DNA of 64,000 nt from Venatoribacter cucullus. GTDB lineage: Bacteria > Pseudomonadota > Gammaproteobacteria > Pseudomonadales > Oceanobacteraceae. Below the pieces are notes generated by a model. That model was not told the DNA's origin, did no database searches, and saw only the letters and a program-made list of their open reading frames with translations. Position numbers and translations under genes: made by a program. This document shows, in pieces, positions 1 through 64,000 of this stretch (the stretch's first letter is position 1; the number at the start of each line of letters is the position of its first letter). The DNA is taken from the NCBI RefSeq assembly GCF_016132445.1, contig NZ_CP046056.1, forward strand, positions 124,001-188,000, in the 5' to 3' direction.

Positions 1-635
1 CTGACGTTGGCGACAAAGTCTTTACGCATCTGCTCCAGCTGCCGCAGCCGGGTGACATCCTGAATCACCAGCAGGCGTTCATGGCGGCCAAAGGCGGTAA
101 TGCTGATCTGCAGCTGGCGTTTGCTGGCGTGCGGCGCAGCCATAATTAACGGTTCGCGGAAATCGGCTTGCTTCAGGTATGCGGAAAATTGCGGTTCGCG
201 CACCAGATTGGTGAGGGGCTGGCCGGTATCGGCCGGACGTTTCAGCCCCAGTTGCCGGCTGGCGGCCAGATTCCACCATTCCAGATTGCCATGGCTGTCG
301 AGCATCAGAATGCCTTCCTGCAGGGCGTCGGTGGAATCCTGAATGCGGCTCAGCAGCGCCTGCAGTTGCTGGCGATGGCGCAGGCTGCGCTGCTGCAGTC
401 GCTGGGTGGTGCGGAACAGCGATTCCCATAAGCCGCCGGGTGGCGCTGGTGGTGTTGGGGTGTCCTGCAGTAACAGGCGCTGCAGGCGGTGCATTTGCCA
501 CAGCTGCCACAGCAGGGCCAGCAACAACACGGCGGTCAGAGTTGGCCATAACAGGTTTTTCAGGTACCCGAGCAAGGCGGCCGGCAACAATATCGCCAGC
601 AGCCATTGCGCCTCCGTGCGCCAGCTGTGCGGCAT
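1..635 (-). CDS. phoR: Phosphate-regulon sensor kinase PhoR, N-terminal part (cut by window edge)
   Basis: Membrane sensor histidine kinase partnering PhoB; in the known system it senses phosphate sufficiency together with the Pst transporter. The frame starts at an ATG whose first base is 635, 3 bases after the phoB stop. About 211 codons are visible. Two hydrophobic segments lie near residues 10-27 and 30-45, then a linker rich in Gln and Arg, then a PAS-like segment (around 90-190) containing a GILMLDS stretch. The window ends inside the dimerisation helix at RKDFVANV, immediately before the expected SHELRTPL phospho-acceptor His motif. The catalytic ATPase domain lies outside the window. 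Identity is firm from this motif and the phoB context. Confidence 0.93.
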   Translation of the reverse strand, partial: MPHSWRTEAQWLLAILLPAALLGYLKNLLWPTLTAVLLLALLWQLWQMHRLQRLLLQDTPTPPAPPGGLWESLFRTTQRLQQRSLRHRQQLQALLSRIQDSTDALQEGILMLDSHGNLEWWNLAASRQLGLKRPADTGQPLTNLVREPQFSAYLKQADFREPLIMAAPHASKRQLQISITAFGRHERLLVIQDVTRLRQLEQMRKDFVANV

Positions 636-638
636 GGC

Positions 639-1337
639 TCAGGACGCTTTGGTGGAGAAGCGGTAACCCGTGCCGCGCACGGTCTGGATCAGATGCTCGT
701 GCGCACTGCCCAGGGCTTTGCGCAGGCGGCGGATATGCACATCGACGGTGCGCTCTTCCACATACACATTGCCGCCCCAGACCTGGTCCAGCAGCTGAGT
801 ACGCGAATACGCGCGTTCCTGATGGGTCATAAAAAACTGCAGCAGACGGTATTCGGTGGGGCCAATCTCGACCGGCTGATTGTGCGAGGTGACCCGGTGA
901 CAAACCGGGTCCAGCAGCAGGCCGCTGACTTCAATAGGTTCTTCAATACCCTGCGGGGTGGCGCGGCGCAGCACGGCTTTCAGGCGGGCCACCAGTTCGC
1001 GCGGGGAAAAGGGTTTGGTGATGTAATCATCGGCGCCGGCTTCCAGCCCCTGCACCTTGTTATCTTCCTCGCCTTTAGCGGTGAGCATGATAATGGGCAT
1101 TTCAGCGGTTATATCATCGCGCTTCAGGCGCCGGGCAAATTCCACCCCGCTGGTGCCGGGCAGCATCCAGTCGAGCAGTACCATGTCGGGTTTGCGATCG
1201 ACAATTTTAGCGTGGGCTTCCTGCGTACTGGCAGCTTCCAGACATTCGTAGCCGGCCATTTCCAGGGCCACGGCAATCATTTCCCGGATCGGGGCTTCGT
1301 CATCAACGATTAAAACGGTTTTTCCGGCTTTGCTCAT
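639..1337 (-). CDS. phoB: Phosphate response regulator PhoB
   Basis: OmpR/PhoB-type response regulator activating phosphate-starvation genes when phosphorylated by PhoR. The N-terminal receiver domain shows the acidic pair in LIVDDEAP and the phospho-acceptor Asp in VLLDWMLPG (about residue 56 from this start). The C-terminal winged-helix domain shows [12 protein letters not shown] and VRGTGYRF. Length about 232 residues, typical. An ATG three codons upstream (first base 1346) is an alternative start; neither has a clear ribosome site, and I prefer MSKAGKT because family members begin close to the GKT stretch. It is followed immediately by phoR, and a Pho-box-like element precedes it. Confidence 0.96.
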
Positions 1338-1374
1338 AATGGTCACGCCAATGTCACATTCCTGTATTGCGGTG

Positions 1375-1409
1375 GTATTACAGACGCAGATTGTTACAGA
1401 GATGTGACG
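1375..1409 (-). promoter_or_regulatory. Candidate Pho box and -10 upstream of phoB
   Basis: On the coding (minus) strand two 7-mers, CGTCACA and TGTAACA, lie 11 bp apart (1409-1392), like the 11-bp direct repeats of a Pho box (consensus about CTGTCATA). Eleven bases downstream is TAATAC (1380-1375), a possible -10; this spacing matches PhoB-activated promoters, where the box replaces the -35. phoB autoregulation is usual in relatives. Match to consensus is partial, about 5 of 7 in each half. A near-identical element occurs at 17472-17489. Confidence 0.4.
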
Positions 1410-1437
1410 GCGGACGGTTTGGCGGAAATTTAACCGT

Positions 1438-2340
1438 TTATGTGGTGGGCGCTGCGGTCAGCAGATAGCTGCCCGCCAGCCCGGCCCAGATGATCAGCCC
1501 GAACCAGTAATTGTTTAAAAAGGCCTGGAAACAGGCTTCGCGGCTGCGTGAACGCACGCAGTACAGTAGCCAGCCAAAGTACAGAGCACCGGCCAGCAGC
1601 CCAATATAAGCCGGCCAGGCCAGTGCCAGCTGACCAAAGGCGGCCAGCAGACTGAGCAGGGTAATGCCGTACAGCAGGCCGACCATGACCAGATCCAGAT
1701 CGCCGAACAGAATGGCGGTGGATTTCACCCCGATCAGCAGGTCATCGTCGCGGTCGACCATGGCGTACAGGGTATCGTAGGCCACCGTCCAGGCCATATT
1801 GGCGGCGTACAGCAGCCAGGCCACTTGCGGTATGTCATTGCTCTGGGCGGCAAAGGCCATGGGAATGGCCATCGAATAGGCGGCGCCCAGAAACAGCTGC
1901 GGCAGATGGGTGTAACGTTTCATAAAAGGGTACAACGACGCCAGCCCCAGCGCCGCAACCGACAGCATGATGGTCAGTTGGTTGGTCAGCAGTACCAGCA
2001 AAAAGGCCAGTACCACCAGTACGGCAAAGCCCTGCAGTGCCTGTTTGGGGGTTAAGCGCCCGGTCGCCAGCGGCCGGTCTTTGGTGCGCTTAACATGGCC
2101 GTCGACCTTGCGGTCGGCAAAGTCGTTGATGATGCAGCCGGCTGAGCGCATCAGAAACACGCCGAGGGTAAAGATCACCAGCAGGTGCCAATCCGGCACC
2201 CCCTGGGCGGCAATCCACAGCGCCCACAGGGTAGGGCCGAGCAGCAGATAGGAACCAATCGGACGGTTCAGACGGGTCAGGGCCACCCAGTCCTGCCATT
2301 GCGGCCAGTGGCGGTTGAGGGCGTCAGTAACAGCAGACAT
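1438..2340 (-). CDS. ubiA: 4-hydroxybenzoate polyprenyltransferase UbiA
   Basis: Inner-membrane prenyltransferase that attaches the polyprenyl tail to 4-hydroxybenzoate, the second step of ubiquinone synthesis. About 300 residues with eight or nine hydrophobic segments. Both aspartate-rich motifs are visible: [15 protein letters not shown] and [13 protein letters not shown], which bind the prenyl diphosphate through magnesium. The start MSAVTDAL (first base 2340) is preferred because a GGA lies six bases upstream; an in-frame ATG at 2346 would add two residues. It is directly downstream of ubiC (14 bp gap), so the two form an operon delivering the UbiC product to UbiA. Confidence 0.96.
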
Positions 2341-2354
2341 AGGCATTCCGGTGT

Positions 2355-2888
2355 TCAGAGAAAGTCAGTCAGGGCGCCGGTAAAGGCTTCGGAGACCATC
2401 AGAGGCTTATCTCCCAGATAAAATACCGACCGGCGCGACCATTCTAACCCCAGTGCATTGGCTTTGCAGTGGCTGGCCCGCAAGGGCGTACGGCGCAGAT
2501 TCGGCTGCTGAAACAAAAAGCTGCCTAACGAGCGTTCCCCCAGAGACTGCAGACGTTTGCCGGCCCCGTTCAGGGTGGTGATTGGTACGGCGGTGCGGGC
2601 ATACACCAGCGGGGTATCACCGAGCAGCAGGATAACTTCCCGCACCCACACACTGTGCTGACCGTGCAGTTGCAGTTCTGTGCGTTCCAGTGGCGTCGGC
2701 CGGCCATGATACTGGGCCAGCAACTGCACCCGGAACTGCCCCGGCCGCAGGGCGCTGAGGCGGGCGGTCAGAGAGCCGGAGTCCAGCAACCAGTCACGCC
2801 ACAGCGGCGGCAGCAACGACGGCAGGCAGCGGTTGCGGCCGGACCAGTCCGGTACCGCAGGATGCAGCAGGGTTGCCAGCTCGGGCAT
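2355..2888 (-). CDS. ubiC: Chorismate lyase UbiC
   Basis: Cytoplasmic enzyme converting chorismate to 4-hydroxybenzoate and pyruvate, the committed step of ubiquinone synthesis. The 177-residue length is typical. Recognisable family blocks are [21 protein letters not shown] in the middle, the [11 protein letters not shown] stretch (about residues 115-125), and the C-terminal [18 protein letters not shown] stretch with the conserved glutamate. It is the first gene of a ubiC-ubiA operon. The 180-bp gap to the divergent rubredoxin gene must hold both promoters, but I see no strong consensus boxes there. Confidence 0.93.
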
Positions 2889-3068
2889 TGGCAGAATTCC
2901 GCAACGGGGTGAATGAAACAGGCGCGCAGGATGCGCTAAACGCTGCCGTCAGGCAAGCCGGCGGGTGCATGGCGGCCGCTTTTTGCCCGTAATTGACCGT
3001 TGATTTTAACCGGCAGGCTGAGTAGCCTCAGCGCCTTTCTGATACCTGTGTAACAAAGGTTTGTGACC

Positions 3069-3233
3069 ATGAAAAAGTGGCAATGCGTAGTATGTGGCTG
3101 GATTTATGACGAAGAACTGGGTGCGCCGGAAGAAGGCATTGCCCCGGGAACCCGTTGGGAAGATGTACCGGCTGATTTTATTTGCCCGGACTGCGGCGTC
3201 GGTAAAGACGACTTTGAAATGATCGAAATCTAA
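3069..3233 (+). CDS. rubA: Rubredoxin
   Basis: A 54-residue one-iron electron carrier. The two iron-binding motifs are clear: CVVCG (Cys6, Cys9) and CPDCG (Cys39, Cys42), with Trp4, Tyr13 and the [11 protein letters not shown] stretch of the family. The start is ATG at 3069 after an AAGG-like ribosome site. Rubredoxin reductase begins 11 bp downstream, so the pair forms an electron relay from NAD(P)H. In alkane degraders this relay feeds AlkB hydroxylase, but the same pair occurs in Pseudomonas species as an oxidative-stress or general electron path. No alkB is in the window, so the acceptor is unknown. Confidence 0.97.
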
Positions 3234-3244
3234 CGGACATACTC

Positions 3245-4402
3245 ATGACCGAACATCTTGCTCCCATCGTTGTCATCGGTACCGGCCTGGCCGGTTATAA
3301 CCTGGTGAAAGAACTGCGCAAGCTGGCGCCGGCGCAGCCGGTGCTGATGATTACCGCCGACGATGGCCGTAATTACTCCAAACCCATGCTGTCGACCGGT
3401 TTTGGTAAAAACAAAACGGCTGATGAGCTGGCCATGGCGACGGCTGCTGACATGGCTGAGCAGCTCGGCATTGTGATCCGCACCAATACCCGGGTGACCC
3501 ACATCGACCCCAAAGCTCATAAGGTCTTTATTGGCGAAGAACCGGTGGCCTACAGCAAGCTGGTACTGGCCTGGGGCGCCGATGTGATTGCCCCAAGAGT
3601 GCAGGGCGATGCCCAGGAGCGGATTTTCTCCATCAACGATCTGCAGGATTACAGTCGTTTCCGTACGGCAGCGGCAGGCAAAAAGCGGGTGCTGATTATG
3701 GGCGCCGGCCTGATCGGTTGTGAGTACGCCAACGATATGAAAGACGGTGGCTTTGCGGTGGACGTGGTCGCTCCGTGCGAACAGCTGATGCCGTCACTGC
3801 TGCCTAAAGAAGCGGCCGCCGCTGTACAGCGCGGGCTGGAAAGCCTCGGCGTACGCTTTCATTTAGGCCCGCTGGTGAGTCGTATTGAGCGTCACGGCGA
3901 GGGCGTCCGCGCCACGCTCAGCAACGGCGAAATGCTTGATGCAGATCTGGCGGTGTCGGCCATTGGCCTGCGGCCACGGCTGGAGCTGGCGGTGAAGGCG
4001 GGCTTACAGACTCACCACGGCGTGGTGGTTAACCGGCTGCTGGAAACCAGTGAGCCGGATATTTATGCGCTGGGTGACTGTGCTGAAGTCGATGGCCTGG
4101 TACTGCTGTATGTACTGCCGTTAATGACTGCAGCGCGGGCGCTGGCGAAAACCCTGGCCGGCGAACCGACGCCGGTCAGCTACGGCGTGATGCCGGTGAC
4201 GGTGAAAACTCCGGTGGTACCGGTGGTGGTGGCGCCACCGGCAGCTGGCAGTGCCGGTCAGTGGCACATCGACGCCGAAGGCAACGATGTGCAGGCTGAA
4301 TTCCGTGACGAAAGCGGTCAATTGCGCGGTTACGCTTTGACCGGAGCCAGGGTTATGAATAAAGTAGCGCTCAATAAGGCGCTGCCGGCATTGTTGCCCT
4401 GA
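3245..4402 (+). CDS. rubB: Rubredoxin-NAD(+) reductase
   Basis: FAD-dependent pyridine-nucleotide-disulfide-family oxidoreductase of 385 residues that reduces rubredoxin. The N-terminal FAD-binding Rossmann motif [16 protein letters not shown], the central NAD-binding motif [14 protein letters not shown] (about residues 150-163) and the C-terminal FAD motif [13 protein letters not shown] (about 276-288) are in the expected order. A C-terminal rubredoxin-interaction domain follows. It is translationally close to rubA. A valine- and proline-rich stretch (about residues 310-338) is a flexible insertion and not a sign of damage. Confidence 0.95.
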
Positions 4403-4415
4403 ACCTTTTTATAAT
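4387..4415 (+). promoter_or_regulatory. Candidate promoter for the HU gene
   Basis: A perfect -10 hexamer TATAAT lies at 4410-4415, just past the rubB stop, 46 bp before the HU start. Seventeen bases upstream is only a weak -35 (GGCATT, 4387-4392). The HU gene can therefore be transcribed apart from rubAB. The call rests on the -10 alone. Confidence 0.45.
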
Positions 4416-4461
4416 CCCCGGGACACGGGGGCCTGACAAAACCCAACAAGGATAATTGTCC

Positions 4462-4734
4462 ATGCGTAAACCTGAACTGGCTGCGGCCATCGCGGAAAAA
4501 GCGGATCTGAGCAAAGAAAAAGCGGCAGAAGTGATCACTGTCATTACTGACCAGATCGCGAAAGCACTGAGCGAAGGCGACAGCGTCAGCCTGATCGGTT
4601 TCGGCACTTTCGAAGTACGTTCACGCGCTGAACGTCAGGGTAAAAACCCGCAGACTGGTGCTGCTATCACCATCGCAGCGGCCAAAGTTCCGGCCTTCAA
4701 GCCGGGCAAAGGTCTGAAAGAGGCCGTGCAATAA
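4462..4734 (+). CDS. HU-family nucleoid DNA-binding protein
   Basis: Small basic histone-like protein of 90 residues that bends and compacts DNA as a dimer. It shows the helical N-terminus (MRKPELAAAIAEKADL), the GFGTFEVRSRAERQGKNP signature including the start of the DNA-binding arm, and the C-terminal VPAFKPGKGLKEAV. A TTG six bases upstream gives an in-frame alternative, but the AAGGA ribosome site (4448-4452) lies nine bases from the ATG and only three from the TTG, so ATG is chosen. HU and IHF share this fold; sequence and neighbours favour HU. The next gene starts inside or just after its stop codon. Confidence 0.95.
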   Translation: MRKPELAAAIAEKADLSKEKAAEVITVITDQIAKALSEGDSVSLIGFGTFEVRSRAERQGKNPQTGAAITIAAAKVPAFKPGKGLKEAVQ

Positions 4735-4763
4735 GCACGGTTGAGCAGCTCACCCGTGACTGG

Positions 4764-5306
4764 GTGCGCGTGCTGGTGGTGGGCGAGGGGCTGTGCCCCT
4801 TCGCTCACCCGGTATTATCCCGCCTGCATATCGAGTTATCCGACAGCGCTGATCTGGAACGGGTAACCATGCACTTTATGGATCATCTGCAGCAGGTTGC
4901 TGAAGCCGATCCGCAGCAATTACCCACTTCCCTGTTTGTTACCCCCAACGTGCTGGACAGCTTTGACCAGTACTGGAACTGGGTGCTGATCTGCGACAAC
5001 CTGCTGGTGCAGCTGGGTTACGAAGGCGTGCTGCAACTGGCAACCTTTCATCCGCAGTATCTGTTTGAAGGTGAAGACGAAGACGACATGAGTCACTTCA
5101 CCAACCGTTCGCCTTACCCCATGCTGCACATCATCCGTGAAGACGATATGGAGCAGGCGCTGGCCAGTGTGCGCTTTCCCGAGCGCATACCAGAACGAAA
5201 TCGTGAGCATATTAGACGTTTGGGTAAAGAAGGGCTTTTGCAACTGATGCCGGCTCTGGCACAATCGCGCCTCTTTCAGGATGTAACCGGACATCAGGAC
5301 TCCTGA
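4764..5306 (+). CDS. DUF1415 family protein, start uncertain
   Basis: Conserved cytoplasmic protein of unknown function with the family signature GLCPFAHPVL near the N-terminus, a central SLFVTPNVLDSFDQYW block, an HPQYLFEG block and NRSPYPMLHIIRE. The GTG at 4764 is the first standard start, but it cuts into a conserved segment: family members carry a TRxW motif about ten residues before LCPFA, and in-frame codons immediately upstream (4731-4763) read ISTVEQLTRDW without any ATG, GTG or TTG. An AAAGAGG site (4717-4723) lies seven bases before an ATA at 4731 that overlaps the HU stop, so translation may start there. See the finding on this start. Confidence 0.85.
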   Translation: MRVLVVGEGLCPFAHPVLSRLHIELSDSADLERVTMHFMDHLQQVAEADPQQLPTSLFVTPNVLDSFDQYWNWVLICDNLLVQLGYEGVLQLATFHPQYLFEGEDEDDMSHFTNRSPYPMLHIIREDDMEQALASVRFPERIPERNREHIRRLGKEGLLQLMPALAQSRLFQDVTGHQDS

Positions 5307-5339
5307 GAGCATCGTCTAAACCGCTACCACCGAGGCCTT

Positions 5340-5720
5340 ATGCCAATGATCAAGTTCCCCCTGCTGCTGTGGGCGCTCAGCCTGCTGATGAAAAAAGCAG
5401 CCCGTAACAACCCCGATTTTCGCAAACAGCTGGAAGGCAAAGATTTTGCGTTTCAGTTGCAGACCGCCGATGGCGGCATCGTACGCCAGTTCGTCGTTGC
5501 CAATAACAGCATTCGCAGCAAACGCAAAGCGCACAGCAATCCGGCCTTTACCATCAGCTTTAAAAACGCCGATACTGGGCTGCGGATTCTGACCTCGAAA
5601 GACAAAAATGCCTTTATGCGGGCCATTCAGGAAAAAGACATCGCTATCAGCGGTGACCTGTCCCTGGTGATGTGGTTCCAGAGTGTCAGTAAGTACCTGA
5701 AACCTTCTAAAAAGAAATAA
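5340..5720 (+). CDS. SCP2-like (sterol-carrier-type) domain protein
   Basis: A 126-residue protein with a short hydrophobic, amphipathic N-terminus (FPLLLWALSLLM) and a compact alpha/beta body resembling the SCP2 lipid-binding fold: DFAFQLQTADGGIVRQFVV, then SNPAFTISFKNADTGLRIL, then an AISGDLSLVMWF segment typical of SCP2 C-termini. The lysine-rich tail (KPSKKK) could contact nucleic acid or membrane. It is not UbiJ, which is encoded separately at 46599-47234. A related protein accompanies many marine gammaproteobacterial genomes, but I know no assigned function. Confidence 0.6.
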   Translation: MPMIKFPLLLWALSLLMKKAARNNPDFRKQLEGKDFAFQLQTADGGIVRQFVVANNSIRSKRKAHSNPAFTISFKNADTGLRILTSKDKNAFMRAIQEKDIAISGDLSLVMWFQSVSKYLKPSKKK

Positions 5721-5760
5721 GCCAGTACCGTCCTGCCGGGCTGGCTGACAGGACGTTGTT

Positions 5761-7041
5761 ATGACGCTGACGCGCCAGATTCTGATCGCCATGCTGGCTG
5801 CCCTGTTACTGGGCAGCCTGACCCGTACCCTGCTGCAATTACCCGGTTTGCCGGACGCACTGCACTGGCTGCTGAACGACCTGCTCAGCACCGGCCTGAT
5901 TGAATTGGGTGGGCAGATATTTCTCGCCAGTCTGAAGTTGCTGGTGGTGCCGCTGGTGCTGGTGTCGCTGATTTGCGGCGTCAGCCAGTTGCAGGATCAG
6001 AGCACCTTAGGCCGTATGGGCCTGAAAACCCTGTTGCTGTATCTGGCCACCACGGCACTGGCGATCAGTCTGGCGCTGTTGTTGGCCACCGTGCTGCAAC
6101 CGGGCAGTGGGGTGAATCTGGATACCCCGGCCAGTTACAGCCCGCCGCCGGCAACGCCTTTACTGGATGTGCTGATCGGCATTTTCCCCACCAACCCGGT
6201 GGCGGCCATGAGCAGCGGCAATATGCTGCAGATTATCGTTTTTGCGTTACTGATCGGGCTGGCCATCGGCCGCAGCGGTGAGGCCGGCCAACGGCTGGCG
6301 GCGCATTTCCGTGATTGGGATGCGGTGCTGATGACGCTGGTGTCGCTGCTGATGAAGGTCGCCCCTTATGGGGTGTTCTGCCTGCTGTTTAACCTGTTTG
6401 CCCGTCAGGGGTTGGGCACGGTGGGTGATCTGCTGCTGTACATGCTCACCGTCATCGCCGCCCTGCTGGTGCAGGCGCTGGTGGTTTACCCTTTGCTGCT
6501 GAAAACCTTTACGGGTCTGTCGCCCTGGCCCTTTCTGCGCAAAATGCGCACCGTGCAGATGTTTGCCTTCAGTACCGCCACCAGCAGTGCCACCATTCCG
6601 GTAAACCTGCGTAATGCCGAGCAACGGCTGGGGGTGGATAACCGCGTGGCCGCTTTTGTGATTCCGCTCGGCGCCACCATCAATATGGACGGCACCGCCA
6701 TTATGCAGGGCGTGGCCACCGCCTTTATTGCCCAGGCGTTCGGACTGGAGCTGACCTTTACCGACTATCTGCTGGTTATCCTCACCGCTACCCTGGCGTC
6801 CATCGGTACCGCCGGGGTGCCCGGGGTCGGTTTGGTTACCCTGGCGATGGTATTGCAGCAGGTCGGCTTGCCTCCGGAGGGAATCGCCCTGATCATAGGC
6901 GTCGATCGCTTGCTGGATATGCTGCGCACCGCCGTCAACGTCACCGGGGATGCCCTGGTGAGTGTGATCGTTGGTCGCAGCGAACAAGCATTGAACGAAC
7001 CTCTTTATTCTGATCTGAAAGCCGGAGAATCTGACGCATGA
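5761..7041 (+). CDS. Dicarboxylate/amino acid:cation symporter (DAACS family)
   Basis: Inner-membrane secondary transporter of 426 residues importing dicarboxylates or acidic amino acids with sodium or protons. Family landmarks are present: the serine-rich hairpin loop STATSSATIPVNLRN (about residues 275-289), the GATINMDGTAIMQGVATAFIAQ transport motif (about 303-324), and the second hairpin with ASIGTAGVPGVGLVTLAMV. The conserved Asp-Arg in IIGVDRLLDMLRTAVNVTGD near the C-terminus contacts the substrate in homologues. The exact substrate cannot be assigned. Its stop overlaps the next start by four bases (ATGA), so the two genes are co-translated. Confidence 0.92.
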   Translation: MTLTRQILIAMLAALLLGSLTRTLLQLPGLPDALHWLLNDLLSTGLIELGGQIFLASLKLLVVPLVLVSLICGVSQLQDQSTLGRMGLKTLLLYLATTALAISLALLLATVLQPGSGVNLDTPASYSPPPATPLLDVLIGIFPTNPVAAMSSGNMLQIIVFALLIGLAIGRSGEAGQRLAAHFRDWDAVLMTLVSLLMKVAPYGVFCLLFNLFARQGLGTVGDLLLYMLTVIAALLVQALVVYPLLLKTFTGLSPWPFLRKMRTVQMFAFSTATSSATIPVNLRNAEQRLGVDNRVAAFVIPLGATINMDGTAIMQGVATAFIAQAFGLELTFTDYLLVILTATLASIGTAGVPGVGLVTLAMVLQQVGLPPEGIALIIGVDRLLDMLRTAVNVTGDALVSVIVGRSEQALNEPLYSDLKAGESDA

Positions 7042-7799
7042 CCCTGCGCCCTTATTGGCTGTTGCTGGCGCTTAGCCTGTGTTTTTCCTTATCTGCCGTG
7101 GCCGTTGACGCGCCGGCATTGTTGCCCGACGGCGCTGCCGCCGTGCTGCCGGATGCCGAGCAGGTACGCCAGCAGGAACAGCTGCTGGCCATTATTGATA
7201 TGAGCGGGCTGACCGGGCTGGGCATTCAGGCCCGCCATGTTGCCCAGCAGATTCTTAACGATACCAACGCACCGTTAGGGCAGCAGTACGATGTCGTGGA
7301 CCGCATTGCCCCGGTATGGGCGCCGGAGCAGCTGCAGCACCGCCTGAGTGCGCTGTTGCAGGGCTACGATGAGGCGCAGCGCCAGCAATTGCTGAGCACA
7401 TTAAACAGCCGGGTGATACTGCAGGCGCGCAGCAAGGAACAAAGCGCGGTGCAGCAGCAAGACAGCCCTGCGTATCAGGATTACATTGCCCGGCTGCGCC
7501 AGCAGCAGCCGGCGGCAGAGCGTCTGCGGATGATTCAGGAACTGGATGCCGCGATGCTGTTTTCCGGTTTTCTGATCCAGACCCGGGCCGCCGTCTACCC
7601 GGAGCTGCAGGCCGTGTTGCGCAGCTGGAAGCCTTCGGAAAACTGGCAGGATACGGTGCGCCGGGATGCGCTGGAGTTTTTGCTGTACACCTACCGCAGC
7701 ACTCCCAATCATGAGCTGCAGAAGCTGGCCAGTGCCTGGCGCGAGCCGCTGTTGCAGGACTGGTTGCAGGCGGTGCGGCAGCAGTTGGGTAAGTCCTGA
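7038..7799 (+). CDS. Exported protein of unknown function
   Basis: A 253-residue protein beginning with a clear Sec signal peptide (MTLRPYWLLLALSLCFSLSAVAV, cleavage probably after AVA). The mature part is helical and rich in Gln, Leu and Ala, with no metal or catalytic motif that I recognise. Its size and helical pattern (a segment including VRQQEQLLAIIDMSGL, then a region ending VRRDALEFLLYTY) are reminiscent of DUF2059-like periplasmic proteins, but this is a guess. It overlaps the upstream symporter gene by four bases and is followed by a strong terminator, so it closes that two-gene operon. Confidence 0.75.
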   Translation: MTLRPYWLLLALSLCFSLSAVAVDAPALLPDGAAAVLPDAEQVRQQEQLLAIIDMSGLTGLGIQARHVAQQILNDTNAPLGQQYDVVDRIAPVWAPEQLQHRLSALLQGYDEAQRQQLLSTLNSRVILQARSKEQSAVQQQDSPAYQDYIARLRQQQPAAERLRMIQELDAAMLFSGFLIQTRAAVYPELQAVLRSWKPSENWQDTVRRDALEFLLYTYRSTPNHELQKLASAWREPLLQDWLQAVRQQLGKS

Positions 7800-7847
7800 G
7801 CTTGTCCTGGTGCCGGCCAGTGGGCCGCACCGGTAAATGAGCACCAT

Positions 7848-7877
7848 AAAAAAAGCCGTCACAAGGACGGCTTTTTT
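7848..7877. terminator. Bidirectional intrinsic terminator
   Basis: A-run, then GCCGTC, a five-base loop (ACAAG), GACGGC and a six-base T-run. Runs of A and T on both sides let it end both the plus-strand symporter operon and the minus-strand rho gene. Confidence 0.9.
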
Positions 7878-7891
7878 GTGCGTGGCCGGTA

Positions 7892-9160
7892 TTACTTACC
7901 CGGGCCGCCGCGCATGGAGTCGAAGAAGTCGTCATTGGTTTTGGTCTGACGCAGCTTATCGAGCAGGAACTCGATGGCCTGCACATCTTCCATTTCCGAC
8001 AGCAGACGCCGCAGAATCCACAGACGCTGCAGCGCCTGTTCGTCGTACATCATGTCTTCACGACGGGTGCCGGAACGACGGATGTTGATGGCCGGGTAAA
8101 TACGTTTCTCGGCGATCTTGCGGTCGAGGTGCAGTTCCTGGTTACCGGTACCTTTGAACTCTTCGTAAATCACTTCGTCCATCTTCGAGCCGGTATCCAC
8201 CAGGGTGGTGGCGATGATGGTTAAGGAGCCACCTTCTTCCAGATTACGGGCGGCACCAAAGAAGCGCTTGGGTTTTTCCAGCGCGTTGGCATCCACACCA
8301 CCGGTTAAGACTTTGCCGGAGGACGGCACCACGGTGTTGTAGGCACGGGCCAGACGGGTGATGGAGTCGAGCAGAATCACCACGTCGCGTTTGTGTTCGA
8401 CCAGACGCTTGGCTTTTTCGATGACCATTTCGGCAACCTGCACGTGCCGTGACGGCGGTTCGTCGAAGGTGGAAGCGACCACTTCACCACGCACCGAGCG
8501 CTTCATTTCGGTTACTTCTTCCGGACGCTCATCGATCAGCAGTACGATCAGGTCACATTCCGGGTTGTTGCGGGCAATCGACTGCGCAATGGTCTGCAGC
8601 AGCATGGTTTTACCGGCTTTCGGCGGTGCCACAATCAGGCCGCGCTGGCCTTTACCAATGGGAGCAATCAGATCGAGAACGCGGGAGGAAAGGTCTTCGG
8701 TAGAGCCGTTACCCAGTTCCAGCACCAGGCGCTCGTTCGGGAACAGCGGGGTAAGGTTTTCAAACAGAACTTTGTTTTTGGTGCTTTCCGGCTTGTCGCC
8801 GTTAATTTCGTTAACTTTCAGCAGGGCAAAATAGCGTTCGCCTTCTTTGGGCGGGCGGATTTTACCGCTGACTTCATCGCCCTTGCGCAGGTTAAAGCGG
8901 CGGATCTGACTGGGGGATACATAGATATCGTCAGGGCCGGCGAGGTAAGAACTGTTAGAGCTGCGCAGGAAACCAAAACCATCCTGCAGAATTTCCAGCA
9001 CACCATCACCGTAAATATCTTCGCCGCTTTTGGCATGGTGTTTCAGAATGGCGAAGATGATGTCTTGTTTACGGGTGCGGCTGACGTTCTCGAGGTTCAT
9101 CTCCTTGGCAATATCCAGGAGCTCAGGAACGGACTTAAGTTTCAGATCAGAAAGATTCAT
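7892..9160 (-). CDS. rho: Transcription termination factor Rho
   Basis: Hexameric RNA-dependent ATPase/helicase that ends transcripts lacking intrinsic terminators. At 422 residues it has the normal length. The N-terminal Rho domain ([18 protein letters not shown]), the cold-shock-like RNA-binding domain with GFGFLRS (about residues 61-67), the P-loop VAPPKAGKT (about 177-185), the [10 protein letters not shown] block and the Q/R-loop region near [19 protein letters not shown] are all intact. It has its own promoter and leader, separate from trxA by a terminator, as in most gammaproteobacteria. Confidence 0.99.
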
Positions 9161-9244
9161 AAAGGGTTGGATTTATTGCAGTTATTGAAGGGAGTTTGAT
9201 GCTTGATCAAGAGAGGGCGACCCGGGGACCCCGAGCGTTGGCAA

Positions 9245-9274
9245 ACTATAGACGCATTCCCGGGCGGGTGTCCA
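9245..9274 (-). promoter_or_regulatory. Candidate sigma-70 promoter of rho
   Basis: On the minus strand TGGACA (9274-9269) and TATAGT (9250-9245) are separated by 18 bases, each five of six matches to consensus. Transcription would start near 9238, leaving a leader of about 78 bases before the rho ATG. Long rho leaders are used for autoregulation in E. coli; whether that applies here is not visible. Confidence 0.6.
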
Positions 9275-9275
9275 C

Positions 9276-9303
9276 AAAAAAGGCGCCTGTTGGCGCCTTT
9301 TTT
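9276..9303. terminator. Intrinsic terminator after trxA
   Basis: Six A, GGCGCC, loop TGTT, GGCGCC, six T. It ends trxA transcription on the minus strand just upstream of the rho promoter. Confidence 0.9.
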
Positions 9304-9334
9304 GTTCAGTCTGCAACCTTGGTCGGAAGCGCTC

Positions 9335-9661
9335 TTACAGGGCTTGTTCGATAAAGGCGGTCAGTTCAGATTTGCTCATGGCACCAATTTTGGTGGCTTC
9401 CGGCTGACCGTTTTTGAACAGAATCAGGGTCGGGATAGAGCGGATGTTGAACTTCGGCGCAGTGGCTTCGTTCTGGTCAATATTCAGCTTGGCCACTTTC
9501 AGTTTGCCGGCGTATTCAGCCGCCACTTCTTCCAGTACCGGAGCAATCATTTTGCACGGACCACACCACTCAGCCCAGAAATCCACCAGCACCGGCAGGT
9601 CGGAACCCAGTACGTCGGCGTCAAAGGAGTCGTCGGATACGGTCAGGATGTTATCGCTCAT
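9335..9661 (-). CDS. trxA: Thioredoxin 1
   Basis: Small cytoplasmic disulfide reductase of 108 residues. The active site WCGPCK is present with Cys33 and Cys36, and the cis-proline loop RSIPTLILF follows. An ATG 54 bases upstream would add an unrelated 18-residue leader; the chosen MSDNILT start matches family length and has AGGGG placed eight bases before it. Its position between rho and ppx is the arrangement I recall from Pseudomonas. Confidence 0.98.
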
Positions 9662-9810
9662 GTGTTTCCCCTGTGGAAAAATTACGGAAAGATGGCTTGC
9701 ATTGTACGCCGACACGAGCCGGAATCAATGTGCAATCCGGTGCTGGACGTCACCGCCGGCTGGTTGCATAGTTCAGCCTTTGTCTGCAGCGGTGTGCAGG
9801 AAGAATGTTT

Positions 9811-11313
9811 ATGAGTGATGCAACCAACGCCGGCAGTGATTTGATTGCTGCGGTAGACCTGGGCTCCAACAGTTTTCACATGGTGCTGGCGCGGGAGTTT
9901 CAGGGCGAATTCCGGGTGCTGGAAAAACGTGGCCAGAAGGTGCAGCTGGCGGCTGGTCTGGATGAACAGGGGATATTATCGGAAGAAGCCCAGCAACGCG
10001 GGCTGGATTGTTTGCGCGAGTTCTCGCAGTTTCTGCAGGGTATGGACGGCAGCCGGGTCAGCGTATTGGCCACCAATGCCTTGCGCGCCGCGCGTAACCG
10101 GCAGCAATTTATTGACCGTGCCGGGCAAATATTGGGCTATCCCATCGAAGTGATTGCCGGCCGTGAAGAGGCGCGGCTGATTTATCTTGGCGTGGCGCAT
10201 ACCCAGGCCGATGATGCCGGCAAACGGTTGGTGGTGGATATCGGCGGCGGCAGTACCGAATTTATTATCGGCGAACGCTTCGAGCCATTGGCGCTGGAAA
10301 GCCTGCACATGGGCTGTGTTTCCTATACGAAACAGTTTTTTCCCGATGGCGTTATTACCGAATCCCGGTTTAACGAGGCGGTCGCCGCCGCCAGCCAGGA
10401 ACTGCAGGCGATTCAGCAGCAGTATCAGCAGCTGGGCTGGCATCAGGTGGTCGGTTCTTCCGGCACCATCCGTGCGGTGGAGCAGGCCTTGCTCGAAAAT
10501 GGCTGGGAAACCGAAGGCATCAGTGCCGCCGGATTGGAAAAACTGACCCGGCAAATGCTCAGTTACGCCCATGTCGATGAGGTCAGTCTGCCCGGTGTCA
10601 AACCGGAGCGGCGCCAGGTGTTTATTGGTGGCTTAGCCATTTTGCAGGCGGTCTTCCAAACCCTGAAATTGTCGCGGATGCAGTATTCCGACGGCGCGCT
10701 GCGGGAAGGCGCGTTATGGGATCTGGTCGGCCGTTCCGGCCATGAAAATGTGCGCGAGCGTACCCTGCAGGCATTGTCTGAGCGCTTTCACACCGATACC
10801 GCGCAGGCACAGCGTGTGGAAGAGATGGCGTTGCAGTTATTTCAGCAGGTACGCCACGACTGGCAGCTGGATCAGAACTGGGGCGAGTGGCTGAAACGCG
10901 CCGCCCGCCTGCATGAAATTGGTCTGAGCATTGCTCACAGCGGCTTTCATAAGCACGGCGGTTATTTACTGGAGCACGCCGACTTACTGGGCTTTACCAA
11001 GCAGGGGCAGGCCAAGCTGGCGGCGCTGGTGCGCAGCCACCGGCGCAAAATTCTGCCGGAATACTTTGCCGGTTTACCCGAACCGGTACGGCCGCCGCTG
11101 CTGCGCGTGGCGCGCCTGTTGCGGCTGGCGGTGGTGCTGAACCACAGTCGTGGTGCCCATGCGTTGCCGGTACCGCAATTACAGGTGGATGGCGACACAT
11201 TACAGCTGACTCTGCCCGCCGGTTGGCTGGCAGAGCATCCGTTAACGGCCCGTGATCTGCAGGATGAAATTAAACTGCAGAAGCAGGCCGGGTTGGTATT
11301 ACTGGTAAGCTGA
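9811..11313 (+). CDS. ppx: Exopolyphosphatase
   Basis: Processively removes phosphate from the ends of polyphosphate chains; also related to pppGpp hydrolases. At 500 residues it has the two-domain ASKHA fold (AAVDLGSNSFHMVLAR near the N-terminus; VVDIGGGSTEFIIG about residues 139-152) followed by an HD-like C-terminal region (LHEIGLSIAHSGFHKHGGYLL). The ATG at 9811 is chosen over 9805 because AGGAAG (9798-9803) is seven bases away. It converges with ppk, but a copper cassette lies between the two. No terminator is visible, only a short palindrome at its stop. Confidence 0.96.
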   Translation: MSDATNAGSDLIAAVDLGSNSFHMVLAREFQGEFRVLEKRGQKVQLAAGLDEQGILSEEAQQRGLDCLREFSQFLQGMDGSRVSVLATNALRAARNRQQFIDRAGQILGYPIEVIAGREEARLIYLGVAHTQADDAGKRLVVDIGGGSTEFIIGERFEPLALESLHMGCVSYTKQFFPDGVITESRFNEAVAAASQELQAIQQQYQQLGWHQVVGSSGTIRAVEQALLENGWETEGISAAGLEKLTRQMLSYAHVDEVSLPGVKPERRQVFIGGLAILQAVFQTLKLSRMQYSDGALREGALWDLVGRSGHENVRERTLQALSERFHTDTAQAQRVEEMALQLFQQVRHDWQLDQNWGEWLKRAARLHEIGLSIAHSGFHKHGGYLLEHADLLGFTKQGQAKLAALVRSHRRKILPEYFAGLPEPVRPPLLRVARLLRLAVVLNHSRGAHALPVPQLQVDGDTLQLTLPAGWLAEHPLTARDLQDEIKLQKQAGLVLLVS

Positions 11314-11338
11314 CGGTCAGCACCGCCGGGTTGTTCGA

Positions 11339-13744
11339 TCAGAATAACAGCGTTAAACCCAGACCGGCCTGCCATTGCTGTTCGGCTTTGGTGTTGCTGG
11401 CTTCGTGCTCATGCGTCCAGGCAATATCCACAAAGGGCCGTATGCGTTTGCTGATTTCATAACGGGTTTCTAACCCGATACGCAGTTCGCTCAGACCATT
11501 ACGCAGCTCATCCCGTTCGTTATTCAGTACATATTCCGCATCCACATAGGGCTGGGTAATCCAGCGCTGCGTCAGCAGTAAATCACGCTCAGCTTCCAGT
11601 GTGATGGCCTGGCGGTCGGGGTGCAGCCACAGGTGCAGATCGGTTTCGATAAAACCGGGCGCCAGTCCGTGCACGCCGATAATGGCCGCTTCCTGCTGCA
11701 ATAGTTCACGCTCCTGATAGCCGATACCCAGCTGAATATCCCAGAATTCGCTGTGCATGCGGCTATACAGCAGCAGGGCGTCGTAATTCGCATCGTGACC
11801 GGCTTCTTGATGGCCATGCGCCTTGATAAACAGCCGGTTTTCATCGGTGCCGATACGGCTTTCAATTTCTCCCTGCCAGCTGTCGTCATGGTGCTCATTC
11901 TGATACAGACCGAGATCGGCCAGCGTGCTGTGGAAAATCTGATTACCGTGTTCACGGCCATGCGCAGGTGACGGATTTATGAGAGGCGCTGCGGATGTCA
12001 CGGGTTTCTGATGATGGCCGTGATGATGATCGGCATGTTCAGTCGGGTTCTCCTCACTCACCTGAGCCACCACCACTTTGTTCATCATGCCGGAACTCAT
12101 GTGGTACAGCAGATGACAATGAATAGCCCACTCGCCCGGCTCATTGGCCGTTAACAGTGCGCTGACGGTTTGTCCTGGTGGCACAATAATGGTGTGTTTA
12201 TTCGGCAATAATGCGGCATCGGCACCGTTTTCCAGTTGCATAAACATACCGTGCAGGTGCATGGGGTGCGCCATCATGCTGTTGTTCACAAAGGTCAGGC
12301 GTACACGCTCACCGAATTGCAGTTGCCAGGGTTCGGCCTCGGTGAATTTTTTACCATTTAATGTCCAGATGTAGCGCTCCATGCTGCCACCCAGGTTAAT
12401 CACCAGATCGCGTGCCGGTGGTCGTTGATCCGGTTGTGGCAGCAGCGATTGTAAATCGTGATACTGCAGCATTTTATGGCCGTCCGGCGTGGCGGCATCA
12501 GCCCAGCCTGATACTGGTATGTCATGACCCTGATGCGGGTGATGACCGGCGTGTTCATCCTGCTTCGCCGCCATGCGGTGGTGAGCGTGTTCATCATGGT
12601 GATGGTCGTTATGTGCAGCATGATTCATCGTCGCCATATCGTGACCGCTATGTTCTTCGTGCCCCATATCGGCCATGGTCAGTAAGGCGCGCGGTCGGGC
12701 TTGCGGCTCGGCAATCGGTGCAGCCGGTTCTTTACCATTACTTAATAACGCGAGAGCAAAGCCACTGCGGTCAATGGATTCCGCTTCCAGCGCATAACGG
12801 TCGTTGCGGGGGCGGATCAGTACGTCGTACGTTTCGGCGGTACCAATGCGGAATTCCTGCACGGTGACGGGTTTTACCGGCTGACCATCAGCGCTGACCA
12901 CGACCATATCCAGACCGGGAATCCGCACATCAAAAAACGACATGGCAGCGGCGTTAATAAAGCGCAGCCGCACGGTGTCGCCGGGGCGGAATTCTCCGTG
13001 CCAGGGGCTGGCGGCAGGCTGGCCATTCACCAGAAAGGTATAGCCGGTAACGTCGGCCAGATCGGTGCGCAACATGCGCATCTGATTCCAGTCGGCGCGC
13101 TCACGCAGCGTGCTCAGCAGGCCATCGTGCTGAATCTGGCGCCACACATCGGCCAGGGTTTCACGCTGATCCTGATAATATTCGGCGGTCTTTTTCAGAT
13201 TTTTCATGATCTGCTCGCCGGGCAGGTCATGAAAATCCGACAGCATCACGACGTAATCGCGCTCACTGCGTTCATGCGTTGCCACGGGCTGTTGACCGGC
13301 CGGATGCACAATAAACGCACCGTATAAACCGTCCTGCTCCTGACTGCGGCTGTGCGCGTGATACCAGTAAGTGCCGTGCTGACGCAGTGTAAAGCGATAC
13401 TCAAAATGGGTTCCCGGCGGAATACCGGGAAAGCCATTAAAACCGGGCACGCCGTCCATATAGCCGGGCAATAATAAGCCGTGCCAATGCACAGACGTGT
13501 CCTGATTTTTCAGGTCATTGTGAACGTGAATAACGGCTTCTTCGCCTTCTTCAAATTCCAGCGTGGGGGCTGGAAACTGGCCATTCACGGTAATGCGGGG
13601 TAATGCTTTGCCGGTAATGTTCACCGGTTGTTCGGCAATGTGCAGGTGGTATTCACGCACCTTGGCGGGGGTGCCAGCCTGCACCTGCATAAACATCAAA
13701 AGGCCTGCCAGCAACAGCGGCAGACGCACGAATAATCGGGTCAT
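11339..13744 (-). CDS. CopA multicopper oxidase fused to CopB outer-membrane copper protein
   Basis: A single open frame of 801 residues. Residues 1-23 form a Sec-type signal peptide without a twin-arginine pair. Residues about 24-560 are a CopA-type multicopper oxidase with all copper motifs: HWHG (86-89), YHAH (128-131), HPMHLHG (493-499) and HCHLLYHMSSGM (542-553). A His/Met-rich loop (about 359-407) interrupts the oxidase. A second His-rich linker (about 565-600) leads to residues 601-801, which match CopB: IGTDENRLFIKAHG, LLLYSR, VHGLAPGFIETD, LLLTQRWITQPYVDAE and the terminal Phe of a beta-barrel. CopA oxidises Cu(I) and CopB is an outer-membrane copper-binding protein; normally they are separate genes. 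ATG at 13744 has AGGAGA upstream. The CopL-like gene precedes it. Confidence 0.93.
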   Translation of the reverse strand: MTRLFVRLPLLLAGLLMFMQVQAGTPAKVREYHLHIAEQPVNITGKALPRITVNGQFPAPTLEFEEGEEAVIHVHNDLKNQDTSVHWHGLLLPGYMDGVPGFNGFPGIPPGTHFEYRFTLRQHGTYWYHAHSRSQEQDGLYGAFIVHPAGQQPVATHERSERDYVVMLSDFHDLPGEQIMKNLKKTAEYYQDQRETLADVWRQIQHDGLLSTLRERADWNQMRMLRTDLADVTGYTFLVNGQPAASPWHGEFRPGDTVRLRFINAAAMSFFDVRIPGLDMVVVSADGQPVKPVTVQEFRIGTAETYDVLIRPRNDRYALEAESIDRSGFALALLSNGKEPAAPIAEPQARPRALLTMADMGHEEHSGHDMATMNHAAHNDHHHDEHAHHRMAAKQDEHAGHHPHQGHDIPVSGWADAATPDGHKMLQYHDLQSLLPQPDQRPPARDLVINLGGSMERYIWTLNGKKFTEAEPWQLQFGERVRLTFVNNSMMAHPMHLHGMFMQLENGADAALLPNKHTIIVPPGQTVSALLTANEPGEWAIHCHLLYHMSSGMMNKVVVAQVSEENPTEHADHHHGHHQKPVTSAAPLINPSPAHGREHGNQIFHSTLADLGLYQNEHHDDSWQGEIESRIGTDENRLFIKAHGHQEAGHDANYDALLLYSRMHSEFWDIQLGIGYQERELLQQEAAIIGVHGLAPGFIETDLHLWLHPDRQAITLEAERDLLLTQRWITQPYVDAEYVLNNERDELRNGLSELRIGLETRYEISKRIRPFVDIAWTHEHEASNTKAEQQWQAGLGLTLLF

Positions 13745-13783
13745 AAACAATCTCCTGAAACTGAAAAAATAAAACGATTCAGC

Positions 13784-14212
13784 TCAGGTATTTTGTGGCG
13801 GGCGTAACAGCAAAGATGGATGGCCCAGGCGCGGATTATCAATAAACCACTGGGCGAAGACGTGCAGCGGTGGTGTGGCGCTTACCGCAGCGGTATGTCC
13901 CGGCATGGTCAGCCAGTGGCACAGCTGCTGACACAAGGATTGTGCACAATCGGGGCAGTCGTCATGGGATGTGGCGGAGTGTGAGGTGAAACGGTGGTCG
14001 GGCGCGGCGTCCGCCGCCCTGTCGTGGCAGGGCAATACGTGATCTTCGTCAGTGGCAGCAATTGGTGTCGCTGCCGGGTGTGCCGGTGTTGCCGGTACGG
14101 CGTCATGAGCAGGTAATGCATGCAGCGGAGTAACGGCCGACAACAGGCTGCCCCACGCCATTAACAGCGTGCACATCAGAATCAGCCAGGCCGGTCGTTG
14201 TTTTTTCTGCAT
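13784..14212 (-). CDS. Small secreted His/Cys-rich protein, CopL-like
   Basis: A 142-residue protein with a basic start (MQKKQRP), a hydrophobic signal segment (residues 9-27) and a mature part rich in His, Cys, Asp and Ala: CHDRAADAAPDH, HSATSHDDCPDCAQSLC, CHWL. This composition suits copper binding and resembles CopL-type proteins encoded just upstream of copAB in Xanthomonas, where CopL is needed for copper-induced expression. It starts 10 bases after the ppk stop and ends 39 bases before the copA-copB fusion, so it could be read through from hemB-ppk or from its own unseen promoter. The family assignment is by composition and context only. Confidence 0.6.
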   Translation of the reverse strand: MQKKQRPAWLILMCTLLMAWGSLLSAVTPLHALPAHDAVPATPAHPAATPIAATDEDHVLPCHDRAADAAPDHRFTSHSATSHDDCPDCAQSLCQQLCHWLTMPGHTAAVSATPPLHVFAQWFIDNPRLGHPSLLLRPPQNT

Positions 14213-14222
14213 CCGTTATTAC

Positions 14223-16322
14223 TCAGGACGAGCTGGCCGCCAGGGTTTCCAGCAGCAGGCTCTGGGCCTTGATAATATCAGCGTTTTTACCCGGCTGGGC
14301 GCGCACATAGGTGCCATCGGGCTGCAGATCCCAGGCCTGACAGTTGTCCTGCATGTACACTTCCAGCTCGTTTTTCATGCGCTCTTTCAGTTTGTTGTTT
14401 TCAATCGGGAAGGCGGTTTCGACCCGGTGCAGCAGGTTGCGTTCCATCATGTCAGCACTGCCGGCGTAAATTTCGTCTTTGCCGTTATTGAAGAAGTAAT
14501 ACACCCGGGTGTGTTCCAGGAAGCGGCCAACGATGGAGCGTACCCGGATGTTCTCCGACAGTCCGGCAATGCCCGGCCGCAGACAACACATACCCCGGAT
14601 AATCAGCTCGACTTTAACCCCTGCCTGCGCCGCTTTATACAGCGCCCGGATTAATTTGGGTTCGGTTAAACCGTTGGCCTTAATGCGGATTAACGCCGGT
14701 TTACCGGCTTCGGCATGGCCGCGTTCGCGGTCGACCATTTCGATCAGTTTTTTGTGCAGGGTAAAGGGCGCATGGAACAGTTTTTTAATGCGCAGCGCTT
14801 CGCCCATGCCGGTGAGTTGCTGGAATACTTTGTGTACGTCTTCACCGATGGAATCGTCACAGGTTAAGAAACTGTAATCGGTATAGGCGCGCGCATTCCC
14901 GGCGTGATAATTACCGGTACCCAGATGTACATAGCGTTTATATTTGTCGCCTTCTTTGCGCACAATCAGCATCATTTTGGCATGGGTTTTATAGCCCACC
15001 ACGCCATACACCACCACCGCACCGGCTTCCTGCAGGCGGTTGGCCAGATACAGGTTTTCTTCTTCGTCGAAGCGCGCGCGCAATTCAATTACTACCGTTA
15101 CTTCTTTGCCATTACGGGCGGCATCGACCAGCGCATTGACGATTTCCGACTTGGCGCCGGTACGGTACAGGGTTTGTTTAATAGCGCGCACGTTCGGGTC
15201 TTTGGCGGCTTCGCGCAGTAAATCCACTACCGGGGTGAAAGACTCAAAGGGATGCAGCAATAACGTGTCTTTATCGCGGATACTTTCAAAAATACTTTTC
15301 TTGAAATTGATGTGCTTGGGCAGCCCTGGCGTGAACGGCGGATATTGCAGATCGGGGCGATTGATCTGAGCGATCACTTCCATTAACCGGCCCAGGTTCA
15401 CCGGACCATTCACCCGGTACAAATCGTTGTTTTCCAGGCCGAATTTTTTCAGCAGAAACAGCGTCATGTCTTCAGGGCAGTTGTCGGCTACTTCAAGCCG
15501 CATTTCGTCACCGAAATTGCGCGAGTGCAGTTCGTCTTCCAGCGCCGAGGCTAAATCGGCAGTGTCTTCGTGGTCAATTTCCAGGTCAGCATTACGGGTA
15601 ACGCGGAACTGATAACAGCCTTTTACCGTCATGCCGGGGAATAATTCATCGGCGTATTCGTGAATCATCGACGACAGGAAAATAAAGTGATCACCGCCGC
15701 TGGTCAGGGCATCCGGTACCCGGATAATGCGCGGCAGAGAGCGCGGTGCCGGAATAATGGCCATACCGGTTTCACGGCCAAAGGCGTCTTTACCCTCCAG
15801 CTCGACAATAAAATTCAGCGATTTATTCACCAGCCTGGGGAAGGGGTGCGAGGGGTCCAGCCCGATGGGGCTGATCAGTGGCTGAATATTGTCGTCAAAA
15901 TAAGCCCGTACCCACACCCGCTGTTCTTCGCTCCAGTCAGCGCGGCGCAGGAAATGAATATTTTCTTTTTCCAGCGCCGGAATTAAGGTGTCATTCAGAA
16001 TGCTGTACTGGCGTTCCACGGTGGTGCTGCACAGGGTATGAATGGCATTCAGCACCTGTTGCGGGTGCATGCCATCAGCCCCGGCCTGCTCGCGGGCAAA
16101 CGCCAGCTGGCGGGTTAAATTAGCGACGCGGACTTCGTAAAATTCATCGAGGTTTTTGCTGAAAATACACAGAAAAAACAGCCGCTCCAGTAACGGATGC
16201 GTTTCATCCAGCGCTTGTTCCAGCACGCGGATATTAAACTGCAGGTGTGACAGCTCGCGGTTAATGTAATATTCGCTGCTGTTCACATCGATGATTTTTT
16301 CTACGCTGTTCGCGTCGCTCAT
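14223..16322 (-). CDS. ppk: Polyphosphate kinase 1
   Basis: Synthesises long-chain polyphosphate from ATP. At 699 residues it is a full-length PPK1: N-terminal domain ([19 protein letters not shown]), head domain, and the two phospholipase-D-like C-terminal domains. The catalytic autophosphorylated His lies in the [15 protein letters not shown] block (about residues 430-445), and a second conserved block is [18 protein letters not shown]. It is ten bases downstream of hemB on the same strand, so hemB-ppk is probably one transcript. A Pho-box-like element lies upstream of hemB. Confidence 0.97.
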
Positions 16323-16331
16323 AAACCGTCC

Positions 16332-18064
<1,733 letters not shown>

Positions 18065-18106
18065 GGCAACGGCCCTTCAATAAGTGACGGATGTCTGCGC
18101 AATCTG

Positions 18107-20803
18107 TTATTGATATTTTTCTTCCAGCCGGGTGATGACATCCTGAGTGACCCGCAGGCTTTCCAGAAAATCGAGCAGGTTGTATTCCAGGTTCACATTT
18201 AAGTGGGTGGCCTGGCCGCCGAAAAAGTCCGGATTTTTACCCTGAAACTGCAGCGCCAGGTCGAGCTGGCCATCGGGTTGATACAGCACGCCGGTTTGCA
18301 GCTGGTTGTAGTGGAAATTTTCCAGTATCTGCATGGCCAGCCCAACGCTCTGGTCGCTCTGGCCCAGGGCATCCGCCGCCGGGCTCTGATAGCGGATAAC
18401 GCCGCCGGGATCGCGGGCAAATAAATTACCGGCCGGTATCTGCGGCCCTTGCGGGGTCAGCACGATCGGCAGCAGGCCATCCAGGGTACCGTTGGCCTGC
18501 ACCCCGGAGCCGGGTTCCAGCGCCGCGATCTGGCCAAGCTGAATGCGGCTGATTTCAATACCGAACGAGTTAATCTCACGGCGGCTGTCGTAGCGGATTA
18601 ACGGGGTGTGGATACGGCCGCCCAGCAGGTCGGTGTGCATTTCATAAATTTCTATCTGGGCCCAGGACAGGTCAGCGGGAATACGGGTCTGGCTGCGTGC
18701 CAGCAGGTTGCTCAGCTCGATGCCGGGGTTGAGTTTCTGGCCACTGAACTGGGCATCCAGCAGGTAGTCGCCCTGAAATGGCCGGCGCAGCGCCAGCAAG
18801 GCATTCCAGCCTTCCAGCGCCACGCTGTTGTCGTAAATGGCGCTGAGGTTATCGGCGCGCAGGCTGATATCCGGGGTGACCAGCCAGCCATCCTGCTGTT
18901 GTTGCCAGTCGACCCAGCCCTGGCCGGCCAGATGACCACTGAGGAACTGAATTTTGGTCAGCGCGGCCATGCTGCTCAGATTCAGGCTGTCCCAGTTCAG
19001 CGGAGTGTCGTTCAGGTGCCATTGCAGGTTGCCCCGGCCGGCGCTCACATCATGCTGCAGGTTCAGGCGCAGTTGCAGTTGTTGTCGGGCGGCCTGCAGC
19101 TGCAGCTGGCCGGTTAACAGTGGTTGCTTGTCCAGCTGGCGCCATTGCAGCGGCCCCTGCAGTTGCACATCCGGAATGGGCCAGCCCTGAAAGCTGGAAG
19201 GCCCCAACGCCAGACTCAGCTCGCAACGGCTGAGTAAGCCACGCCGGGTCAGGGTCGGGCGGCACTGCAGGGTACTGGCCTGCAGCTGCAATTCGGTAGT
19301 GGCGTGGTGGCGATTGGCCGGCTGGCGCAGCGTGGCGGGCTGCAGTTGCAGGCGCAGCGGTGCCACTCGCAGTTGTTCACCCACCTGAGTGGCATACAGA
19401 TTTCCCTCTGCGGCCAGCTGTGGCAGTAAGGTCAGCGCCAGCGGCGGCAGTTGCCAGCCTGGTAGTGCCGCTAACTGCAGCTGGCTGGTAAGCCCTTGCT
19501 CACTGTGCAGCTGCCAGTTACCGGCAGCGTCCAGTGCCGCACTGAGCGTGCCCTGCAGGCTGGCCTGTTGCAGCGGCAGACCGGCCTGTAGCGCCTGACC
19601 ATTCTGTAACTGTGCCTGCAGCGGCAGCTGCAGGGTCAGGCCGTCCGGTTGCCAGTGCAGATCGGGTTGCAGTTGCAGATTGGCGACGCTGATACCGGCT
19701 GAGTTGTGCAGTTGTTGCTGCAGCTGGCCGTGCAGATGGCAGTGGCTTAAATCGGCGTGGCAGCGGCCCTGCAGTTGCTGGCTGGCCTGCAGGTGCAGGT
19801 CGGCGGCCGGCAGGCGGATCTGTTGGGGCATACCCTGCAGGTGCAGCAGCCAGTCGCTGGCGGGTTGTTCTTTGGTGACGGATAACAGCCATTCCCCGCT
19901 TTGCCAGTGAGCGGTTGCATGCAGCGGGCGGGCAATGGTGGTCAGGGTTGAGGCGCTGGTCAGTTGCAGATCGCGTGGCAGCACGCCGTTATTCGGCAGC
20001 TGTAGCGTGGCTTTGGCCAGCAGCTGGCCAAGCGGCAAGGGTAAACCGGCCAGCTGAGGTAAGCGTTCACTCAGAGCGGCCAGCTCGAGACGCTGGTCCA
20101 GTTGCAGGCGGGTGTGGTCGGTATCCTGTTCAACCATGCCGTACTGTTGCAGCAATAACTGGCTTTGTTCGGCCAGCAACAGCAACCATTGGCCACTGCT
20201 TTGCAGCTGCAGTTCCAGTTGCCAGGGTGCAGATAAACCGGTCAGCTGTACGTCACCATGTAAGCGCCATTGTTGTTGGTTGACGCTGGCCTGCAAGGTC
20301 GCGCTGGCGGCCGGGTGTTGCAGCAGAATGCGGTCTATCCGCAGTTGCTGCAGGGGCAGTTGCAGCCACTGGCTGAAGGGCGGAATGCTGATGGCCTGAT
20401 TGAATTGTTCGCGCACACGTTCGCCGGCATTGGCGGCAGCGGCTTTGGCCAGTTTTTCGGCGCTGGGGGCGGGCAGGCTGAGGCGGATTTCCTGCAGTTG
20501 TAATTCACGCAGCCGGCCTTGCAGCAGTTCGGCGGGGTGCCAGTTCAGGTGCAGATTGTGCAGTTGCAGCTGGCTGCCGTCGGCCAGACTGAGCTGCAGG
20601 TGCTGAAGGTGCAGACGATTCCAGCTGAGCCGGGCAATGTGCAGGGTTGCCGGGTGTTCTGTGCTGCCCAGCAGGGTTGGCAGCCAATGGTTAAGCGCAG
20701 GTTGTAACAGGCTGGGCAGGGCGGCCAGCAGCAGTACCAGCAGCCCGGCGGTAAGGCCAAGACTGATGGCGGTTATCCGCAGCCAGCGCAATCCCTGCGT
20801 CAT
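18107..20803 (-). CDS. ydbH: YdbH-family (AsmA-like) intermembrane transport protein
   Basis: An 898-residue protein with one N-terminal membrane anchor (residues about 10-32) and a long periplasmic part, predicted to be a beta-taco groove as in other AsmA-like bridges. The C-terminal YdbH domain is clear: INSFGIEISRIQLGQI, then GTLDGLLPIVLTPQGPQIPAG, GVIRYQSP and NFHYNQLQTGVLYQPDGQL. E. coli YdbH, with TamB and YhdP, moves phospholipids to the outer membrane and works with the lipoprotein YnbE. No ynbE or ydbL is adjacent here. The middle third is extremely rich in Leu and Gln, with many LQL and QLQ steps. It starts four bases after rpiA, so they share a transcript. Confidence 0.88.
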   Translation of the reverse strand: MTQGLRWLRITAISLGLTAGLLVLLLAALPSLLQPALNHWLPTLLGSTEHPATLHIARLSWNRLHLQHLQLSLADGSQLQLHNLHLNWHPAELLQGRLRELQLQEIRLSLPAPSAEKLAKAAAANAGERVREQFNQAISIPPFSQWLQLPLQQLRIDRILLQHPAASATLQASVNQQQWRLHGDVQLTGLSAPWQLELQLQSSGQWLLLLAEQSQLLLQQYGMVEQDTDHTRLQLDQRLELAALSERLPQLAGLPLPLGQLLAKATLQLPNNGVLPRDLQLTSASTLTTIARPLHATAHWQSGEWLLSVTKEQPASDWLLHLQGMPQQIRLPAADLHLQASQQLQGRCHADLSHCHLHGQLQQQLHNSAGISVANLQLQPDLHWQPDGLTLQLPLQAQLQNGQALQAGLPLQQASLQGTLSAALDAAGNWQLHSEQGLTSQLQLAALPGWQLPPLALTLLPQLAAEGNLYATQVGEQLRVAPLRLQLQPATLRQPANRHHATTELQLQASTLQCRPTLTRRGLLSRCELSLALGPSSFQGWPIPDVQLQGPLQWRQLDKQPLLTGQLQLQAARQQLQLRLNLQHDVSAGRGNLQWHLNDTPLNWDSLNLSSMAALTKIQFLSGHLAGQGWVDWQQQQDGWLVTPDISLRADNLSAIYDNSVALEGWNALLALRRPFQGDYLLDAQFSGQKLNPGIELSNLLARSQTRIPADLSWAQIEIYEMHTDLLGGRIHTPLIRYDSRREINSFGIEISRIQLGQIAALEPGSGVQANGTLDGLLPIVLTPQGPQIPAGNLFARDPGGVIRYQSPAADALGQSDQSVGLAMQILENFHYNQLQTGVLYQPDGQLDLALQFQGKNPDFFGGQATHLNVNLEYNLLDFLESLRVTQDVITRLEEKYQ

Positions 20804-20807
20804 CGGT

Positions 20808-21482
20808 TTACTTCGCGGTCAGAGTGCGGACGCCTTTCTGAGTACCGAGCAGCAGCACATCGGCAGCGCGGCGGGCAAACAGGCCGTTGGTGATAACCCC
20901 GGTGATATGGTTGATGCGGTTTTCCATACCGATGGCAGAATCCACAAACAGATCGTAAACATCCAGAATCTGGCCGCCGTTATCGGTGACCACGCCTTCG
21001 CGGTAAACCGGGTTGCCACCCAGCTTGACCAGTTCGCGGGCAACGTAGGAGCGCGCCATCGGAATCACTTCAACCGGCAGCGGGAATTTGCCTAAGCGTT
21101 CCACCATTTTGGTTTCATCGGCAATGCAGATAAATTCGCGCGCCACGGCCGCCACGATTTTTTCCCGCGTCAACGCCGCACCGCCGCCTTTGATGAGTTC
21201 CAGATTGCGGTTCACTTCATCAGCACCATCGATATAAAAATCGAGCTTACCAACGTTGTTGAGGTCGAACACTTCAATGCCGTGGTCGCGCAGGCGCTGC
21301 GCGGTAGCTTCCGAGCTGGCCACGGCGCCGGCGAATAAAAATTTATCCTGCGCCAGAGCATCGATAAAACAATTGGCAGTGGAACCCGTACCAACACCGA
21401 CGATGCTGTCTTTGTCGAGTTTCGGGCGGATATAAGCGGCAGCGGCTTCGCCGACGGCGCGTTTCAGTTCGTCTTGTGTCAT
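20808..21482 (-). CDS. rpiA: Ribose-5-phosphate isomerase A
   Basis: Interconverts ribose 5-phosphate and ribulose 5-phosphate in the pentose phosphate pathway. It has 224 residues from [11 protein letters not shown], which matches the E. coli N-terminus; an ATG three codons earlier (first base 21491) is also possible. Motifs: [16 protein letters not shown] phosphate loop, [25 protein letters not shown] with catalytic Asp and Lys, and [10 protein letters not shown]. It is divergent from ilvA with about 100 bp between the starts, and heads an rpiA-ydbH operon. Confidence 0.98.
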
Positions 21483-21587
21483 GGCATTCAACCTCGCTTT
21501 GATGTGCGAATTATAGGCGCTGATGCGTTACAATGCCTGTCCTTCTGCGCAATTTGCCGCTTTTTTTGTACTCACTGGACTCCCGGT

Positions 21588-23105
21588 ATGCTGAACGATT
21601 ACCTGAAAAAGATTCTTGCCGCCCGCGTTTACGATGTCGCCATCGAATCGCCGCTGCACATTGCCCCCTTTCTGAGTGAGCGGCTGGGGAATCAGATTTG
21701 GGTGAAACGCGAAGATCAGCAGCCGGTGTATTCGTTCAAGTTGCGCGGCGCTTACAACAAAGTGGTGCAGCTGACCGAGGAAGAAAAAGCCAAAGGCGTG
21801 GTGGCGGCTTCGGCCGGCAATCATGCTCAGGGATTAGCGCTGGCCGCCCAGAAGCTGGGTATTAAAGCCACCATCGTGATGCCCCGCACCACCCCGGATA
21901 TTAAAGTCCGTTCAGTCAAAGCCCGCGGCGCCAAGGTGGTGTTGCAGGGCGATGCCTTCGACGATGCCTTTGCCTATTCGCAGAAGCTGGTGGAAGAAAA
22001 AGGCATGACTTATGTGCACCCCTACGATGATCCGGAAGTGATCGCCGGCCAGGGCACCATTGCCATGGAAGTGCTGCGTCAGCTCAGTGGTCCGCTGGAT
22101 GCGGTGTTTATTCCTGTTGGTGGTGGCGGTTTAATGGCTGGCATGGCGGCTTATATTAAGGCGCTGCGGCCGGATGTGCGGGTAATTGGGGTGGAAAGCT
22201 CCGAGTCGGCTTCGTTGCATGCCGCACTGGCCGCCGGTGAGCGGGTGATTCTGCCGCAGGTCGGTATTTTTGCCGACGGTGTGGCGGTGGCCCAGATCGG
22301 TAAAAACACCTGGGAAATCTGCAAAGACCATGTCGATGAAGTGATCACCTGTACCCCGGATGAAATCTGCGCGGCCATTAAAGATGTGTTTGATGACACC
22401 CGCGCCGTGTGTGAGCCCGCCGGCGCCCTGAGCGTGGCCGGGGTAAAAAAATACGTTGAACGTGAAGGCTGCGAAGGGTTGAACCTGGTCGCCATTCTCA
22501 GCGGCGCCAACGTCAATTTTGATCGCCTGCGTTATATTTCTGAGGTGGCGGAAATCGGTGAAGGGCGGGAAGTCATTCTGGCCGTTACCATTCCGGAACA
22601 GCCGGGCAGTTTTCAGCGCTTCTGCAGCTTAATCGGCAAGCGGCCGATTACCGAATTCAATTACCGTTATGGCGATGATAAGCAGGCGCAGATTTACGTC
22701 GGCATTAAAGTAGGCGCCGAACCGGGTGCCCGGCAGGCGCTGCTGGATGAGTTGCGCGCTGACCATTACCCGGTACTGGATATTACCGATGACGAAATGG
22801 CCAAATACCATATTCGCCATATGGTCGGTGGCCATGCGCCGGCCAGCGTCACCGATGAGCAGGTCTACCGCGTTGAGTTTCCGGAGCGCCCGGGTGCGTT
22901 GCTGAATTTCCTGCGCAAGCTGGGTAAGCAATTTAATATTTCGCTGTTCCATTACCGCAATCACGGCGCTGCCTACGGCCGGGTGCTGGTGGGCCTGCAG
23001 GTACCGGAAGACAAACACCAGTTACTGCAACAATGCCTGGATGATCTGGGTTATGCCTTCTGGGATGAAACCCAGAATATGGCCTACCAGTTATTCTTGC
23101 GCTGA
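21588..23105 (+). CDS. ilvA: Biosynthetic threonine ammonia-lyase (deaminase)
   Basis: PLP enzyme making 2-oxobutanoate from threonine, the first step of isoleucine synthesis. It has 505 residues. The PLP lysine lies in YSFKLRGAYNK (about residue 52), the phosphate-binding glycine loop is PVGGGGLMAGMA, and two C-terminal ACT-like regulatory domains (from about residue 325: REVILAVTIPEQPGSFQRF and later VYRVEFPERPGALLNFLR) mark the isoleucine-inhibited long form. The rpiA-ilvA neighbourhood is also found in other gammaproteobacteria. A 6-bp hairpin without a T-run at 23126-23145 follows. Confidence 0.97.
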   Translation: MLNDYLKKILAARVYDVAIESPLHIAPFLSERLGNQIWVKREDQQPVYSFKLRGAYNKVVQLTEEEKAKGVVAASAGNHAQGLALAAQKLGIKATIVMPRTTPDIKVRSVKARGAKVVLQGDAFDDAFAYSQKLVEEKGMTYVHPYDDPEVIAGQGTIAMEVLRQLSGPLDAVFIPVGGGGLMAGMAAYIKALRPDVRVIGVESSESASLHAALAAGERVILPQVGIFADGVAVAQIGKNTWEICKDHVDEVITCTPDEICAAIKDVFDDTRAVCEPAGALSVAGVKKYVEREGCEGLNLVAILSGANVNFDRLRYISEVAEIGEGREVILAVTIPEQPGSFQRFCSLIGKRPITEFNYRYGDDKQAQIYVGIKVGAEPGARQALLDELRADHYPVLDITDDEMAKYHIRHMVGGHAPASVTDEQVYRVEFPERPGALLNFLRKLGKQFNISLFHYRNHGAAYGRVLVGLQVPEDKHQLLQQCLDDLGYAFWDETQNMAYQLFLR

Positions 23106-23232
23106 ACGATACAATGTATGGCCGTCGCCGGTCTTGTTGCCGGCGGCGTGATGACGGATAAAGACAATAATAAAAAAATAATACGCCGGGCAGGTTCTGC
23201 CCCGCAGCCGGATTAACTACAGGATTCCATTC

Positions 23233-23964
23233 ATGCTTTATATGTTGCGTGCAGCGTATCTGACTCTGCATTTTTTAGTGGTTTGTTTTATTACGATGCT
23301 GGTCAGTGTGTTACGGCCCCGGCATCTGAATAACACCACTCAATGCGCGCGGCTGATGTGCTGGGCGTTGCCGGTGTTGCGGGTACGGGCTATCCGCAAT
23401 AACGACTGCCCCATTAAGGGCCAGGAGCAGGCTATTTATGTGGTGAACCACCAATACACCATGGATGTGTTTACCTGCGCGACCATGCTGCCCGATCATA
23501 TTGCCATTCTGGGAAAAAGCAGTTTGCGCTATGTGCCGGTGTTCGGTCTGGCGTTCTGGCTGGCGGGAAATATTTTCATCAATCGCCGCAATAAAGCCAA
23601 AGCCTGGGACACCATGGCCGAGGTCGCCCGTATTGTGAAACGTCGCGGTTGTTCGGTGTATATCTTTCCGGAAGGCACCCGCAGTCGCGGCCAAGGGCTG
23701 CAGCCGTTTAAATCCGGTGCCTTTGCGTTGGCGATTGAGTCGGGCTTACCGATTGTACCGATTGTGTTCAGCAGTACGCACAAACACATTGATCTGGGCC
23801 GCTGGAATACGGGCGTGGTGATGGGTGAATATCTGGAACCGATTCCGACCGCCGGCCTGACCGAAGCCGATGTAAAACCACTGGCCGAATTAACCCATCA
23901 GAAAATGCTGGCCGCCCTGCAGCGGCTGGATACAACGCTGGAGCAGCAGCGCGCCGCCGGTTAA
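23233..23964 (+). CDS. plsC: 1-acyl-sn-glycerol-3-phosphate acyltransferase
   Basis: Membrane-bound lysophosphatidate acyltransferase making phosphatidic acid. It has 243 residues with an N-terminal hydrophobic segment (about 8-28). Catalytic motif I is NHQYTMDVF (H-x4-D), motif III is VYIFPEGTRSRG, and motif IV is LPIVPIVFSS. The 127-bp interval after ilvA carries an imperfect hairpin but no T-run. Its last four bases overlap the end of the convergent Smr gene. Confidence 0.95.
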   Translation: MLYMLRAAYLTLHFLVVCFITMLVSVLRPRHLNNTTQCARLMCWALPVLRVRAIRNNDCPIKGQEQAIYVVNHQYTMDVFTCATMLPDHIAILGKSSLRYVPVFGLAFWLAGNIFINRRNKAKAWDTMAEVARIVKRRGCSVYIFPEGTRSRGQGLQPFKSGAFALAIESGLPIVPIVFSSTHKHIDLGRWNTGVVMGEYLEPIPTAGLTEADVKPLAELTHQKMLAALQRLDTTLEQQRAAG

Positions 23965-24560
23965 AGCCGGCCCTTGCTGAATTGCTCCCGCGCGGCCTGT
24001 TTTTTGCGCTCGCTTTTGCGCAGTAATACATAAAACGCCCCGGCACCACCATGATGGGGTTGGGCGGTGTGAAACGCCTGTACATCGTCCAGCTCTGGCA
24101 GCCAGTGGGCGAGAAAGCTTTTCAGCACCGCCGGGTCTTTCTGATTGCGGTCGCCTTTGCCGGGTAAAATCAGCACGCTGCGTAAATCGTGTTCCATGCA
24201 TTCGCGCACAAAGCGCAGTAATTCCCGCCGCGCTTCTTCGATGGTGCGGCGGTGCAGATCCAGCCGCGCTTCAATTTCATAGCGCCCCAGCCGTAATTTG
24301 CGGTACACCCCATCCTGAATACCAGGGCGTTTATAGCCCAGCACATCGTGCGGGCCGACCCGCGGTGCATCGCTGGTGGCCAGTGGTGCCACCACTTCGG
24401 CCGGTTTATCGGTGGCGGCCGCCTGCCGTCGTGCGGCCAGGCTGGCAGCATCGGCAGTGCTTTTTTGCAGGTCAGCCCTGGCTTTGGTCTGCAGGGGCGT
24501 AACCCCCTGCATTTCCTGCACAAACAGCGGGTCGGCGGTGGGGTTTTCAGGTGTTTTCAT
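23961..24560 (-). CDS. Smr-domain endonuclease, SmrA-like
   Basis: A 199-residue protein with a disordered Ala- and Lys-rich N-terminal half and a C-terminal Smr domain from about residue 110: LDLHRRTIEEARRELLRFVREC, then SVLILPGKGDRN and a final HTAQPHHGGAGAFYVLLRK. The LDLH and GKG motifs are those of stand-alone Smr nucleases, which nick or cleave nucleic acids. It converges with plsC, sharing four bases. I am confident of the domain but not of whether the substrate is DNA or RNA. Confidence 0.88.
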   Translation of the reverse strand: MKTPENPTADPLFVQEMQGVTPLQTKARADLQKSTADAASLAARRQAAATDKPAEVVAPLATSDAPRVGPHDVLGYKRPGIQDGVYRKLRLGRYEIEARLDLHRRTIEEARRELLRFVRECMEHDLRSVLILPGKGDRNQKDPAVLKSFLAHWLPELDDVQAFHTAQPHHGGAGAFYVLLRKSERKKQAAREQFSKGRL

Positions 24561-24820
24561 ACAGCGTGTGTCCGTTGTTCCGGTGCTAAGGAGCCTCTGA
24601 ATAACTCTGCACAGCTCTGCGCGAGTCTTTCCGGGCTGTAGAGCAAGGCGGCGAATGCAGAGAATGGCGGGTCCTTTTCAAGTTCGCCCTTAATGATACC
24701 CGACCGGCGAGGCGGGCGTCTGCCGTTGCCGCAGGGTGACAAAACTTTGCACACCGGCGACACAAGTTTGTGCCGGAATCCGTACACTGAGGGCGTTGTC
24801 GCAGTCAGTGGAACCGCATT

Positions 24821-25417
24821 ATGTCGTTAGTCTCAGTTGGCAGAATCTTCACGCTCGTGCTGGCCGGTTGGTGGGTCAGTGCTGCGGCGTGGGCGTTTGA
24901 AGGTCTGCACCGGGAAATTGACTGGGTTAAGGAGTTGCAGTTGAGTGCCGCTCAGCAGCAGCAGCTGGAAGCCATTGAAGAACGTTATCAGCCTCTGCGT
25001 AAAGAGCAGATGCGCGGTTGTATGCGTGCCGCCGATGGCTTGCAGAAGATGCGCGAAGAGATGCATCAGGTACTGGATGTGCAGCAGCGCGAGAAGGCCC
25101 GCACCCTGATGCGGGCGCAGCATCAGCAGATGCAGTTACGCCACACCCGCGAGCTGGCGCATCGGCTGAATCTGCCGGATGAACAAAAAGATGCACTGCT
25201 GCAGGCGGTGACCAATTTGCAGGATGAATACCAGTGGCCGCTGGATATTGCCCAGCATGGCGCGGCCCGCCAGCAATACGAAACACTGCTGCAGGCGCAG
25301 CTGAATGCCGGCCAGCTGGCGCAGTGGCAACAGTGGCGGGAACAACGCCAGTATCAGTGGGCGCAGTCGGATAATGACAAAAAGAAGAAGCCCTGCCGTC
25401 GTCAGCAGGCAGAATAA
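24821..25417 (+). CDS. Periplasmic Spy/CpxP-like helical protein
   Basis: A 198-residue protein with a signal peptide (residues about 1-24, ending AAAWA) and an all-helical mature part rich in Gln, Glu, Arg and Leu. The pattern LQLSAAQQQQLEAIEERYQP, then a second copy-like segment LAHRLNLPDEQKDALLQAV, recalls the paired LTxxQ motifs of Spy/CpxP/ZraP periplasmic chaperones and metal sensors, but the exact LTxxQ is replaced. The C-terminus is very basic (KKKKPCRR). A terminator follows 18 bp downstream. The 260 bp upstream have no gene that I can see. Confidence 0.6.
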   Translation: MSLVSVGRIFTLVLAGWWVSAAAWAFEGLHREIDWVKELQLSAAQQQQLEAIEERYQPLRKEQMRGCMRAADGLQKMREEMHQVLDVQQREKARTLMRAQHQQMQLRHTRELAHRLNLPDEQKDALLQAVTNLQDEYQWPLDIAQHGAARQQYETLLQAQLNAGQLAQWQQWREQRQYQWAQSDNDKKKKPCRRQQAE

Positions 25418-25434
25418 GCCTGGCGCTAATGCCA

Positions 25435-25465
25435 TAAAAAAACCGTGCCTGGCACGGTTTTTTTA
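25435..25465. terminator. Bidirectional intrinsic terminator
   Basis: A-run, AACCGTGCC, one base, GGCACGGTT and a seven-base T-run. It serves the Spy-like gene on the plus strand and the DUF481 gene on the minus strand. Confidence 0.9.
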
Positions 25466-25484
25466 TGGGCGTTGAGCCGGTGGA

Positions 25485-26210
25485 TCAGAAGCTGTATACC
25501 AGCGTGACTCCGAACTCGGTATCTTTATTGTCGCTGCCCAGCGGCACTTCATCGACGTATTTGATTTTGTAGCTCAGGTTCATGGCCAGGCTGCCGTTAA
25601 GGCGGCTTTGCAGGCCGGTTTCGGAACGGTAAATATTGTTATCGGCACCCATGTCAGCCGTAAATTCTTCAAAGAATTTTACCGCTTCGTTGATGGTCCA
25701 CTGGTATTTCAGAGCCAGACGGCCGATGGCTTCTTCCTGGATTTCGCCGGTGTCATCGACTTTGTCGCGGCGATAACCGGGGCCGGCTTCCAGATCCAGG
25801 TGCATGGTGTCGGTGTTGATGGCGCGATAACCAAAACCAAAACCGGCGGTGCCCTGATATTTAAAACCACTGAAGCGGTCGCGTTCCTGGTCGGCGGTAA
25901 TGGCCAGGTAGGTTGTTTCACTGAAATTACGGTCAAACTGCACTCCGGCGGTGTATTTCTCTTTCGAGGTTTCGCCGTCGTCTTTACTGTTCAGAGACGT
26001 CAGGCGCAGACGGGAATCCCACTGTGCGCCGGTGTGTTTTACCTCAAACTTACCGGTGGTGCTGGAGGTACTGGTGTTGCCCGACGTACGGATGCTGCCC
26101 AACTCGGCGGAGCCACTCCAGGCGGATTTTTCTTCCTCGGCTGCCATAACGGCAGGGCTGCTCATCAGGGCCAGCAGGCTGGCGGTAAACAGGGCGGATG
26201 GGGTGCGCAT
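25485..26210 (-). CDS. DUF481 outer-membrane beta-barrel protein (YdiY-like)
   Basis: A 241-residue protein with a signal peptide (cleaved near AVMAAEE) and alternating beta-strands ending in the outer-membrane signature VTLVYSF with a terminal Phe. The opening WSGSAELGSIRTSGNTSTSS and the later AGPGYRRDKVDDTGEIQEEA fit the DUF481 family, called salt-induced outer membrane protein in some genomes. The salt link is suggestive beside an ectoine producer but is not shown here. It is monocistronic, ended by the terminator at 25435-25465. Confidence 0.88.
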   Translation of the reverse strand: MRTPSALFTASLLALMSSPAVMAAEEEKSAWSGSAELGSIRTSGNTSTSSTTGKFEVKHTGAQWDSRLRLTSLNSKDDGETSKEKYTAGVQFDRNFSETTYLAITADQERDRFSGFKYQGTAGFGFGYRAINTDTMHLDLEAGPGYRRDKVDDTGEIQEEAIGRLALKYQWTINEAVKFFEEFTADMGADNNIYRSETGLQSRLNGSLAMNLSYKIKYVDEVPLGSDNKDTEFGVTLVYSF

Positions 26211-26365
26211 GATGTCCTCTCAATGCAGTTCGGGTTGGCAGCAGGTTAGCGGCCACACCGGGTGACTGCAACCATCAACAAGAGCATTGCTGCGGCATAA
26301 AGAGAGTGGTGGCAGATTGGCGGGCCGAAAAGAACACCGGCCTGCAGAGCAGGCCGGTAAGGGTG

Positions 26366-27994
26366 TTACATTTCTTTCGCTTGCGTCCGCAGCACGAACT
26401 TCTGGATCTTACCGGTGGAGGTTTTCGGCAGTTCTCCGAATACCACGTTACGAGGAATCTTGAAGTGCGCCATGTTGGCACGGCAGAAATCGATGATTTC
26501 TTTTTCGGTTACCTGGGCACCGGCTTTCAGCTTGATAAAGGCGCAGGGTGTTTCACCCCACTTATCATCCGGCTTAGCCACAATGGCCGCTTCTTCGACA
26601 TCCGGGTGACGGTAGAGCACGTCTTCCACTTCGATGGAGGAGATGTTTTCACCACCGGAAATAATAATGTCTTTGGAGCGGTCTTTGATCTCGATGTAAC
26701 CGTCTTCGTGCCACACAGCTAAGTCACCGGTGTGGAACCAGTCGCCGCTGAAGGCTTCTTCGGTGGCGGTCGGGTTTTTCAGGTAACCCTTCATCACGAT
26801 GTTGCCGCGGATAAAGATTTCACCGATGGTCTCGCCATCGCGCGCAACCGGCTGCAGGGTTTGCGGATCGGCCACCATCAGGTCTTCCTGCATGGACGAC
26901 TTCACACCCTGACGGGCTTTCAGCGCCGCACGCTCACGCGCGCTCTTGTCGTTCCAGGCTTCATGCCATTCACACAGAATGCAGGGGCCGTAGGTTTCGG
27001 TCAGGCCGTACACGTGGGTCACTTTAAAGCCCATCGCTTCCATGCCTTCAATCACGGCAGCCGGTGGTGCAGCACCCGCTACCATGGCGTTAATCTCATG
27101 CTCGATGCCGGCTTTCATGTCAGCCGGGGCATTGTTTAGCATGTTCAGTACAATTGGTGCGCCACAGAAATGCGACACTTTGTGATCTTTGATGGCACCG
27201 TAAATGGCATCGGCGCGCACGTGACGCAGGGACACGCTTACACCGGCGGCGGCGGCCAGAGTCCAGGGGAAACACCAGCCGTTGCAATGGAACTGCGGCA
27301 GAATCCACAGGTATACCGGGTGCTTGCCCATGTCCCAGGACACGATGTTGTTCACCGCATTCAGGTAGGCGCCACGGTGGTGGTACACCACGCCTTTGGG
27401 GTTGCCGGTGGTGCCTGAGGTGTAATTCAGGGTAATGGCATCCCACTCGTTGCCCGGCAGCTGCCAGTCAAAATCGGTGCTGGCTTGTTCCAGCAGTTGT
27501 TCGTAGGTCTGGCTGCCCAGTAGCTTACCATCCTGGTAATACTGGTCATCAATGCCGATCACGATGGGTTTAACGGCCACCATTTTCAGGGCTTTTTCGG
27601 CAATTTCACCGAATTCACGGTCAACAAACAGTACCTTGGTTTCAGCGTGCTGCAGAATAAAGGCAACGGCTTCGGCGTCCAGTCGGGTGTTGATGGCATT
27701 CAGCACGCCACCGCTCATCGGTACCCCGAAATGGGCTTCAAACATCGGCGGAATGTTCGGGCATAAGAAAGAAACGGTTTCACCTTTCTTGATACCCAGT
27801 TTATTCAGTGCTGAGGCCAGCTTTACGCAGCGCTCGTAGGTTTCACCCCAGGTGTACTGAGTATCCTGGTGGATCTGCGCGACGCGGTTCGGATAAACGA
27901 AGGCGCTGCGCTGAATGTAGCTGATGGGTGAAAGAACGGTGTAGTTGGCCGGATTGGCATCCAGACCCATGTCGTAAATGTTGTAGTGCTGCAT
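26366..27994 (-). CDS. AMP-dependent acyl-CoA synthetase
   Basis: Activates a carboxylic acid to its CoA thioester through an acyl-adenylate. It has 542 residues from MQHYNIYDMGL; upstream in-frame codons are not family-like. Motifs: the P-loop-like TLNYTSGTTGNPKGVVYHH (about residues 185-203), THVYGLTETYGP, DWFHTGDLAVWHEDGYIEIKDR hinge region, and the catalytic lysine in PKTSTGKIQKFVLR. The overall form is that of short/medium-chain or DmdB-like synthetases rather than the long-chain FadD. Substrate not assignable. It is divergent from the PHA depolymerase, which suggests a role in re-activating released acids. Confidence 0.9.
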   Translation of the reverse strand: MQHYNIYDMGLDANPANYTVLSPISYIQRSAFVYPNRVAQIHQDTQYTWGETYERCVKLASALNKLGIKKGETVSFLCPNIPPMFEAHFGVPMSGGVLNAINTRLDAEAVAFILQHAETKVLFVDREFGEIAEKALKMVAVKPIVIGIDDQYYQDGKLLGSQTYEQLLEQASTDFDWQLPGNEWDAITLNYTSGTTGNPKGVVYHHRGAYLNAVNNIVSWDMGKHPVYLWILPQFHCNGWCFPWTLAAAAGVSVSLRHVRADAIYGAIKDHKVSHFCGAPIVLNMLNNAPADMKAGIEHEINAMVAGAAPPAAVIEGMEAMGFKVTHVYGLTETYGPCILCEWHEAWNDKSARERAALKARQGVKSSMQEDLMVADPQTLQPVARDGETIGEIFIRGNIVMKGYLKNPTATEEAFSGDWFHTGDLAVWHEDGYIEIKDRSKDIIISGGENISSIEVEDVLYRHPDVEEAAIVAKPDDKWGETPCAFIKLKAGAQVTEKEIIDFCRANMAHFKIPRNVVFGELPKTSTGKIQKFVLRTQAKEM

Positions 27995-28290
27995 AGGTAC
28001 CCCATGTGTGCGCTGACAAGCTGTTGATTGTTGCCTGACCGGCAAAGGCCGGCATTAAAGGCGCAGGCCTGCTCTGTGTGAATGCGACCTAGGTAGTAAT
28101 TCACTGTAAAGATTGATCTGTTGCAGGTACCGGCCTGATTGGCGTCAATGGCAGGGTTGATAGACACAGGTTGGTCATATCGGGCGATTATAAATCGTGT
28201 GTAACGGCCCAAAAAAAGCCACACTAATGCATTCCCTGCTAACCGAATGCTGTTGGCCGGCGTGTACTAATGACATTGCAGGAGCTTGCC

Positions 28291-29520
28291 ATGCTTTACC
28301 GACTGAACGCCCAGATAATGGAGGCCATGCTGCCACTGCACGTGATGGCCCGTCAAACCCGGCAGATGATGTACCAGCCGCTGAACCCGCTGAACAGCAG
28401 CTGGGCGTTTCAGACTCTGCGTGCCGGTATGGAGCTGACCGAGCGGCTGACCGCCTGTTATCAGCAGCCGGCCTGGGATCTGGATACCACCACGATTAAC
28501 GGCGAAACCGTCGCCATTGAGTACCGGGTGGCGGTGCATAAGCCCTACTGCAATCTGTTGCATTTTGAGCGGCAGAAAGACGGTTTGCAGCAGCCCAAGG
28601 TGCTGATGATCGCACCGTTATCCGGCCATTACGCCACTCTGCTGCGTGGCACGGTGCGGGAATTTATGCCCGACCACGAGGTATACATTACCGACTGGAT
28701 CAATGCCCGCGATGTGCCGCTCAGCGACGGCTCATTCCGCTTTGATGACTATGTCGATTACCTGATTCAGTTTCTGGAGCATCTGGGGCCAGATACTCAC
28801 GTACTGGCCGTGTGTCAGCCTTGTGTGCCGATGCTGGCAGCAGCGGCTTACATGGCCAGGAACAATCATCCGGCCCAGCCGCGCAGCATGACCCTGATGG
28901 GTGGCCCGGTGGATACCCGTATTAGCCCGACCAGCGTCAACGATTACGCCTCCGGCAAAGATCTGGAATGGTTTGAGGATAATGTGATTCAGCGTGTGCC
29001 GCGCGGCTTTGCCGGCCGCCGCCAGCTGGTGTATCCAGGGTTTATCCAGCTCACGGGTTTTATGTCGATGAACCTGGATTCGCACCTCAACAAACACTTC
29101 AAATTTTTCAATGACCTGATCAAAGGCGATGGTGACAGCGCCGATGCGCACCGCCAGTTTTACAACGAATACCTGGCGGTAATGGATATGCCGGGCCTGT
29201 ATTATCTGGACACCATCCGTAAGGTATTTCTGGAGCATCAGCTGCCCAAGGGCGAGATGGAGTTCCGCGGCCAGCGCATTGATCTGAGTGCGATCCGTGA
29301 TACTGCTCTGCTGACCGTGGAAGGTGAGTTGGATGATATTACCGGCCGCGGCCAGACCTCTTGCGCGCTGGATCTGTGCAGCAATATCCCCGCGGCCCGC
29401 AAACAGCACCTGGAAGTGGCAGGGGTGGGGCACTACGGCATCTTCAATGGCCGTCGCTTCCGTCAGGAGGTGGCACCGGTGGTGAAAGCCTTTATGCGTC
29501 AGCACGCCGGTAAGCAGTAA
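28291..29520 (+). CDS. phaZ: Intracellular polyhydroxyalkanoate depolymerase
   Basis: Breaks down stored PHB-type polyester granules. It has 409 residues from ATG at 28291, chosen because AGGAG (28280-28284) lies six bases upstream and because the family begins MLYxL; the ATG at 28270 would add seven residues. The nucleophile elbow has cysteine in place of the lipase-box serine (LAVCQPCVPMLAA), as in the PhaZ1 type of Ralstonia. Further family blocks: DWINARDVPLSDGSF, VYPGFIQLTGFMSMNLD and VAGVGHYGIFNGRRFR with the active-site His. A thiolase that could start PHB synthesis is at 41224-42405, but phaB and phaC are not in the window. Confidence 0.93.
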   Translation: MLYRLNAQIMEAMLPLHVMARQTRQMMYQPLNPLNSSWAFQTLRAGMELTERLTACYQQPAWDLDTTTINGETVAIEYRVAVHKPYCNLLHFERQKDGLQQPKVLMIAPLSGHYATLLRGTVREFMPDHEVYITDWINARDVPLSDGSFRFDDYVDYLIQFLEHLGPDTHVLAVCQPCVPMLAAAAYMARNNHPAQPRSMTLMGGPVDTRISPTSVNDYASGKDLEWFEDNVIQRVPRGFAGRRQLVYPGFIQLTGFMSMNLDSHLNKHFKFFNDLIKGDGDSADAHRQFYNEYLAVMDMPGLYYLDTIRKVFLEHQLPKGEMEFRGQRIDLSAIRDTALLTVEGELDDITGRGQTSCALDLCSNIPAARKQHLEVAGVGHYGIFNGRRFRQEVAPVVKAFMRQHAGKQ

Positions 29521-29533
29521 GTGGCCGGACGCT

Positions 29534-29561
29534 AGAAGCCAGAAGCCAGAAGCTAAAAGCC
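29534..29561. repeat. Four tandem 7-bp units after phaZ
   Basis: AGAAGCC, AGAAGCC, AGAAGCT, AAAAGCC in direct tandem. The same heptads (AGAAGCC, AAAAGCC) also occur at 53245-53258 in the hairpin island. No coding explanation. Confidence 0.7.
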
Positions 29562-29576
29562 CAGTCAGCAATATCG

Positions 29577-29613
29577 GATAACAGCGGCCCCACTGCGTGG
29601 CTCTGCTGTTATC
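29577..29613. terminator. Stem-loop between phaZ and metX
   Basis: GATAACAGC (29577-29585) pairs with GCTGTTATC (29605-29613), with a smaller CCAC-TGC-GTGG hairpin inside. There is no T-run, so it may be a factor-dependent terminator or an RNA stabiliser for phaZ. Confidence 0.5.
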
Positions 29614-29671
29614 TGCCGGCAAGCCTGATAAACTCGCGCTTTGATTTTTCAGCCTTATTCACCTGAGCGGG

Positions 29672-30841
29672 ATGCCAACTCTCATGCCGGATGTGATTCC
29701 CGACGATTCCGTCGGTCTGGTGACACCCCAGTTATTCCATTTCGATGAACCATTGACCCTGCGCAGTGGCCGTGTGCTGCCGCAATACGATCTGATGGTG
29801 GAAACCTACGGTACGCTGAACCGCAATAAAACCAATGCGGTGCTGATCTGTCATGCATTGAGTGGCGATCACCACGCGGCCGGTTACCACAGCATAAATG
29901 ATAAAAAGCCTGGCTGGTGGGACAGTGCCATCGGCCCGGGCAAGCCGATTGATACCAACCGCTTTTTTGTGGTGGCGCTGAACAATCTGGGCGGCTGTTC
30001 CGGTTCTACCGGGCCGGTGAGCACCAACCCGGAAACCGGCAAGGTCTATGGGCCGGATTTTCCCATACTGGCGGTGCGCGATTGGGTGAACAGTCAGGCG
30101 CGCCTGGCCGACCGGCTGGGCATTCAGCAGTGGGCAGCGGTGGTGGGTGGGTCGCTCGGTGGTATGCAGGTATTACGCTGGTCGATTCAGTTTCCTGAAC
30201 GTCTGCGTCACGCCGTTATTATTGCCTCGGCACCGAAATTATCGGCGCAGAATATTGCTTTTAACGAAGTCGCGCGCCAGGCCATTGCCAAAGATCCCGA
30301 TTTCCATAACGGTCATTACCTGCAGCACGATACCCTTCCCAAGGCGGGTCTGATGCAGGCGCGCATGCTCGGGCATTTAACCTATTTATCCGACGATGCC
30401 ATGCGGCAGAAATTCGGCCGCGAATTAAAAGAAGGCAAACTGAATTACAGCTTTGCGCCGGAATTTGAAGTCGAAAGTTATCTGCATTATCAGGGTGAAA
30501 AATTCAGTACCCGCTTTGATGCCAATACCTACATGCTGATGACCAAGGCGCTGGATTATTTTGACCCGGCCGCCGATTACGATAACGATCTGGTGAAATG
30601 CATGAGCCGGGCGCAGTGTAAATTCCTGCTGGTGTCGTTCACTACCGACTGGCGTTTTTCACCGGCCCGTTCGGAAGAAATTGTGAATGCGCTGGTACAA
30701 AACGATAAAGACGTCAGCTACGCCTGTGTGGAATCAGAAAGTGGCCACGATGCCTTCTTAATGCCTATTCCGCGTTATATGGCCATTTTTAACGCCTATA
30801 TGCGCCGGGTTGCGGACGATGTTGAAGGAGGTGCGCGGTGA
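29672..30841 (+). CDS. metX: Homoserine O-acyltransferase MetX
   Basis: Alpha/beta-hydrolase-fold enzyme activating homoserine for methionine synthesis; 389 residues. The nucleophile elbow is [14 protein letters not shown], with catalytic Asp in [13 protein letters not shown]-adjacent sequence and His in [21 protein letters not shown] is the family oxyanion region. Many gammaproteobacterial MetX proteins paired with MetW use succinyl-CoA instead of acetyl-CoA; the acyl donor cannot be settled here by eye. The stop overlaps the metW GTG start by four bases. Confidence 0.94.
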
Positions 30842-31440
30842 GTGCCTTACGCGAAGACCTGCAGATTATTCAGCAATGGGTAAAGCCCGACAGCCAGGTG
30901 CTGGACCTCGGCTGTGGCGAAGGCACCTTGCTGAAATACCTGCAGCAGCACAAAAATGTGCGGGGTTACGGGCTGGAAATTGACCCGGATAAAATCACCG
31001 CCTGCATCGCCAATGGCGTGAACGTGATTGAGCAGGATCTGGACAAAGGCTTAAGTAATTTTTCCGACAACAGCATTGATACCGTCATTATGACGCAGGC
31101 TTTGCAGGCCGTGCAGCGCCCCGATTTGTTGCTGGATGAAATGCTGCGCATCGGTGATGAGGCCATCGTGACCTTTCCGAATTTCGGTTACTGGCGCACG
31201 CGCTTTTATCTGCTGTTAAAAGGCCGCATGCCGATGTCGGAAACCCTGCCGTATAACTGGTACGACACGCCTAATATTCACATGTGCACCTTTCGCGATT
31301 TTGAAGTGCTGTGTCACGCCAAAAATATCCGCATTCTTAACCGCACGGTGGTGGATGATCAGCACCGTGAACACTGGACCATCGGTTTATGGCCGGCCAT
31401 GCTCGGCGAAATCGCTGTTTATCACATTACGAGGAAATAA
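30838..31440 (+). CDS. metW: Methionine biosynthesis protein MetW
   Basis: A 200-residue SAM-methyltransferase-fold protein that always accompanies this type of MetX and is needed for its function in studied species. The SAM-binding motif [12 protein letters not shown] is at residues about 21-32; later family blocks are [38 protein letters not shown] and [15 protein letters not shown]. The GTG start overlaps the metX stop, giving translational coupling. Confidence 0.95.
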
Positions 31441-31442
31441 CC

Positions 31443-31910
31443 ATGAAGACACTGCAGCATCATGTTATGACCCTGATCTGTCTGCTGGCGGTCGCTTTCA
31501 GTCCGCTGTCACTGGCCAACAGCCGCGGTGAGCAGAAGCAGGTATTCGGTGATTACGAAGTGCATTATATCGGCCTGACCTCCAGCTTTCTGACGCCCGA
31601 AGTGGCTGCGGCTTACGGCATTGACCGTTCCCGCTCGCTGGGTTTTCTGAGTATTTCGGTGTTGCAGAGCCAGTCCGGTCAGGAGCTGGCGGTGCCGGTG
31701 CGGGCCAAACTGACCGGCACCATCCGCAACCTGATTGGTCAGACCCGCACGCTGGAATTCCGCGAAATTAAAGAAACCAATGCGGTGTATTACATCAGCA
31801 CCTTCCGCTTTGATGACGAAGATATGTACACCGTGCAGTTACAAGCCACGCCGGAAGGCCAGACCCGCACCTTCGATGTGAAATTCAGCCAGCGGTTTTA
31901 TCAGCAATGA
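31443..31910 (+). CDS. DUF4426 exported protein
   Basis: A 155-residue protein with a signal peptide (about 1-25, ending SLAN). The mature part shows [26 protein letters not shown], a family hallmark, and a C-terminal [11 protein letters not shown]. Homologues commonly sit between metW and rdgB, which is the arrangement here: two bases after metW and overlapping rdgB by four bases. Function unknown. The start at 31443 has GAGGAA upstream; in-frame codons before it belong to the end of metW. Confidence 0.88.
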
Positions 31911-32518
31911 AAATAGTATTGGCCAGCGGTAACGCCGGAAAATTACGGGAATTCCGCGCCTTGTTTGACACGCACTTTGCTCAGCAACACATTGAGATGC
32001 TGCCGCAAACTGAATTGGGTGTAACCGAGGCCGAGGAAACCGGCCTCAGCTTTGTCGAAAACGCCATTATCAAAGCCCGCCACGCCTGTGCCGTTACCGG
32101 TTTACCGGCTCTGGCCGATGATTCCGGTTTAGAAGTGGATGCCCTGGCCGGCGCGCCGGGTATTTACAGCGCCCGCTATGCCCAGCCGCAGGATGGTTTT
32201 GGCAGCGGTGATGCCGCCAATAATGCCAAGCTGCTGGCGGCGTTACAGGACATTACCGACGAACAACGCAGCGCGCGTTTTCAGTGTGTGCTGGTGTATA
32301 TGCGCCACGCCAATGACCCGACCCCGCAGGTGTTTCAGGGCAGCTGGGAAGGCCGCATTCTGCAGGCACCGGAAGGCACCGACGGCTTCGGTTATGATCC
32401 GCTGTTTTATGTGCCCGAAACCGGTTGTGCTTCGGCCAGCCTGAGCAAAGAACGGAAAAACCAGCTCTCGCACCGTGCCAAAGCCCTGCAACAATTACTG
32501 CAGCATTGGCGCCCCTGA
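31907..32518 (+). CDS. rdgB: XTP/dITP diphosphatase RdgB (HAM1 family)
   Basis: House-cleaning pyrophosphatase that removes non-canonical purine nucleotides such as dITP and XTP. It has 203 residues. Motifs: [14 protein letters not shown] at the N-terminus, [13 protein letters not shown] with the catalytic Asp, [26 protein letters not shown] and [16 protein letters not shown] near the end. ATGA overlap with the upstream DUF4426 gene. Confidence 0.97.
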
Positions 32519-32521
32519 TTC

Positions 32522-33664
32522 ATGCTGCAACTGCCGCCGTTAAGCCTGTATATCCATATTCCCTGGTGTATCCGCAAATGCCCGTACTGCGATTTTAATT
32601 CGCATCAGGCGGGCACGGAGCTGCCGGAGCAGGAGTATATTCAGGCACTGCTGGCCGATCTGGACCACGACCTGACCTGGGTACAGGGCCGGGAAATTCA
32701 GAGTATTTTCTTTGGCGGCGGCACCCCCAGTTTGTTCTCGGCGGCGGCTTACCAAGCCTTGTTTAACGGACTGCAGCAACGCCTGGGTTTCGCTGCGGAT
32801 ATCGAAATCACCCTGGAAGCGAACCCCGGCACCTTTGAGGCGGAGAAATTCGCTGCTTACCGTCAGCTGGGTATTAATCGTTTATCCATCGGTATTCAGA
32901 GCTTTCATCCGCAGCATTTGCAGGCGCTGGGGCGGGTGCACGACAGCGCCCAGGCGATGCGGGCGGTGGAAATGGCCAAGCAGGCCGGCTTTGATCATTT
33001 TAATCTCGATTTAATGTATGGCCTGCCGGGGCAAACGGTGGAGCAGGCGCTGGCCGATATCCGCCAGGCGCTGGCGTTTCAGCCACCGCATCTGTCCTGG
33101 TATCAGCTGACCATTGAACCCAATACCGAATTTTATAAAACCCCGCCACGGCTGCCGCAGGATGATGATCTGTGGGACATTCAGGAAGCGGGGCTGGCGT
33201 TATTAGCGCAGCAGGGTTTTGAGCATTATGAGATTTCCGCTCATGCCAAACCCGGTCAGGCGGCGCGTCATAATGTTAATTACTGGCAGTTCGGGGATTA
33301 TCTCGGCATTGGTGCGGGCGCCCACGGCAAAATTACCCTGCCGCAAACCGGGCAGATTATCCGTACCCAGAAAACCCGTTTACCGAAAGATTATCTGCAT
33401 CCGGCGAAACCATTTCTGAGCAGTCAGCAACCCATTGCGGCTGACGAAGTGGGGCTGGAATGTCTGATGAATGCACTGCGTTTAAAAGATGGCATGCTCA
33501 CTGCGGAATTTATCCAGCGCACCGGCCTGACCCTGGAATCGGTGAAAAACCCCCTGCAAAAAGCCCAACAGTTGGGATTGTTGCAGGTGGATGAGCGCAT
33601 CATCGCCACCGCCAAAGGCCAGCAGTATCTGAACGAACTGCTGGCGTTATTTCTGGCCGATTAA
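32522..33664 (+). CDS. hemW: HemW, radical-SAM haem chaperone
   Basis: Coproporphyrinogen-oxidase-like radical-SAM protein of 380 residues. The iron-sulfur motif is CIRKCPYC (Cys16, Cys20, Cys23), followed by FGGGTPSLF and the SAM-binding RLSIGIQSFHPQHL region. It lacks the N-terminal extension of true HemN oxidases, so the haem-trafficking HemW name is preferred. It starts three bases after rdgB; rdgB-hemW is a common pair. Confidence 0.94.
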   Translation: MLQLPPLSLYIHIPWCIRKCPYCDFNSHQAGTELPEQEYIQALLADLDHDLTWVQGREIQSIFFGGGTPSLFSAAAYQALFNGLQQRLGFAADIEITLEANPGTFEAEKFAAYRQLGINRLSIGIQSFHPQHLQALGRVHDSAQAMRAVEMAKQAGFDHFNLDLMYGLPGQTVEQALADIRQALAFQPPHLSWYQLTIEPNTEFYKTPPRLPQDDDLWDIQEAGLALLAQQGFEHYEISAHAKPGQAARHNVNYWQFGDYLGIGAGAHGKITLPQTGQIIRTQKTRLPKDYLHPAKPFLSSQQPIAADEVGLECLMNALRLKDGMLTAEFIQRTGLTLESVKNPLQKAQQLGLLQVDERIIATAKGQQYLNELLALFLAD

Positions 33665-33668
33665 GCGG

Positions 33669-34382
33669 TTATTTCCGGACGCTGCGGTAACCATCCAGCA
33701 GCGCGGCAAAGTCTTGTTCCTGCCAGTGAATGGCGCGTTTTTTTACTTCTTTACGGAACGAGCGCAGCAGCCGGTCGAGGTTGCTTTGCTGCCAGCCGTT
33801 GCCGCTTTGTGCATGGCATTTATCAAAATCAATCAGCCACACGCGGCCATCGGTATCGAGCAGAATATTGTGAATATTCAGATCGGTATGGTTCACCTGA
33901 GCCCGGTGCAGACGGGCTATTTCGATGCCGATATGACGGTACTCTTCGGTATCCAGCGGGCCTTGTTGCAGCAACTCGGCCAGATCGCGGGCGGCGGCAA
34001 TTTTTTCGGTAATCAGGTCGGCGCGGTAACAAAGGCCGCGTTTGACTGCCCGCGCTGCCAGTGGCCGGGGCACATTGACGCCGGCTGCACGCAGTGTACT
34101 GAGCAGGGCAAATTCCTGCTGGCTGCGGGTGTTGTCCCAGCCGCTGAACCAATAGCAATCGCGCACCAGTTTGCCGAACAAACCACCGCGGCGGTAATGC
34201 CGCAGCGCCGCGTCACCGCCGTCGCTGCGGATAAACCAGGTGGTACCGCGGCCACTGGCCTGGCCGCTGATGCGGTTGTGCCGGCGCCAATGGGCCGGGT
34301 CAAACACCGGTGCGGCGGGGTCGGCCAACCATTGCGGGTCGTACCAGATCACTTCTTGGGCAGACAGTTGCCGGCGTTGCAT
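33669..34382 (-). CDS. kdkA: 3-deoxy-D-manno-octulosonic acid kinase
   Basis: Phosphorylates Kdo on lipid A in bacteria that carry a single phosphorylated Kdo. A 237-residue small kinase of the RIO/Kdo-kinase type. Visible: GRGTTWFIRSDGGDAALRHYRRGG (ATP-binding region with Lys replaced in the usual family manner), HRAQVNHTDLNIHNILL (catalytic loop, Asp) and VWLIDFDKC (metal-binding DFD). It is divergent from a heptosyltransferase gene (109 bp between starts); both serve the lipopolysaccharide core. Confidence 0.92.
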   Translation of the reverse strand: MQRRQLSAQEVIWYDPQWLADPAAPVFDPAHWRRHNRISGQASGRGTTWFIRSDGGDAALRHYRRGGLFGKLVRDCYWFSGWDNTRSQQEFALLSTLRAAGVNVPRPLAARAVKRGLCYRADLITEKIAAARDLAELLQQGPLDTEEYRHIGIEIARLHRAQVNHTDLNIHNILLDTDGRVWLIDFDKCHAQSGNGWQQSNLDRLLRSFRKEVKKRAIHWQEQDFAALLDGYRSVRK

Positions 34383-34491
34383 AAGGGCCCCGGAAAAAGC
34401 GCGTAATGGGTTAAAAAGCCGGCAATTTTACACCGAACACCCGCCCCTGCATAATCGGGCCTGTTTTCCCTACCCAGCTGTGAGTGCTTGT

Positions 34492-35544
34492 ATGCCATTG
34501 TTTAATCAGCCGCCGGAGTCTGTCTGTTTTGTGCGTTTGTCGGCCATTGGCGACGTCTGTCATGCGGTTGCCGCCGTGCAGGCGTTGCAACGGCACTGGC
34601 CACAGACCCGGGTGACCTGGGTGGTGGGAAAAATTGAAGCACAGCTGTTGCAGGGATTGGCCGGTGTCGAGCTGGTGGTGTACGACAAGAAAGCCGGCTG
34701 GGCGGGCATGAAAGCCGTGTGGCAGCAGCTGAACGGGCGGCGCTTTGATGCGTTGGTGCACATGCAGCTGGCATTACGCGCCAGCCTGCTGACCCTGGGT
34801 ATTAAAGCCCGCTACAAGGTCGGCTTTAACCGCCGCCGCGCCAAAGAAGGGCAGTGGCTGTTTACCAACCGTAAAATTACCGACACCGAATCGCAGCACG
34901 TACTCGACAGTTTCTATGCCTTTATTGAATATCTGGGTGTGCCGCCATCGGCCCCGCAATGGCAGTTGTCGTTAAGCGACGCTGACCAGGAGTTTGCCCG
35001 CCAGCAGTTGCAGCAGCGCGCCACGGTGGTGATCTGCCCGGCGGCCAGTAAAGATGAACGCAACTGGTTGCCGGAGCGTTACGCGGCTTTTGCCGATTAT
35101 GTGGTGAATCAGGGGTTTCAGGTGGCTGTTTGTGGCTCGCCGGCCGCCCGTGAAGTGCAGCTGGCAGCGCAGATTGAAGCGGCCATGCAACAGCAGGCGC
35201 TGAATCTGGTGGGGCAAACCAGCCTCAAGCAGCTGGCGGCGGTGTTGCAGCAAGCGGTGCTGGTGCTGGCGCCGGATTCCGGCCCGGCGCATATCGCCAC
35301 CACGCAGGGGACGCCGGTGCTGGGGTTGTACGCCCACAGTAATCCGCAACGCACCGGGCCGTATAACAACCGTGCCGATGTGGTGAGTGTGTATGAACAG
35401 GTGGTGGTGGAGCAGCAGGGTAAACCGCTGAACGAGTTACCCTGGAGTACCCGCGCCAAAGGCGCGGAGTTAATGCAGCGGATACCGCTGAGTGCGGTCA
35501 TTGAACGTTTCGAGCAAATGCGGCAGCGTGAGCTGCCGCACTGA
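34492..35544 (+). CDS. Lipopolysaccharide heptosyltransferase family protein (GT9)
   Basis: A 350-residue ADP-heptose-dependent glycosyltransferase of the WaaC/WaaF family. Blocks: VCFVRLSAIGDVCHAVAAVQAL at the N-terminus (acceptor site), VVICPAASKDERNWLPERYAAF and LVLAPDSGPAHIATTQGTPVLGLY in the donor-binding domain, the latter with the family DSGPxH motif. The start at 34492 excludes an upstream in-frame extension that is antisense to kdkA and not conserved. The particular heptose transferred is not assignable. It converges with the TPR gene. Confidence 0.92.
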   Translation: MPLFNQPPESVCFVRLSAIGDVCHAVAAVQALQRHWPQTRVTWVVGKIEAQLLQGLAGVELVVYDKKAGWAGMKAVWQQLNGRRFDALVHMQLALRASLLTLGIKARYKVGFNRRRAKEGQWLFTNRKITDTESQHVLDSFYAFIEYLGVPPSAPQWQLSLSDADQEFARQQLQQRATVVICPAASKDERNWLPERYAAFADYVVNQGFQVAVCGSPAAREVQLAAQIEAAMQQQALNLVGQTSLKQLAAVLQQAVLVLAPDSGPAHIATTQGTPVLGLYAHSNPQRTGPYNNRADVVSVYEQVVVEQQGKPLNELPWSTRAKGAELMQRIPLSAVIERFEQMRQRELPH

Positions 35545-35575
35545 GTGCCCGAGCAGGCACCGGATTAATGGCTGA

Positions 35576-36526
35576 TCAGGCGTGGCTGGCCGGATCATCC
35601 GTCTTATCTTCGTGATCTTCATCGCGGTCGGGTAAGACCACCATTTCCAGAAAACGCGGATGCTCATGCAGGCTGACAAAACTGCTGTCACGGCCAGCCT
35701 GCAGCCGCAACGAGTCGGTTTTGCGGATGGCCCGGTGCAGGTCACGCAAGGCTTCGTCCGGCATATCAGATTCAGCGTAAGCACAGGCACGCTGGTACAG
35801 GGCATGGCTGTTATCGGGGTCAATATCCAGTGCCCGGTTGGCCAGGCTGCGGGCCCATTGCGCCTGCCCCAGCAACAGTGCGGCATCGGCTTTGTAGGTT
35901 AAGGCTTCCACATCGTCGGTACGCAGTTCCAGAATCTGATCATAAATGGCGATTTTGGCTTCGGCGGTATTTTCCTGCGAGGCTTTCAGCCACAACGAAT
36001 GAATTTCGTTGGTCAGCTCAATCTCTTCCTGGGCCTGGGCGATATGGCGTGATTTATGGTGCAGTTCTTCTTCCAGCTTATCCAGCCGTTGTTCATAGCT
36101 GGCGGTGATGCGCCGGATTTCTTCATTGGCAAAAGCGCCGGCGCGTTCTTTGATATCACGCATTGAGTTCCAGCCGACCAATACCAGAATGGTGGAGGCA
36201 CCGGCGATCAAATAGAAGAAGTAGGTGACGGTGTCGGTGGCGTAGCGGACGGCGGTGCTGGCCACCATAATTTCGCGGTCGACGATTTTTTCGGTGGCCT
36301 CTACGCGCAGATCGGCAATCATCTGCCGCAATGTGCGTACTTCATCGAGCAGATAACGCTCGGTAAAGGCGTTATACAGGGGCGCATCCAGCGCATCGAT
36401 GGCCTGGTCAGCCTCGGCTTCCTGCGCCGCCTGGTCGGCCACGGGGGATGGACTGCCCCAGCTCTGCAGGGGCAGTAACAGGCTGCTGAGCAGCAGCGCG
36501 GTCAGGCAAGTTTTTGTGCTGGCCAT
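35576..36526 (-). CDS. Membrane-anchored TPR and coiled-coil protein
   Basis: A 316-residue protein with a signal-like segment (residues about 6-24), an amphipathic region, a membrane segment (YFFYLIAGASTILVLVGW, about 102-119), a long coiled coil (about 125-170, ITASYEQRLDKLEEELHHKS) and two or three tetratricopeptide repeats (about 180-275, e.g. AQWARSLANRALDIDPDNSHALYQRA). The tail is acidic (DRDEDHEDKTDD). Its start lies inside the end of the ectoine aspartokinase gene (25-bp overlap), so it is probably the last gene of the ect transcript. No known function. Confidence 0.75.
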   Translation of the reverse strand: MASTKTCLTALLLSSLLLPLQSWGSPSPVADQAAQEAEADQAIDALDAPLYNAFTERYLLDEVRTLRQMIADLRVEATEKIVDREIMVASTAVRYATDTVTYFFYLIAGASTILVLVGWNSMRDIKERAGAFANEEIRRITASYEQRLDKLEEELHHKSRHIAQAQEEIELTNEIHSLWLKASQENTAEAKIAIYDQILELRTDDVEALTYKADAALLLGQAQWARSLANRALDIDPDNSHALYQRACAYAESDMPDEALRDLHRAIRKTDSLRLQAGRDSSFVSLHEHPRFLEMVVLPDRDEDHEDKTDDPASHA

Positions 36527-37950
36527 GTGTCCGCCTGTTCAATCAGTTGCCCATGCAGTGCTTTCACTGCGGCGGCATAATCGGAATCGCTGACCAGGAA
36601 CATCATATCAACCTGACGCAGCGCCTGGTGTACTGAGCGGATATTAACCCCGGCAGCGGACAGCGCACCAGCGGCCTGTTGCAACAGGCCCGGAATGTTC
36701 ATGTCAGAACCGATGGCGCTGACCAGCGCCAGTTTTTCCACCCGCACGTCAGCCTGCGGGTACACCTGCTGCAGACGCTCCATCAGCCAGTTGATACGAC
36801 GGCTGTTGCCTTTCATATAAAAGGTAACGGTGTTGGCGTTGTAGTCTTTGGTTAATACCCGCACGCCGGATTCCAGTACCAGATCGTTCATGCGCTGGCC
36901 GTAAGCCGGGTCGCCGACCATGTCCTGATCGAACAATTCCAGCGCCCAGACATTGCGGGTACCGGCGATGATTTCCACTTTCGGGGTGCTGCTGCAGTAA
37001 TCGTTGCGGATCACGGTGCCGCTGTGTTCCGGTTCGAAGGTGTTTTTCACCCGCAGCAGAATGTTCTGCTTGCGCAGGCCGGCGGCGGCGCGGGGGTGAA
37101 TGGCTTCCATTCCCAGGTTGGCCAGCTGGTCGGCCACATCGTAGTTGGTCTGACCGATAGGGTGGACGTTATCGGCACCGACCAGCAGCGGGTCGGCGGT
37201 GCTGAAGTGATATTCCTTATGAATAATGGCTTCGCGCGCGCCGGTAATGGTGGCAATGCGGCTGAAGGTCATTTCGCTGTAGCCACGGTCAAAGGTGCGC
37301 ATCAGGCCTTCGCGGCATTGGGTATAGCCGGTAACGATGGGCATTTCGCGGGCAAAGTCGACATCGGCAAAGGCACTGGCGATGTGCTCATCCAGCGATT
37401 GCTGGTCGTCAGACACCCAGTTGGTTAAGTCGATAAAGCGGGCATTCACCTCATGCTGGCGCAGCAGTTGTACCGAGTTGTAGGCGCTGTGGGCTTCGCC
37501 CAGCGCACTGAGCATTTCCCGCACCCGGTGCAGGTGGTCATCAAGCTGGAAATGACCAAAGCTGCACACGGCCGCCAGATGCTGCAGGCATTCCTGCACG
37601 TCACCGATCCGCTCGCTGATAAACTGGTCGGCGCGTTTGCGGGTAACGGCATCGTCGGCAAACATACCGGCGTTAATGTCCAGCATTTGCTGTAACACCT
37701 GCTGTAGCTTGTCCTGCCAGGGGTGCTTGTCGTCCATTTCGGCAAACAGGGCATAGACGCCCGGTTCGCCGGATTTTTTGTGTTCCAGCAGGCCGTTGGT
37801 GATGCCGGCGTAGGCCGACACCACAAATACCCGTTGATACAGGCTGCTGTTGCCATCGGCACCGGTGTGCGGACGCAGCCAGATATTCTGTAATACATCC
37901 TGCCAGCGGCTCATCGAAGTGCCGCCGATTTTCTCGACGCTGTGGTTCAT
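36502..37950 (-). CDS. ask_ect: Ectoine-cluster aspartate kinase
   Basis: Makes aspartyl phosphate, the entry to aspartate semialdehyde for ectoine. It has 482 residues and belongs to the specialised Ask_ect type: N-terminal VEKIGGTSMSRW (kinase KxGGT motif), VSAYAGITNGLLEHKK, a RGYSEMTFSRIA substrate block, and C-terminal ACT domains (ALVSAIGSDMNIPGLLQQAAGAL; VNIRSVHQALRQVDMMFLV). The Ask_ect form is generally less feedback-sensitive than housekeeping aspartokinases. It is ten bases downstream of ectC and the fourth gene of ectABC-ask. Confidence 0.95.
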   Translation of the reverse strand: MNHSVEKIGGTSMSRWQDVLQNIWLRPHTGADGNSSLYQRVFVVSAYAGITNGLLEHKKSGEPGVYALFAEMDDKHPWQDKLQQVLQQMLDINAGMFADDAVTRKRADQFISERIGDVQECLQHLAAVCSFGHFQLDDHLHRVREMLSALGEAHSAYNSVQLLRQHEVNARFIDLTNWVSDDQQSLDEHIASAFADVDFAREMPIVTGYTQCREGLMRTFDRGYSEMTFSRIATITGAREAIIHKEYHFSTADPLLVGADNVHPIGQTNYDVADQLANLGMEAIHPRAAAGLRKQNILLRVKNTFEPEHSGTVIRNDYCSSTPKVEIIAGTRNVWALELFDQDMVGDPAYGQRMNDLVLESGVRVLTKDYNANTVTFYMKGNSRRINWLMERLQQVYPQADVRVEKLALVSAIGSDMNIPGLLQQAAGALSAAGVNIRSVHQALRQVDMMFLVSDSDYAAAVKALHGQLIEQADTWPAQKLA

Positions 37951-37960
37951 GGCGTTGTCC

Positions 37961-38365
37961 TCACTCGGTCACCGGTTCGGCACTCAGCTGATAAGCACCG
38001 TTTTTATCGTGCACTTCGTTGCCGATAAGCGGCGGGTTGAAGACACAGGCCATGGTCATTTCGCTGAAACCACGCAGCAGGTGCTTATCGTGTTTGTCCA
38101 GGATGTACAGCGTGCCGGGTTTGATCGGGTAAACCTTGCCGTCAGCAACGGTTTCAATTTCGCCTTCGCCGCTGATGCAGTACACCGACTCGAGGTGGTT
38201 CTGATACCAGATGGGGGTTTCGGTGTTGGCGTAAATGGTGGTGATGTGAAACGAGAACCCCATGTTGTCGTCTTTCAGCAACATGCGCACGCTGTTCCAG
38301 GTGCCGGTTTCGCTTTCAATTTTACGGGCAGAGTTCTGACATTCTTCCAGAGTACGGACGATCAT
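37961..38365 (-). CDS. ectC: L-ectoine synthase
   Basis: Cupin-fold enzyme closing N-gamma-acetyl-diaminobutyrate to ectoine, the last step. It has 134 residues. Family blocks: [21 protein letters not shown]-type N-terminus, [21 protein letters not shown] (metal-binding Glu), [10 protein letters not shown] and [10 protein letters not shown]. Downstream of ectB by 74 bp with a GC-rich hairpin in the gap. No ectD hydroxylase is present in the window, so the end product encoded here is ectoine and not 5-hydroxyectoine. Confidence 0.97.
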
Positions 38366-38409
38366 AATAATTCCTGTAAGTATTCAATGCGGAGCAAATA
38401 GGAGAGAGG

Positions 38410-38426
38410 CGGGGGCAGCGCCCCCG
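38410..38426. other. GC-rich hairpin in the ectB-ectC gap
   Basis: CGGGGGC, loop AGC, GCCCCCG: seven perfect G-C pairs, 14 bases after the ectB stop in the direction of transcription. No T-run. It could adjust the ectB:ectC message ratio by blocking 3' decay of ectAB or by partial termination. Confidence 0.6.
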
Positions 38427-38439
38427 TGCAGACGGCGGA

Positions 38440-39705
38440 TCAGGAGGCTTTGGAGATCTGTTCGGCCATCACATCGCCGATGCACTGGGCCAGAATGTCC
38501 AGGCCGGCGTTCAGGGTTTTGTCTTCAATGGTCAGCGGGGTCAGGATTTTCACCACCTGGCCATCGGAACCGCTGGTTTCAATAATTAAGCCGCGTTTAA
38601 ACGCCAGCTCGGTAATGCGGCTGGCCACCTGACCATTAACGCATTCTAAGCCCTGCATAATGCCGCGGCCTTTGTGCTTCATCTGGCCGCCGTGCTCGGC
38701 CTGAATTTCTTTCAGGCGGCTGCGGATCAGTTGCGCTTTTTTCTTCACGCTCTGGCTGAAGCTGTCATCGGCCCAGTAGGTTTCAATGGCTTTGCGGGCG
38801 GTGATAAACGCGTGGTTGTTGCCGCGGAACGTACCGTTATGCTCACCCGGCTTCCAGGTATCCAGCTTCTCTTTCAGCAGCACCACCGCCATCGGCAGAC
38901 CAAAACCGCTGAGGGATTTGGACAGGGTAATCACGTCCGGTTCGATGCCGAATTCTTCAAAGCTGAAGAAGGTGCCGCTGCGGCCACAACCGGCCTGAAT
39001 ATCATCGACAATCAACAGCATGTTGTAGCGTTTGCACAGTGCCTGCAGGCCCAGCATCCAGGCGGCGGAGGCACTGTTCAGGCCGCCCTCACCCTGAATG
39101 CACTCCACAATCACGGCCGCCGGATGACCCAGGCCGGACGATTTGTCCTGCAGAGCTTTTTCAAAATAATGCAGGGTGTTGAAGTCACCCAGATAACCGT
39201 CGTAAGGCATAAAGTGTACGCCCGGCAGCGGCATACCAATGGCGGCTTTGTAGTAACCGTTGGCGGTTACGGCAGCCGCGCCCTGAGTGACGCCGTGGAA
39301 ACCATTGGTGAACGACACAATGGTCTGGCGGCCGGTATTTTTACGGGCAATTTTCAGTGCCGCTTCCACCGCGTTGGTGCCGGTCGGGCCGGTAAACTGC
39401 ACTTTGTACTTCATTTTGCGCGGTTGCAGGATGTGCTGGTCAAAAGCTTCCAGAAAAGCGGTTTTCGCTTCGGTGTGCATATCCAGGCCGTGGGCAATGC
39501 CGTCGGCTTCAATGTAATCCAGCAGCGCCTGCTTGAAATGCGGGTTGTTGTGGCCGTAATTCAGCGTACCGGCACCACCCAGAAAATCGATATAGGTATT
39601 GCCCTGATCATCGGTCAGGGTGGCATTTTGCGCCTTGGTAAAGGTTACCGGGAATGAACGACAGTAACCGCGAACGTTGGATTCCAGCTTCTGATAAATA
39701 TCCAT
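38440..39705 (-). CDS. ectB: Diaminobutyrate-2-oxoglutarate transaminase
   Basis: PLP aminotransferase converting aspartate semialdehyde and glutamate to 2,4-diaminobutyrate, the first dedicated ectoine step. It has 421 residues. Blocks: QFTGPTGTNAVEAALKIARK (PLP phosphate), VSFTNGFHGVTQGA, ECIQGEGGLN, LLIVDDIQAGCGRSGTFFSFE (cofactor Asp) and ITLSKSLSGFGLPMAVVL with the Schiff-base lysine. It begins six bases after the ectA stop. Confidence 0.97.
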   Translation of the reverse strand: MDIYQKLESNVRGYCRSFPVTFTKAQNATLTDDQGNTYIDFLGGAGTLNYGHNNPHFKQALLDYIEADGIAHGLDMHTEAKTAFLEAFDQHILQPRKMKYKVQFTGPTGTNAVEAALKIARKNTGRQTIVSFTNGFHGVTQGAAAVTANGYYKAAIGMPLPGVHFMPYDGYLGDFNTLHYFEKALQDKSSGLGHPAAVIVECIQGEGGLNSASAAWMLGLQALCKRYNMLLIVDDIQAGCGRSGTFFSFEEFGIEPDVITLSKSLSGFGLPMAVVLLKEKLDTWKPGEHNGTFRGNNHAFITARKAIETYWADDSFSQSVKKKAQLIRSRLKEIQAEHGGQMKHKGRGIMQGLECVNGQVASRITELAFKRGLIIETSGSDGQVVKILTPLTIEDKTLNAGLDILAQCIGDVMAEQISKAS

Positions 39706-39711
39706 AACAAA

Positions 39712-40314
39712 TTACTCCTGTGTGAAATAGGTGAAGGGACCGATGTGCACCAGCATTTCGCTGTCGTGAGCCTGTTTAAAATGTTGCTCTTTATCGAACA
39801 GGGTGCTGATGTTCAGCGGTGCGCCAAGGTTGTTGGCCAGGCGGCGGAAGGTATTCCACGACGCCTCGTTGCCGGGGGTGATACTGGTGTGCAAATGGTT
39901 AACCGCATGACGGTGACGCTGCAGCAGCTCATTCAGCATGCGTACGGCCAATCCCTGACCGCGGGCTTTTTTATCCACGGCCACCTGCCATACAAACAGG
40001 GTGTCGGGTTGCTGCGGCAGACGGTAGCCAGAGACAAAACCGACCAGCTCGCCATTCATTTCAGCGGCGACGGCAGTCTGGGCAAAGTGTGAACACTGCA
40101 GCAGGTTGCAGTACATGGAGTTGGTATCGAGCGGCTGACAACGACTGATCAGCTTATAAACATCGCTGCCGTCGGTAGCATCGGGGATGCGGAAGGTAAT
40201 GGTTTGATCTGTATGGGTTTTTTCGGCTATATCCAGTGTGTCGCTAGTCATTCCTGTCGCAGAAACCGCGTACCGATGAGATGCTGGCTGATTTTTGGGC
40301 CGGCATGCCGTCAT
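39712..40314 (-). CDS. ectA: Diaminobutyrate acetyltransferase
   Basis: GNAT-fold enzyme acetylating 2,4-diaminobutyrate on the gamma amino group. The family core is clear from about residue 40: FRIPDATDGSDVYKLISRCQPLDTNSMYCNLL, GFVSGYRLP, LFVWQVAVDKKARGQGLAVRMLNEL (acetyl-CoA loop) and TSITPGNEASWNTFRRLA. The start is uncertain: ATG at 40314 has an AGAAG five bases upstream, while ATG at 40251 has AGGA abutting it. Both leave the core whole. First gene of ectABC-ask, with a promoter and operator candidate upstream. Confidence 0.95.
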   Translation of the reverse strand: MTACRPKNQPASHRYAVSATGMTSDTLDIAEKTHTDQTITFRIPDATDGSDVYKLISRCQPLDTNSMYCNLLQCSHFAQTAVAAEMNGELVGFVSGYRLPQQPDTLFVWQVAVDKKARGQGLAVRMLNELLQRHRHAVNHLHTSITPGNEASWNTFRRLANNLGAPLNISTLFDKEQHFKQAHDSEMLVHIGPFTYFTQE

Positions 40315-40332
40315 TACGGCTTCTGTAATTGC

Positions 40333-40375
40333 TTAGAGTGCTAAATAATTTAACAGGCTGAGAAAGTATTTACAA
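40333..40375 (-). promoter_or_regulatory. ectA promoter with candidate EctR operator
   Basis: On the minus strand TTGTAA (40375-40370) and TAAATT (40352-40347) are 17 bases apart, a plausible sigma-70 pair. Overlapping the start region, 40333-40344 is the palindrome TTAG-AGTG-CTAA. Read on the minus strand it is TATTTAGCACTCTAA, whose first seven bases equal the left half-site of the EctR1 operator as I recall it from Methylotuvimicrobium. Osmotic control by EctR repression is the inference. Confidence 0.55.
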
Positions 40376-40489
40376 CCCTAAACACTTTTCGGGCATTCCC
40401 GGCATGGAATATGCGTGCATGGTCCGAGCGGTGTGCTTGAGCGGCTGGCGAAAGTACAGAAGCCCTTACAAAATCCGTCTTGCTGATGC

Positions 40490-40501
40490 TTAGGCCCCTA
40501 A
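40490..40501. promoter_or_regulatory. Second TTAG-N4-CTAA palindrome, upstream of ectR
   Basis: TTAG-GCCC-CTAA, 19 bases before the ectR ATG and 157 bp from the matching palindrome in the ectA promoter. Placement suits autorepression of ectR. Confidence 0.5.
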
Positions 40502-40520
40502 TGATGTTACACTGCGCGCC

Positions 40521-41030
40521 ATGCCTGACTTTCTGGAATTCCTGATGAACCGTTACGATGAAGTGCTGGTGGCCTTGCGCCGTATTATCCGCGCCACCGA
40601 TCTGCATTCACGCCAGCTCAGTAAAGTATCCGGTCTGACGTCGCCGCAGCTGTTGATTCTGCAGCTGTTGCGTCAGCACAGCGAACTGACCGTCGGCGAA
40701 GTCGCTCAGCGGGTCAGCTTGTCGCAAGCCACCGTCACTACCATTATTGACCGGCTGGAAAAACGCGCGCTGGTCAAGCGTGAACGCGGCAGCAGTGATA
40801 AACGCAAGGTGTATGTGTACCTGACCGATGCCGCCAATGCGGTGCTTCTGAATGCCCCGAAACCCCTGCAGGAAAGCTTTGTGCAGCAGTTTCAGGATCT
40901 GCATGACTGGGAGCAGACCATGATTCTCAGTGCGCTGGAGCGGGTGGCCTATATGATGGATGCGCAGCATATTGATGCCTCGCCGGTACTGGATATTGGC
41001 CGTCTGGATCGTACCGATGGTAATTTGTAA
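40521..41030 (+). CDS. ectR: MarR-family regulator EctR
   Basis: A 169-residue winged-helix regulator divergent from ectA. The MarR core is present: LSKVSGLTSPQLLILQLL, VGEVAQRVSLSQATVTTIIDRLEKRALVKRE (recognition helix) and the wing GSSDKRKVYVYLT. In methylotrophs EctR1 represses ectABC-ask at low salinity. An in-frame ATG at 40545 (MNRYDEVLV) is an equally plausible start. Position, family and the palindromes on both sides make the ectoine role likely. Confidence 0.9.
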   Translation: MPDFLEFLMNRYDEVLVALRRIIRATDLHSRQLSKVSGLTSPQLLILQLLRQHSELTVGEVAQRVSLSQATVTTIIDRLEKRALVKRERGSSDKRKVYVYLTDAANAVLLNAPKPLQESFVQQFQDLHDWEQTMILSALERVAYMMDAQHIDASPVLDIGRLDRTDGNL

Positions 41031-41223
41031 CCGACTTTCGTCGTAGTTGCGCGGCCCCCGCGGTGGCCCGTCTTGCGTTATAATGCGCGCCCTCCGCAGC
41101 CGGCCATGGCTGGACAATGCGGACAAGCCTCATACCTTTGCCTGAAACGGCGCCGGGCGTCATCAACCGGTCACCTGTCGTGTGCCAGTCTGTTCAGGTC
41201 TTTTTTGCTCACGGAGAATTTCC

Positions 41224-42405
41224 ATGACTGATGTAGTGATTGTGGCGGCTACCCGTACCGCTGTTGGTTCTTTTGGCGGTTCTCTGGCCAGCCTCAGCGC
41301 GGTTGATCTGGGCGCTGCGGTTATCCGTTGTTTGCTGGATAAAACCGGTATTAATCCGGCCGATGTCGATGAAGTACTGATGGGGCAGGTATTAACCGCC
41401 GCCAGTGGACAGAACCCGGCCCGTCAGTCGGTGATTAAGGCCGGTTTGCCGGTTACCGTACCCGCCATGACCATCAATAAGGTCTGTGGTTCAGGCCTGA
41501 AAGCCCTGCATCTGGCGGCGCAGGCCATCAAGAGCGGTGATGCTGATATCGTTATCGCCGGTGGTCAGGAATCCATGTCCAACGCCCCGCACGCCTTGCC
41601 GAACTCCCGCAATGGTCAGCGCATGGGTAACTGGAACATGGTGGACACCATGATCAGCGATGGTCTGTGGGATGCCTTCAACGATTACCACATGGGTATC
41701 ACGGCTGAGAATATCGCCGAAGAGTACAGCATCAGCCGCGAAGAGCAGGATGCTTTTGCCGCCGCGTCACAGGAAAAAGCCCTGGCGGCCATTGCAGCCG
41801 GTAAGTTCAAAGACGAAATCACCCCGGTGCTGATTCCGCAACGTAAAGGTGACCCGCTGGTGTTCGATACCGATGAAAACCCGCGGGCCGGCACCACGGT
41901 CGAAAAGCTGGCCGCCATGCGCCCGGCGTTCAAAAAGGACGGCTGCGTGACCGCTGGTAATGCTTCCTCACTGAATGACGGCGCCGCTGCTGTGATGCTG
42001 GCCAGCCGGGCCAAAGCGGAAGCGCTGGGCTTGCCGATTCTGGGTACCATTAAGGCTTACGCCAGTGCCGGTGTGGACCCGAAAATCATGGGTACCGGCC
42101 CGGTGCCGGCGACTAAAAAGTGCCTGGAAAAAGCCGGCTGGAGCGTGGCCGATCTGGACCTTATCGAAGCCAACGAAGCCTTTGCCGTACAGGCTCTGTC
42201 GGTGAACAAAGGCCTGAACTGGGATGCCGATAAAATCAACGTGAACGGTGGCGCTATTGCCATCGGTCACCCGATTGGGGCGTCTGGCTGCCGTATTTTC
42301 GTTACCCTGTTGCATGAAATGATGCGCCGGGATGCAAAAAAAGGCCTGGCGACTCTCTGTATCGGTGGTGGTATGGGTGTGGCACTGGCGGTTGAACGCG
42401 GCTGA
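41224..42405 (+). CDS. Acetyl-CoA C-acetyltransferase (thiolase)
   Basis: Condenses two acetyl-CoA to acetoacetyl-CoA, or the reverse. It has 393 residues, of the biosynthetic PhaA/AtoB type. Catalytic residues are visible in [11 protein letters not shown] (Cys about 88), [17 protein letters not shown] (His about 349) and [16 protein letters not shown] (Cys about 379). ATG at 41224 follows a GGAGA site. It could supply PHB synthesis or degrade acetoacetyl-CoA released after PHB depolymerisation. Single gene, closed by a strong terminator. Confidence 0.95.
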
Positions 42406-42427
42406 TTATCGCGTTTTTGTGCATCAG

Positions 42428-42455
42428 AAAGGGCAGCATTGGCTGCCCTTTTTTT
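42428..42455 (+). terminator. Intrinsic terminator after the thiolase gene
   Basis: AAAGGGCAGC, loop ATTG, GCTGCCCTTT followed by a T-run. Stem of ten pairs. Confidence 0.92.
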
Positions 42456-42481
42456 ATGTCATTGGTCTGATGGATAACGGA

Positions 42482-42774
42482 TTATTCTGCAGCTGCAGGA
42501 CGTGCGGCTACCCGCTGTCCGTTCCTGTACAGCGAATGCGCATCCCGGGCATCGGCGTTGGTCGTCTCATCCCAGCCGGTAACCTCAAAACTGGCGCTGT
42601 CGGCGCCTTCCAGAACCTGTGTCGGCTCATACCCCTGACGGTGATACACAAGGTGTTGATCCTTCAGATAGCCGCGCGCTAATACCTCTATGCTGGCCGG
42701 ATCGGCGACAGCATGAAAAGCAGGGGCCTGAACAGTAATAAAAACGTGGTAATAATTTGCGCGATTAACAGCAT
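42482..42774 (-). pseudogene. Small exported DKNYY-repeat protein, broken by a one-base frameshift
   Basis: After an AAGGAT site, ATG at 42774 opens a signal-peptide-like segment (MLLIAQIITTFLLLF) but this frame stops at 42688. The frame one base earlier continues QAPAFHAVADPAS, then ARGYLKDQHLVYHRQG, EGADSASFEV and DARDAHSLYRNG, to a TAA at 42482. This downstream part carries two DKNYY-type repeats (x-K/R-D-x-x-x-V/L-Y pattern) and has no standard start codon of its own. Joining the frames near 42730 gives a credible signal peptide ending AFHA. So it is a frameshifted gene of about 97 codons, a sequencing error, or a case of ribosomal slippage at TTTTTA. It is 36 bp downstream of tatC. Confidence 0.65.
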
Positions 42775-42810
42775 CGAAAAATCCTTTTAGCTGTCAGAGA
42801 GGTTTTGTAT

Positions 42811-43542
42811 TCAGTCCTGTTGCACCGGTTTTTTCACCAGCCGCGCCGCCAGCACGCCGGCTTCAAACAGCAGCCACATGGGTACCGCCAGCACGGTCTG
42901 GGAAATCACATCGGGCGGGGTAACCAGCATGCCGACCACGAAGCAGCCCACAAAAATATAAGGGCGCTTTTCGGTTAATGATTCAACGCTGGTAATGCCG
43001 CTGAGGACCAATAAAAAGGTGGCGATGGGGATTTCAAAGGCAATGCCGAAAGCAAAAAAGACTTTCAGAATAAAATCCAGAATATTGCTGATATCCGGCA
43101 GGTAGGAAATGCCTTCCGGGCCTGCCGCCGTAAAAAATCCGAATGCCAATGGCAACACCAGGAAATAGGCGAAGGCGATACCGAGGTAAAACAGTGCAAT
43201 ACTGCTGAGCAGCAACGGGATGGCGAAGCGTTTTTCGTGCTGGTACAGGCCGGGGGAAATAAAGGCCCAGATCTGGTGCAGAATAAAGGGCACCGCCAGC
43301 AGTACCGACAGTACAAAGGTCATTTTGAACGGCACCAGAAAAGGCGCAACCACGCCGGTGGCGATCATATTGCCGGTGCTGGGTAATAAATCAGACAGCG
43401 GTTGTACCAGAATCAGGTACATATCGTTGGCGAAATAAAACAAGCTCAGAAAAATCACCAGCACCAGCAGCACCGCTTTCAGCAGGCGGTTGCGCAGCTC
43501 AATCAGATGGGCGACTAAGGGTTGGGCCTGATCAGTGCTCAT
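42811..43542 (-). CDS. tatC: Twin-arginine translocase subunit TatC
   Basis: Six-helix inner-membrane receptor for twin-arginine signal peptides; 243 residues. The N-terminal HLIELRNRLLKA and the FSPGLYQHEKRFAIPLLL-type loop (here ISPGLYQHEKRF) are the hallmark signal-binding regions. It overlaps tatB by four bases and ends the hisI-hisE-tatABC run, with the broken DKNYY gene beyond. Confidence 0.97.
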   Translation of the reverse strand: MSTDQAQPLVAHLIELRNRLLKAVLLVLVIFLSLFYFANDMYLILVQPLSDLLPSTGNMIATGVVAPFLVPFKMTFVLSVLLAVPFILHQIWAFISPGLYQHEKRFAIPLLLSSIALFYLGIAFAYFLVLPLAFGFFTAAGPEGISYLPDISNILDFILKVFFAFGIAFEIPIATFLLVLSGITSVESLTEKRPYIFVGCFVVGMLVTPPDVISQTVLAVPMWLLFEAGVLAARLVKKPVQQD

Positions 43543-43856
43543 AGTGGGGGTTTACCGGAATGGTTGTCCGTTGTCTCCGGCAGGGCCGGGTTCTGCTCAG
43601 CCGCACCAGCATCGGTTGGTGCCGGTGGGGCAGCTGGGGTATCGATAAAGGTGGCGTAGGGATCTTTCAGTTTTTCCCGTAATTCTTCGGTGCGCACCTG
43701 CCGTTCCAGTTCGTCCTGCATATTATTGAGCGAGCGCCGCACTTTACCCAGCAACAAGCCGGCCGTACGGGCGGCTTTGGGCAGTCGCTCCGGCCCCAGT
43801 ACCAGCAGGGCCAGAATGGCGCAGACCAATAACTCAAGAAAACCGATATCGAACAT
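43539..43856 (-). CDS. tatB: Twin-arginine translocase subunit TatB
   Basis: A 105-residue protein with the N-terminal membrane helix [26 protein letters not shown] and a long amphipathic helix (ARTAGLLLGKVRRSLNNMQDEL). The glutamate of FLELL and the GPERLP hinge distinguish TatB from TatA. The C-terminal tail is Pro- and Ala-rich. Forms the TatBC receptor with TatC; shares one base with tatA. Confidence 0.95.
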   Translation of the reverse strand: MFDIGFLELLVCAILALLVLGPERLPKAARTAGLLLGKVRRSLNNMQDELERQVRTEELREKLKDPYATFIDTPAAPPAPTDAGAAEQNPALPETTDNHSGKPPL

Positions 43857-44119
43857 CAGCGTTTATCGTGTTCCTGAGTGGTGCTTTTAAACTCGGCGTC
43901 TTTGGTGTCGCCAGACGCTTTGTCACCGGTCTGATGCTCCAGCGGTTTGGCCGGGTCGGCGGTTTTGTCGTCTTCTTTATCGCTGTTCATCGCGCCTTTG
44001 AAGCTTTTGATAGCGCCACCTAAATCACCGCCTAAATTACGGAGTTTTTTGGTGCCGAAAATCATAATGACAATGGCCAGAATAATAAGCAGTTGCCAGA
44101 TACTGATACCGCTGAGCAT
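43856..44119 (-). CDS. tatA: Twin-arginine translocase subunit TatA
   Basis: An 87-residue pore-forming subunit: membrane helix [17 protein letters not shown], then the [14 protein letters not shown] hinge and amphipathic helix AIKSFKGAM, then an acidic tail. Follows hisE by 45 bp. Confidence 0.96.
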
Positions 44120-44164
44120 GGTGTTTTCCTCTTATGCAAATAGGGCAGATCGCTGCCGCTGTGG

Positions 44165-44497
44165 TTATTCCGGCTGGCGGGAGGCTTTTTCTTCCAGCCC
44201 CGACATATTAAACCGGCGTGCCAGTTCGTTCAGCACCGCTTCCGGGCGCTCGCCCAGTTTGGCCAGTGCCACCAGGCTGTGAAACCACAGGTCAGCAGTT
44301 TCATAAATAACATCGGAATTATCACCACTGCGTTCAGCATCTTTGGCAGCAATGATCGTTTCGGTGGCTTCTTCACCGATTTTTTCCAGAATTTTGTTCA
44401 GACCCTTGTGATACAGGCTGGCGACATAGGACGAGTCGGCCGCAGCCTGTTTACGCTGTTCCAGAATGTCGCCCAGATTGGTAAGTACATTACTCAT
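44165..44497 (-). CDS. hisE: Phosphoribosyl-ATP pyrophosphatase
   Basis: Second step of histidine synthesis, hydrolysing PR-ATP to PR-AMP. It has 110 residues from [16 protein letters not shown]. Family blocks: [31 protein letters not shown] (metal-binding Glu residues) and [14 protein letters not shown]. hisI lies 26 bp upstream; separate hisI and hisE genes followed by tatA is the Pseudomonas arrangement, unlike the fused enzyme of E. coli. Confidence 0.96.
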
Positions 44498-44523
44498 AAT
44501 GTTTCCGCTGTGTCGGTTCGGTA

Positions 44524-44901
44524 TTAATAAATGTCGTGCGGGTCTTTCAGCACCGGGTCGACCGTTACCCATTCACCATCGCGCCAGACTTTGTAGAAAC
44601 AGCTTTCGCGGCCGGTATGACAGGCGATGCCACCGATCTGTTCTACCTGCAGTACGATGACATCGGCATCGCAATCCAGACGCACTTCGTGCAGATTTTG
44701 CACATGACCGGATTCTTCGCCTTTGCGCCACAATTTCTGGCGCGAGCGTGAATAATAAATGGCACGGTTTTCGGTAACCGTCAGCTCTAATGCTTCACGG
44801 TTCATCCAGGCCATCATCAGAATGCGGCCACTGCGGTAATCCTGCGCGATGGCCGGTACCAGGCCATCGCTGTCCCACTTCACGGCGTCAAGCCAACTCA
44901 T
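44524..44901 (-). CDS. hisI: Phosphoribosyl-AMP cyclohydrolase
   Basis: Third step of histidine synthesis, opening the purine ring of PR-AMP. It has 125 residues. Metal motifs: [15 protein letters not shown] (magnesium site Asp residues) and [11 protein letters not shown] (zinc-binding cysteines). [16 protein letters not shown] is the substrate block. Followed by hisE. Confidence 0.97.
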
Positions 44902-44938
44902 AACAACCCCTTCTAATCAGTGCGGCAGAATAGCGCGC

Positions 44939-46591
44939 TCAGGCCCGCAGCAGCAACAGCAGGATGCCGGCGGCGGCGATGCCCACGCCGGTAAATTCCG
45001 GCACCCCCAGTGCAAAGCTCTGCCACCAGACAAATAAGCCGCTGCCGATGGTCAGCGTGCCCATGGTCTGCTGACGCTTCTGCTGTTTCTGTTGGTGCAG
45101 CTCTTCGCGCAGGGCGCGGATTTCGGCGTGCAGGCTGGCCTGGGTTTCATCCAGATGGTTCAGCCGGGTTAAGGCACCGTGTACAAGACCCGGAATCTGC
45201 GGGGCTTTTTCAATCCAGCCCGGCAACTGGCGCTTCAGTTCACGGAAGGCCGCTTTCGGGCCAAAGCGGTCGCGCATCCAGCGTTCCAGGAAGGGTTTGG
45301 CGGTGCTCCACAAATCCAGCTGCGGATACAACTGCCGGCCCAGCCCCTCGATGTTGAGCAGGGTTTTCTGCAGCAGCACCAGTTGCGGCTGCACTTCCAT
45401 ATTGAAACGGCGCGCGGTGCTGAACAGCTGAATCAATACCTGACCAAAGGAAATTTCGGCCAGTGGTTTCTCAAAAATCGGCTCCAGCACGGCGCGGATG
45501 GCGGCGGAAAATTCATTCACCTTGGTGGTGGCCGGCACCCAGCCGGAGTCGATGTGCAACTGCGCGACCTGATGATAATCCTGGTTAAAAAAAGCCAGCA
45601 TGTTCATGGCCAGATAGGTCTGGTCTTCTTCGGTCAGGCTGCCGACGATGCCGCAGTCGATGGCGATGTATTGCGGGGTTTGCGGATGCTCGCGCGAGAC
45701 GAAAATATTGCCCGGGTGCATGTCGGCGTGGAAAAAACTGTCGCGGAATACCTGGGTAAAAAAGATTTCCACCCCGCGTTCGGCCAGCAGCTTCATATTG
45801 GTGTTCTGCGCGTGCAGGGCGTCGATATCCGCCACCGGAATGCCATAAATACGCTCGCTCACCATCACTTTGGTGCGGGTGTATTCCCAGTACACGTCCG
45901 GCATGTACAGCAGTTCGGAGTCTCTGAAATTGCGTTTCAGCTGGGTGGCGTTGGACGCTTCGATGCTGAGGTTCAGCTCGCCGTAAATGGTGTGGCGGTA
46001 ATCCTCGACAATTTCCATGGGCTTGAGGCGGCGGCCGTCGGCGGAATACTTCACCAGCAGACGTGCCATGGTTTCCAGCAGCTGCAGGTCGCGTTCGATG
46101 GTGTGCTCAATGCCGGGCCGCACCACTTTCACCACCACTTCTTTACCGGCGCTGCCATCGCTGTTAAACAGACGCGCTGCGTGCACCTGCGCAATGGATG
46201 CAGAAGCCAGCGGTTGCGGGGAAAACTCGGCAAACAGCTCAGCAATGCGGCGGCCCAGCTGTTCTTCAATTAACGCCATCGCCTGATCGTTGGGGAACGG
46301 CGGCACGTCGTCCTGCAGGCGCTTCAGTTCTTTAACGATATCGGCCGGCACCAGATCGGGGCGGGTGGACAGAATCTGGCCGAATTTAATAAAGATCGGG
46401 CCTAAGGCTTCCAGCGCTAACCGCAGCCGCTCACCACGCCCCAGTTTCGAGGGCACCGGGTTCAGACGCCAGGGTGCCAGCCACAGCAGAATACGCAGAC
46501 TAAGCGGGAGTTGTTCCACCGGTACCAGGCTGTCGAGCCGGTAACGGGTAAACACAAACAGGATTTTCCAGAGACGCCAGAGGTTTGCCAC
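44939..46591 (-). CDS. ubiB: UbiB, atypical kinase of ubiquinone synthesis
   Basis: Membrane-attached ADCK/UbiB-family ATPase supporting the ubiquinone complex. It has 550 residues from GTG at 46591, which follows an AAGGA ten bases upstream and lies seven bases after the ubiJ stop; a longer frame reaches back into ubiJ. Motifs: [19 protein letters not shown] (KxGQ motif), [16 protein letters not shown] (Ala-rich nucleotide loop), [13 protein letters not shown] and [12 protein letters not shown] (DFG-like metal site). A hydrophobic C-terminal region ([12 protein letters not shown], then [11 protein letters not shown]) anchors it. Confidence 0.95.
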
Positions 46592-46598
46592 GGGGTTG

Positions 46599-47234
46599 TT
46601 ATTCCTTGGGCTGAGCAGGGGCCTGTTGCAGGCGGTCAAGGCGGGCCGCCAGACGGTCGGTGTCCAGCTTCAGCTGATCGACCTCATCGGCAAACTGCGC
46701 CAGCAGCGGCGCTGGGGTAACCAGCTGCGCTTCATCTTCCAGGTATTCTTTTACCGCCGTGCGGTACACCGGCGCGGTGGTCTGGCCCCAGCGCAGCAAA
46801 CCACGCAGACCTTTACCCAGCCGATGTGCCAGCAGACCACCGGTGAGCGGGCTGAGCAGGGCTTCCCAGTCGATATCCAGCTGCTGGGCGATGCGGGTCA
46901 GGCCAATCGCAAATTCACTGTCACCACTCATGTCGATGGCGGAGTTAATCAGCGTGTTGGCTTTATCCTGCGCCGCGGCCAGCGCCAGAAAATCAGTCAG
47001 GCTGCCGCTGAGGGTGGCGTCGGCTTCTGCGTCATTGCGGAAACTGAGGCCGATACTGCCATCCAGAATGCGCACAAACAGCGCCTGCTGGCCGACCTGC
47101 AATGCCAGTAACCGGCCCTGCAGCGGACGCAGTTGCTGCTGTGCCGCCGGGTCGTATTGCAGCACATGATTAATGGCCAGTTCCGCAGGAATGCAGGCGG
47201 CCTGCAGCAGTTCAGCGGGCAGGTGTTGCAGCAT
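46599..47234 (-). CDS. ubiJ: Ubiquinone accessory factor UbiJ
   Basis: A 211-residue SCP2-domain protein that binds hydrophobic ubiquinone intermediates in the cytosolic Ubi complex. N-terminal [25 protein letters not shown], central SCP2 strands ([39 protein letters not shown]) and a C-terminal coiled coil ([19 protein letters not shown]). Shares one base with ubiE and leads into ubiB: the usual ubiE-ubiJ-ubiB order. Confidence 0.95.
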
Positions 47235-47983
47235 CAGGGCTTAATGCCGCGGTGCAGCGCGACCACGCCGCTGGTCATATTGTGGTAGCTGCAACGCACC
47301 AGGCCGGCCTCTTCCATCATGCATTTCAGGGTTTCCTGATCGGGGTGCATGCGGATGGATTCGGCCAGATATTTGTACGATTCGGCATCGTTGGTGACCA
47401 CTTTGCCCATAAACGGCAGCGCGGTGAACGAGTACAGATCGTAGGCTTTGCTCATCAGCGGATTGGTCGGCTTGGAGAACTCCAGCACCAGCAGACGGCC
47501 GCCCGGCTTCAGGCAGCGGGCCATGGAACGCAGCGCGGCGTCTTTGTCGGTGACGTTGCGCAGGCCAAAGGCGATGGTGATGACGTCGAAGCTGTTGTCT
47601 TCAAACGGCAGGCATTCGGCGTTGGCCTGCACGTATTCAATGTTGCCAACATAGCCCTGATCGGTCAGGCGGTCGCGGCCGACATTGAGCATGGACGAGT
47701 TGATATCGGCCAGAATCACTTTGCCCTGCGGGCCGACAATTTTGGAAAACTTGCGCGTCAGATCGCCGGTGCCGCCGGCCAGGTCCAGTACGCGGTTGCC
47801 CGGACGTACGCCCGACATATCAATGGTGATGCGCTTCCATAAACGATGCACCCCGAACGACATCAGATCATTCATAAGATCGTACTTGGCGGCTACGGAA
47901 TGAAACACCTCCGCCACCTTGGCCTGTTTCTCTTCAACGGCCACGGTCTGGTAACCAAAATGCGTGGTTTTATCCCCGGACAT
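47234..47983 (-). CDS. ubiE: Ubiquinone/menaquinone C-methyltransferase UbiE
   Basis: SAM-dependent methyltransferase of the ubiquinone ring. It has 249 residues from [12 protein letters not shown], chosen because GGGAGA lies eight bases upstream; in-frame ATGs at 48022 and 48031 are possible but lack such a site. Motifs: [35 protein letters not shown] (SAM loop), [24 protein letters not shown] and [11 protein letters not shown]. First gene of the ubiE-ubiJ-ubiB run. Confidence 0.97.
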
Positions 47984-48141
47984 ACAGATGTTCTCCCGTG
48001 CGGATTCTGACTGGGCGCTCATTTTAGCCACCGCAGTCAGGAAAGTCTTGCGCTGCGTGCGCTTTCGTTGAGGCGCTAACTGACTGATAGGTCAGGTATC
48101 GGTTACACTGCCGCCAGCAGCCTACTTCAGGGAGTCAGCAG

Positions 48142-48900
48142 GTGCCGATAATAAACAGGATTCGTCAGTTTTTAATATTGTCTTTGCCGGTGGTCGCGGT
48201 GCAGGCCAGTGATCTGACCATGGCCGTTCCCGACGATGCTTATCCGCCTTATGTGGTGCATAACGAGCAGGGCGAGGCCATTCAGGGATTGTTGATTGAC
48301 CCGCTGCGTGAGGCGCTGACGGCGCTGGATATGCAGCTGGAATTACAGGAACTGCCGGTATTACGTTCTACCTATATGCTGGACGCCGGAAAGCTGGATG
48401 CGCGGATGGAATCCCCGCAATGGCTGAACAATCCGGATGATTTTCTGTGGCTGGATGTTGGCGTAACGCTGGAAGACATTCTGGTTTACCGCGCTGATTT
48501 GCCCTATGTTCCGGACAGCCTGACAACTCTGGAAGGCAGCGAAATCATTACCCATCTGGGTTATATCTATCCGACCCTCGATCCGTTATTCCACAGCGGT
48601 AAACTGACCCGGCTGGATAAACATACGGAGCGCGAAATGATTGATGCACTGCTGAACGCGCCGGCGGAAAGCCCGCGTTTGCTGGTGATTGAGCGTAAGG
48701 TATGGGAGTGGTACCTGCCACAGCTCGACATTCCGCCGCATATTCGCCTGCAGGCCAGCCCGCTACTGGTGGGGTGTGCGCAGCTGCAGATTCAACTGGC
48801 CAGAACCGCCCACTTAGAGACGTTACAGCCACGCTTGCAGAGTTGGATTGATGCTCATCACCCGGCTCGCGCGCTTTCTGCCTGTACTCCGGCGTCTTAA
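48142..48900 (+). CDS. Periplasmic solute-binding-like protein (SBP family 3 type)
   Basis: A 252-residue protein with GTG start, signal peptide (about 1-22, ending VQA) and the fold pattern of amino-acid-binding proteins: LTMAVPDDAYPPYVVHNEQGEAIQGLLIDPLREAL at the N-terminus, then LPVLRSTYMLDAGKLDAR. No transporter gene is nearby, so it may be an orphan binding or sensing protein; similar solitary proteins are common in Pseudomonas-like genomes. The ligand-binding arginine of classical members is not obvious. Function uncertain. Confidence 0.65.
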   Translation: MPIINRIRQFLILSLPVVAVQASDLTMAVPDDAYPPYVVHNEQGEAIQGLLIDPLREALTALDMQLELQELPVLRSTYMLDAGKLDARMESPQWLNNPDDFLWLDVGVTLEDILVYRADLPYVPDSLTTLEGSEIITHLGYIYPTLDPLFHSGKLTRLDKHTEREMIDALLNAPAESPRLLVIERKVWEWYLPQLDIPPHIRLQASPLLVGCAQLQIQLARTAHLETLQPRLQSWIDAHHPARALSACTPAS

Positions 48901-48971
48901 CGGCGGTGTCAGCCTCTTGGCAAGACCGTCGCTGCACGACACACTGGCGTCTTTTAAATGCCGGAGTCGTT

Positions 48972-49229
48972 ATGCTGATCGTGCTGAATAAACTGGCCAC
49001 CCTGATATTCTGGCTGCTGGCCTTACTGGTGTGGTCACAGGGGTGGGGTGGCTATCTGGGCTGGTTGCCGGTCATGGCGCTGGTGGTACTTGGGGTGCAT
49101 GTACTGGAAGTGCTGTATTTCTGGGTTGCCTTCCGTAAAGACAGTCAGAATCCATTGGCCGATGCCGTGCAGATTCTGGTGTTCGGAATTTTCCACCTGC
49201 GCCGGTTTATTGAAGTGCGGGCACAATAA
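48972..49229 (+). CDS. DUF1145 small membrane protein
   Basis: An 85-residue protein with two or three membrane helices: IVLNKLATLIFWLLALLVWS, then VMALVVLGVHVLEVLYFWVAF, and the signature ending VQILVFGIFHLRRF. The family includes E. coli YhhL; function unknown. ATG at 48972; upstream in-frame codons are not conserved. Confidence 0.83.
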   Translation: MLIVLNKLATLIFWLLALLVWSQGWGGYLGWLPVMALVVLGVHVLEVLYFWVAFRKDSQNPLADAVQILVFGIFHLRRFIEVRAQ

Positions 49230-49240
49230 AACAAGTCTGA

Positions 49241-49279
49241 AAAAAAACCGGCCAGGTGTTTAGCCTGGCCGGTTTTTTT
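49241..49279. terminator. Bidirectional intrinsic terminator
   Basis: A-run, ACCGGCCAGG, seven-base loop, CCTGGCCGGT, T-run. Ten-pair stem between the convergent DUF1145 and CocE-like genes. Confidence 0.93.
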
Positions 49280-49299
49280 ATGCGCGTCTTCTCATCACA

Positions 49300-50946
49300 T
49301 CAAAGTACCGGCACGCTCAGGGTTGAGGTCAGATTGCCGCCAAAACGGAAGTCTGCAGCAAAGTAGGATTTGGCCGGCTTGGCGTACAGCAGATCCTGAG
49401 TGTCCACGACCAGCATCAGACGGTTACCCGGTTTTATGTCATACGACACCGCCACCAGATCCAGATTAACCTGCTCGGTTTTACCGGCCGTGGTGTGCGG
49501 CAGGGTAACCGGCGCATGGGTAATTAAGGTGCCGATGCCCAGCGCATTCACGTCGTACAGATAGGCCACCAGCTGCAGATTGCTGTGCTGGGGTTCCACC
49601 GCCATGCTCAGTTGCGGAATACCACGGATCTTCATCCCGCTGCTGAGGCGGCCGCTGTCAAAGGCCACCGAATGATTCCGTAACAGCAGCGTCATGGGGG
49701 CAGTGACCGGCACATCAGCCTGCTCCAGTAATTCCGCCACAATCGGCACCTGAGTGCTGGCCACGCTATCCAGCAATGAGTTGATGCGGGTTTCGGTTAC
49801 CCGACGGTTCTGATACGGGCTGTCGTCCAGCTTGCCATTACTGAACAGCGAGCGCGGGTGCAGGTGCCAGGTTTGGGTACGGGCTTCCGGCAGCGGGAAA
49901 TCGCTGAAGCCTTCCCAGTTGCTGGTCAGTTTGGTTTTCATCTGCACCGGTGCCTGGCCATTCATAGCACCGGTTTCACCTTTCAGGTGCTCAGCAAACC
50001 AGCGGTGCATATTGTTCAGCACCTTGGTGTTGCCACCGCCGATCATGCCGATGATTTCCGGGAAGGCATGGGTACCGGCCTGCAGATCAATATGCTTGGG
50101 TACGTCCAGCTGGCCGAACAGACGCAGTACGCTGTTGGGCTGGAACAGGTTATCGCCATAGTTCTGCGCCATATAAATGGCGGTGCCATTGGCGTTGATC
50201 TGCTCCACATAATTCAGCGGTGAACGCAGATCGGTCCAGGGGTATACCGATTCCACATCGGTGCCGGACAGTACTTTGTTCCATTGTTCTTCAATAATCG
50301 GATCGGGATTGCCCAGCAGGCCGGAGGACAGCGTCAGCAGCTCACCCCACACCAGCCGCGGGGTCTGGTCGGCGTACAAAGCATCCTGCAGGCTGCCCCA
50401 GCCACTTAATGACGCCACGGCGCGGATACGCGGATCGTGCGCCGCACCCAGCAGGCTCATGCCGGCACCATAAGAAATACCCGCGGTACCAATACGCTGC
50501 GGGTCCACCTCATAGTTGGCGATCAGGTAATCGATAACCTTGCTCAGGTCAGCCATATCCTGCGGGCCGGCGGTATCAATCAGACCACCGCTGGTGCCGA
50601 AGCCACGGGTGGAATAACTCAGCACCACGTAGCCTTCTTCGGCAAAACGCGCCGCTTCGGTCAGGTATTCATATTCGTTCAGCGCCCAGCTGTTAATAAA
50701 AATAACTGCCGGTTTCAGACCGGGTTGATTCGGGACAAAAATGTTGGCGGCTAATTCGGTGCCATCATTGGCAACCACCACAATGTCATCATCCGTGGTG
50801 TAGCGGTCAGATTTCGGGAAGACGCCGACATTGAGAATGCCAGCGACCAGAGTGAGGGCTGGTGCCAGTGCCGAGTCGGCCTGAGCCTGGGCCGTGGGCA
50901 GACAGAGCGCGCCGGCAGCGCACAGGCTGAGTAAGGTTTTTTTCAT
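49300..50946 (-). CDS. Exported CocE/NonD-family hydrolase (peptidase S15-like)
   Basis: A 548-residue secreted alpha/beta hydrolase with signal peptide (about 1-23). The N-terminal domain has FVPNQPGLKPAVIFINSW, then SYSTRGFGTSGG and the nucleophile elbow GTAGISYGAGMSLLG (Ser about 175). The C-terminal jelly-roll domain (from about 360) matches X-Pro dipeptidyl-peptidase-type proteins, ending with a beta-rich region. An AGTHAF block may carry the catalytic His. Substrates of this group range from esters to peptides and cannot be deduced. Single gene. Confidence 0.85.
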   Translation of the reverse strand: MKKTLLSLCAAGALCLPTAQAQADSALAPALTLVAGILNVGVFPKSDRYTTDDDIVVVANDGTELAANIFVPNQPGLKPAVIFINSWALNEYEYLTEAARFAEEGYVVLSYSTRGFGTSGGLIDTAGPQDMADLSKVIDYLIANYEVDPQRIGTAGISYGAGMSLLGAAHDPRIRAVASLSGWGSLQDALYADQTPRLVWGELLTLSSGLLGNPDPIIEEQWNKVLSGTDVESVYPWTDLRSPLNYVEQINANGTAIYMAQNYGDNLFQPNSVLRLFGQLDVPKHIDLQAGTHAFPEIIGMIGGGNTKVLNNMHRWFAEHLKGETGAMNGQAPVQMKTKLTSNWEGFSDFPLPEARTQTWHLHPRSLFSNGKLDDSPYQNRRVTETRINSLLDSVASTQVPIVAELLEQADVPVTAPMTLLLRNHSVAFDSGRLSSGMKIRGIPQLSMAVEPQHSNLQLVAYLYDVNALGIGTLITHAPVTLPHTTAGKTEQVNLDLVAVSYDIKPGNRLMLVVDTQDLLYAKPAKSYFAADFRFGGNLTSTLSVPVL

Positions 50947-51065
50947 GGTGAGTCCCGCCGTTATTGTTGTTGTGGGTGGTGCTACAAGAGCCGCACCACC
51001 CTAGAACAACCTATGCGGGTAAGAAAGAGCCAGCCCGGAGGCTGGCCTGTGTTGCGGTGTGCAAT

Positions 51066-52787
51066 TCAGCCAGCGGGTTGCAGCTGTTCCAGCGCCGCCG
51101 CCAGCGTTGGGGTAAAACTGAGCTGCTGCGGCAGCGGCTGTAAACCGGAGCGGGCAATGGTTTTCAGCGGCTGGAATTGCAGATCGGCAATAATCACTTC
51201 GGTATTGTGCTTACGGCACGCTCCTAAAAACTTCTCCAGCGCCGACAAGCCGCCGGCATCCAGCACGGGGACGGCATCCATATACAACACCAGCCCGCTG
51301 CGTTCACGCGCCAGCAACGCCAGTTCCGCAAAGACGCGATCTGCCGCGGCAAAGAATAACGGCCCATTGATTTTGAACACCGACCAGCCGGCCGGTAATT
51401 CCTGCGGCACCATTTTGCGTTGTTCGCTGATGTCGCTGACCTTGGTCAGCTCGGAAATGTCGCGCATAAACAGCAGCGCCGCCAACACGATACCGACGCC
51501 AATGGCGATCACCATATCGAACAGCACGGTCAGGCCCAGGCAGGTGCTTAACACCAGCACATCACCACGCGGGGCGGTGCGGAAGAAATGCACCACCTTG
51601 TCGGCTTCGGCGATGTTCCAGGCCACCAGTAACAGTAACGCCGCCATGGAAGCCATGGGCAGGTGCGCCAGCAACGGCGCCAGCACCAGCAAACCGGCCA
51701 TCACCACCAGGCCGTGAATCATCGCGGCGATGGGGGTTTGCGCGCCGGCGCGCAGGTTAGCAGCGGAACGGGCAATGGCCGCGGTGGCGGTAATGCCGCC
51801 GAAAAACGGCACCAGCATATTGCCGATACCTTGCCCCATCAGCTCGCTGTTGGCGCTGTGGCGGGTGTTGGTCATGTTATCCAGCACCACGGCGCACAGC
51901 AGCGATTCAATGGCACCGAGCATGGCGATGGAAAAGGCCGCCGGTAACAGCAGTTGCAGCAGCGTCCAGCTCAGGCCGATCGGCTGCCCGTCGGCACCCG
52001 GCTGATTCCAGGGCCAGACAAATTCCGGCAGGATCGGCGGAATGCCGGCACCGGTAGTGCCATCTGGTAAGAGGTAGCTGAAACGGCTGCCGATGGTATC
52101 GACGGTATGGCCATCCAGCCCCAGCAACCAGGCGATGAATACACCGACCAGCAGCGCCGGAATATGTGGCGGTAAGGTGCTGAACTTTTTCCAGATCAGC
52201 AGCGCGGCAAAGGTACCACCGCCGACCAGCAGGCTGGGCCAGTGGAGGTCCGGCATGGCCAGCGCCAGCTGCTCAATCTTTTCCACATAGGTTTCCGGGT
52301 ACTGCATCTGCAGGCCGAAGAAATCTTTTAATTGCAGGGTAGCAATAACGATGGCGATGCCTGAGGTAAAGCCGAGTGTTACTGACTCGGGAATGTATTC
52401 AATAAAACGCCCCAGCCGGGCGAACGCCATCAGCATCAGCACCACCCCGGACAGGAAGGTGGCAATCAGCAGGCCGCCTAAACCGAATTTTTCGGCAATG
52501 GGATACAGAATCACGACAAAGGCTGCCGTTGGCCCGGAAATGCTGTAACGGGAGCCGCCGGTAAGGGCGATGATAAAACCGGCAATCATGGCCGTGTACA
52601 AACCGTACTGCGGCGCCACGCCACTGGCGATGGCCAGCGCCATCGACAAGGGAATGGCAATAATGCCGACGGTAATACCGGCGATCAGGTCCTTGCTGAA
52701 CCGTTGTGGGTTGTAAGGTGCTTCTTTGAAGGATTCGCGCAGGGCGTGGGCGATGCGCAGGGAAAACAGATGAGCGCGATGCTGCAT
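51066..52787 (-). CDS. SulP-family anion transporter with STAS domain
   Basis: A 573-residue inner-membrane transporter. The N-terminal SulP signature DLIAGITVGIIAIPLSMALAIASGVAPQ-type sequence and GLYTAMIAGFIIALTGGSRYSISGPTAAF region are clear, then about 12 to 14 helices, and a C-terminal STAS domain from about 450 (WSVFKINGPLFFAAADRVF; VLDAGGLSALEKFL). SulP members carry sulfate, bicarbonate or dicarboxylates; no carbonic anhydrase or sulfate gene is adjacent, so the substrate is open. ATG at 52787; the hairpin island begins about 70 bp upstream. Confidence 0.92.
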   Translation of the reverse strand: MQHRAHLFSLRIAHALRESFKEAPYNPQRFSKDLIAGITVGIIAIPLSMALAIASGVAPQYGLYTAMIAGFIIALTGGSRYSISGPTAAFVVILYPIAEKFGLGGLLIATFLSGVVLMLMAFARLGRFIEYIPESVTLGFTSGIAIVIATLQLKDFFGLQMQYPETYVEKIEQLALAMPDLHWPSLLVGGGTFAALLIWKKFSTLPPHIPALLVGVFIAWLLGLDGHTVDTIGSRFSYLLPDGTTGAGIPPILPEFVWPWNQPGADGQPIGLSWTLLQLLLPAAFSIAMLGAIESLLCAVVLDNMTNTRHSANSELMGQGIGNMLVPFFGGITATAAIARSAANLRAGAQTPIAAMIHGLVVMAGLLVLAPLLAHLPMASMAALLLLVAWNIAEADKVVHFFRTAPRGDVLVLSTCLGLTVLFDMVIAIGVGIVLAALLFMRDISELTKVSDISEQRKMVPQELPAGWSVFKINGPLFFAAADRVFAELALLARERSGLVLYMDAVPVLDAGGLSALEKFLGACRKHNTEVIIADLQFQPLKTIARSGLQPLPQQLSFTPTLAAALEQLQPAG

Positions 52788-53047
52788 AGTGGGCCCCTGA
52801 CTGAGTGAGGGCGGCACTTTAGCACAAAAAAGTGCTTTTTTGTTGTAGTGGTTGCCAGCCTTGCAGGCTGGTCAGCCCTTCGGGCTGATATGGCCGCCGC
52901 TGGAGCGGCTGGCCCTGGCCGTCAATGCGTGACGGCTTATGCCGTATGCCAGCCTGCATGGCTGGAACGGCCGCCGCTGGCGGCCTGATGCGGGGCTCTG
53001 CCCCTGCGCCCCGGATGTGGGGATCTTATCCCCACGCCCCTGCTTTT

Positions 53048-53187
53048 GCGCTGTATAGCACGTGTTTCCTCATTCACCGTCATTGCCTGCGGCCACGGAT
53101 CGTAAGGCGCATCGTGCGCCACGATCCTCGCCCGGTCCATCCGGGCGGGCCTGTCAATGACGGTTCATTTCGGCGTGCTATAGGCGC
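53048..53187. other. Folded module A: nested stems with two inner hairpins
   Basis: Outer arms GCGC-TG-TATAGCACG (53048-53062) and CGTGCTATA-G-GCGC (53174-53187) pair. Inside, ACCGTCATTG (53076-53085) pairs with CAATGACGGT (53155-53164). Inside that are two hairpins: GGATCGT...ACGATCC with an inner GGCGC/GCGCC (53097-53127) and GCCCGG-N5-CCGGGC (53130-53146). This is a closed branched fold of 140 nt. Confidence 0.75.
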
Positions 53188-53316
53188 GGATAAAACCGCA
53201 GCGGCTACGCCGGAAAGGTTTTCTTGGGCGTGCTACGCACGTAAAGAAGCCAAAAGCCAAAAAGTTATTCCGGCCGCAGGCCACAAAAATCGCTTCAGGT
53301 TGCTGCGGTTTTTCCC

Positions 53317-53460
53317 GGCCCATTCGTTCCAGTCCGACGTTTGGCAAAGCCAATAGCATCGTTTGGATGACTCCAAACGAGTGGCCAGGGGCATGGATGC
53401 CCCTTGGCCGCGTATGCTCAATTGGCTTTGGTAAACAAGGAAATAGCTGGAACGCGGGCC
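53317..53460. other. Folded module B: same architecture as module A
   Basis: Outer arms GGCCC-ATT-CGTTCCAG (53317-53332) and CTGGAACG-C-GGGCC (53447-53460) pair. Inside, CAAAGCCAAT (53345-53354) pairs with ATTGGCTTTG (53421-53430). Inside that are TCGTTTGGA-TGAC-TCCAAACGA (53359-53380, one base trimmed from the loop) and GGCCAGGGGCAT-GG-ATGCCCC-T-TGGCC (53383-53409). Sequence differs from module A but the layout is the same. Confidence 0.75.
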
Positions 53461-53625
53461 AGAGGGGTTCGCAAGGGGATACCTCCCCTTGCACAGTCCG
53501 CGGGCGCAGCCCGCAATAGGCCAGCCGCGGTAGCGGCGGCCGTACCAGCCTGAAAGGCTGGCATACATTAGGCAGGGCCAGCGCGCAGCGGCAGCTTAAA
53601 CAGCTGCCAACGGCCGGAGGCCGTA

Positions 53626-53919
53626 TCAGCCCGCCGGGCTGACCAGCGCCTCGTCCGGCAGCTTAGCCGGAGCAGCAATCCGCACCCGCTTATGGCGGTT
53701 CAGCTCCCCGCTGATGATCTCAATATCCCGCTTGCCCACACCAAAGGCTTTGGCCAGAAACTTCACCAATTCGGTATTGGCTTTGCCTTCCACCGGCGGC
53801 GCCTGAATGCGGATTTTCAGGGCGTCGCCGTGTAAGCCGGCAAATTCACTGCGCGAGGCATTGGGTTGCAGGTGGCAGACAAGGAGCAAATCCCCGTCTG
53901 ACCATTGGAAATGACTCAC
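53626..53919 (-). CDS. yggU: DUF167 family protein YggU
   Basis: A 97-residue protein with the family blocks LQPNASRSEFAGLHGDALKIRIQAPPVEGKANTEL-type core (residues about 17-50) and KRDIEIISGELNRHKRVRI. Structure known from E. coli YggU; function unknown. It overlaps yggT by four bases. Its last codons and stop fall within the final hairpin of the island, so the island's edge sits exactly at the gene end. Confidence 0.92.
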   Translation of the reverse strand: MSHFQWSDGDLLLVCHLQPNASRSEFAGLHGDALKIRIQAPPVEGKANTELVKFLAKAFGVGKRDIEIISGELNRHKRVRIAAPAKLPDEALVSPAG

Positions 53920-54509
53920 AGGCCAAACATCAGCCCGCGCGGTACCGCCAGCATTTGTGCCAGCGGGCCGATGACGATGATTTCCAGCACCTGAATTAAC
54001 AGGAACACCACGATGGGGGATAAGTCGATGCCGCCCAGGTCGGGCATTTTGGCGCGGATCGGGCGCACGACCGGTTCGAGAATCTGGTTAATCAGAATCA
54101 GCGCCGGATTGTAGGAGTTGGGGGCAATCCAGGAGGCGATGACGGTAATGATCAGGCCCCAGAAATAGATTTTCAGCAGCAGCCCGAACAGCCCCAGCGG
54201 TGCCCACACCAGCAGGTTGGCCCAGGGGATGTCGGCGCCCATGCCGGCGACCAGCAGAATCAGCGCCATGGTGACAATCTGGATGCCGTAGGCCAGCAGC
54301 AGCGAGGCAATGTCCAGACCACCGAAACCCGGAATAACCCGGCGCAGCGGGTTCAGCAGCGGGCTGGTGAGTTTGACGATCATCTGCGAAATGGGGTTGT
54401 AAAAATCAGCGCGTACCAGCTGCAGCAGAAAGCGCAGCAGCACAATCAGTAACGCCAGACTTCCGATGGTGTTGATCAGCAATAAGCCGACATTGGCGAG
54501 GGGTGACAT
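53916..54509 (-). CDS. yggT: YggT family membrane protein
   Basis: A 197-residue inner-membrane protein made of two YggT repeats, each a pair of helices followed by the loop NPLRRVIPGFGGLDIASLL (about residues 52-70) or the second-copy equivalent EPVVRPIRAKMPDLGGIDLSP (about 143-163). Linked in other bacteria to cell shape and osmotic protection, with no defined biochemical role. Gene order yggT-yggU beside proC is conserved. Confidence 0.93.
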   Translation of the reverse strand: MSPLANVGLLLINTIGSLALLIVLLRFLLQLVRADFYNPISQMIVKLTSPLLNPLRRVIPGFGGLDIASLLLAYGIQIVTMALILLVAGMGADIPWANLLVWAPLGLFGLLLKIYFWGLIITVIASWIAPNSYNPALILINQILEPVVRPIRAKMPDLGGIDLSPIVVFLLIQVLEIIVIGPLAQMLAVPRGLMFGL

Positions 54510-54604
54510 GGATTCTCCACAGCAGTTCAGATTGGGGCTGGCCCGTTTTGCCTGAACATAAAGGCAGAACGGGCAGATTTCCAGAGGCTCTGGGTTAAAT
54601 AATG

Positions 54605-55423
54605 TCAGTCGGCCAGCTGGCGGCTGAGTTCAGCGGCACGATCGCTGGCGGCTTTTAATGCCGTCGCCACAATCTGGCGCAGACCGGCGTCTTCAAAACG
54701 ACCAATGGCTTGTTCGGTGGTGCCCCCTGGCGAGGTGACACGGCGACGCAGCTCGGCCGGCCCTACGTCGCTGTTCAGGGCCATCTGGCCTGCACCCAGC
54801 GCGGTTTGCAGGGTCAGTTTGGTGGCGGTTTGTTCGCTTAAGCCCAGTTGTTGGCCGGCTTCGATCATGGCTTCCATGAGCAGGAAGAAATACGCCGGGC
54901 CGCTGCCGGAGACGGCGGTGACGGCGTCAATTTCGGCTTCGGTTTTCACCCATACGGTCAGGCCGACGGCGCGCAGCAGCGCGTCGGCCATATTGCGCTG
55001 GTCAATGCTCACCTCTTTGCTGCCGAACAGGCCGGTGGCGCCAAGGCTGAGCAAGGCTGGTGTATTGGGCATGCAGCGCACCACGGCCTTGCAGCCACTC
55101 CAGCTTTGCAGGCTGGCAACATTGATGCCGGCGGCGATGGAAATTAATAACGGCTGACGTTTGCTGAGGGTGGCCTGCAGCGTTTCCAGCACGGTTTTCA
55201 TCACTTGCGGTTTCACCGCCATGATGACCACGTCGGCCTTGGCGATGGCCTCCTGGTTATCTTCGTGCACCTGCACGCCAAAGTCTTTTTGCAGTGCCTG
55301 GCGCTGGCCGGCGTTGGGATCGGCCACATGAATGAGGCTGGCTTTGGTGTCGCCCTGACGGATCAGGCCACCGATAATACTGGTGGCCATATTGCCACCA
55401 CCGATAAATGCAATCTGGGTCAT
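54605..55423 (-). CDS. proC: Pyrroline-5-carboxylate reductase
   Basis: Last step of proline synthesis, NADPH-dependent. It has 272 residues from MTQIAFIGGGNMATSIIGG (Rossmann GxGxxA loop). Family blocks: VIMAVKPQVMKTVL, VVRCMPNTPALLSLGATGL, AVSGSGPAYFFLLMEAMIEAG and the ending VTSPGGTTEQAIGRFEDAGL. Follows yggS by 42 bp. Proline is also an osmolyte, but nothing here shows salt control. Confidence 0.97.
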   Translation of the reverse strand: MTQIAFIGGGNMATSIIGGLIRQGDTKASLIHVADPNAGQRQALQKDFGVQVHEDNQEAIAKADVVIMAVKPQVMKTVLETLQATLSKRQPLLISIAAGINVASLQSWSGCKAVVRCMPNTPALLSLGATGLFGSKEVSIDQRNMADALLRAVGLTVWVKTEAEIDAVTAVSGSGPAYFFLLMEAMIEAGQQLGLSEQTATKLTLQTALGAGQMALNSDVGPAELRRRVTSPGGTTEQAIGRFEDAGLRQIVATALKAASDRAAELSRQLAD

Positions 55424-55465
55424 TGTTGGGTTCCTGTTGCTGCGCGCCGGTAACATCCGGTGCGG

Positions 55466-56170
55466 TTAATGCGGGGCGTCCGGGTAGTCCCGGGCGCCGA
55501 AAATATCGGTACCAATACGGATTTCAGTGCTGCCGCAGGCGATGGCCAGCTCCAGATCGGCCGACATGCCCATCGACAACGTATCGACGAGCGGAAATTC
55601 CTGCTGTAACTGTTCAAATAATGTCCGCATCTGGGCAAATTGGGCAGCCAGCACGGCCTGGTCGGCTTCGGCTTCGGCAATGCACATTAAGCCACGCAGT
55701 TGCAGCCGCGGCAAAGCCGCCACGGTGCGGGCGAAGTCCAGTGCCTGTTCCGGCAGTACCCCGGCTTTCTGCGCTTCACGGCTGATATTGACCTGCACCA
55801 GAATGTTCAGATCCGGCATGGTATCCGGGCGTTGCTCGCTGAGGCGACGGGCAATTTTGTCGCGGTCGACGGTTTCCACCCAGTGAAAATGCCCGGCCAC
55901 CAGGCGCGATTTATTGGATTGCAGCGGGCCGATAAAATGCCATTCAATATCGCTCAGATGCGCCAGCGCAGTAATTTTTTCCAGACCGTCCTGTACATAA
56001 TTTTCACCAAAAGCGCGCTGGCCCAGCCGGTAGACGGCCTCTACCTGAGCGGCGGGTTTGGTTTTACTGACGGCCAGCAGGCGTACACTGGCGGGGTCGC
56101 GCTGATGGTTGCGGCAGGCTTGTTGCAATCGTTGCTGCACAGCCTGATAGTTCTGTTCAGTGCTTGGCAT
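55466..56170 (-). CDS. yggS: PLP homeostasis protein YggS
   Basis: A 234-residue TIM-barrel PLP-binding protein (COG0325) that buffers cellular PLP. The PLP lysine is in VRLLAVSKTKPAAQ (about residue 36); also GENYVQDGLEKI, EWHFIGPLQSNKSR and LSMGMSADLELAIACGSTEIRIG. It is divergent from pilT, with 216 bp between starts in which I see no consensus sigma-70 pair. Confidence 0.95.
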   Translation of the reverse strand: MPSTEQNYQAVQQRLQQACRNHQRDPASVRLLAVSKTKPAAQVEAVYRLGQRAFGENYVQDGLEKITALAHLSDIEWHFIGPLQSNKSRLVAGHFHWVETVDRDKIARRLSEQRPDTMPDLNILVQVNISREAQKAGVLPEQALDFARTVAALPRLQLRGLMCIAEAEADQAVLAAQFAQMRTLFEQLQQEFPLVDTLSMGMSADLELAIACGSTEIRIGTDIFGARDYPDAPH

Positions 56171-56386
56171 GGCTAAGGTCTGGCTCTGCTGTATAAACGT
56201 CGTTGCTTGTCGTTCATCGGCTCTACTAATATCTGGGGCGTAGCGCCCGGTGTGATCTGACTTTGACCGGTTTCAACAAATACCGCCGGCGATGCTGATA
56301 GTATAGAAGCCTGTTACTGACTGCACCCCGTCCGCGCTGATCGCGGCCGATACTGAATAAAAACCTCTGGTCCATAAGGAGTGGCT

Positions 56387-57421
56387 ATGGATATTACCGA
56401 ACTGCTGGCGTTCAGTGCCAAACAAGGCGCATCCGACCTGCATCTGTCCGCGGGCTTACCGCCGATGATCCGGGTCGACGGCGATGTACGCCGTATCAAC
56501 CTGCCGGCACTGGGGCATAAAGAAGTTCATAGCCTGGTGTACGACATTATGAACGACAAGCAGCGTAAGGATTTTGAAGAATTCCTGGAAACTGACTTCT
56601 CGTTTGAAGTGCCGGGGGTGGCGCGTTTCCGGGTCAACGCCTTTAACCACAACCGCGGTGCCGGGGCGGTATTCCGGACCATTCCGTCCAAAGTGCTGAC
56701 CATGGACCAGCTCGGCATGGGCCAGGTGTTTAAAGATCTGGCCCGTATTCCGCGCGGTATTGTGCTGGTGACCGGGCCGACCGGTTCGGGTAAATCCACC
56801 ACCCTCGCGGCGATGATCGACTATATCAACGAAAATAAGTACGACCATATTCTGACCGTGGAAGACCCGATCGAATTCGTACACGAATCGAAAAAATCCC
56901 TGGTCAACCAGCGGGAAGTTCACCGTGACACCTTAGGTTTTAACGAAGCTCTGCGCTCGGCGCTGCGTGAAGACCCGGATGTGATTCTGGTGGGTGAGCT
57001 GCGGGACCTGGAAACCATTCGTCTGGCCCTGACCGCCGCGGAAACCGGCCACATTGTGTTTGGTACGCTGCACACCAGTTCGGCGGCCAAAACCATCGAC
57101 CGTATCGTCGACGTTTTCCCGGCGGAAGAAAAATCCATGGTGCGTTCCATGCTGTCGGAATCGTTGCAGGGGGTTATTTCCCAGACCCTGCTGAAGAAAA
57201 ACGGCGGTGGCCGGGTGGCGGCCCACGAAATTATGGTGGGAACGCCGGCCATCCGTAACCTGATCCGCGAAGACAAAATTGCGCAGATGTATTCGGCTAT
57301 TCAGACCGGTTCTGCGTACGGTATGCAGACCATGGATCAATGTCTGCAGAATCTGATGAATAAGGGGCTGATCACCCGCGAAGTGGCACGTGAAAAGGCC
57401 AAAATTCCGGATAACTTCTGA
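56387..57421 (+). CDS. pilT: Type IV pilus retraction ATPase PilT
   Basis: Hexameric ATPase powering pilus retraction and twitching. It has 344 residues from ATG at 56387 (AAGGAG five bases upstream; the GTG two codons earlier is less likely). Walker A GPTGSGKSTT, the Asp box ILTVEDPIEF, the His box GTLHTSSAAKTI, and the PilT-specific AIRNLIRE motif near the C-terminus are intact. Adjacent to pilU; the other pilus genes are elsewhere. Confidence 0.98.
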   Translation: MDITELLAFSAKQGASDLHLSAGLPPMIRVDGDVRRINLPALGHKEVHSLVYDIMNDKQRKDFEEFLETDFSFEVPGVARFRVNAFNHNRGAGAVFRTIPSKVLTMDQLGMGQVFKDLARIPRGIVLVTGPTGSGKSTTLAAMIDYINENKYDHILTVEDPIEFVHESKKSLVNQREVHRDTLGFNEALRSALREDPDVILVGELRDLETIRLALTAAETGHIVFGTLHTSSAAKTIDRIVDVFPAEEKSMVRSMLSESLQGVISQTLLKKNGGGRVAAHEIMVGTPAIRNLIREDKIAQMYSAIQTGSAYGMQTMDQCLQNLMNKGLITREVAREKAKIPDNF

Positions 57422-57433
57422 GGCTGAACCGGC

Positions 57434-58549
57434 ATGGCAATTGATAAGTTTCTGCGTCTGATGGTGGAAAAGGGCGCCTCCGATATGTTCATTACTACCG
57501 GTGTGGCACCGTCGATGAAGGTGAACGGTAAGATTATGCCGCTGACCAAAAATGCGCTGTCGCCCGAGCAGGTGCGGGAGGTGGTGTTCGGTTTAATGAA
57601 CAGCAAACAGCAGGATGAGTTTGAAGAAAAAAAGGAACTCAACTTCGCCATTAACGCCTCCGGTATCGGCCGTTTCCGCGCCAGTGCGTTTTATCAGCGC
57701 AACACCTGCGGCATGGTGCTGCGGCGCATTGAAACCCGCATTCCCGGCATTGATCAGCTTGGCCTGCCTGATGTTATTAAAGAAATTTCCATGGCCAAGC
57801 GCGGCCTGATTCTGTTTGTGGGGGGTACCGGTACCGGTAAATCCACCTCGCTGGCGGCCATGATCGGCCACCGCAATAAAAACAGTAAGGGCCATATTTT
57901 AAGCATCGAAGATCCGATTGAATTTATTCACTCGCACGATGGCTGCATTGTCACCCAGCGCGAAGTGGGGCTGGACACCGAAAGCTTCGATGTGGCACTG
58001 AAAAACTGCCTGCGTCAGGCGCCGGATGTGATCATGATCGGTGAGGTGCGGACCCAGGAAACCATGGAGCAGGCCATTACCTTTGCGGAAACCGGCCACC
58101 TCTGTCTGGCCACCCTGCACGCCAACAACGCCAACCAGGCGCTGGAGCGGGTGATCCACTTTTTCCCGCCGGAGCGACACAACCAGATCTGGATGGATCT
58201 GTCGCTGAACCTGCGGGCCATTGTGGCGCAGCAGCTAATTCCGACCCCGGATGGCCGTTCGCGCCGCGCGGTGGTAGAAGTGTTGCTGAATACACCGCTG
58301 GTGGCTGACCTGATCCGTAAGGGTGAAGTGCACGAACTGAAACCTTTGATGGCGAAATCCAGTGAGCTGGGTATGCAAACCTTCGACCAGGCCCTGTATG
58401 CCCTGTACGAGCAGGGTGAAATCACTTACGAAGATGCCATCGCCCACGCCGATTCACCCAACGATCTGCGCCTGATGATCAAACTCGGTTCGGAAACCGA
58501 CTCGGACCATCTGGACGGCGCCACCCGCAATCTGCGCCTGCAGGATTGA
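57434..58549 (+). CDS. pilU: PilT-like retraction ATPase PilU
   Basis: PilT-dependent accessory retraction ATPase, 371 residues. Walker A GGTGTGKSTSLAAM, ILSIEDPIEFIHSHDGC, ATLHANNANQALERVIHFFP and RRAVVEVLLNTPLVADLIRKG. The AIRNLIRE motif is replaced by TPLVADLIRKG, which separates PilU from PilT. Twelve bases after pilT. Confidence 0.97.
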   Translation: MAIDKFLRLMVEKGASDMFITTGVAPSMKVNGKIMPLTKNALSPEQVREVVFGLMNSKQQDEFEEKKELNFAINASGIGRFRASAFYQRNTCGMVLRRIETRIPGIDQLGLPDVIKEISMAKRGLILFVGGTGTGKSTSLAAMIGHRNKNSKGHILSIEDPIEFIHSHDGCIVTQREVGLDTESFDVALKNCLRQAPDVIMIGEVRTQETMEQAITFAETGHLCLATLHANNANQALERVIHFFPPERHNQIWMDLSLNLRAIVAQQLIPTPDGRSRRAVVEVLLNTPLVADLIRKGEVHELKPLMAKSSELGMQTFDQALYALYEQGEITYEDAIAHADSPNDLRLMIKLGSETDSDHLDGATRNLRLQD

Positions 58550-58554
58550 TATTG

Positions 58555-58586
58555 GCCATAAACGGGCCAACTGGCCCGTTTATGGC
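58555..58586. terminator. Perfect 14-bp stem after pilU
   Basis: GCCATAAACGGGCC, loop AACT, GGCCCGTTTATGGC, five bases after the pilU stop. There is no T-run, so it may act as a message stabiliser or a weak terminator before the next gene. Confidence 0.7.
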
Positions 58587-58642
58587 TTAGCGTATCCAGT
58601 CACCTTCAGCTACAGTATCGGGGTTTTCATCCGGTCATCTCT

Positions 58643-60919
58643 ATGAAGGTTCTGCGCAAAAATCTCTGGACGTTGTTTCTGCTGTTCGTGCTGGCCAGCA
58701 CCTTTATGTTTGCCGCCGTTCTGTGGCAGCGGGCGGACAGTATTTATCAGAGTTACGATGAGCGTCAGAGCAATCTGGTGGTGCTGGTCAACAATGCCCT
58801 GCATTCCTTATTTGTCAGTCAGGGCATGCTGCTGGATCTGCTTGGCCAGCAATTATTGCAGGACGGCAGCCTGATCGACCGGGTGCATTCGGTACCGATT
58901 CTGGATGCCATGCTGAGCGTCAGCGATGGCATCGTGCTGTTTGCGCTCAGCAAACCCGACGGCACCATGATTGCCGTATCCTCCAACCTGTTGCAAAGTG
59001 CCGGGCTGCCCAACCTGCAGGACGGTGAAGCCACCGGCGACAGCTTCCGCTACGCTCTGGAAACTGACAAGCTGGTGCTGGGCCGCACCTACTATCTGCC
59101 CACCCTGAAAGAATGGATTATTCCGGTACGCAAGCGCATTACCGACCATAACGGCAAGGTCGTTGGTGTGATGTCAGCGGGTTTGCGGCTGGGTAAAGCC
59201 TCGCATTTTTTTAATCAGGATATTCACGGTGGCATTCACCATGATGTATTGCTGCTGCGCGACCGTGATTATTACCTGCAGTATTTATCCTCCGAATGGA
59301 TGGATCAGAATATCGCCTTTAATCGTCCGGTGGCGGCCTCATTATTGCACCAGGTATTACGGGACAGCGGCTTAACGCTGGAACAGGCCAAAAGCTCGGC
59401 CAGTCCGGTGCAATATCTGAATGTGGTGAATCGTCGTCAGGCCCGCACCCGGGGGTTTGCGCTGTATAACCCGGAATATGAACTATGGGTGCTGTCCGAA
59501 ATAGAACAGGGTTTCCTGCACAAGCAATGGCTGGCCATCGGCATTTTTTATCTGCCGATTTTATTGGTTATTCAGTTTCTGGCGTTCCTGAGTTTTTACC
59601 ATATTCACCGCACCGAAATTGCCCGCCATAAAGAACTGATGTTTCAGGCCACCCATGACCAGCTGACCCGCCTGCCCAATCGTTATTATCTGGCCGAGCA
59701 GTTGCAGGGCTGGTTTGCCGGTCAGCAGCGTTTCGCCATGCTGTTTGTGGATATGGATAACTTTAAAGGCGTGAACGACGGGTTTGGCCATGAATGCGGC
59801 GACCGTGTGTTGCAGGAAATTACTGCCCGTCTGCAGCAGGTGGTGAGCCGGCAGGATCTGCTGGCGCGTCTCGGCGGGGATGAGTTTGTGGTGCTGACCC
59901 GCAACGCCGATACCGACAGTCTGCTGGCGCTGGCGCGGCGGTTAATCAGCATTGCCGATACTGACTTTCAGGTCGGACATTTCAGTTTCAGTCTGGGCGT
60001 CAGTGTCGGTGCGGCCTGTTATCCGGAGCATGGTACCGACTTCAACAGCCTGATGCAGGCCGCCGATATCGCCATGTATGAAGCCAAAAAACACCGCAAC
60101 AGTGTGCGGATTTTTGTGCCCGCCATGCAGCACGACTACCTCAGCAAAATACAGATTGAACAGCGTTTACGTAACGCCATGAATAACCATGAGCTGTATA
60201 TGATGTATCAGCCCAAGGTGGATATTAACGGTACTCTTAAAGGTGTTGAGGCGCTGGTGCGCTGGGAAAATGCTGAGCTGGGTTTTGTTCCGCCGGATCA
60301 GTTTATTGCCGTGGCCGAAGCGGCCGGCCTGATGCCGGAATTAGGCCAGTTTATTTTGTACACCGTGCTGCAGGATATGGTGCAGCTGCAGCAGACTCTG
60401 CAGGTGGAATTCCCGGTAGCGATTAATATCTCTGTTAAGCAAATTTTGCGTGAACACTTTGTCCGCGATGTGCTGCACAGCATTGATGCAGCGGGTATGG
60501 CACGGAATCAGGTGATTCTGGAAATTACCGAAAACGTCTTTATTGACGATATGGATCTGGTGGTGGATCTGCTGCATGCCCTGCACGTGGCCGGGGTGAG
60601 TCTGTCGATGGATGATTTCGGTACCGGTTACTCCTCCCTCAGTGCCTTGCGCCGGCTGCCGGTGGATGAGCTGAAGATCGACAAGAGTTTTATCGACAAT
60701 ATCCTCAGCGAAGAGGATGCGCGCAAAATGGTGCAGAGCATTATTACCATCGGCGGCAACTATGGCATGAGTCTGGTGGCGGAAGGGGTGGAGACGGCCG
60801 AGCAGGCGGCGCTGTTGCACGCATACGGCTGTGAATGTTTTCAGGGCTATCACTTTGCCAGACCCATGCGGCTGGCGGATCTGCAGGCATTTATTCAGGC
60901 AGCTGCCGTAGCCGGTTAA
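58643..60919 (+). CDS. Membrane GGDEF-EAL cyclic-di-GMP enzyme with periplasmic sensor
   Basis: A 758-residue protein: membrane helix (about 8-30), periplasmic Cache-like sensor (about 31-290), second helix (about 295-320), GGDEF domain (about 335-495) with the intact RLGGDEFVVL signature and MLFVDMDNFKGVNDGFGH, then EAL domain (about 505-755) with EALVRWEN, ENVFIDDMD, DDFGTGYSSLSALRRLPVDELKIDK. Both catalytic motifs look whole, so it may make or degrade c-di-GMP, with the sensor deciding. Position after pilTU suggests a link to motility or attachment, but the intervening hairpin and 93-bp gap allow separate transcription. Confidence 0.93.
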   Translation: MKVLRKNLWTLFLLFVLASTFMFAAVLWQRADSIYQSYDERQSNLVVLVNNALHSLFVSQGMLLDLLGQQLLQDGSLIDRVHSVPILDAMLSVSDGIVLFALSKPDGTMIAVSSNLLQSAGLPNLQDGEATGDSFRYALETDKLVLGRTYYLPTLKEWIIPVRKRITDHNGKVVGVMSAGLRLGKASHFFNQDIHGGIHHDVLLLRDRDYYLQYLSSEWMDQNIAFNRPVAASLLHQVLRDSGLTLEQAKSSASPVQYLNVVNRRQARTRGFALYNPEYELWVLSEIEQGFLHKQWLAIGIFYLPILLVIQFLAFLSFYHIHRTEIARHKELMFQATHDQLTRLPNRYYLAEQLQGWFAGQQRFAMLFVDMDNFKGVNDGFGHECGDRVLQEITARLQQVVSRQDLLARLGGDEFVVLTRNADTDSLLALARRLISIADTDFQVGHFSFSLGVSVGAACYPEHGTDFNSLMQAADIAMYEAKKHRNSVRIFVPAMQHDYLSKIQIEQRLRNAMNNHELYMMYQPKVDINGTLKGVEALVRWENAELGFVPPDQFIAVAEAAGLMPELGQFILYTVLQDMVQLQQTLQVEFPVAINISVKQILREHFVRDVLHSIDAAGMARNQVILEITENVFIDDMDLVVDLLHALHVAGVSLSMDDFGTGYSSLSALRRLPVDELKIDKSFIDNILSEEDARKMVQSIITIGGNYGMSLVAEGVETAEQAALLHAYGCECFQGYHFARPMRLADLQAFIQAAAVAG

Positions 60920-60987
60920 GTCGCTGGTATTGGGCCGGCTCAGCCAATCTGCTACATTGCCGGGTTTTTCTGACCCCGGATCTCACC

Positions 60988-61671
60988 ATGATTGTGCGCT
61001 GGTTGTGTGGTTGTCTCGCACTGTTTTCCCTGTTGGTTCAGGCCCAGACCGGGCCGGCTAATTTCAACGAAGCCAAACGGCTGGCAGTTAAGATTTATGC
61101 CGGCCATCCCTATACTTTTTATTGTGATTGCGCCTTCAGCGGCAAGCAGATTGATGCCCGCAGTTGTGGCTACGCACCGCGCAAAAACGCTAAGCGCGGC
61201 GCACGGCTGGAGTGGGAGCATGTGGTACCGGCCTGGGAATTTGGCCATCAGCGCCAGTGCTGGCAGAACGGTGGACGCAAACACTGCGTGAAAACCGATG
61301 CTACCTTCCGGCGTATGGAGGCCGACCTGCACAATCTGGTGCCGGCGGTGGGCGAGCTGAACGGTGACCGTTCCAACTATCGCTTTGGCATGCTCGAGGG
61401 TGAGCCGCGCGTGTACGGTCAGTGTGATTTTGAAGTGGACTTCAAATTGCGGCGTGCCGAGCCTAAAGATGATCGTCGCGGCGATGTAGCGCGTATCTAT
61501 TTTTATATGCGCGATCAGTACGGTCTGGCCATCAGCCGTCAACAAAACCAGCTCTTTACCGCCTGGAGCAAACTCGATCCGCCGGATGCCTGGGAATGCG
61601 AGCGTAACCGTCGCATTGCCTTGCTGCAGGGGCGCGGCAACCCGCATGTGCAGGCTTGCCCGGCCCCCTGA
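60988..61671 (+). CDS. endA: Endonuclease I family, exported DNase EndA
   Basis: Periplasmic or secreted nuclease of 227 residues; signal peptide about 1-19 (ending VQA). Catalytic region RLEWEHVVPAWEFG, RRMEADLHNLVPAVGELNGDRSNYRFG and RIYFYMRDQYGL match the family, and the CDCAFSG and CGYAPRK cysteines fit its disulfides. ATG at 60988 gives the signal peptide directly. It is followed, with a 16-base overlap, by a truncated permease frame. Confidence 0.94.
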   Translation: MIVRWLCGCLALFSLLVQAQTGPANFNEAKRLAVKIYAGHPYTFYCDCAFSGKQIDARSCGYAPRKNAKRGARLEWEHVVPAWEFGHQRQCWQNGGRKHCVKTDATFRRMEADLHNLVPAVGELNGDRSNYRFGMLEGEPRVYGQCDFEVDFKLRRAEPKDDRRGDVARIYFYMRDQYGLAISRQQNQLFTAWSKLDPPDAWECERNRRIALLQGRGNPHVQACPAP

Positions 61672-62171
61672 GTGGTTTGTTACTTTATGGCTGGCGCCCG
61701 GCCGGGCGGCTGGCGCTGCTGATGATGCGCTCAACCCCGGAGCTGATGATCGCTTTTGTGTTGCTGTTGTTGTTTGGCCCCTCGGGCTTACCGGCGGTGC
61801 TGGCGCTGGCGATTCATAACGGCGGCTTAATCGGATTTTTATTGGCCAATGCCAGCGAGCAACAGGCGCAGCGGCCGGATGATCCGCGTGGCATGGCGGG
61901 GTATCTGTACCTGCATACGCCACGGTTATACCCGGCTTTTCTGGCGTTTTTGTTTTACCGCTGGGAAGTGATTCTGCGCGAGAGTGCCATTATGGGCGTG
62001 CTGGGCATTGCCACCTTGGGCTTTTTTGTCGATTCCGCCTTTGAAGAAATACGTTACGACAAAGCGCTGTTTTTAATTGCGGTGGCGGCGCTGCTGAACA
62101 TTGCGCTGGATTCGCTGGCGCGGCGGTTACGGCGCTGGGCCGGGGTCGAAAAAGCCGCAGGTTTGTCCTGA
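61656..62171 (+). pseudogene. C-terminal fragment of a PhnE-like ABC transporter permease
   Basis: About 171 codons from a TTG within the end of endA; an in-frame stop at 61605 bars a longer reading. The sequence matches the second half of phosphonate/phosphite-type permeases: RSTPELMIAFVLLLLFGPSGLPAVLALAIHNGG, then YRWEVILRESAIMGVLGIATLGFFVDSAFEEIRYDKALF-type EAA loop and a last helix VAALLNIALDSLARRLRR. The first membrane helices that such proteins need are missing, and no partner ATPase or binding protein is adjacent. Best read as a decayed or horizontally truncated permease; a free-standing small membrane protein is less likely. Confidence 0.6.
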
Positions 62172-62312
62172 ACAACAGACCGATGCTGTGACAGGAATAA
62201 TACGGATCAATAAAAGCAGTCTTTCCGGTTGCGGCCGCGCTGCCAAGCCAGTAGAAACATCATCATTCACAGACCGGCGAGCATCGGATTGCTGCGCATC
62301 ACAGGAAGGCTT

Positions 62313-63380
62313 ATGAACATGCACAATATCACCCGCTTTTTATTACCCGTGGCCATCGTTGCCCTGCTTGGGATGGCGGCCTATTACAGCCTGGAGAATG
62401 GTGCTGCAGAGGTTGGTGTGTTCAGCAGCAACGGCCGCATTGAAGCCACCGACATTGCCATTGCCGCGCGCATCGGTGGCCGGGTGCAGGAATTGCTGGT
62501 GAACGAAGGCGATTTTGTCGAGGCCGGGCAGGTGGTGGGCCGTATCGACAGTGAATCGCTGCGGGCACAGTTATTACAGGCGCAGGCGCAGCAAAATCAG
62601 GCCGTCAGTGCGGTGTTGGCGGCGCAGAGTGCGGTGCAACAGGCACGCAGCCAGGAACAGGCGCAGGCCGCAGCGGTACGGCTGCGCGAAGCCGAATTAA
62701 ACGCCGCGCGTAAGCGGGCCAAACGTACCGGTACGCTGGTGCGCGAAGGGGCGGTATCCGAACAGCTGGCTGAAGATAACGACACTATGGTCGCCAGTGC
62801 CGAAGCCGCGCTCGGGGCTGCCAAGGCACAGCTGAGTGCCGCCGCCGCTGCCATTCGCACCGCCGAAGCGCAGGTGGCTGCTGCTGAAGCCGCCCAGGCC
62901 GCGGCCGCCGCAACGGTGGTGCGGGTGGAAGCCGATGTGGCCGATACCGTGCTGGTGGCCCCGCGCGCCGGGCGAATTCAGTACCGGGTGGCGGAAACCG
63001 GCGAAATTGTCGGTTCCGGCAGCCGCATTCTGAGCCTGATTGACCTGACCGATGTGTATATGACCTTCTTCCTGCCGTCGGCGCTGGTCGGTCGTTTAAC
63101 TCTGGGCGATGAAGTGCGGCTGGTGCTGGATGCGGTGCCGCAGGTGAGTATTCCGGCGCAGATTTCCTATGTGGCCGATGTCGCCCAGTTCACTCCGAAA
63201 ACCGTGGAAACCGCCAGCGAGCGCGAGAAGCTGATGTTCCGGGTAAAAGCGCGCATTAATCCGGAACTACTGCAAAAACACATTACCCAGGTAAAAACCG
63301 GTTTGCCGGGTATGGCCTGGCTGCGGCTGGATAAACAACAGCCCTGGCCGGACAGCCTGCCGCCGCTGGTTAACCCATGA
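62313..63380 (+). CDS. yhiI: HlyD-family membrane-fusion protein YhiI
   Basis: A 355-residue periplasmic adaptor with one N-terminal membrane anchor ([21 protein letters not shown]), a barrel-sandwich half-motif ([27 protein letters not shown]), a long Ala/Gln-rich coiled coil (about residues 95-220) and the second half-motif [31 protein letters not shown] precedes ATG 62313. Its stop overlaps the rbbA start (ATGA). The yhiI-rbbA pair is the E. coli order, where yhhJ follows. Confidence 0.9.
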
Positions 63381-64000
63381 ACCCTGTGGTGCAGGGGCAG
63401 GGCCTGACCCTGCAATATGGTAAAACCCATGCCTTGCGCAAGGTCGACCTGAGCATTCCGGCCGGTTGCATGGTGGGGCTGATCGGCCCCGATGGCGTGG
63501 GTAAATCCAGCCTGCTGGCGTTAGTTTCCGGCGCCCGCCGGCTGCAGCAGGGCGAGCTGCAGGTACTCGGTGGTGATATGCGCAGCCAGCGCCACCGCCG
63601 CCGGGTATGCCCGGATATCGCCTATATGCCGCAGGGGCTGGGGCGTAACCTCTACCCGACCTTATCGGTGGAAGAAAACCTGCAGTTTTTTGCCCGCCTG
63701 TTTGGCCATAATCAGGCCGAGCGTCGCCGCCGTATTGATGAACTCACGGCCATTACCGGCCTGAAGCCTTTTTTACAGCGCCCGGCGGGCAAATTATCCG
63801 GTGGTATGAAACAAAAGCTGGGCCTGTGTTGTGCATTAATTCACGACCCGCTGCTGTTGATTCTGGACGAGCCCACTACCGGCGTAGACCCGCTGTCGCG
63901 CAGCCAGTTCTGGCAATTAATTAATACCATCCGCGCTCAGCGCCCGCAGATGAGCGTCCTGGTGGCCACCGCTTATATGGACGAAGCGGCGCGCTTTGAT
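63377..64000 (+). CDS. rbbA: RbbA-type ABC ATPase/permease, N-terminal part (cut by window edge)
   Basis: The first 208 codons of an ABC ATPase whose wording follows E. coli RbbA (YhiH) closely: Walker [48 protein letters not shown], signature [20 protein letters not shown], Walker [22 protein letters not shown] and ATAYMDEA. Full RbbA has two ATPase domains plus a permease; the remainder lies beyond 64000. RbbA has been described as ribosome-associated, but its transporter architecture with YhiI suggests export. Confidence 0.92.

Follow-up and report, generated by a model that had tools for sequence, protein, structure and literature searches.

The locus considered here raises the question of whether the multicopper oxidase CopA (PcoA) and the outer membrane barrel CopB (PcoB) can be produced as a single protein and, if so, how such a protein arose and what it would do. 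The window that was analysed, a 64,000-nucleotide stretch of the Venatoribacter cucullus genome, carries on its minus strand a single stop-free frame (13744..11339) of 801 codons plus a stop, encoding a protein of 801 aa. One uninterrupted CopA-linker-CopB frame had been proposed in a preliminary description that named no strand, and its existence on the minus strand was confirmed. The copAB fusion gene (11339..13744, minus strand) starts with an ATG at 13744-13742 and ends with the stop codon at 11341-11339, and a Shine-Dalgarno-like AGGAG, read off the sequence at 13756-13752 of the same strand, precedes the ATG with a spacing of 7 nt. Both protein families score above their curated cut-offs (the numbering in the TIGR01480 and PF05275 searches begins two codons earlier, at a TTG). 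A scan for promoters and terminators returned matches no more numerous than those in shuffled sequences.

The CopA/PcoA multicopper oxidase domain occupies residues 29-559 (12068..13660, minus strand). TIGR01480 matched the protein at 593 bits (cut-off 478.95), covering positions 45-592 of the 593 in the profile. The four copper motifs listed in the preliminary description are all present, namely HWHG at 86-89, HAH at 129-131, HPMHLHG at 493-499 and HCHLLYHMSSGM at 542-553; three lie where they had been placed, and only the HAH motif, given as 128-131, had to be moved. The ligands of the type 1, 2 and 3 coppers, at the positions typical of the CopA family, are retained at 12 of 12 sites, and the full-length structural model found its best PDB matches among laccase-type oxidases. 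Judging from its sequence, the protein most likely carries a CopA-type Cu(I) oxidase. The oxidase is interrupted by a His/Met-rich insert with 16 His and 5 Met (residues 346-416; 12497..12709, minus strand), which was modelled with very low confidence. The earlier proposal that this segment works as a copper relay lost ground, since the insert contains anywhere between 0 and 18 His and between 4 and 34 Met among the 15 fusions described below.

Export of CopA/PcoA typically, though not universally, involves a Tat signal peptide, and the preliminary description also called CopA often Tat-exported. This does not apply here. Downstream of its start codon the window fusion lacks a twin-arginine motif, the lone pattern match lying upstream of that codon, and residues 1-23 (13676..13744, minus strand) form a Sec-type signal peptide, its type and cleavage site assigned by eye. 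By the same pattern search, a Tat motif after the start was found in 0 of 19 frames (the 15 fusions plus four with a diverged C-terminal part) and in 30 of 127 separate CopA proteins, the other 97 being without one. This contrast between fused and separate CopA is confounded by ancestry, because the representatives of separate CopA from Acinetobacter, the nearest separate relatives of the window fusion, are also devoid of Tat motifs. For this reason, the idea that a fused barrel requires a shift from Tat to Sec is kept as a suggestion.

The C-terminal part of the protein is a CopB/PcoB 12-stranded barrel (residues 605-801; 11342..11932, minus strand), recognised by both PF05275 and AlphaFold. 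The PF05275 match (135.4 bits, cut-off 27) runs over residues ~605-798 and covers positions 3-205 of the 208 in the profile, so the CopB part is essentially whole. The chain ends in ...GLGLTLLF, its last residue being the Phe that agrees with the terminal aromatic expected of a CopB barrel. The earlier reading of a His-rich linker followed by about 200 CopB-like residues up to a terminal Phe was thus borne out. The structure prediction that had been recommended was run: the AlphaFold model of the last 243 residues is a 12-strand barrel with a mean pLDDT of 83.5 and strands mostly at pLDDT >=90, and its best match in the PDB is E. coli PcoB (7pge; E 1.7e-13, TM 0.85 by target length), with 23% identity across the aligned columns. 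The full-length model contains the same barrel (block means 75-93), a linker below 50 and an oxidase part of moderate confidence; with a mean pLDDT of 63.5 and a pTM of 0.41 it is moderate only, and the packing of the two parts is not given by it. The PcoB-like model, the terminal Phe, the single N-terminal signal peptide and the low model confidence of the linker support the proposal that the oxidase would be anchored by its barrel on the inner side of the outer membrane.

In its published structure, E. coli PcoB is an electronegative pore of 12 strands in which D97 and E207 form a Cu(II) site, and the authors took it for an uptake path (PMC9210255). The pore residues, in this published numbering, were mapped by hand from the alignment. 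D97, E187, E207, D209 and R250 are identical in the window protein (D610, E700, E719, D721 and R761), whereas N115, E130, Q179 and E223 are replaced by E, H, H and D. An alignment of 97 rows was dropped because CopB fragments were misplaced in it, and one of 26 rows was used instead. An acidic residue (D or E) occupies the D97 position in all 15 fusions, the window protein included, and the D209 position in 14 of them; E207 is kept in only three. Given these alterations, the assumption that the barrel works as a channel derives from its fold.

The two domains are joined by a His-rich linker (residues 561-603; 11936..12064, minus strand) of 43 aa with 8 His and no Met, or 38 aa with 7 His when the HMM borders are used instead. 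The low model confidence in this region suggests that it is probably disordered. What the linker has replaced became clear from 124 separate CopB proteins, in which the stretch before the barrel, including the signal peptide and with start codons set by a simple rule, has a median of 82 residues (range 21-261), 6 His and 5 Met. In the 15 fusions, a linker of 14-50 residues with 0-10 His and 0-4 Met stands where CopB would have its signal peptide and leader. The window protein is without the free, periplasmic, His/Met-rich disordered N-terminal domain of CopB, and a linker to CopA is found in its place. Among the 15, the linker is His-rich only in the window protein (7 His) and its sister (10 His), the other 13 having 0-3; with such a distribution, the earlier picture of two His-rich segments passing copper between the parts is weak.

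The fusion was sought at several taxonomic scales. It was found in 2 of the 44 genomes of the family, those of the window and of G012. Among the matches listed for the order sample (341 genomes), the stop-free full-length ones were these same two, and among those listed for the phylum sample (398 genomes) the one of the window; a number of the further listed matches cross at least one stop between copA and copB. In Acinetobacter and close kin, copA and copB are two separate adjoining frames in 79 of 79 loci. Among the first 114 loci, the window and its sister alone showed the fusion, and the uniqueness that this suggested was overturned by the class sample (369 genomes), where the joint-domain search that had been called for revealed at least 13 further fusions with CopB above the Pfam cut-off, under nine family codes; this count leaves out listed frames of ~680-740 aa with a Tat-type start. 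Twenty long frames were fetched, 19 from the class sample and one from another search: 13 are fusions, four have a weak or no CopB match C-terminally, one (L132) is an artefact, and in two (L133 and L136) the genes are separate. The four oxidases with a C-terminal extension (L130 3798-6257, L131 3419-8491, L134 3040-5139 and L135 3903-5969) are CopA-like and form one clade. Against the PF05275 cut-off of 27, the best match was 23.5 bits in the L135 genome and 18.7 in those of L130 and L131, with none in that of L134; the clade is possibly a fourth, diverged fusion. In a phage collection 10 records matched, and among the best 5 of these 10 the four with at least 80% coverage annotate copA and copB separately.

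Fusions are also carried by plasmids of Legionellales, where a single CDS annotated as multicopper oxidase is present in Aquicella lusitana (WP_114835397.1), Legionella adelaidensis (WP_058462062.1) and Legionella fallonii. The three proteins are 63-72% identical to a member (L121) of the large fused group and contain three Cu-oxidase domains and CopB, all above the Pfam cut-offs. The large fused group thus contains Legionellales. Two Legionella fusions are far longer, 1122 aa (L158 4001-7369) and 1108 aa (L159 3809-7135), mostly through a large stretch between oxidase domains 2 and 3, where the Pfam matches end at ~313 and ~361 and resume at ~759 and ~743, respectively. A Legionella anisa plasmid has a fusion-like copy with one internal stop (L160 4001-6448), at which no gene is listed in PLSDB.

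The preliminary description knew of no described example, and the architecture was at one point taken to be absent from print. Both statements were overturned by a 2012 paper in which, in one clause of the part available, fused PcoA and PcoB were said to have been detected in five Legionella species and were taken as a hint of interaction (PMC3548706). No further description of a CopA-CopB fusion was found in titles and abstracts of the open-licence literature, and the available portions of two other papers (PMC6769254, PMC7015863) mention none. The fused proteins of the Legionella lineage resemble the window protein in having the same domain order in one chain. The 11-member fused clade has ~31-34% overall identity to the window protein, and the Legionella-lineage fusions differ from it by their origin in the trees and by linkers that are not His-rich. 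The window fusion is real, makes functional sense and is an additional, separately arisen and convergent instance of an architecture already in print. As far as the literature found goes, what is new is the separate origin of the window lineage, the measured loss of the CopB leader in fusions and the observation that the fusion is usually the sole CopB.

Both parts of the window protein have their closest relatives in the separate PcoA and PcoB of Acinetobacter (79 loci), with ~56-66% identity in CopA and ~34-45% in CopB. There, the two proteins are encoded by neighbouring genes and, unlike the fusion, the CopB examples have their own signal peptide and a His/Met-rich leader. Origins were traced with trees in which the separate rows from the sampled genomes were hand-picked, mostly as high-scoring or Tat-free. 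A first, quick CopA tree kept 61 of 146 rows after removal of separate rows at least 75% identical to a kept row; in it, the window pair was nested within separate Acinetobacter-type CopA (starred) and the f194 pair within other separate CopA (88, not starred). Five changes were counted when L132 and the four diverged oxidases were scored as fused. In a careful tree of 64 rows, which included the three named Legionellales proteins, the diverged oxidases received their own label and L132 none (L132 is likewise excluded from the set of 15 fusions, from the linker measurements and from the CopB tree). The above-cut-off fusion then required three changes, with a 5%-95% range of 3-3 across 200 bootstrap trees, which implies that the Legionellales proteins fall within the 11-member clade. 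In a CopB tree of 53 rows from the loci of the first CopA tree, the window CopB also grouped with separate Acinetobacter CopB, and so copA and copB of the window were apparently fused in place as neighbours.

A single ancestral fusion, with all 15 as one clade, was rejected by AU tests on CopA (p 6.8e-50) and on CopB (p 1.3e-6). On CopA, the test also rejected single clades joining the window pair with the f194 pair (p 1.9e-8) and the window pair with the 11-member clade (p 1.7e-4); the rejection was weakest for the 11-member clade with the f194 pair (p 0.033). These p values are somewhat optimistic because the groups were named after the tree had been seen and quick trees were tested. The history of the f194 lineage is less sure, since its two fusions do not group together in the CopB tree; L138 and L029 are long-branch rows. 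Because change counts cannot separate gain from loss, two readings of the sequences stand: three separate fusion events would be the plain one and two the cautious one.

How such a protein may work can be considered in the light of the Caulobacter PcoA-PcoB pair, which likewise joins an oxidase and a 12-strand barrel in a copper system, encoded there by two genes. According to that study (PMC12509749), PcoA becomes less abundant and shorter-lived when PcoB residues 34-109 are deleted, and His and Met residues in the PcoB leader proved essential; the authors propose that this disordered leader docks PcoA and aids the hand-over of Cu(II). Going by this account, Caulobacter PcoA depends on precisely the disordered N-terminal domain that the window fusion is without, a covalent linker being present instead. 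If leader His and Met are essential, the His-poor linkers of 13 fusions would need compensation elsewhere. We consider it probable, with good though not full confidence, that the window gene encodes a single copper-resistance protein, namely a Cu(I) oxidase that is exported by Sec, anchored by its barrel and kept at the mouth of its own channel. The whole chain would pass the inner membrane unfolded via Sec, BAM would insert the C-terminal barrel into the outer membrane, and the oxidase would fold in the periplasm, tethered by ~43 residues to the inner mouth of the barrel. Cu(I) would then be oxidised to Cu(II) beside a Cu(II)-binding pore, copper exit and copper entry both being possible, and the tether would take the place of the loose contact by which a separate CopA (PcoA) docks on CopB (PcoB). 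In evolution, the adjoining copA and copB of an Acinetobacter-like operon would have fused in place, with loss of the copB signal peptide and leader.

That a pseudogene or an assembly error has joined two genes is a concern that one of the loci justifies. In L132 (3376-6486), an apparent frameshift breaks a Tat-type copA before its last copper site and carries it into a copB with its signal peptide still in place, so that the locus resembles a fusion by length alone. In the window protein, by contrast, all copper ligands are kept and the CopB signal peptide is gone. Moreover, a separately assembled metagenomic genome, 'Bacterioplanes sp. Kmv21' (L035, JACUUC010000008.1; inferred to be the same locus as that of G012), holds the same stop-free fusion with 87% identity across 801 aligned codons. 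A comparison of the two gave dN/dS values of 0.06-0.12 for CopA proper and 0.14 for the barrel, with higher values for the signal peptide (0.44), the linker (0.37) and the His/Met insert (0.34); all 15 gap columns fall in the insert. The presence of the same join under purifying selection argues against an assembly error and refutes this explanation for practical purposes. It is also very unlikely that translation restarts internally, so that a free CopB would accompany the full-length product. Where copA and copB are separate, most loci have overlapping stop-to-stop frames, so an ancestor may have used coupled translation. Beyond residue 555, however, the window protein has a single Met (M663, in the middle of the barrel), and there is no ATG from which a separate exported CopB could start; a GTG or TTG start would be the remaining route. 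No signal peptide was found ahead of the barrel.

Two further readings accept the full-length chain and were judged unlikely, though not negligible. The fusion could be a polyprotein that is exported in one piece and then cleaved within the exposed linker, yielding equal amounts of free CopA and CopB. A linker modelled with low confidence, as disordered stretches are, and evolving faster than the domains (dN/dS 0.37) would suit such a cut; its length is nevertheless equal in the two sister genomes, with no indels, and a chain that is cut gains little over an operon, yet the fusion recurs. Slightly more doubtful is a barrel that has lost its channel function and merely puts the copper oxidase on the outer membrane. 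The differences at N115, E130, Q179 and E223 of PcoB and the loss of E207 in 12 of the 15 fusions speak for it. Against it, the barrel dN/dS is near that of CopA, the D97 and D209 positions remain acidic in nearly all fusions, and in 13 of the 15 genomes that have an above-cut-off fusion (assemblies 91-100% complete) no second CopB was found, so that the fusion appears to serve alone there. The window genome keeps an intact separate copA-copB pair (G000:C1:898166-901059, frames of 594 and 385 aa), and the fusion may for that reason be auxiliary there; another genome (G482, 88% complete) has a second CopB in two pieces.

The single-protein reading, an oxidase tethered to its own barrel, bears on the disputed questions of why PcoB/CopB needs PcoA and how it works, its mode having been argued to be uptake (PMC9210255) or efflux with PcoA docking on the leader (PMC12509749). 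Recurrent fusion provides independent evidence of contact between CopA and CopB. Because stoichiometry and closeness are fixed in the fusions and the leader is absent, these natural proteins can split the role of the leader as a docking strap from its role as a copper carrier. A more speculative idea, which we hold tentatively and with rather less than even confidence, is that CopA and CopB are one machine in which the oxidase hands Cu(II) straight to its own pore, that they have been welded at least twice and probably three times, dropping the CopB leader each time, and that the leader of a separate CopB serves chiefly to strap the oxidase to the pore.

In the Xanthomonas copLAB operon, a small CopL-like gene lies ahead of copA-copB. 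A gene for a CopL-like small protein is likewise located directly upstream of the window fusion (13784..14212, minus strand) and, judging from the spacing, is probably co-transcribed with it; the window differs in having copA and copB as one gene, and its CopL-like protein falls below the family cut-off (NF033807, 21.3 bits against 40). In L035, a counterpart 36% identical to it, which no NCBIfam model matched, also precedes the fusion. The two genes of the window sit between ppk (14223-16322, minus strand) and ppx (9805-11313, plus strand), on the far sides of which trxA-like, rho-like and hemB-like genes were recognised by eye (window 7892-17567). In L035, the same two-gene cassette adjoins a counterpart of the window thioesterase gene (17471-18064) and a gene that resembles an RND pump by eye, and these different neighbours indicate that the cassette has moved as a unit.
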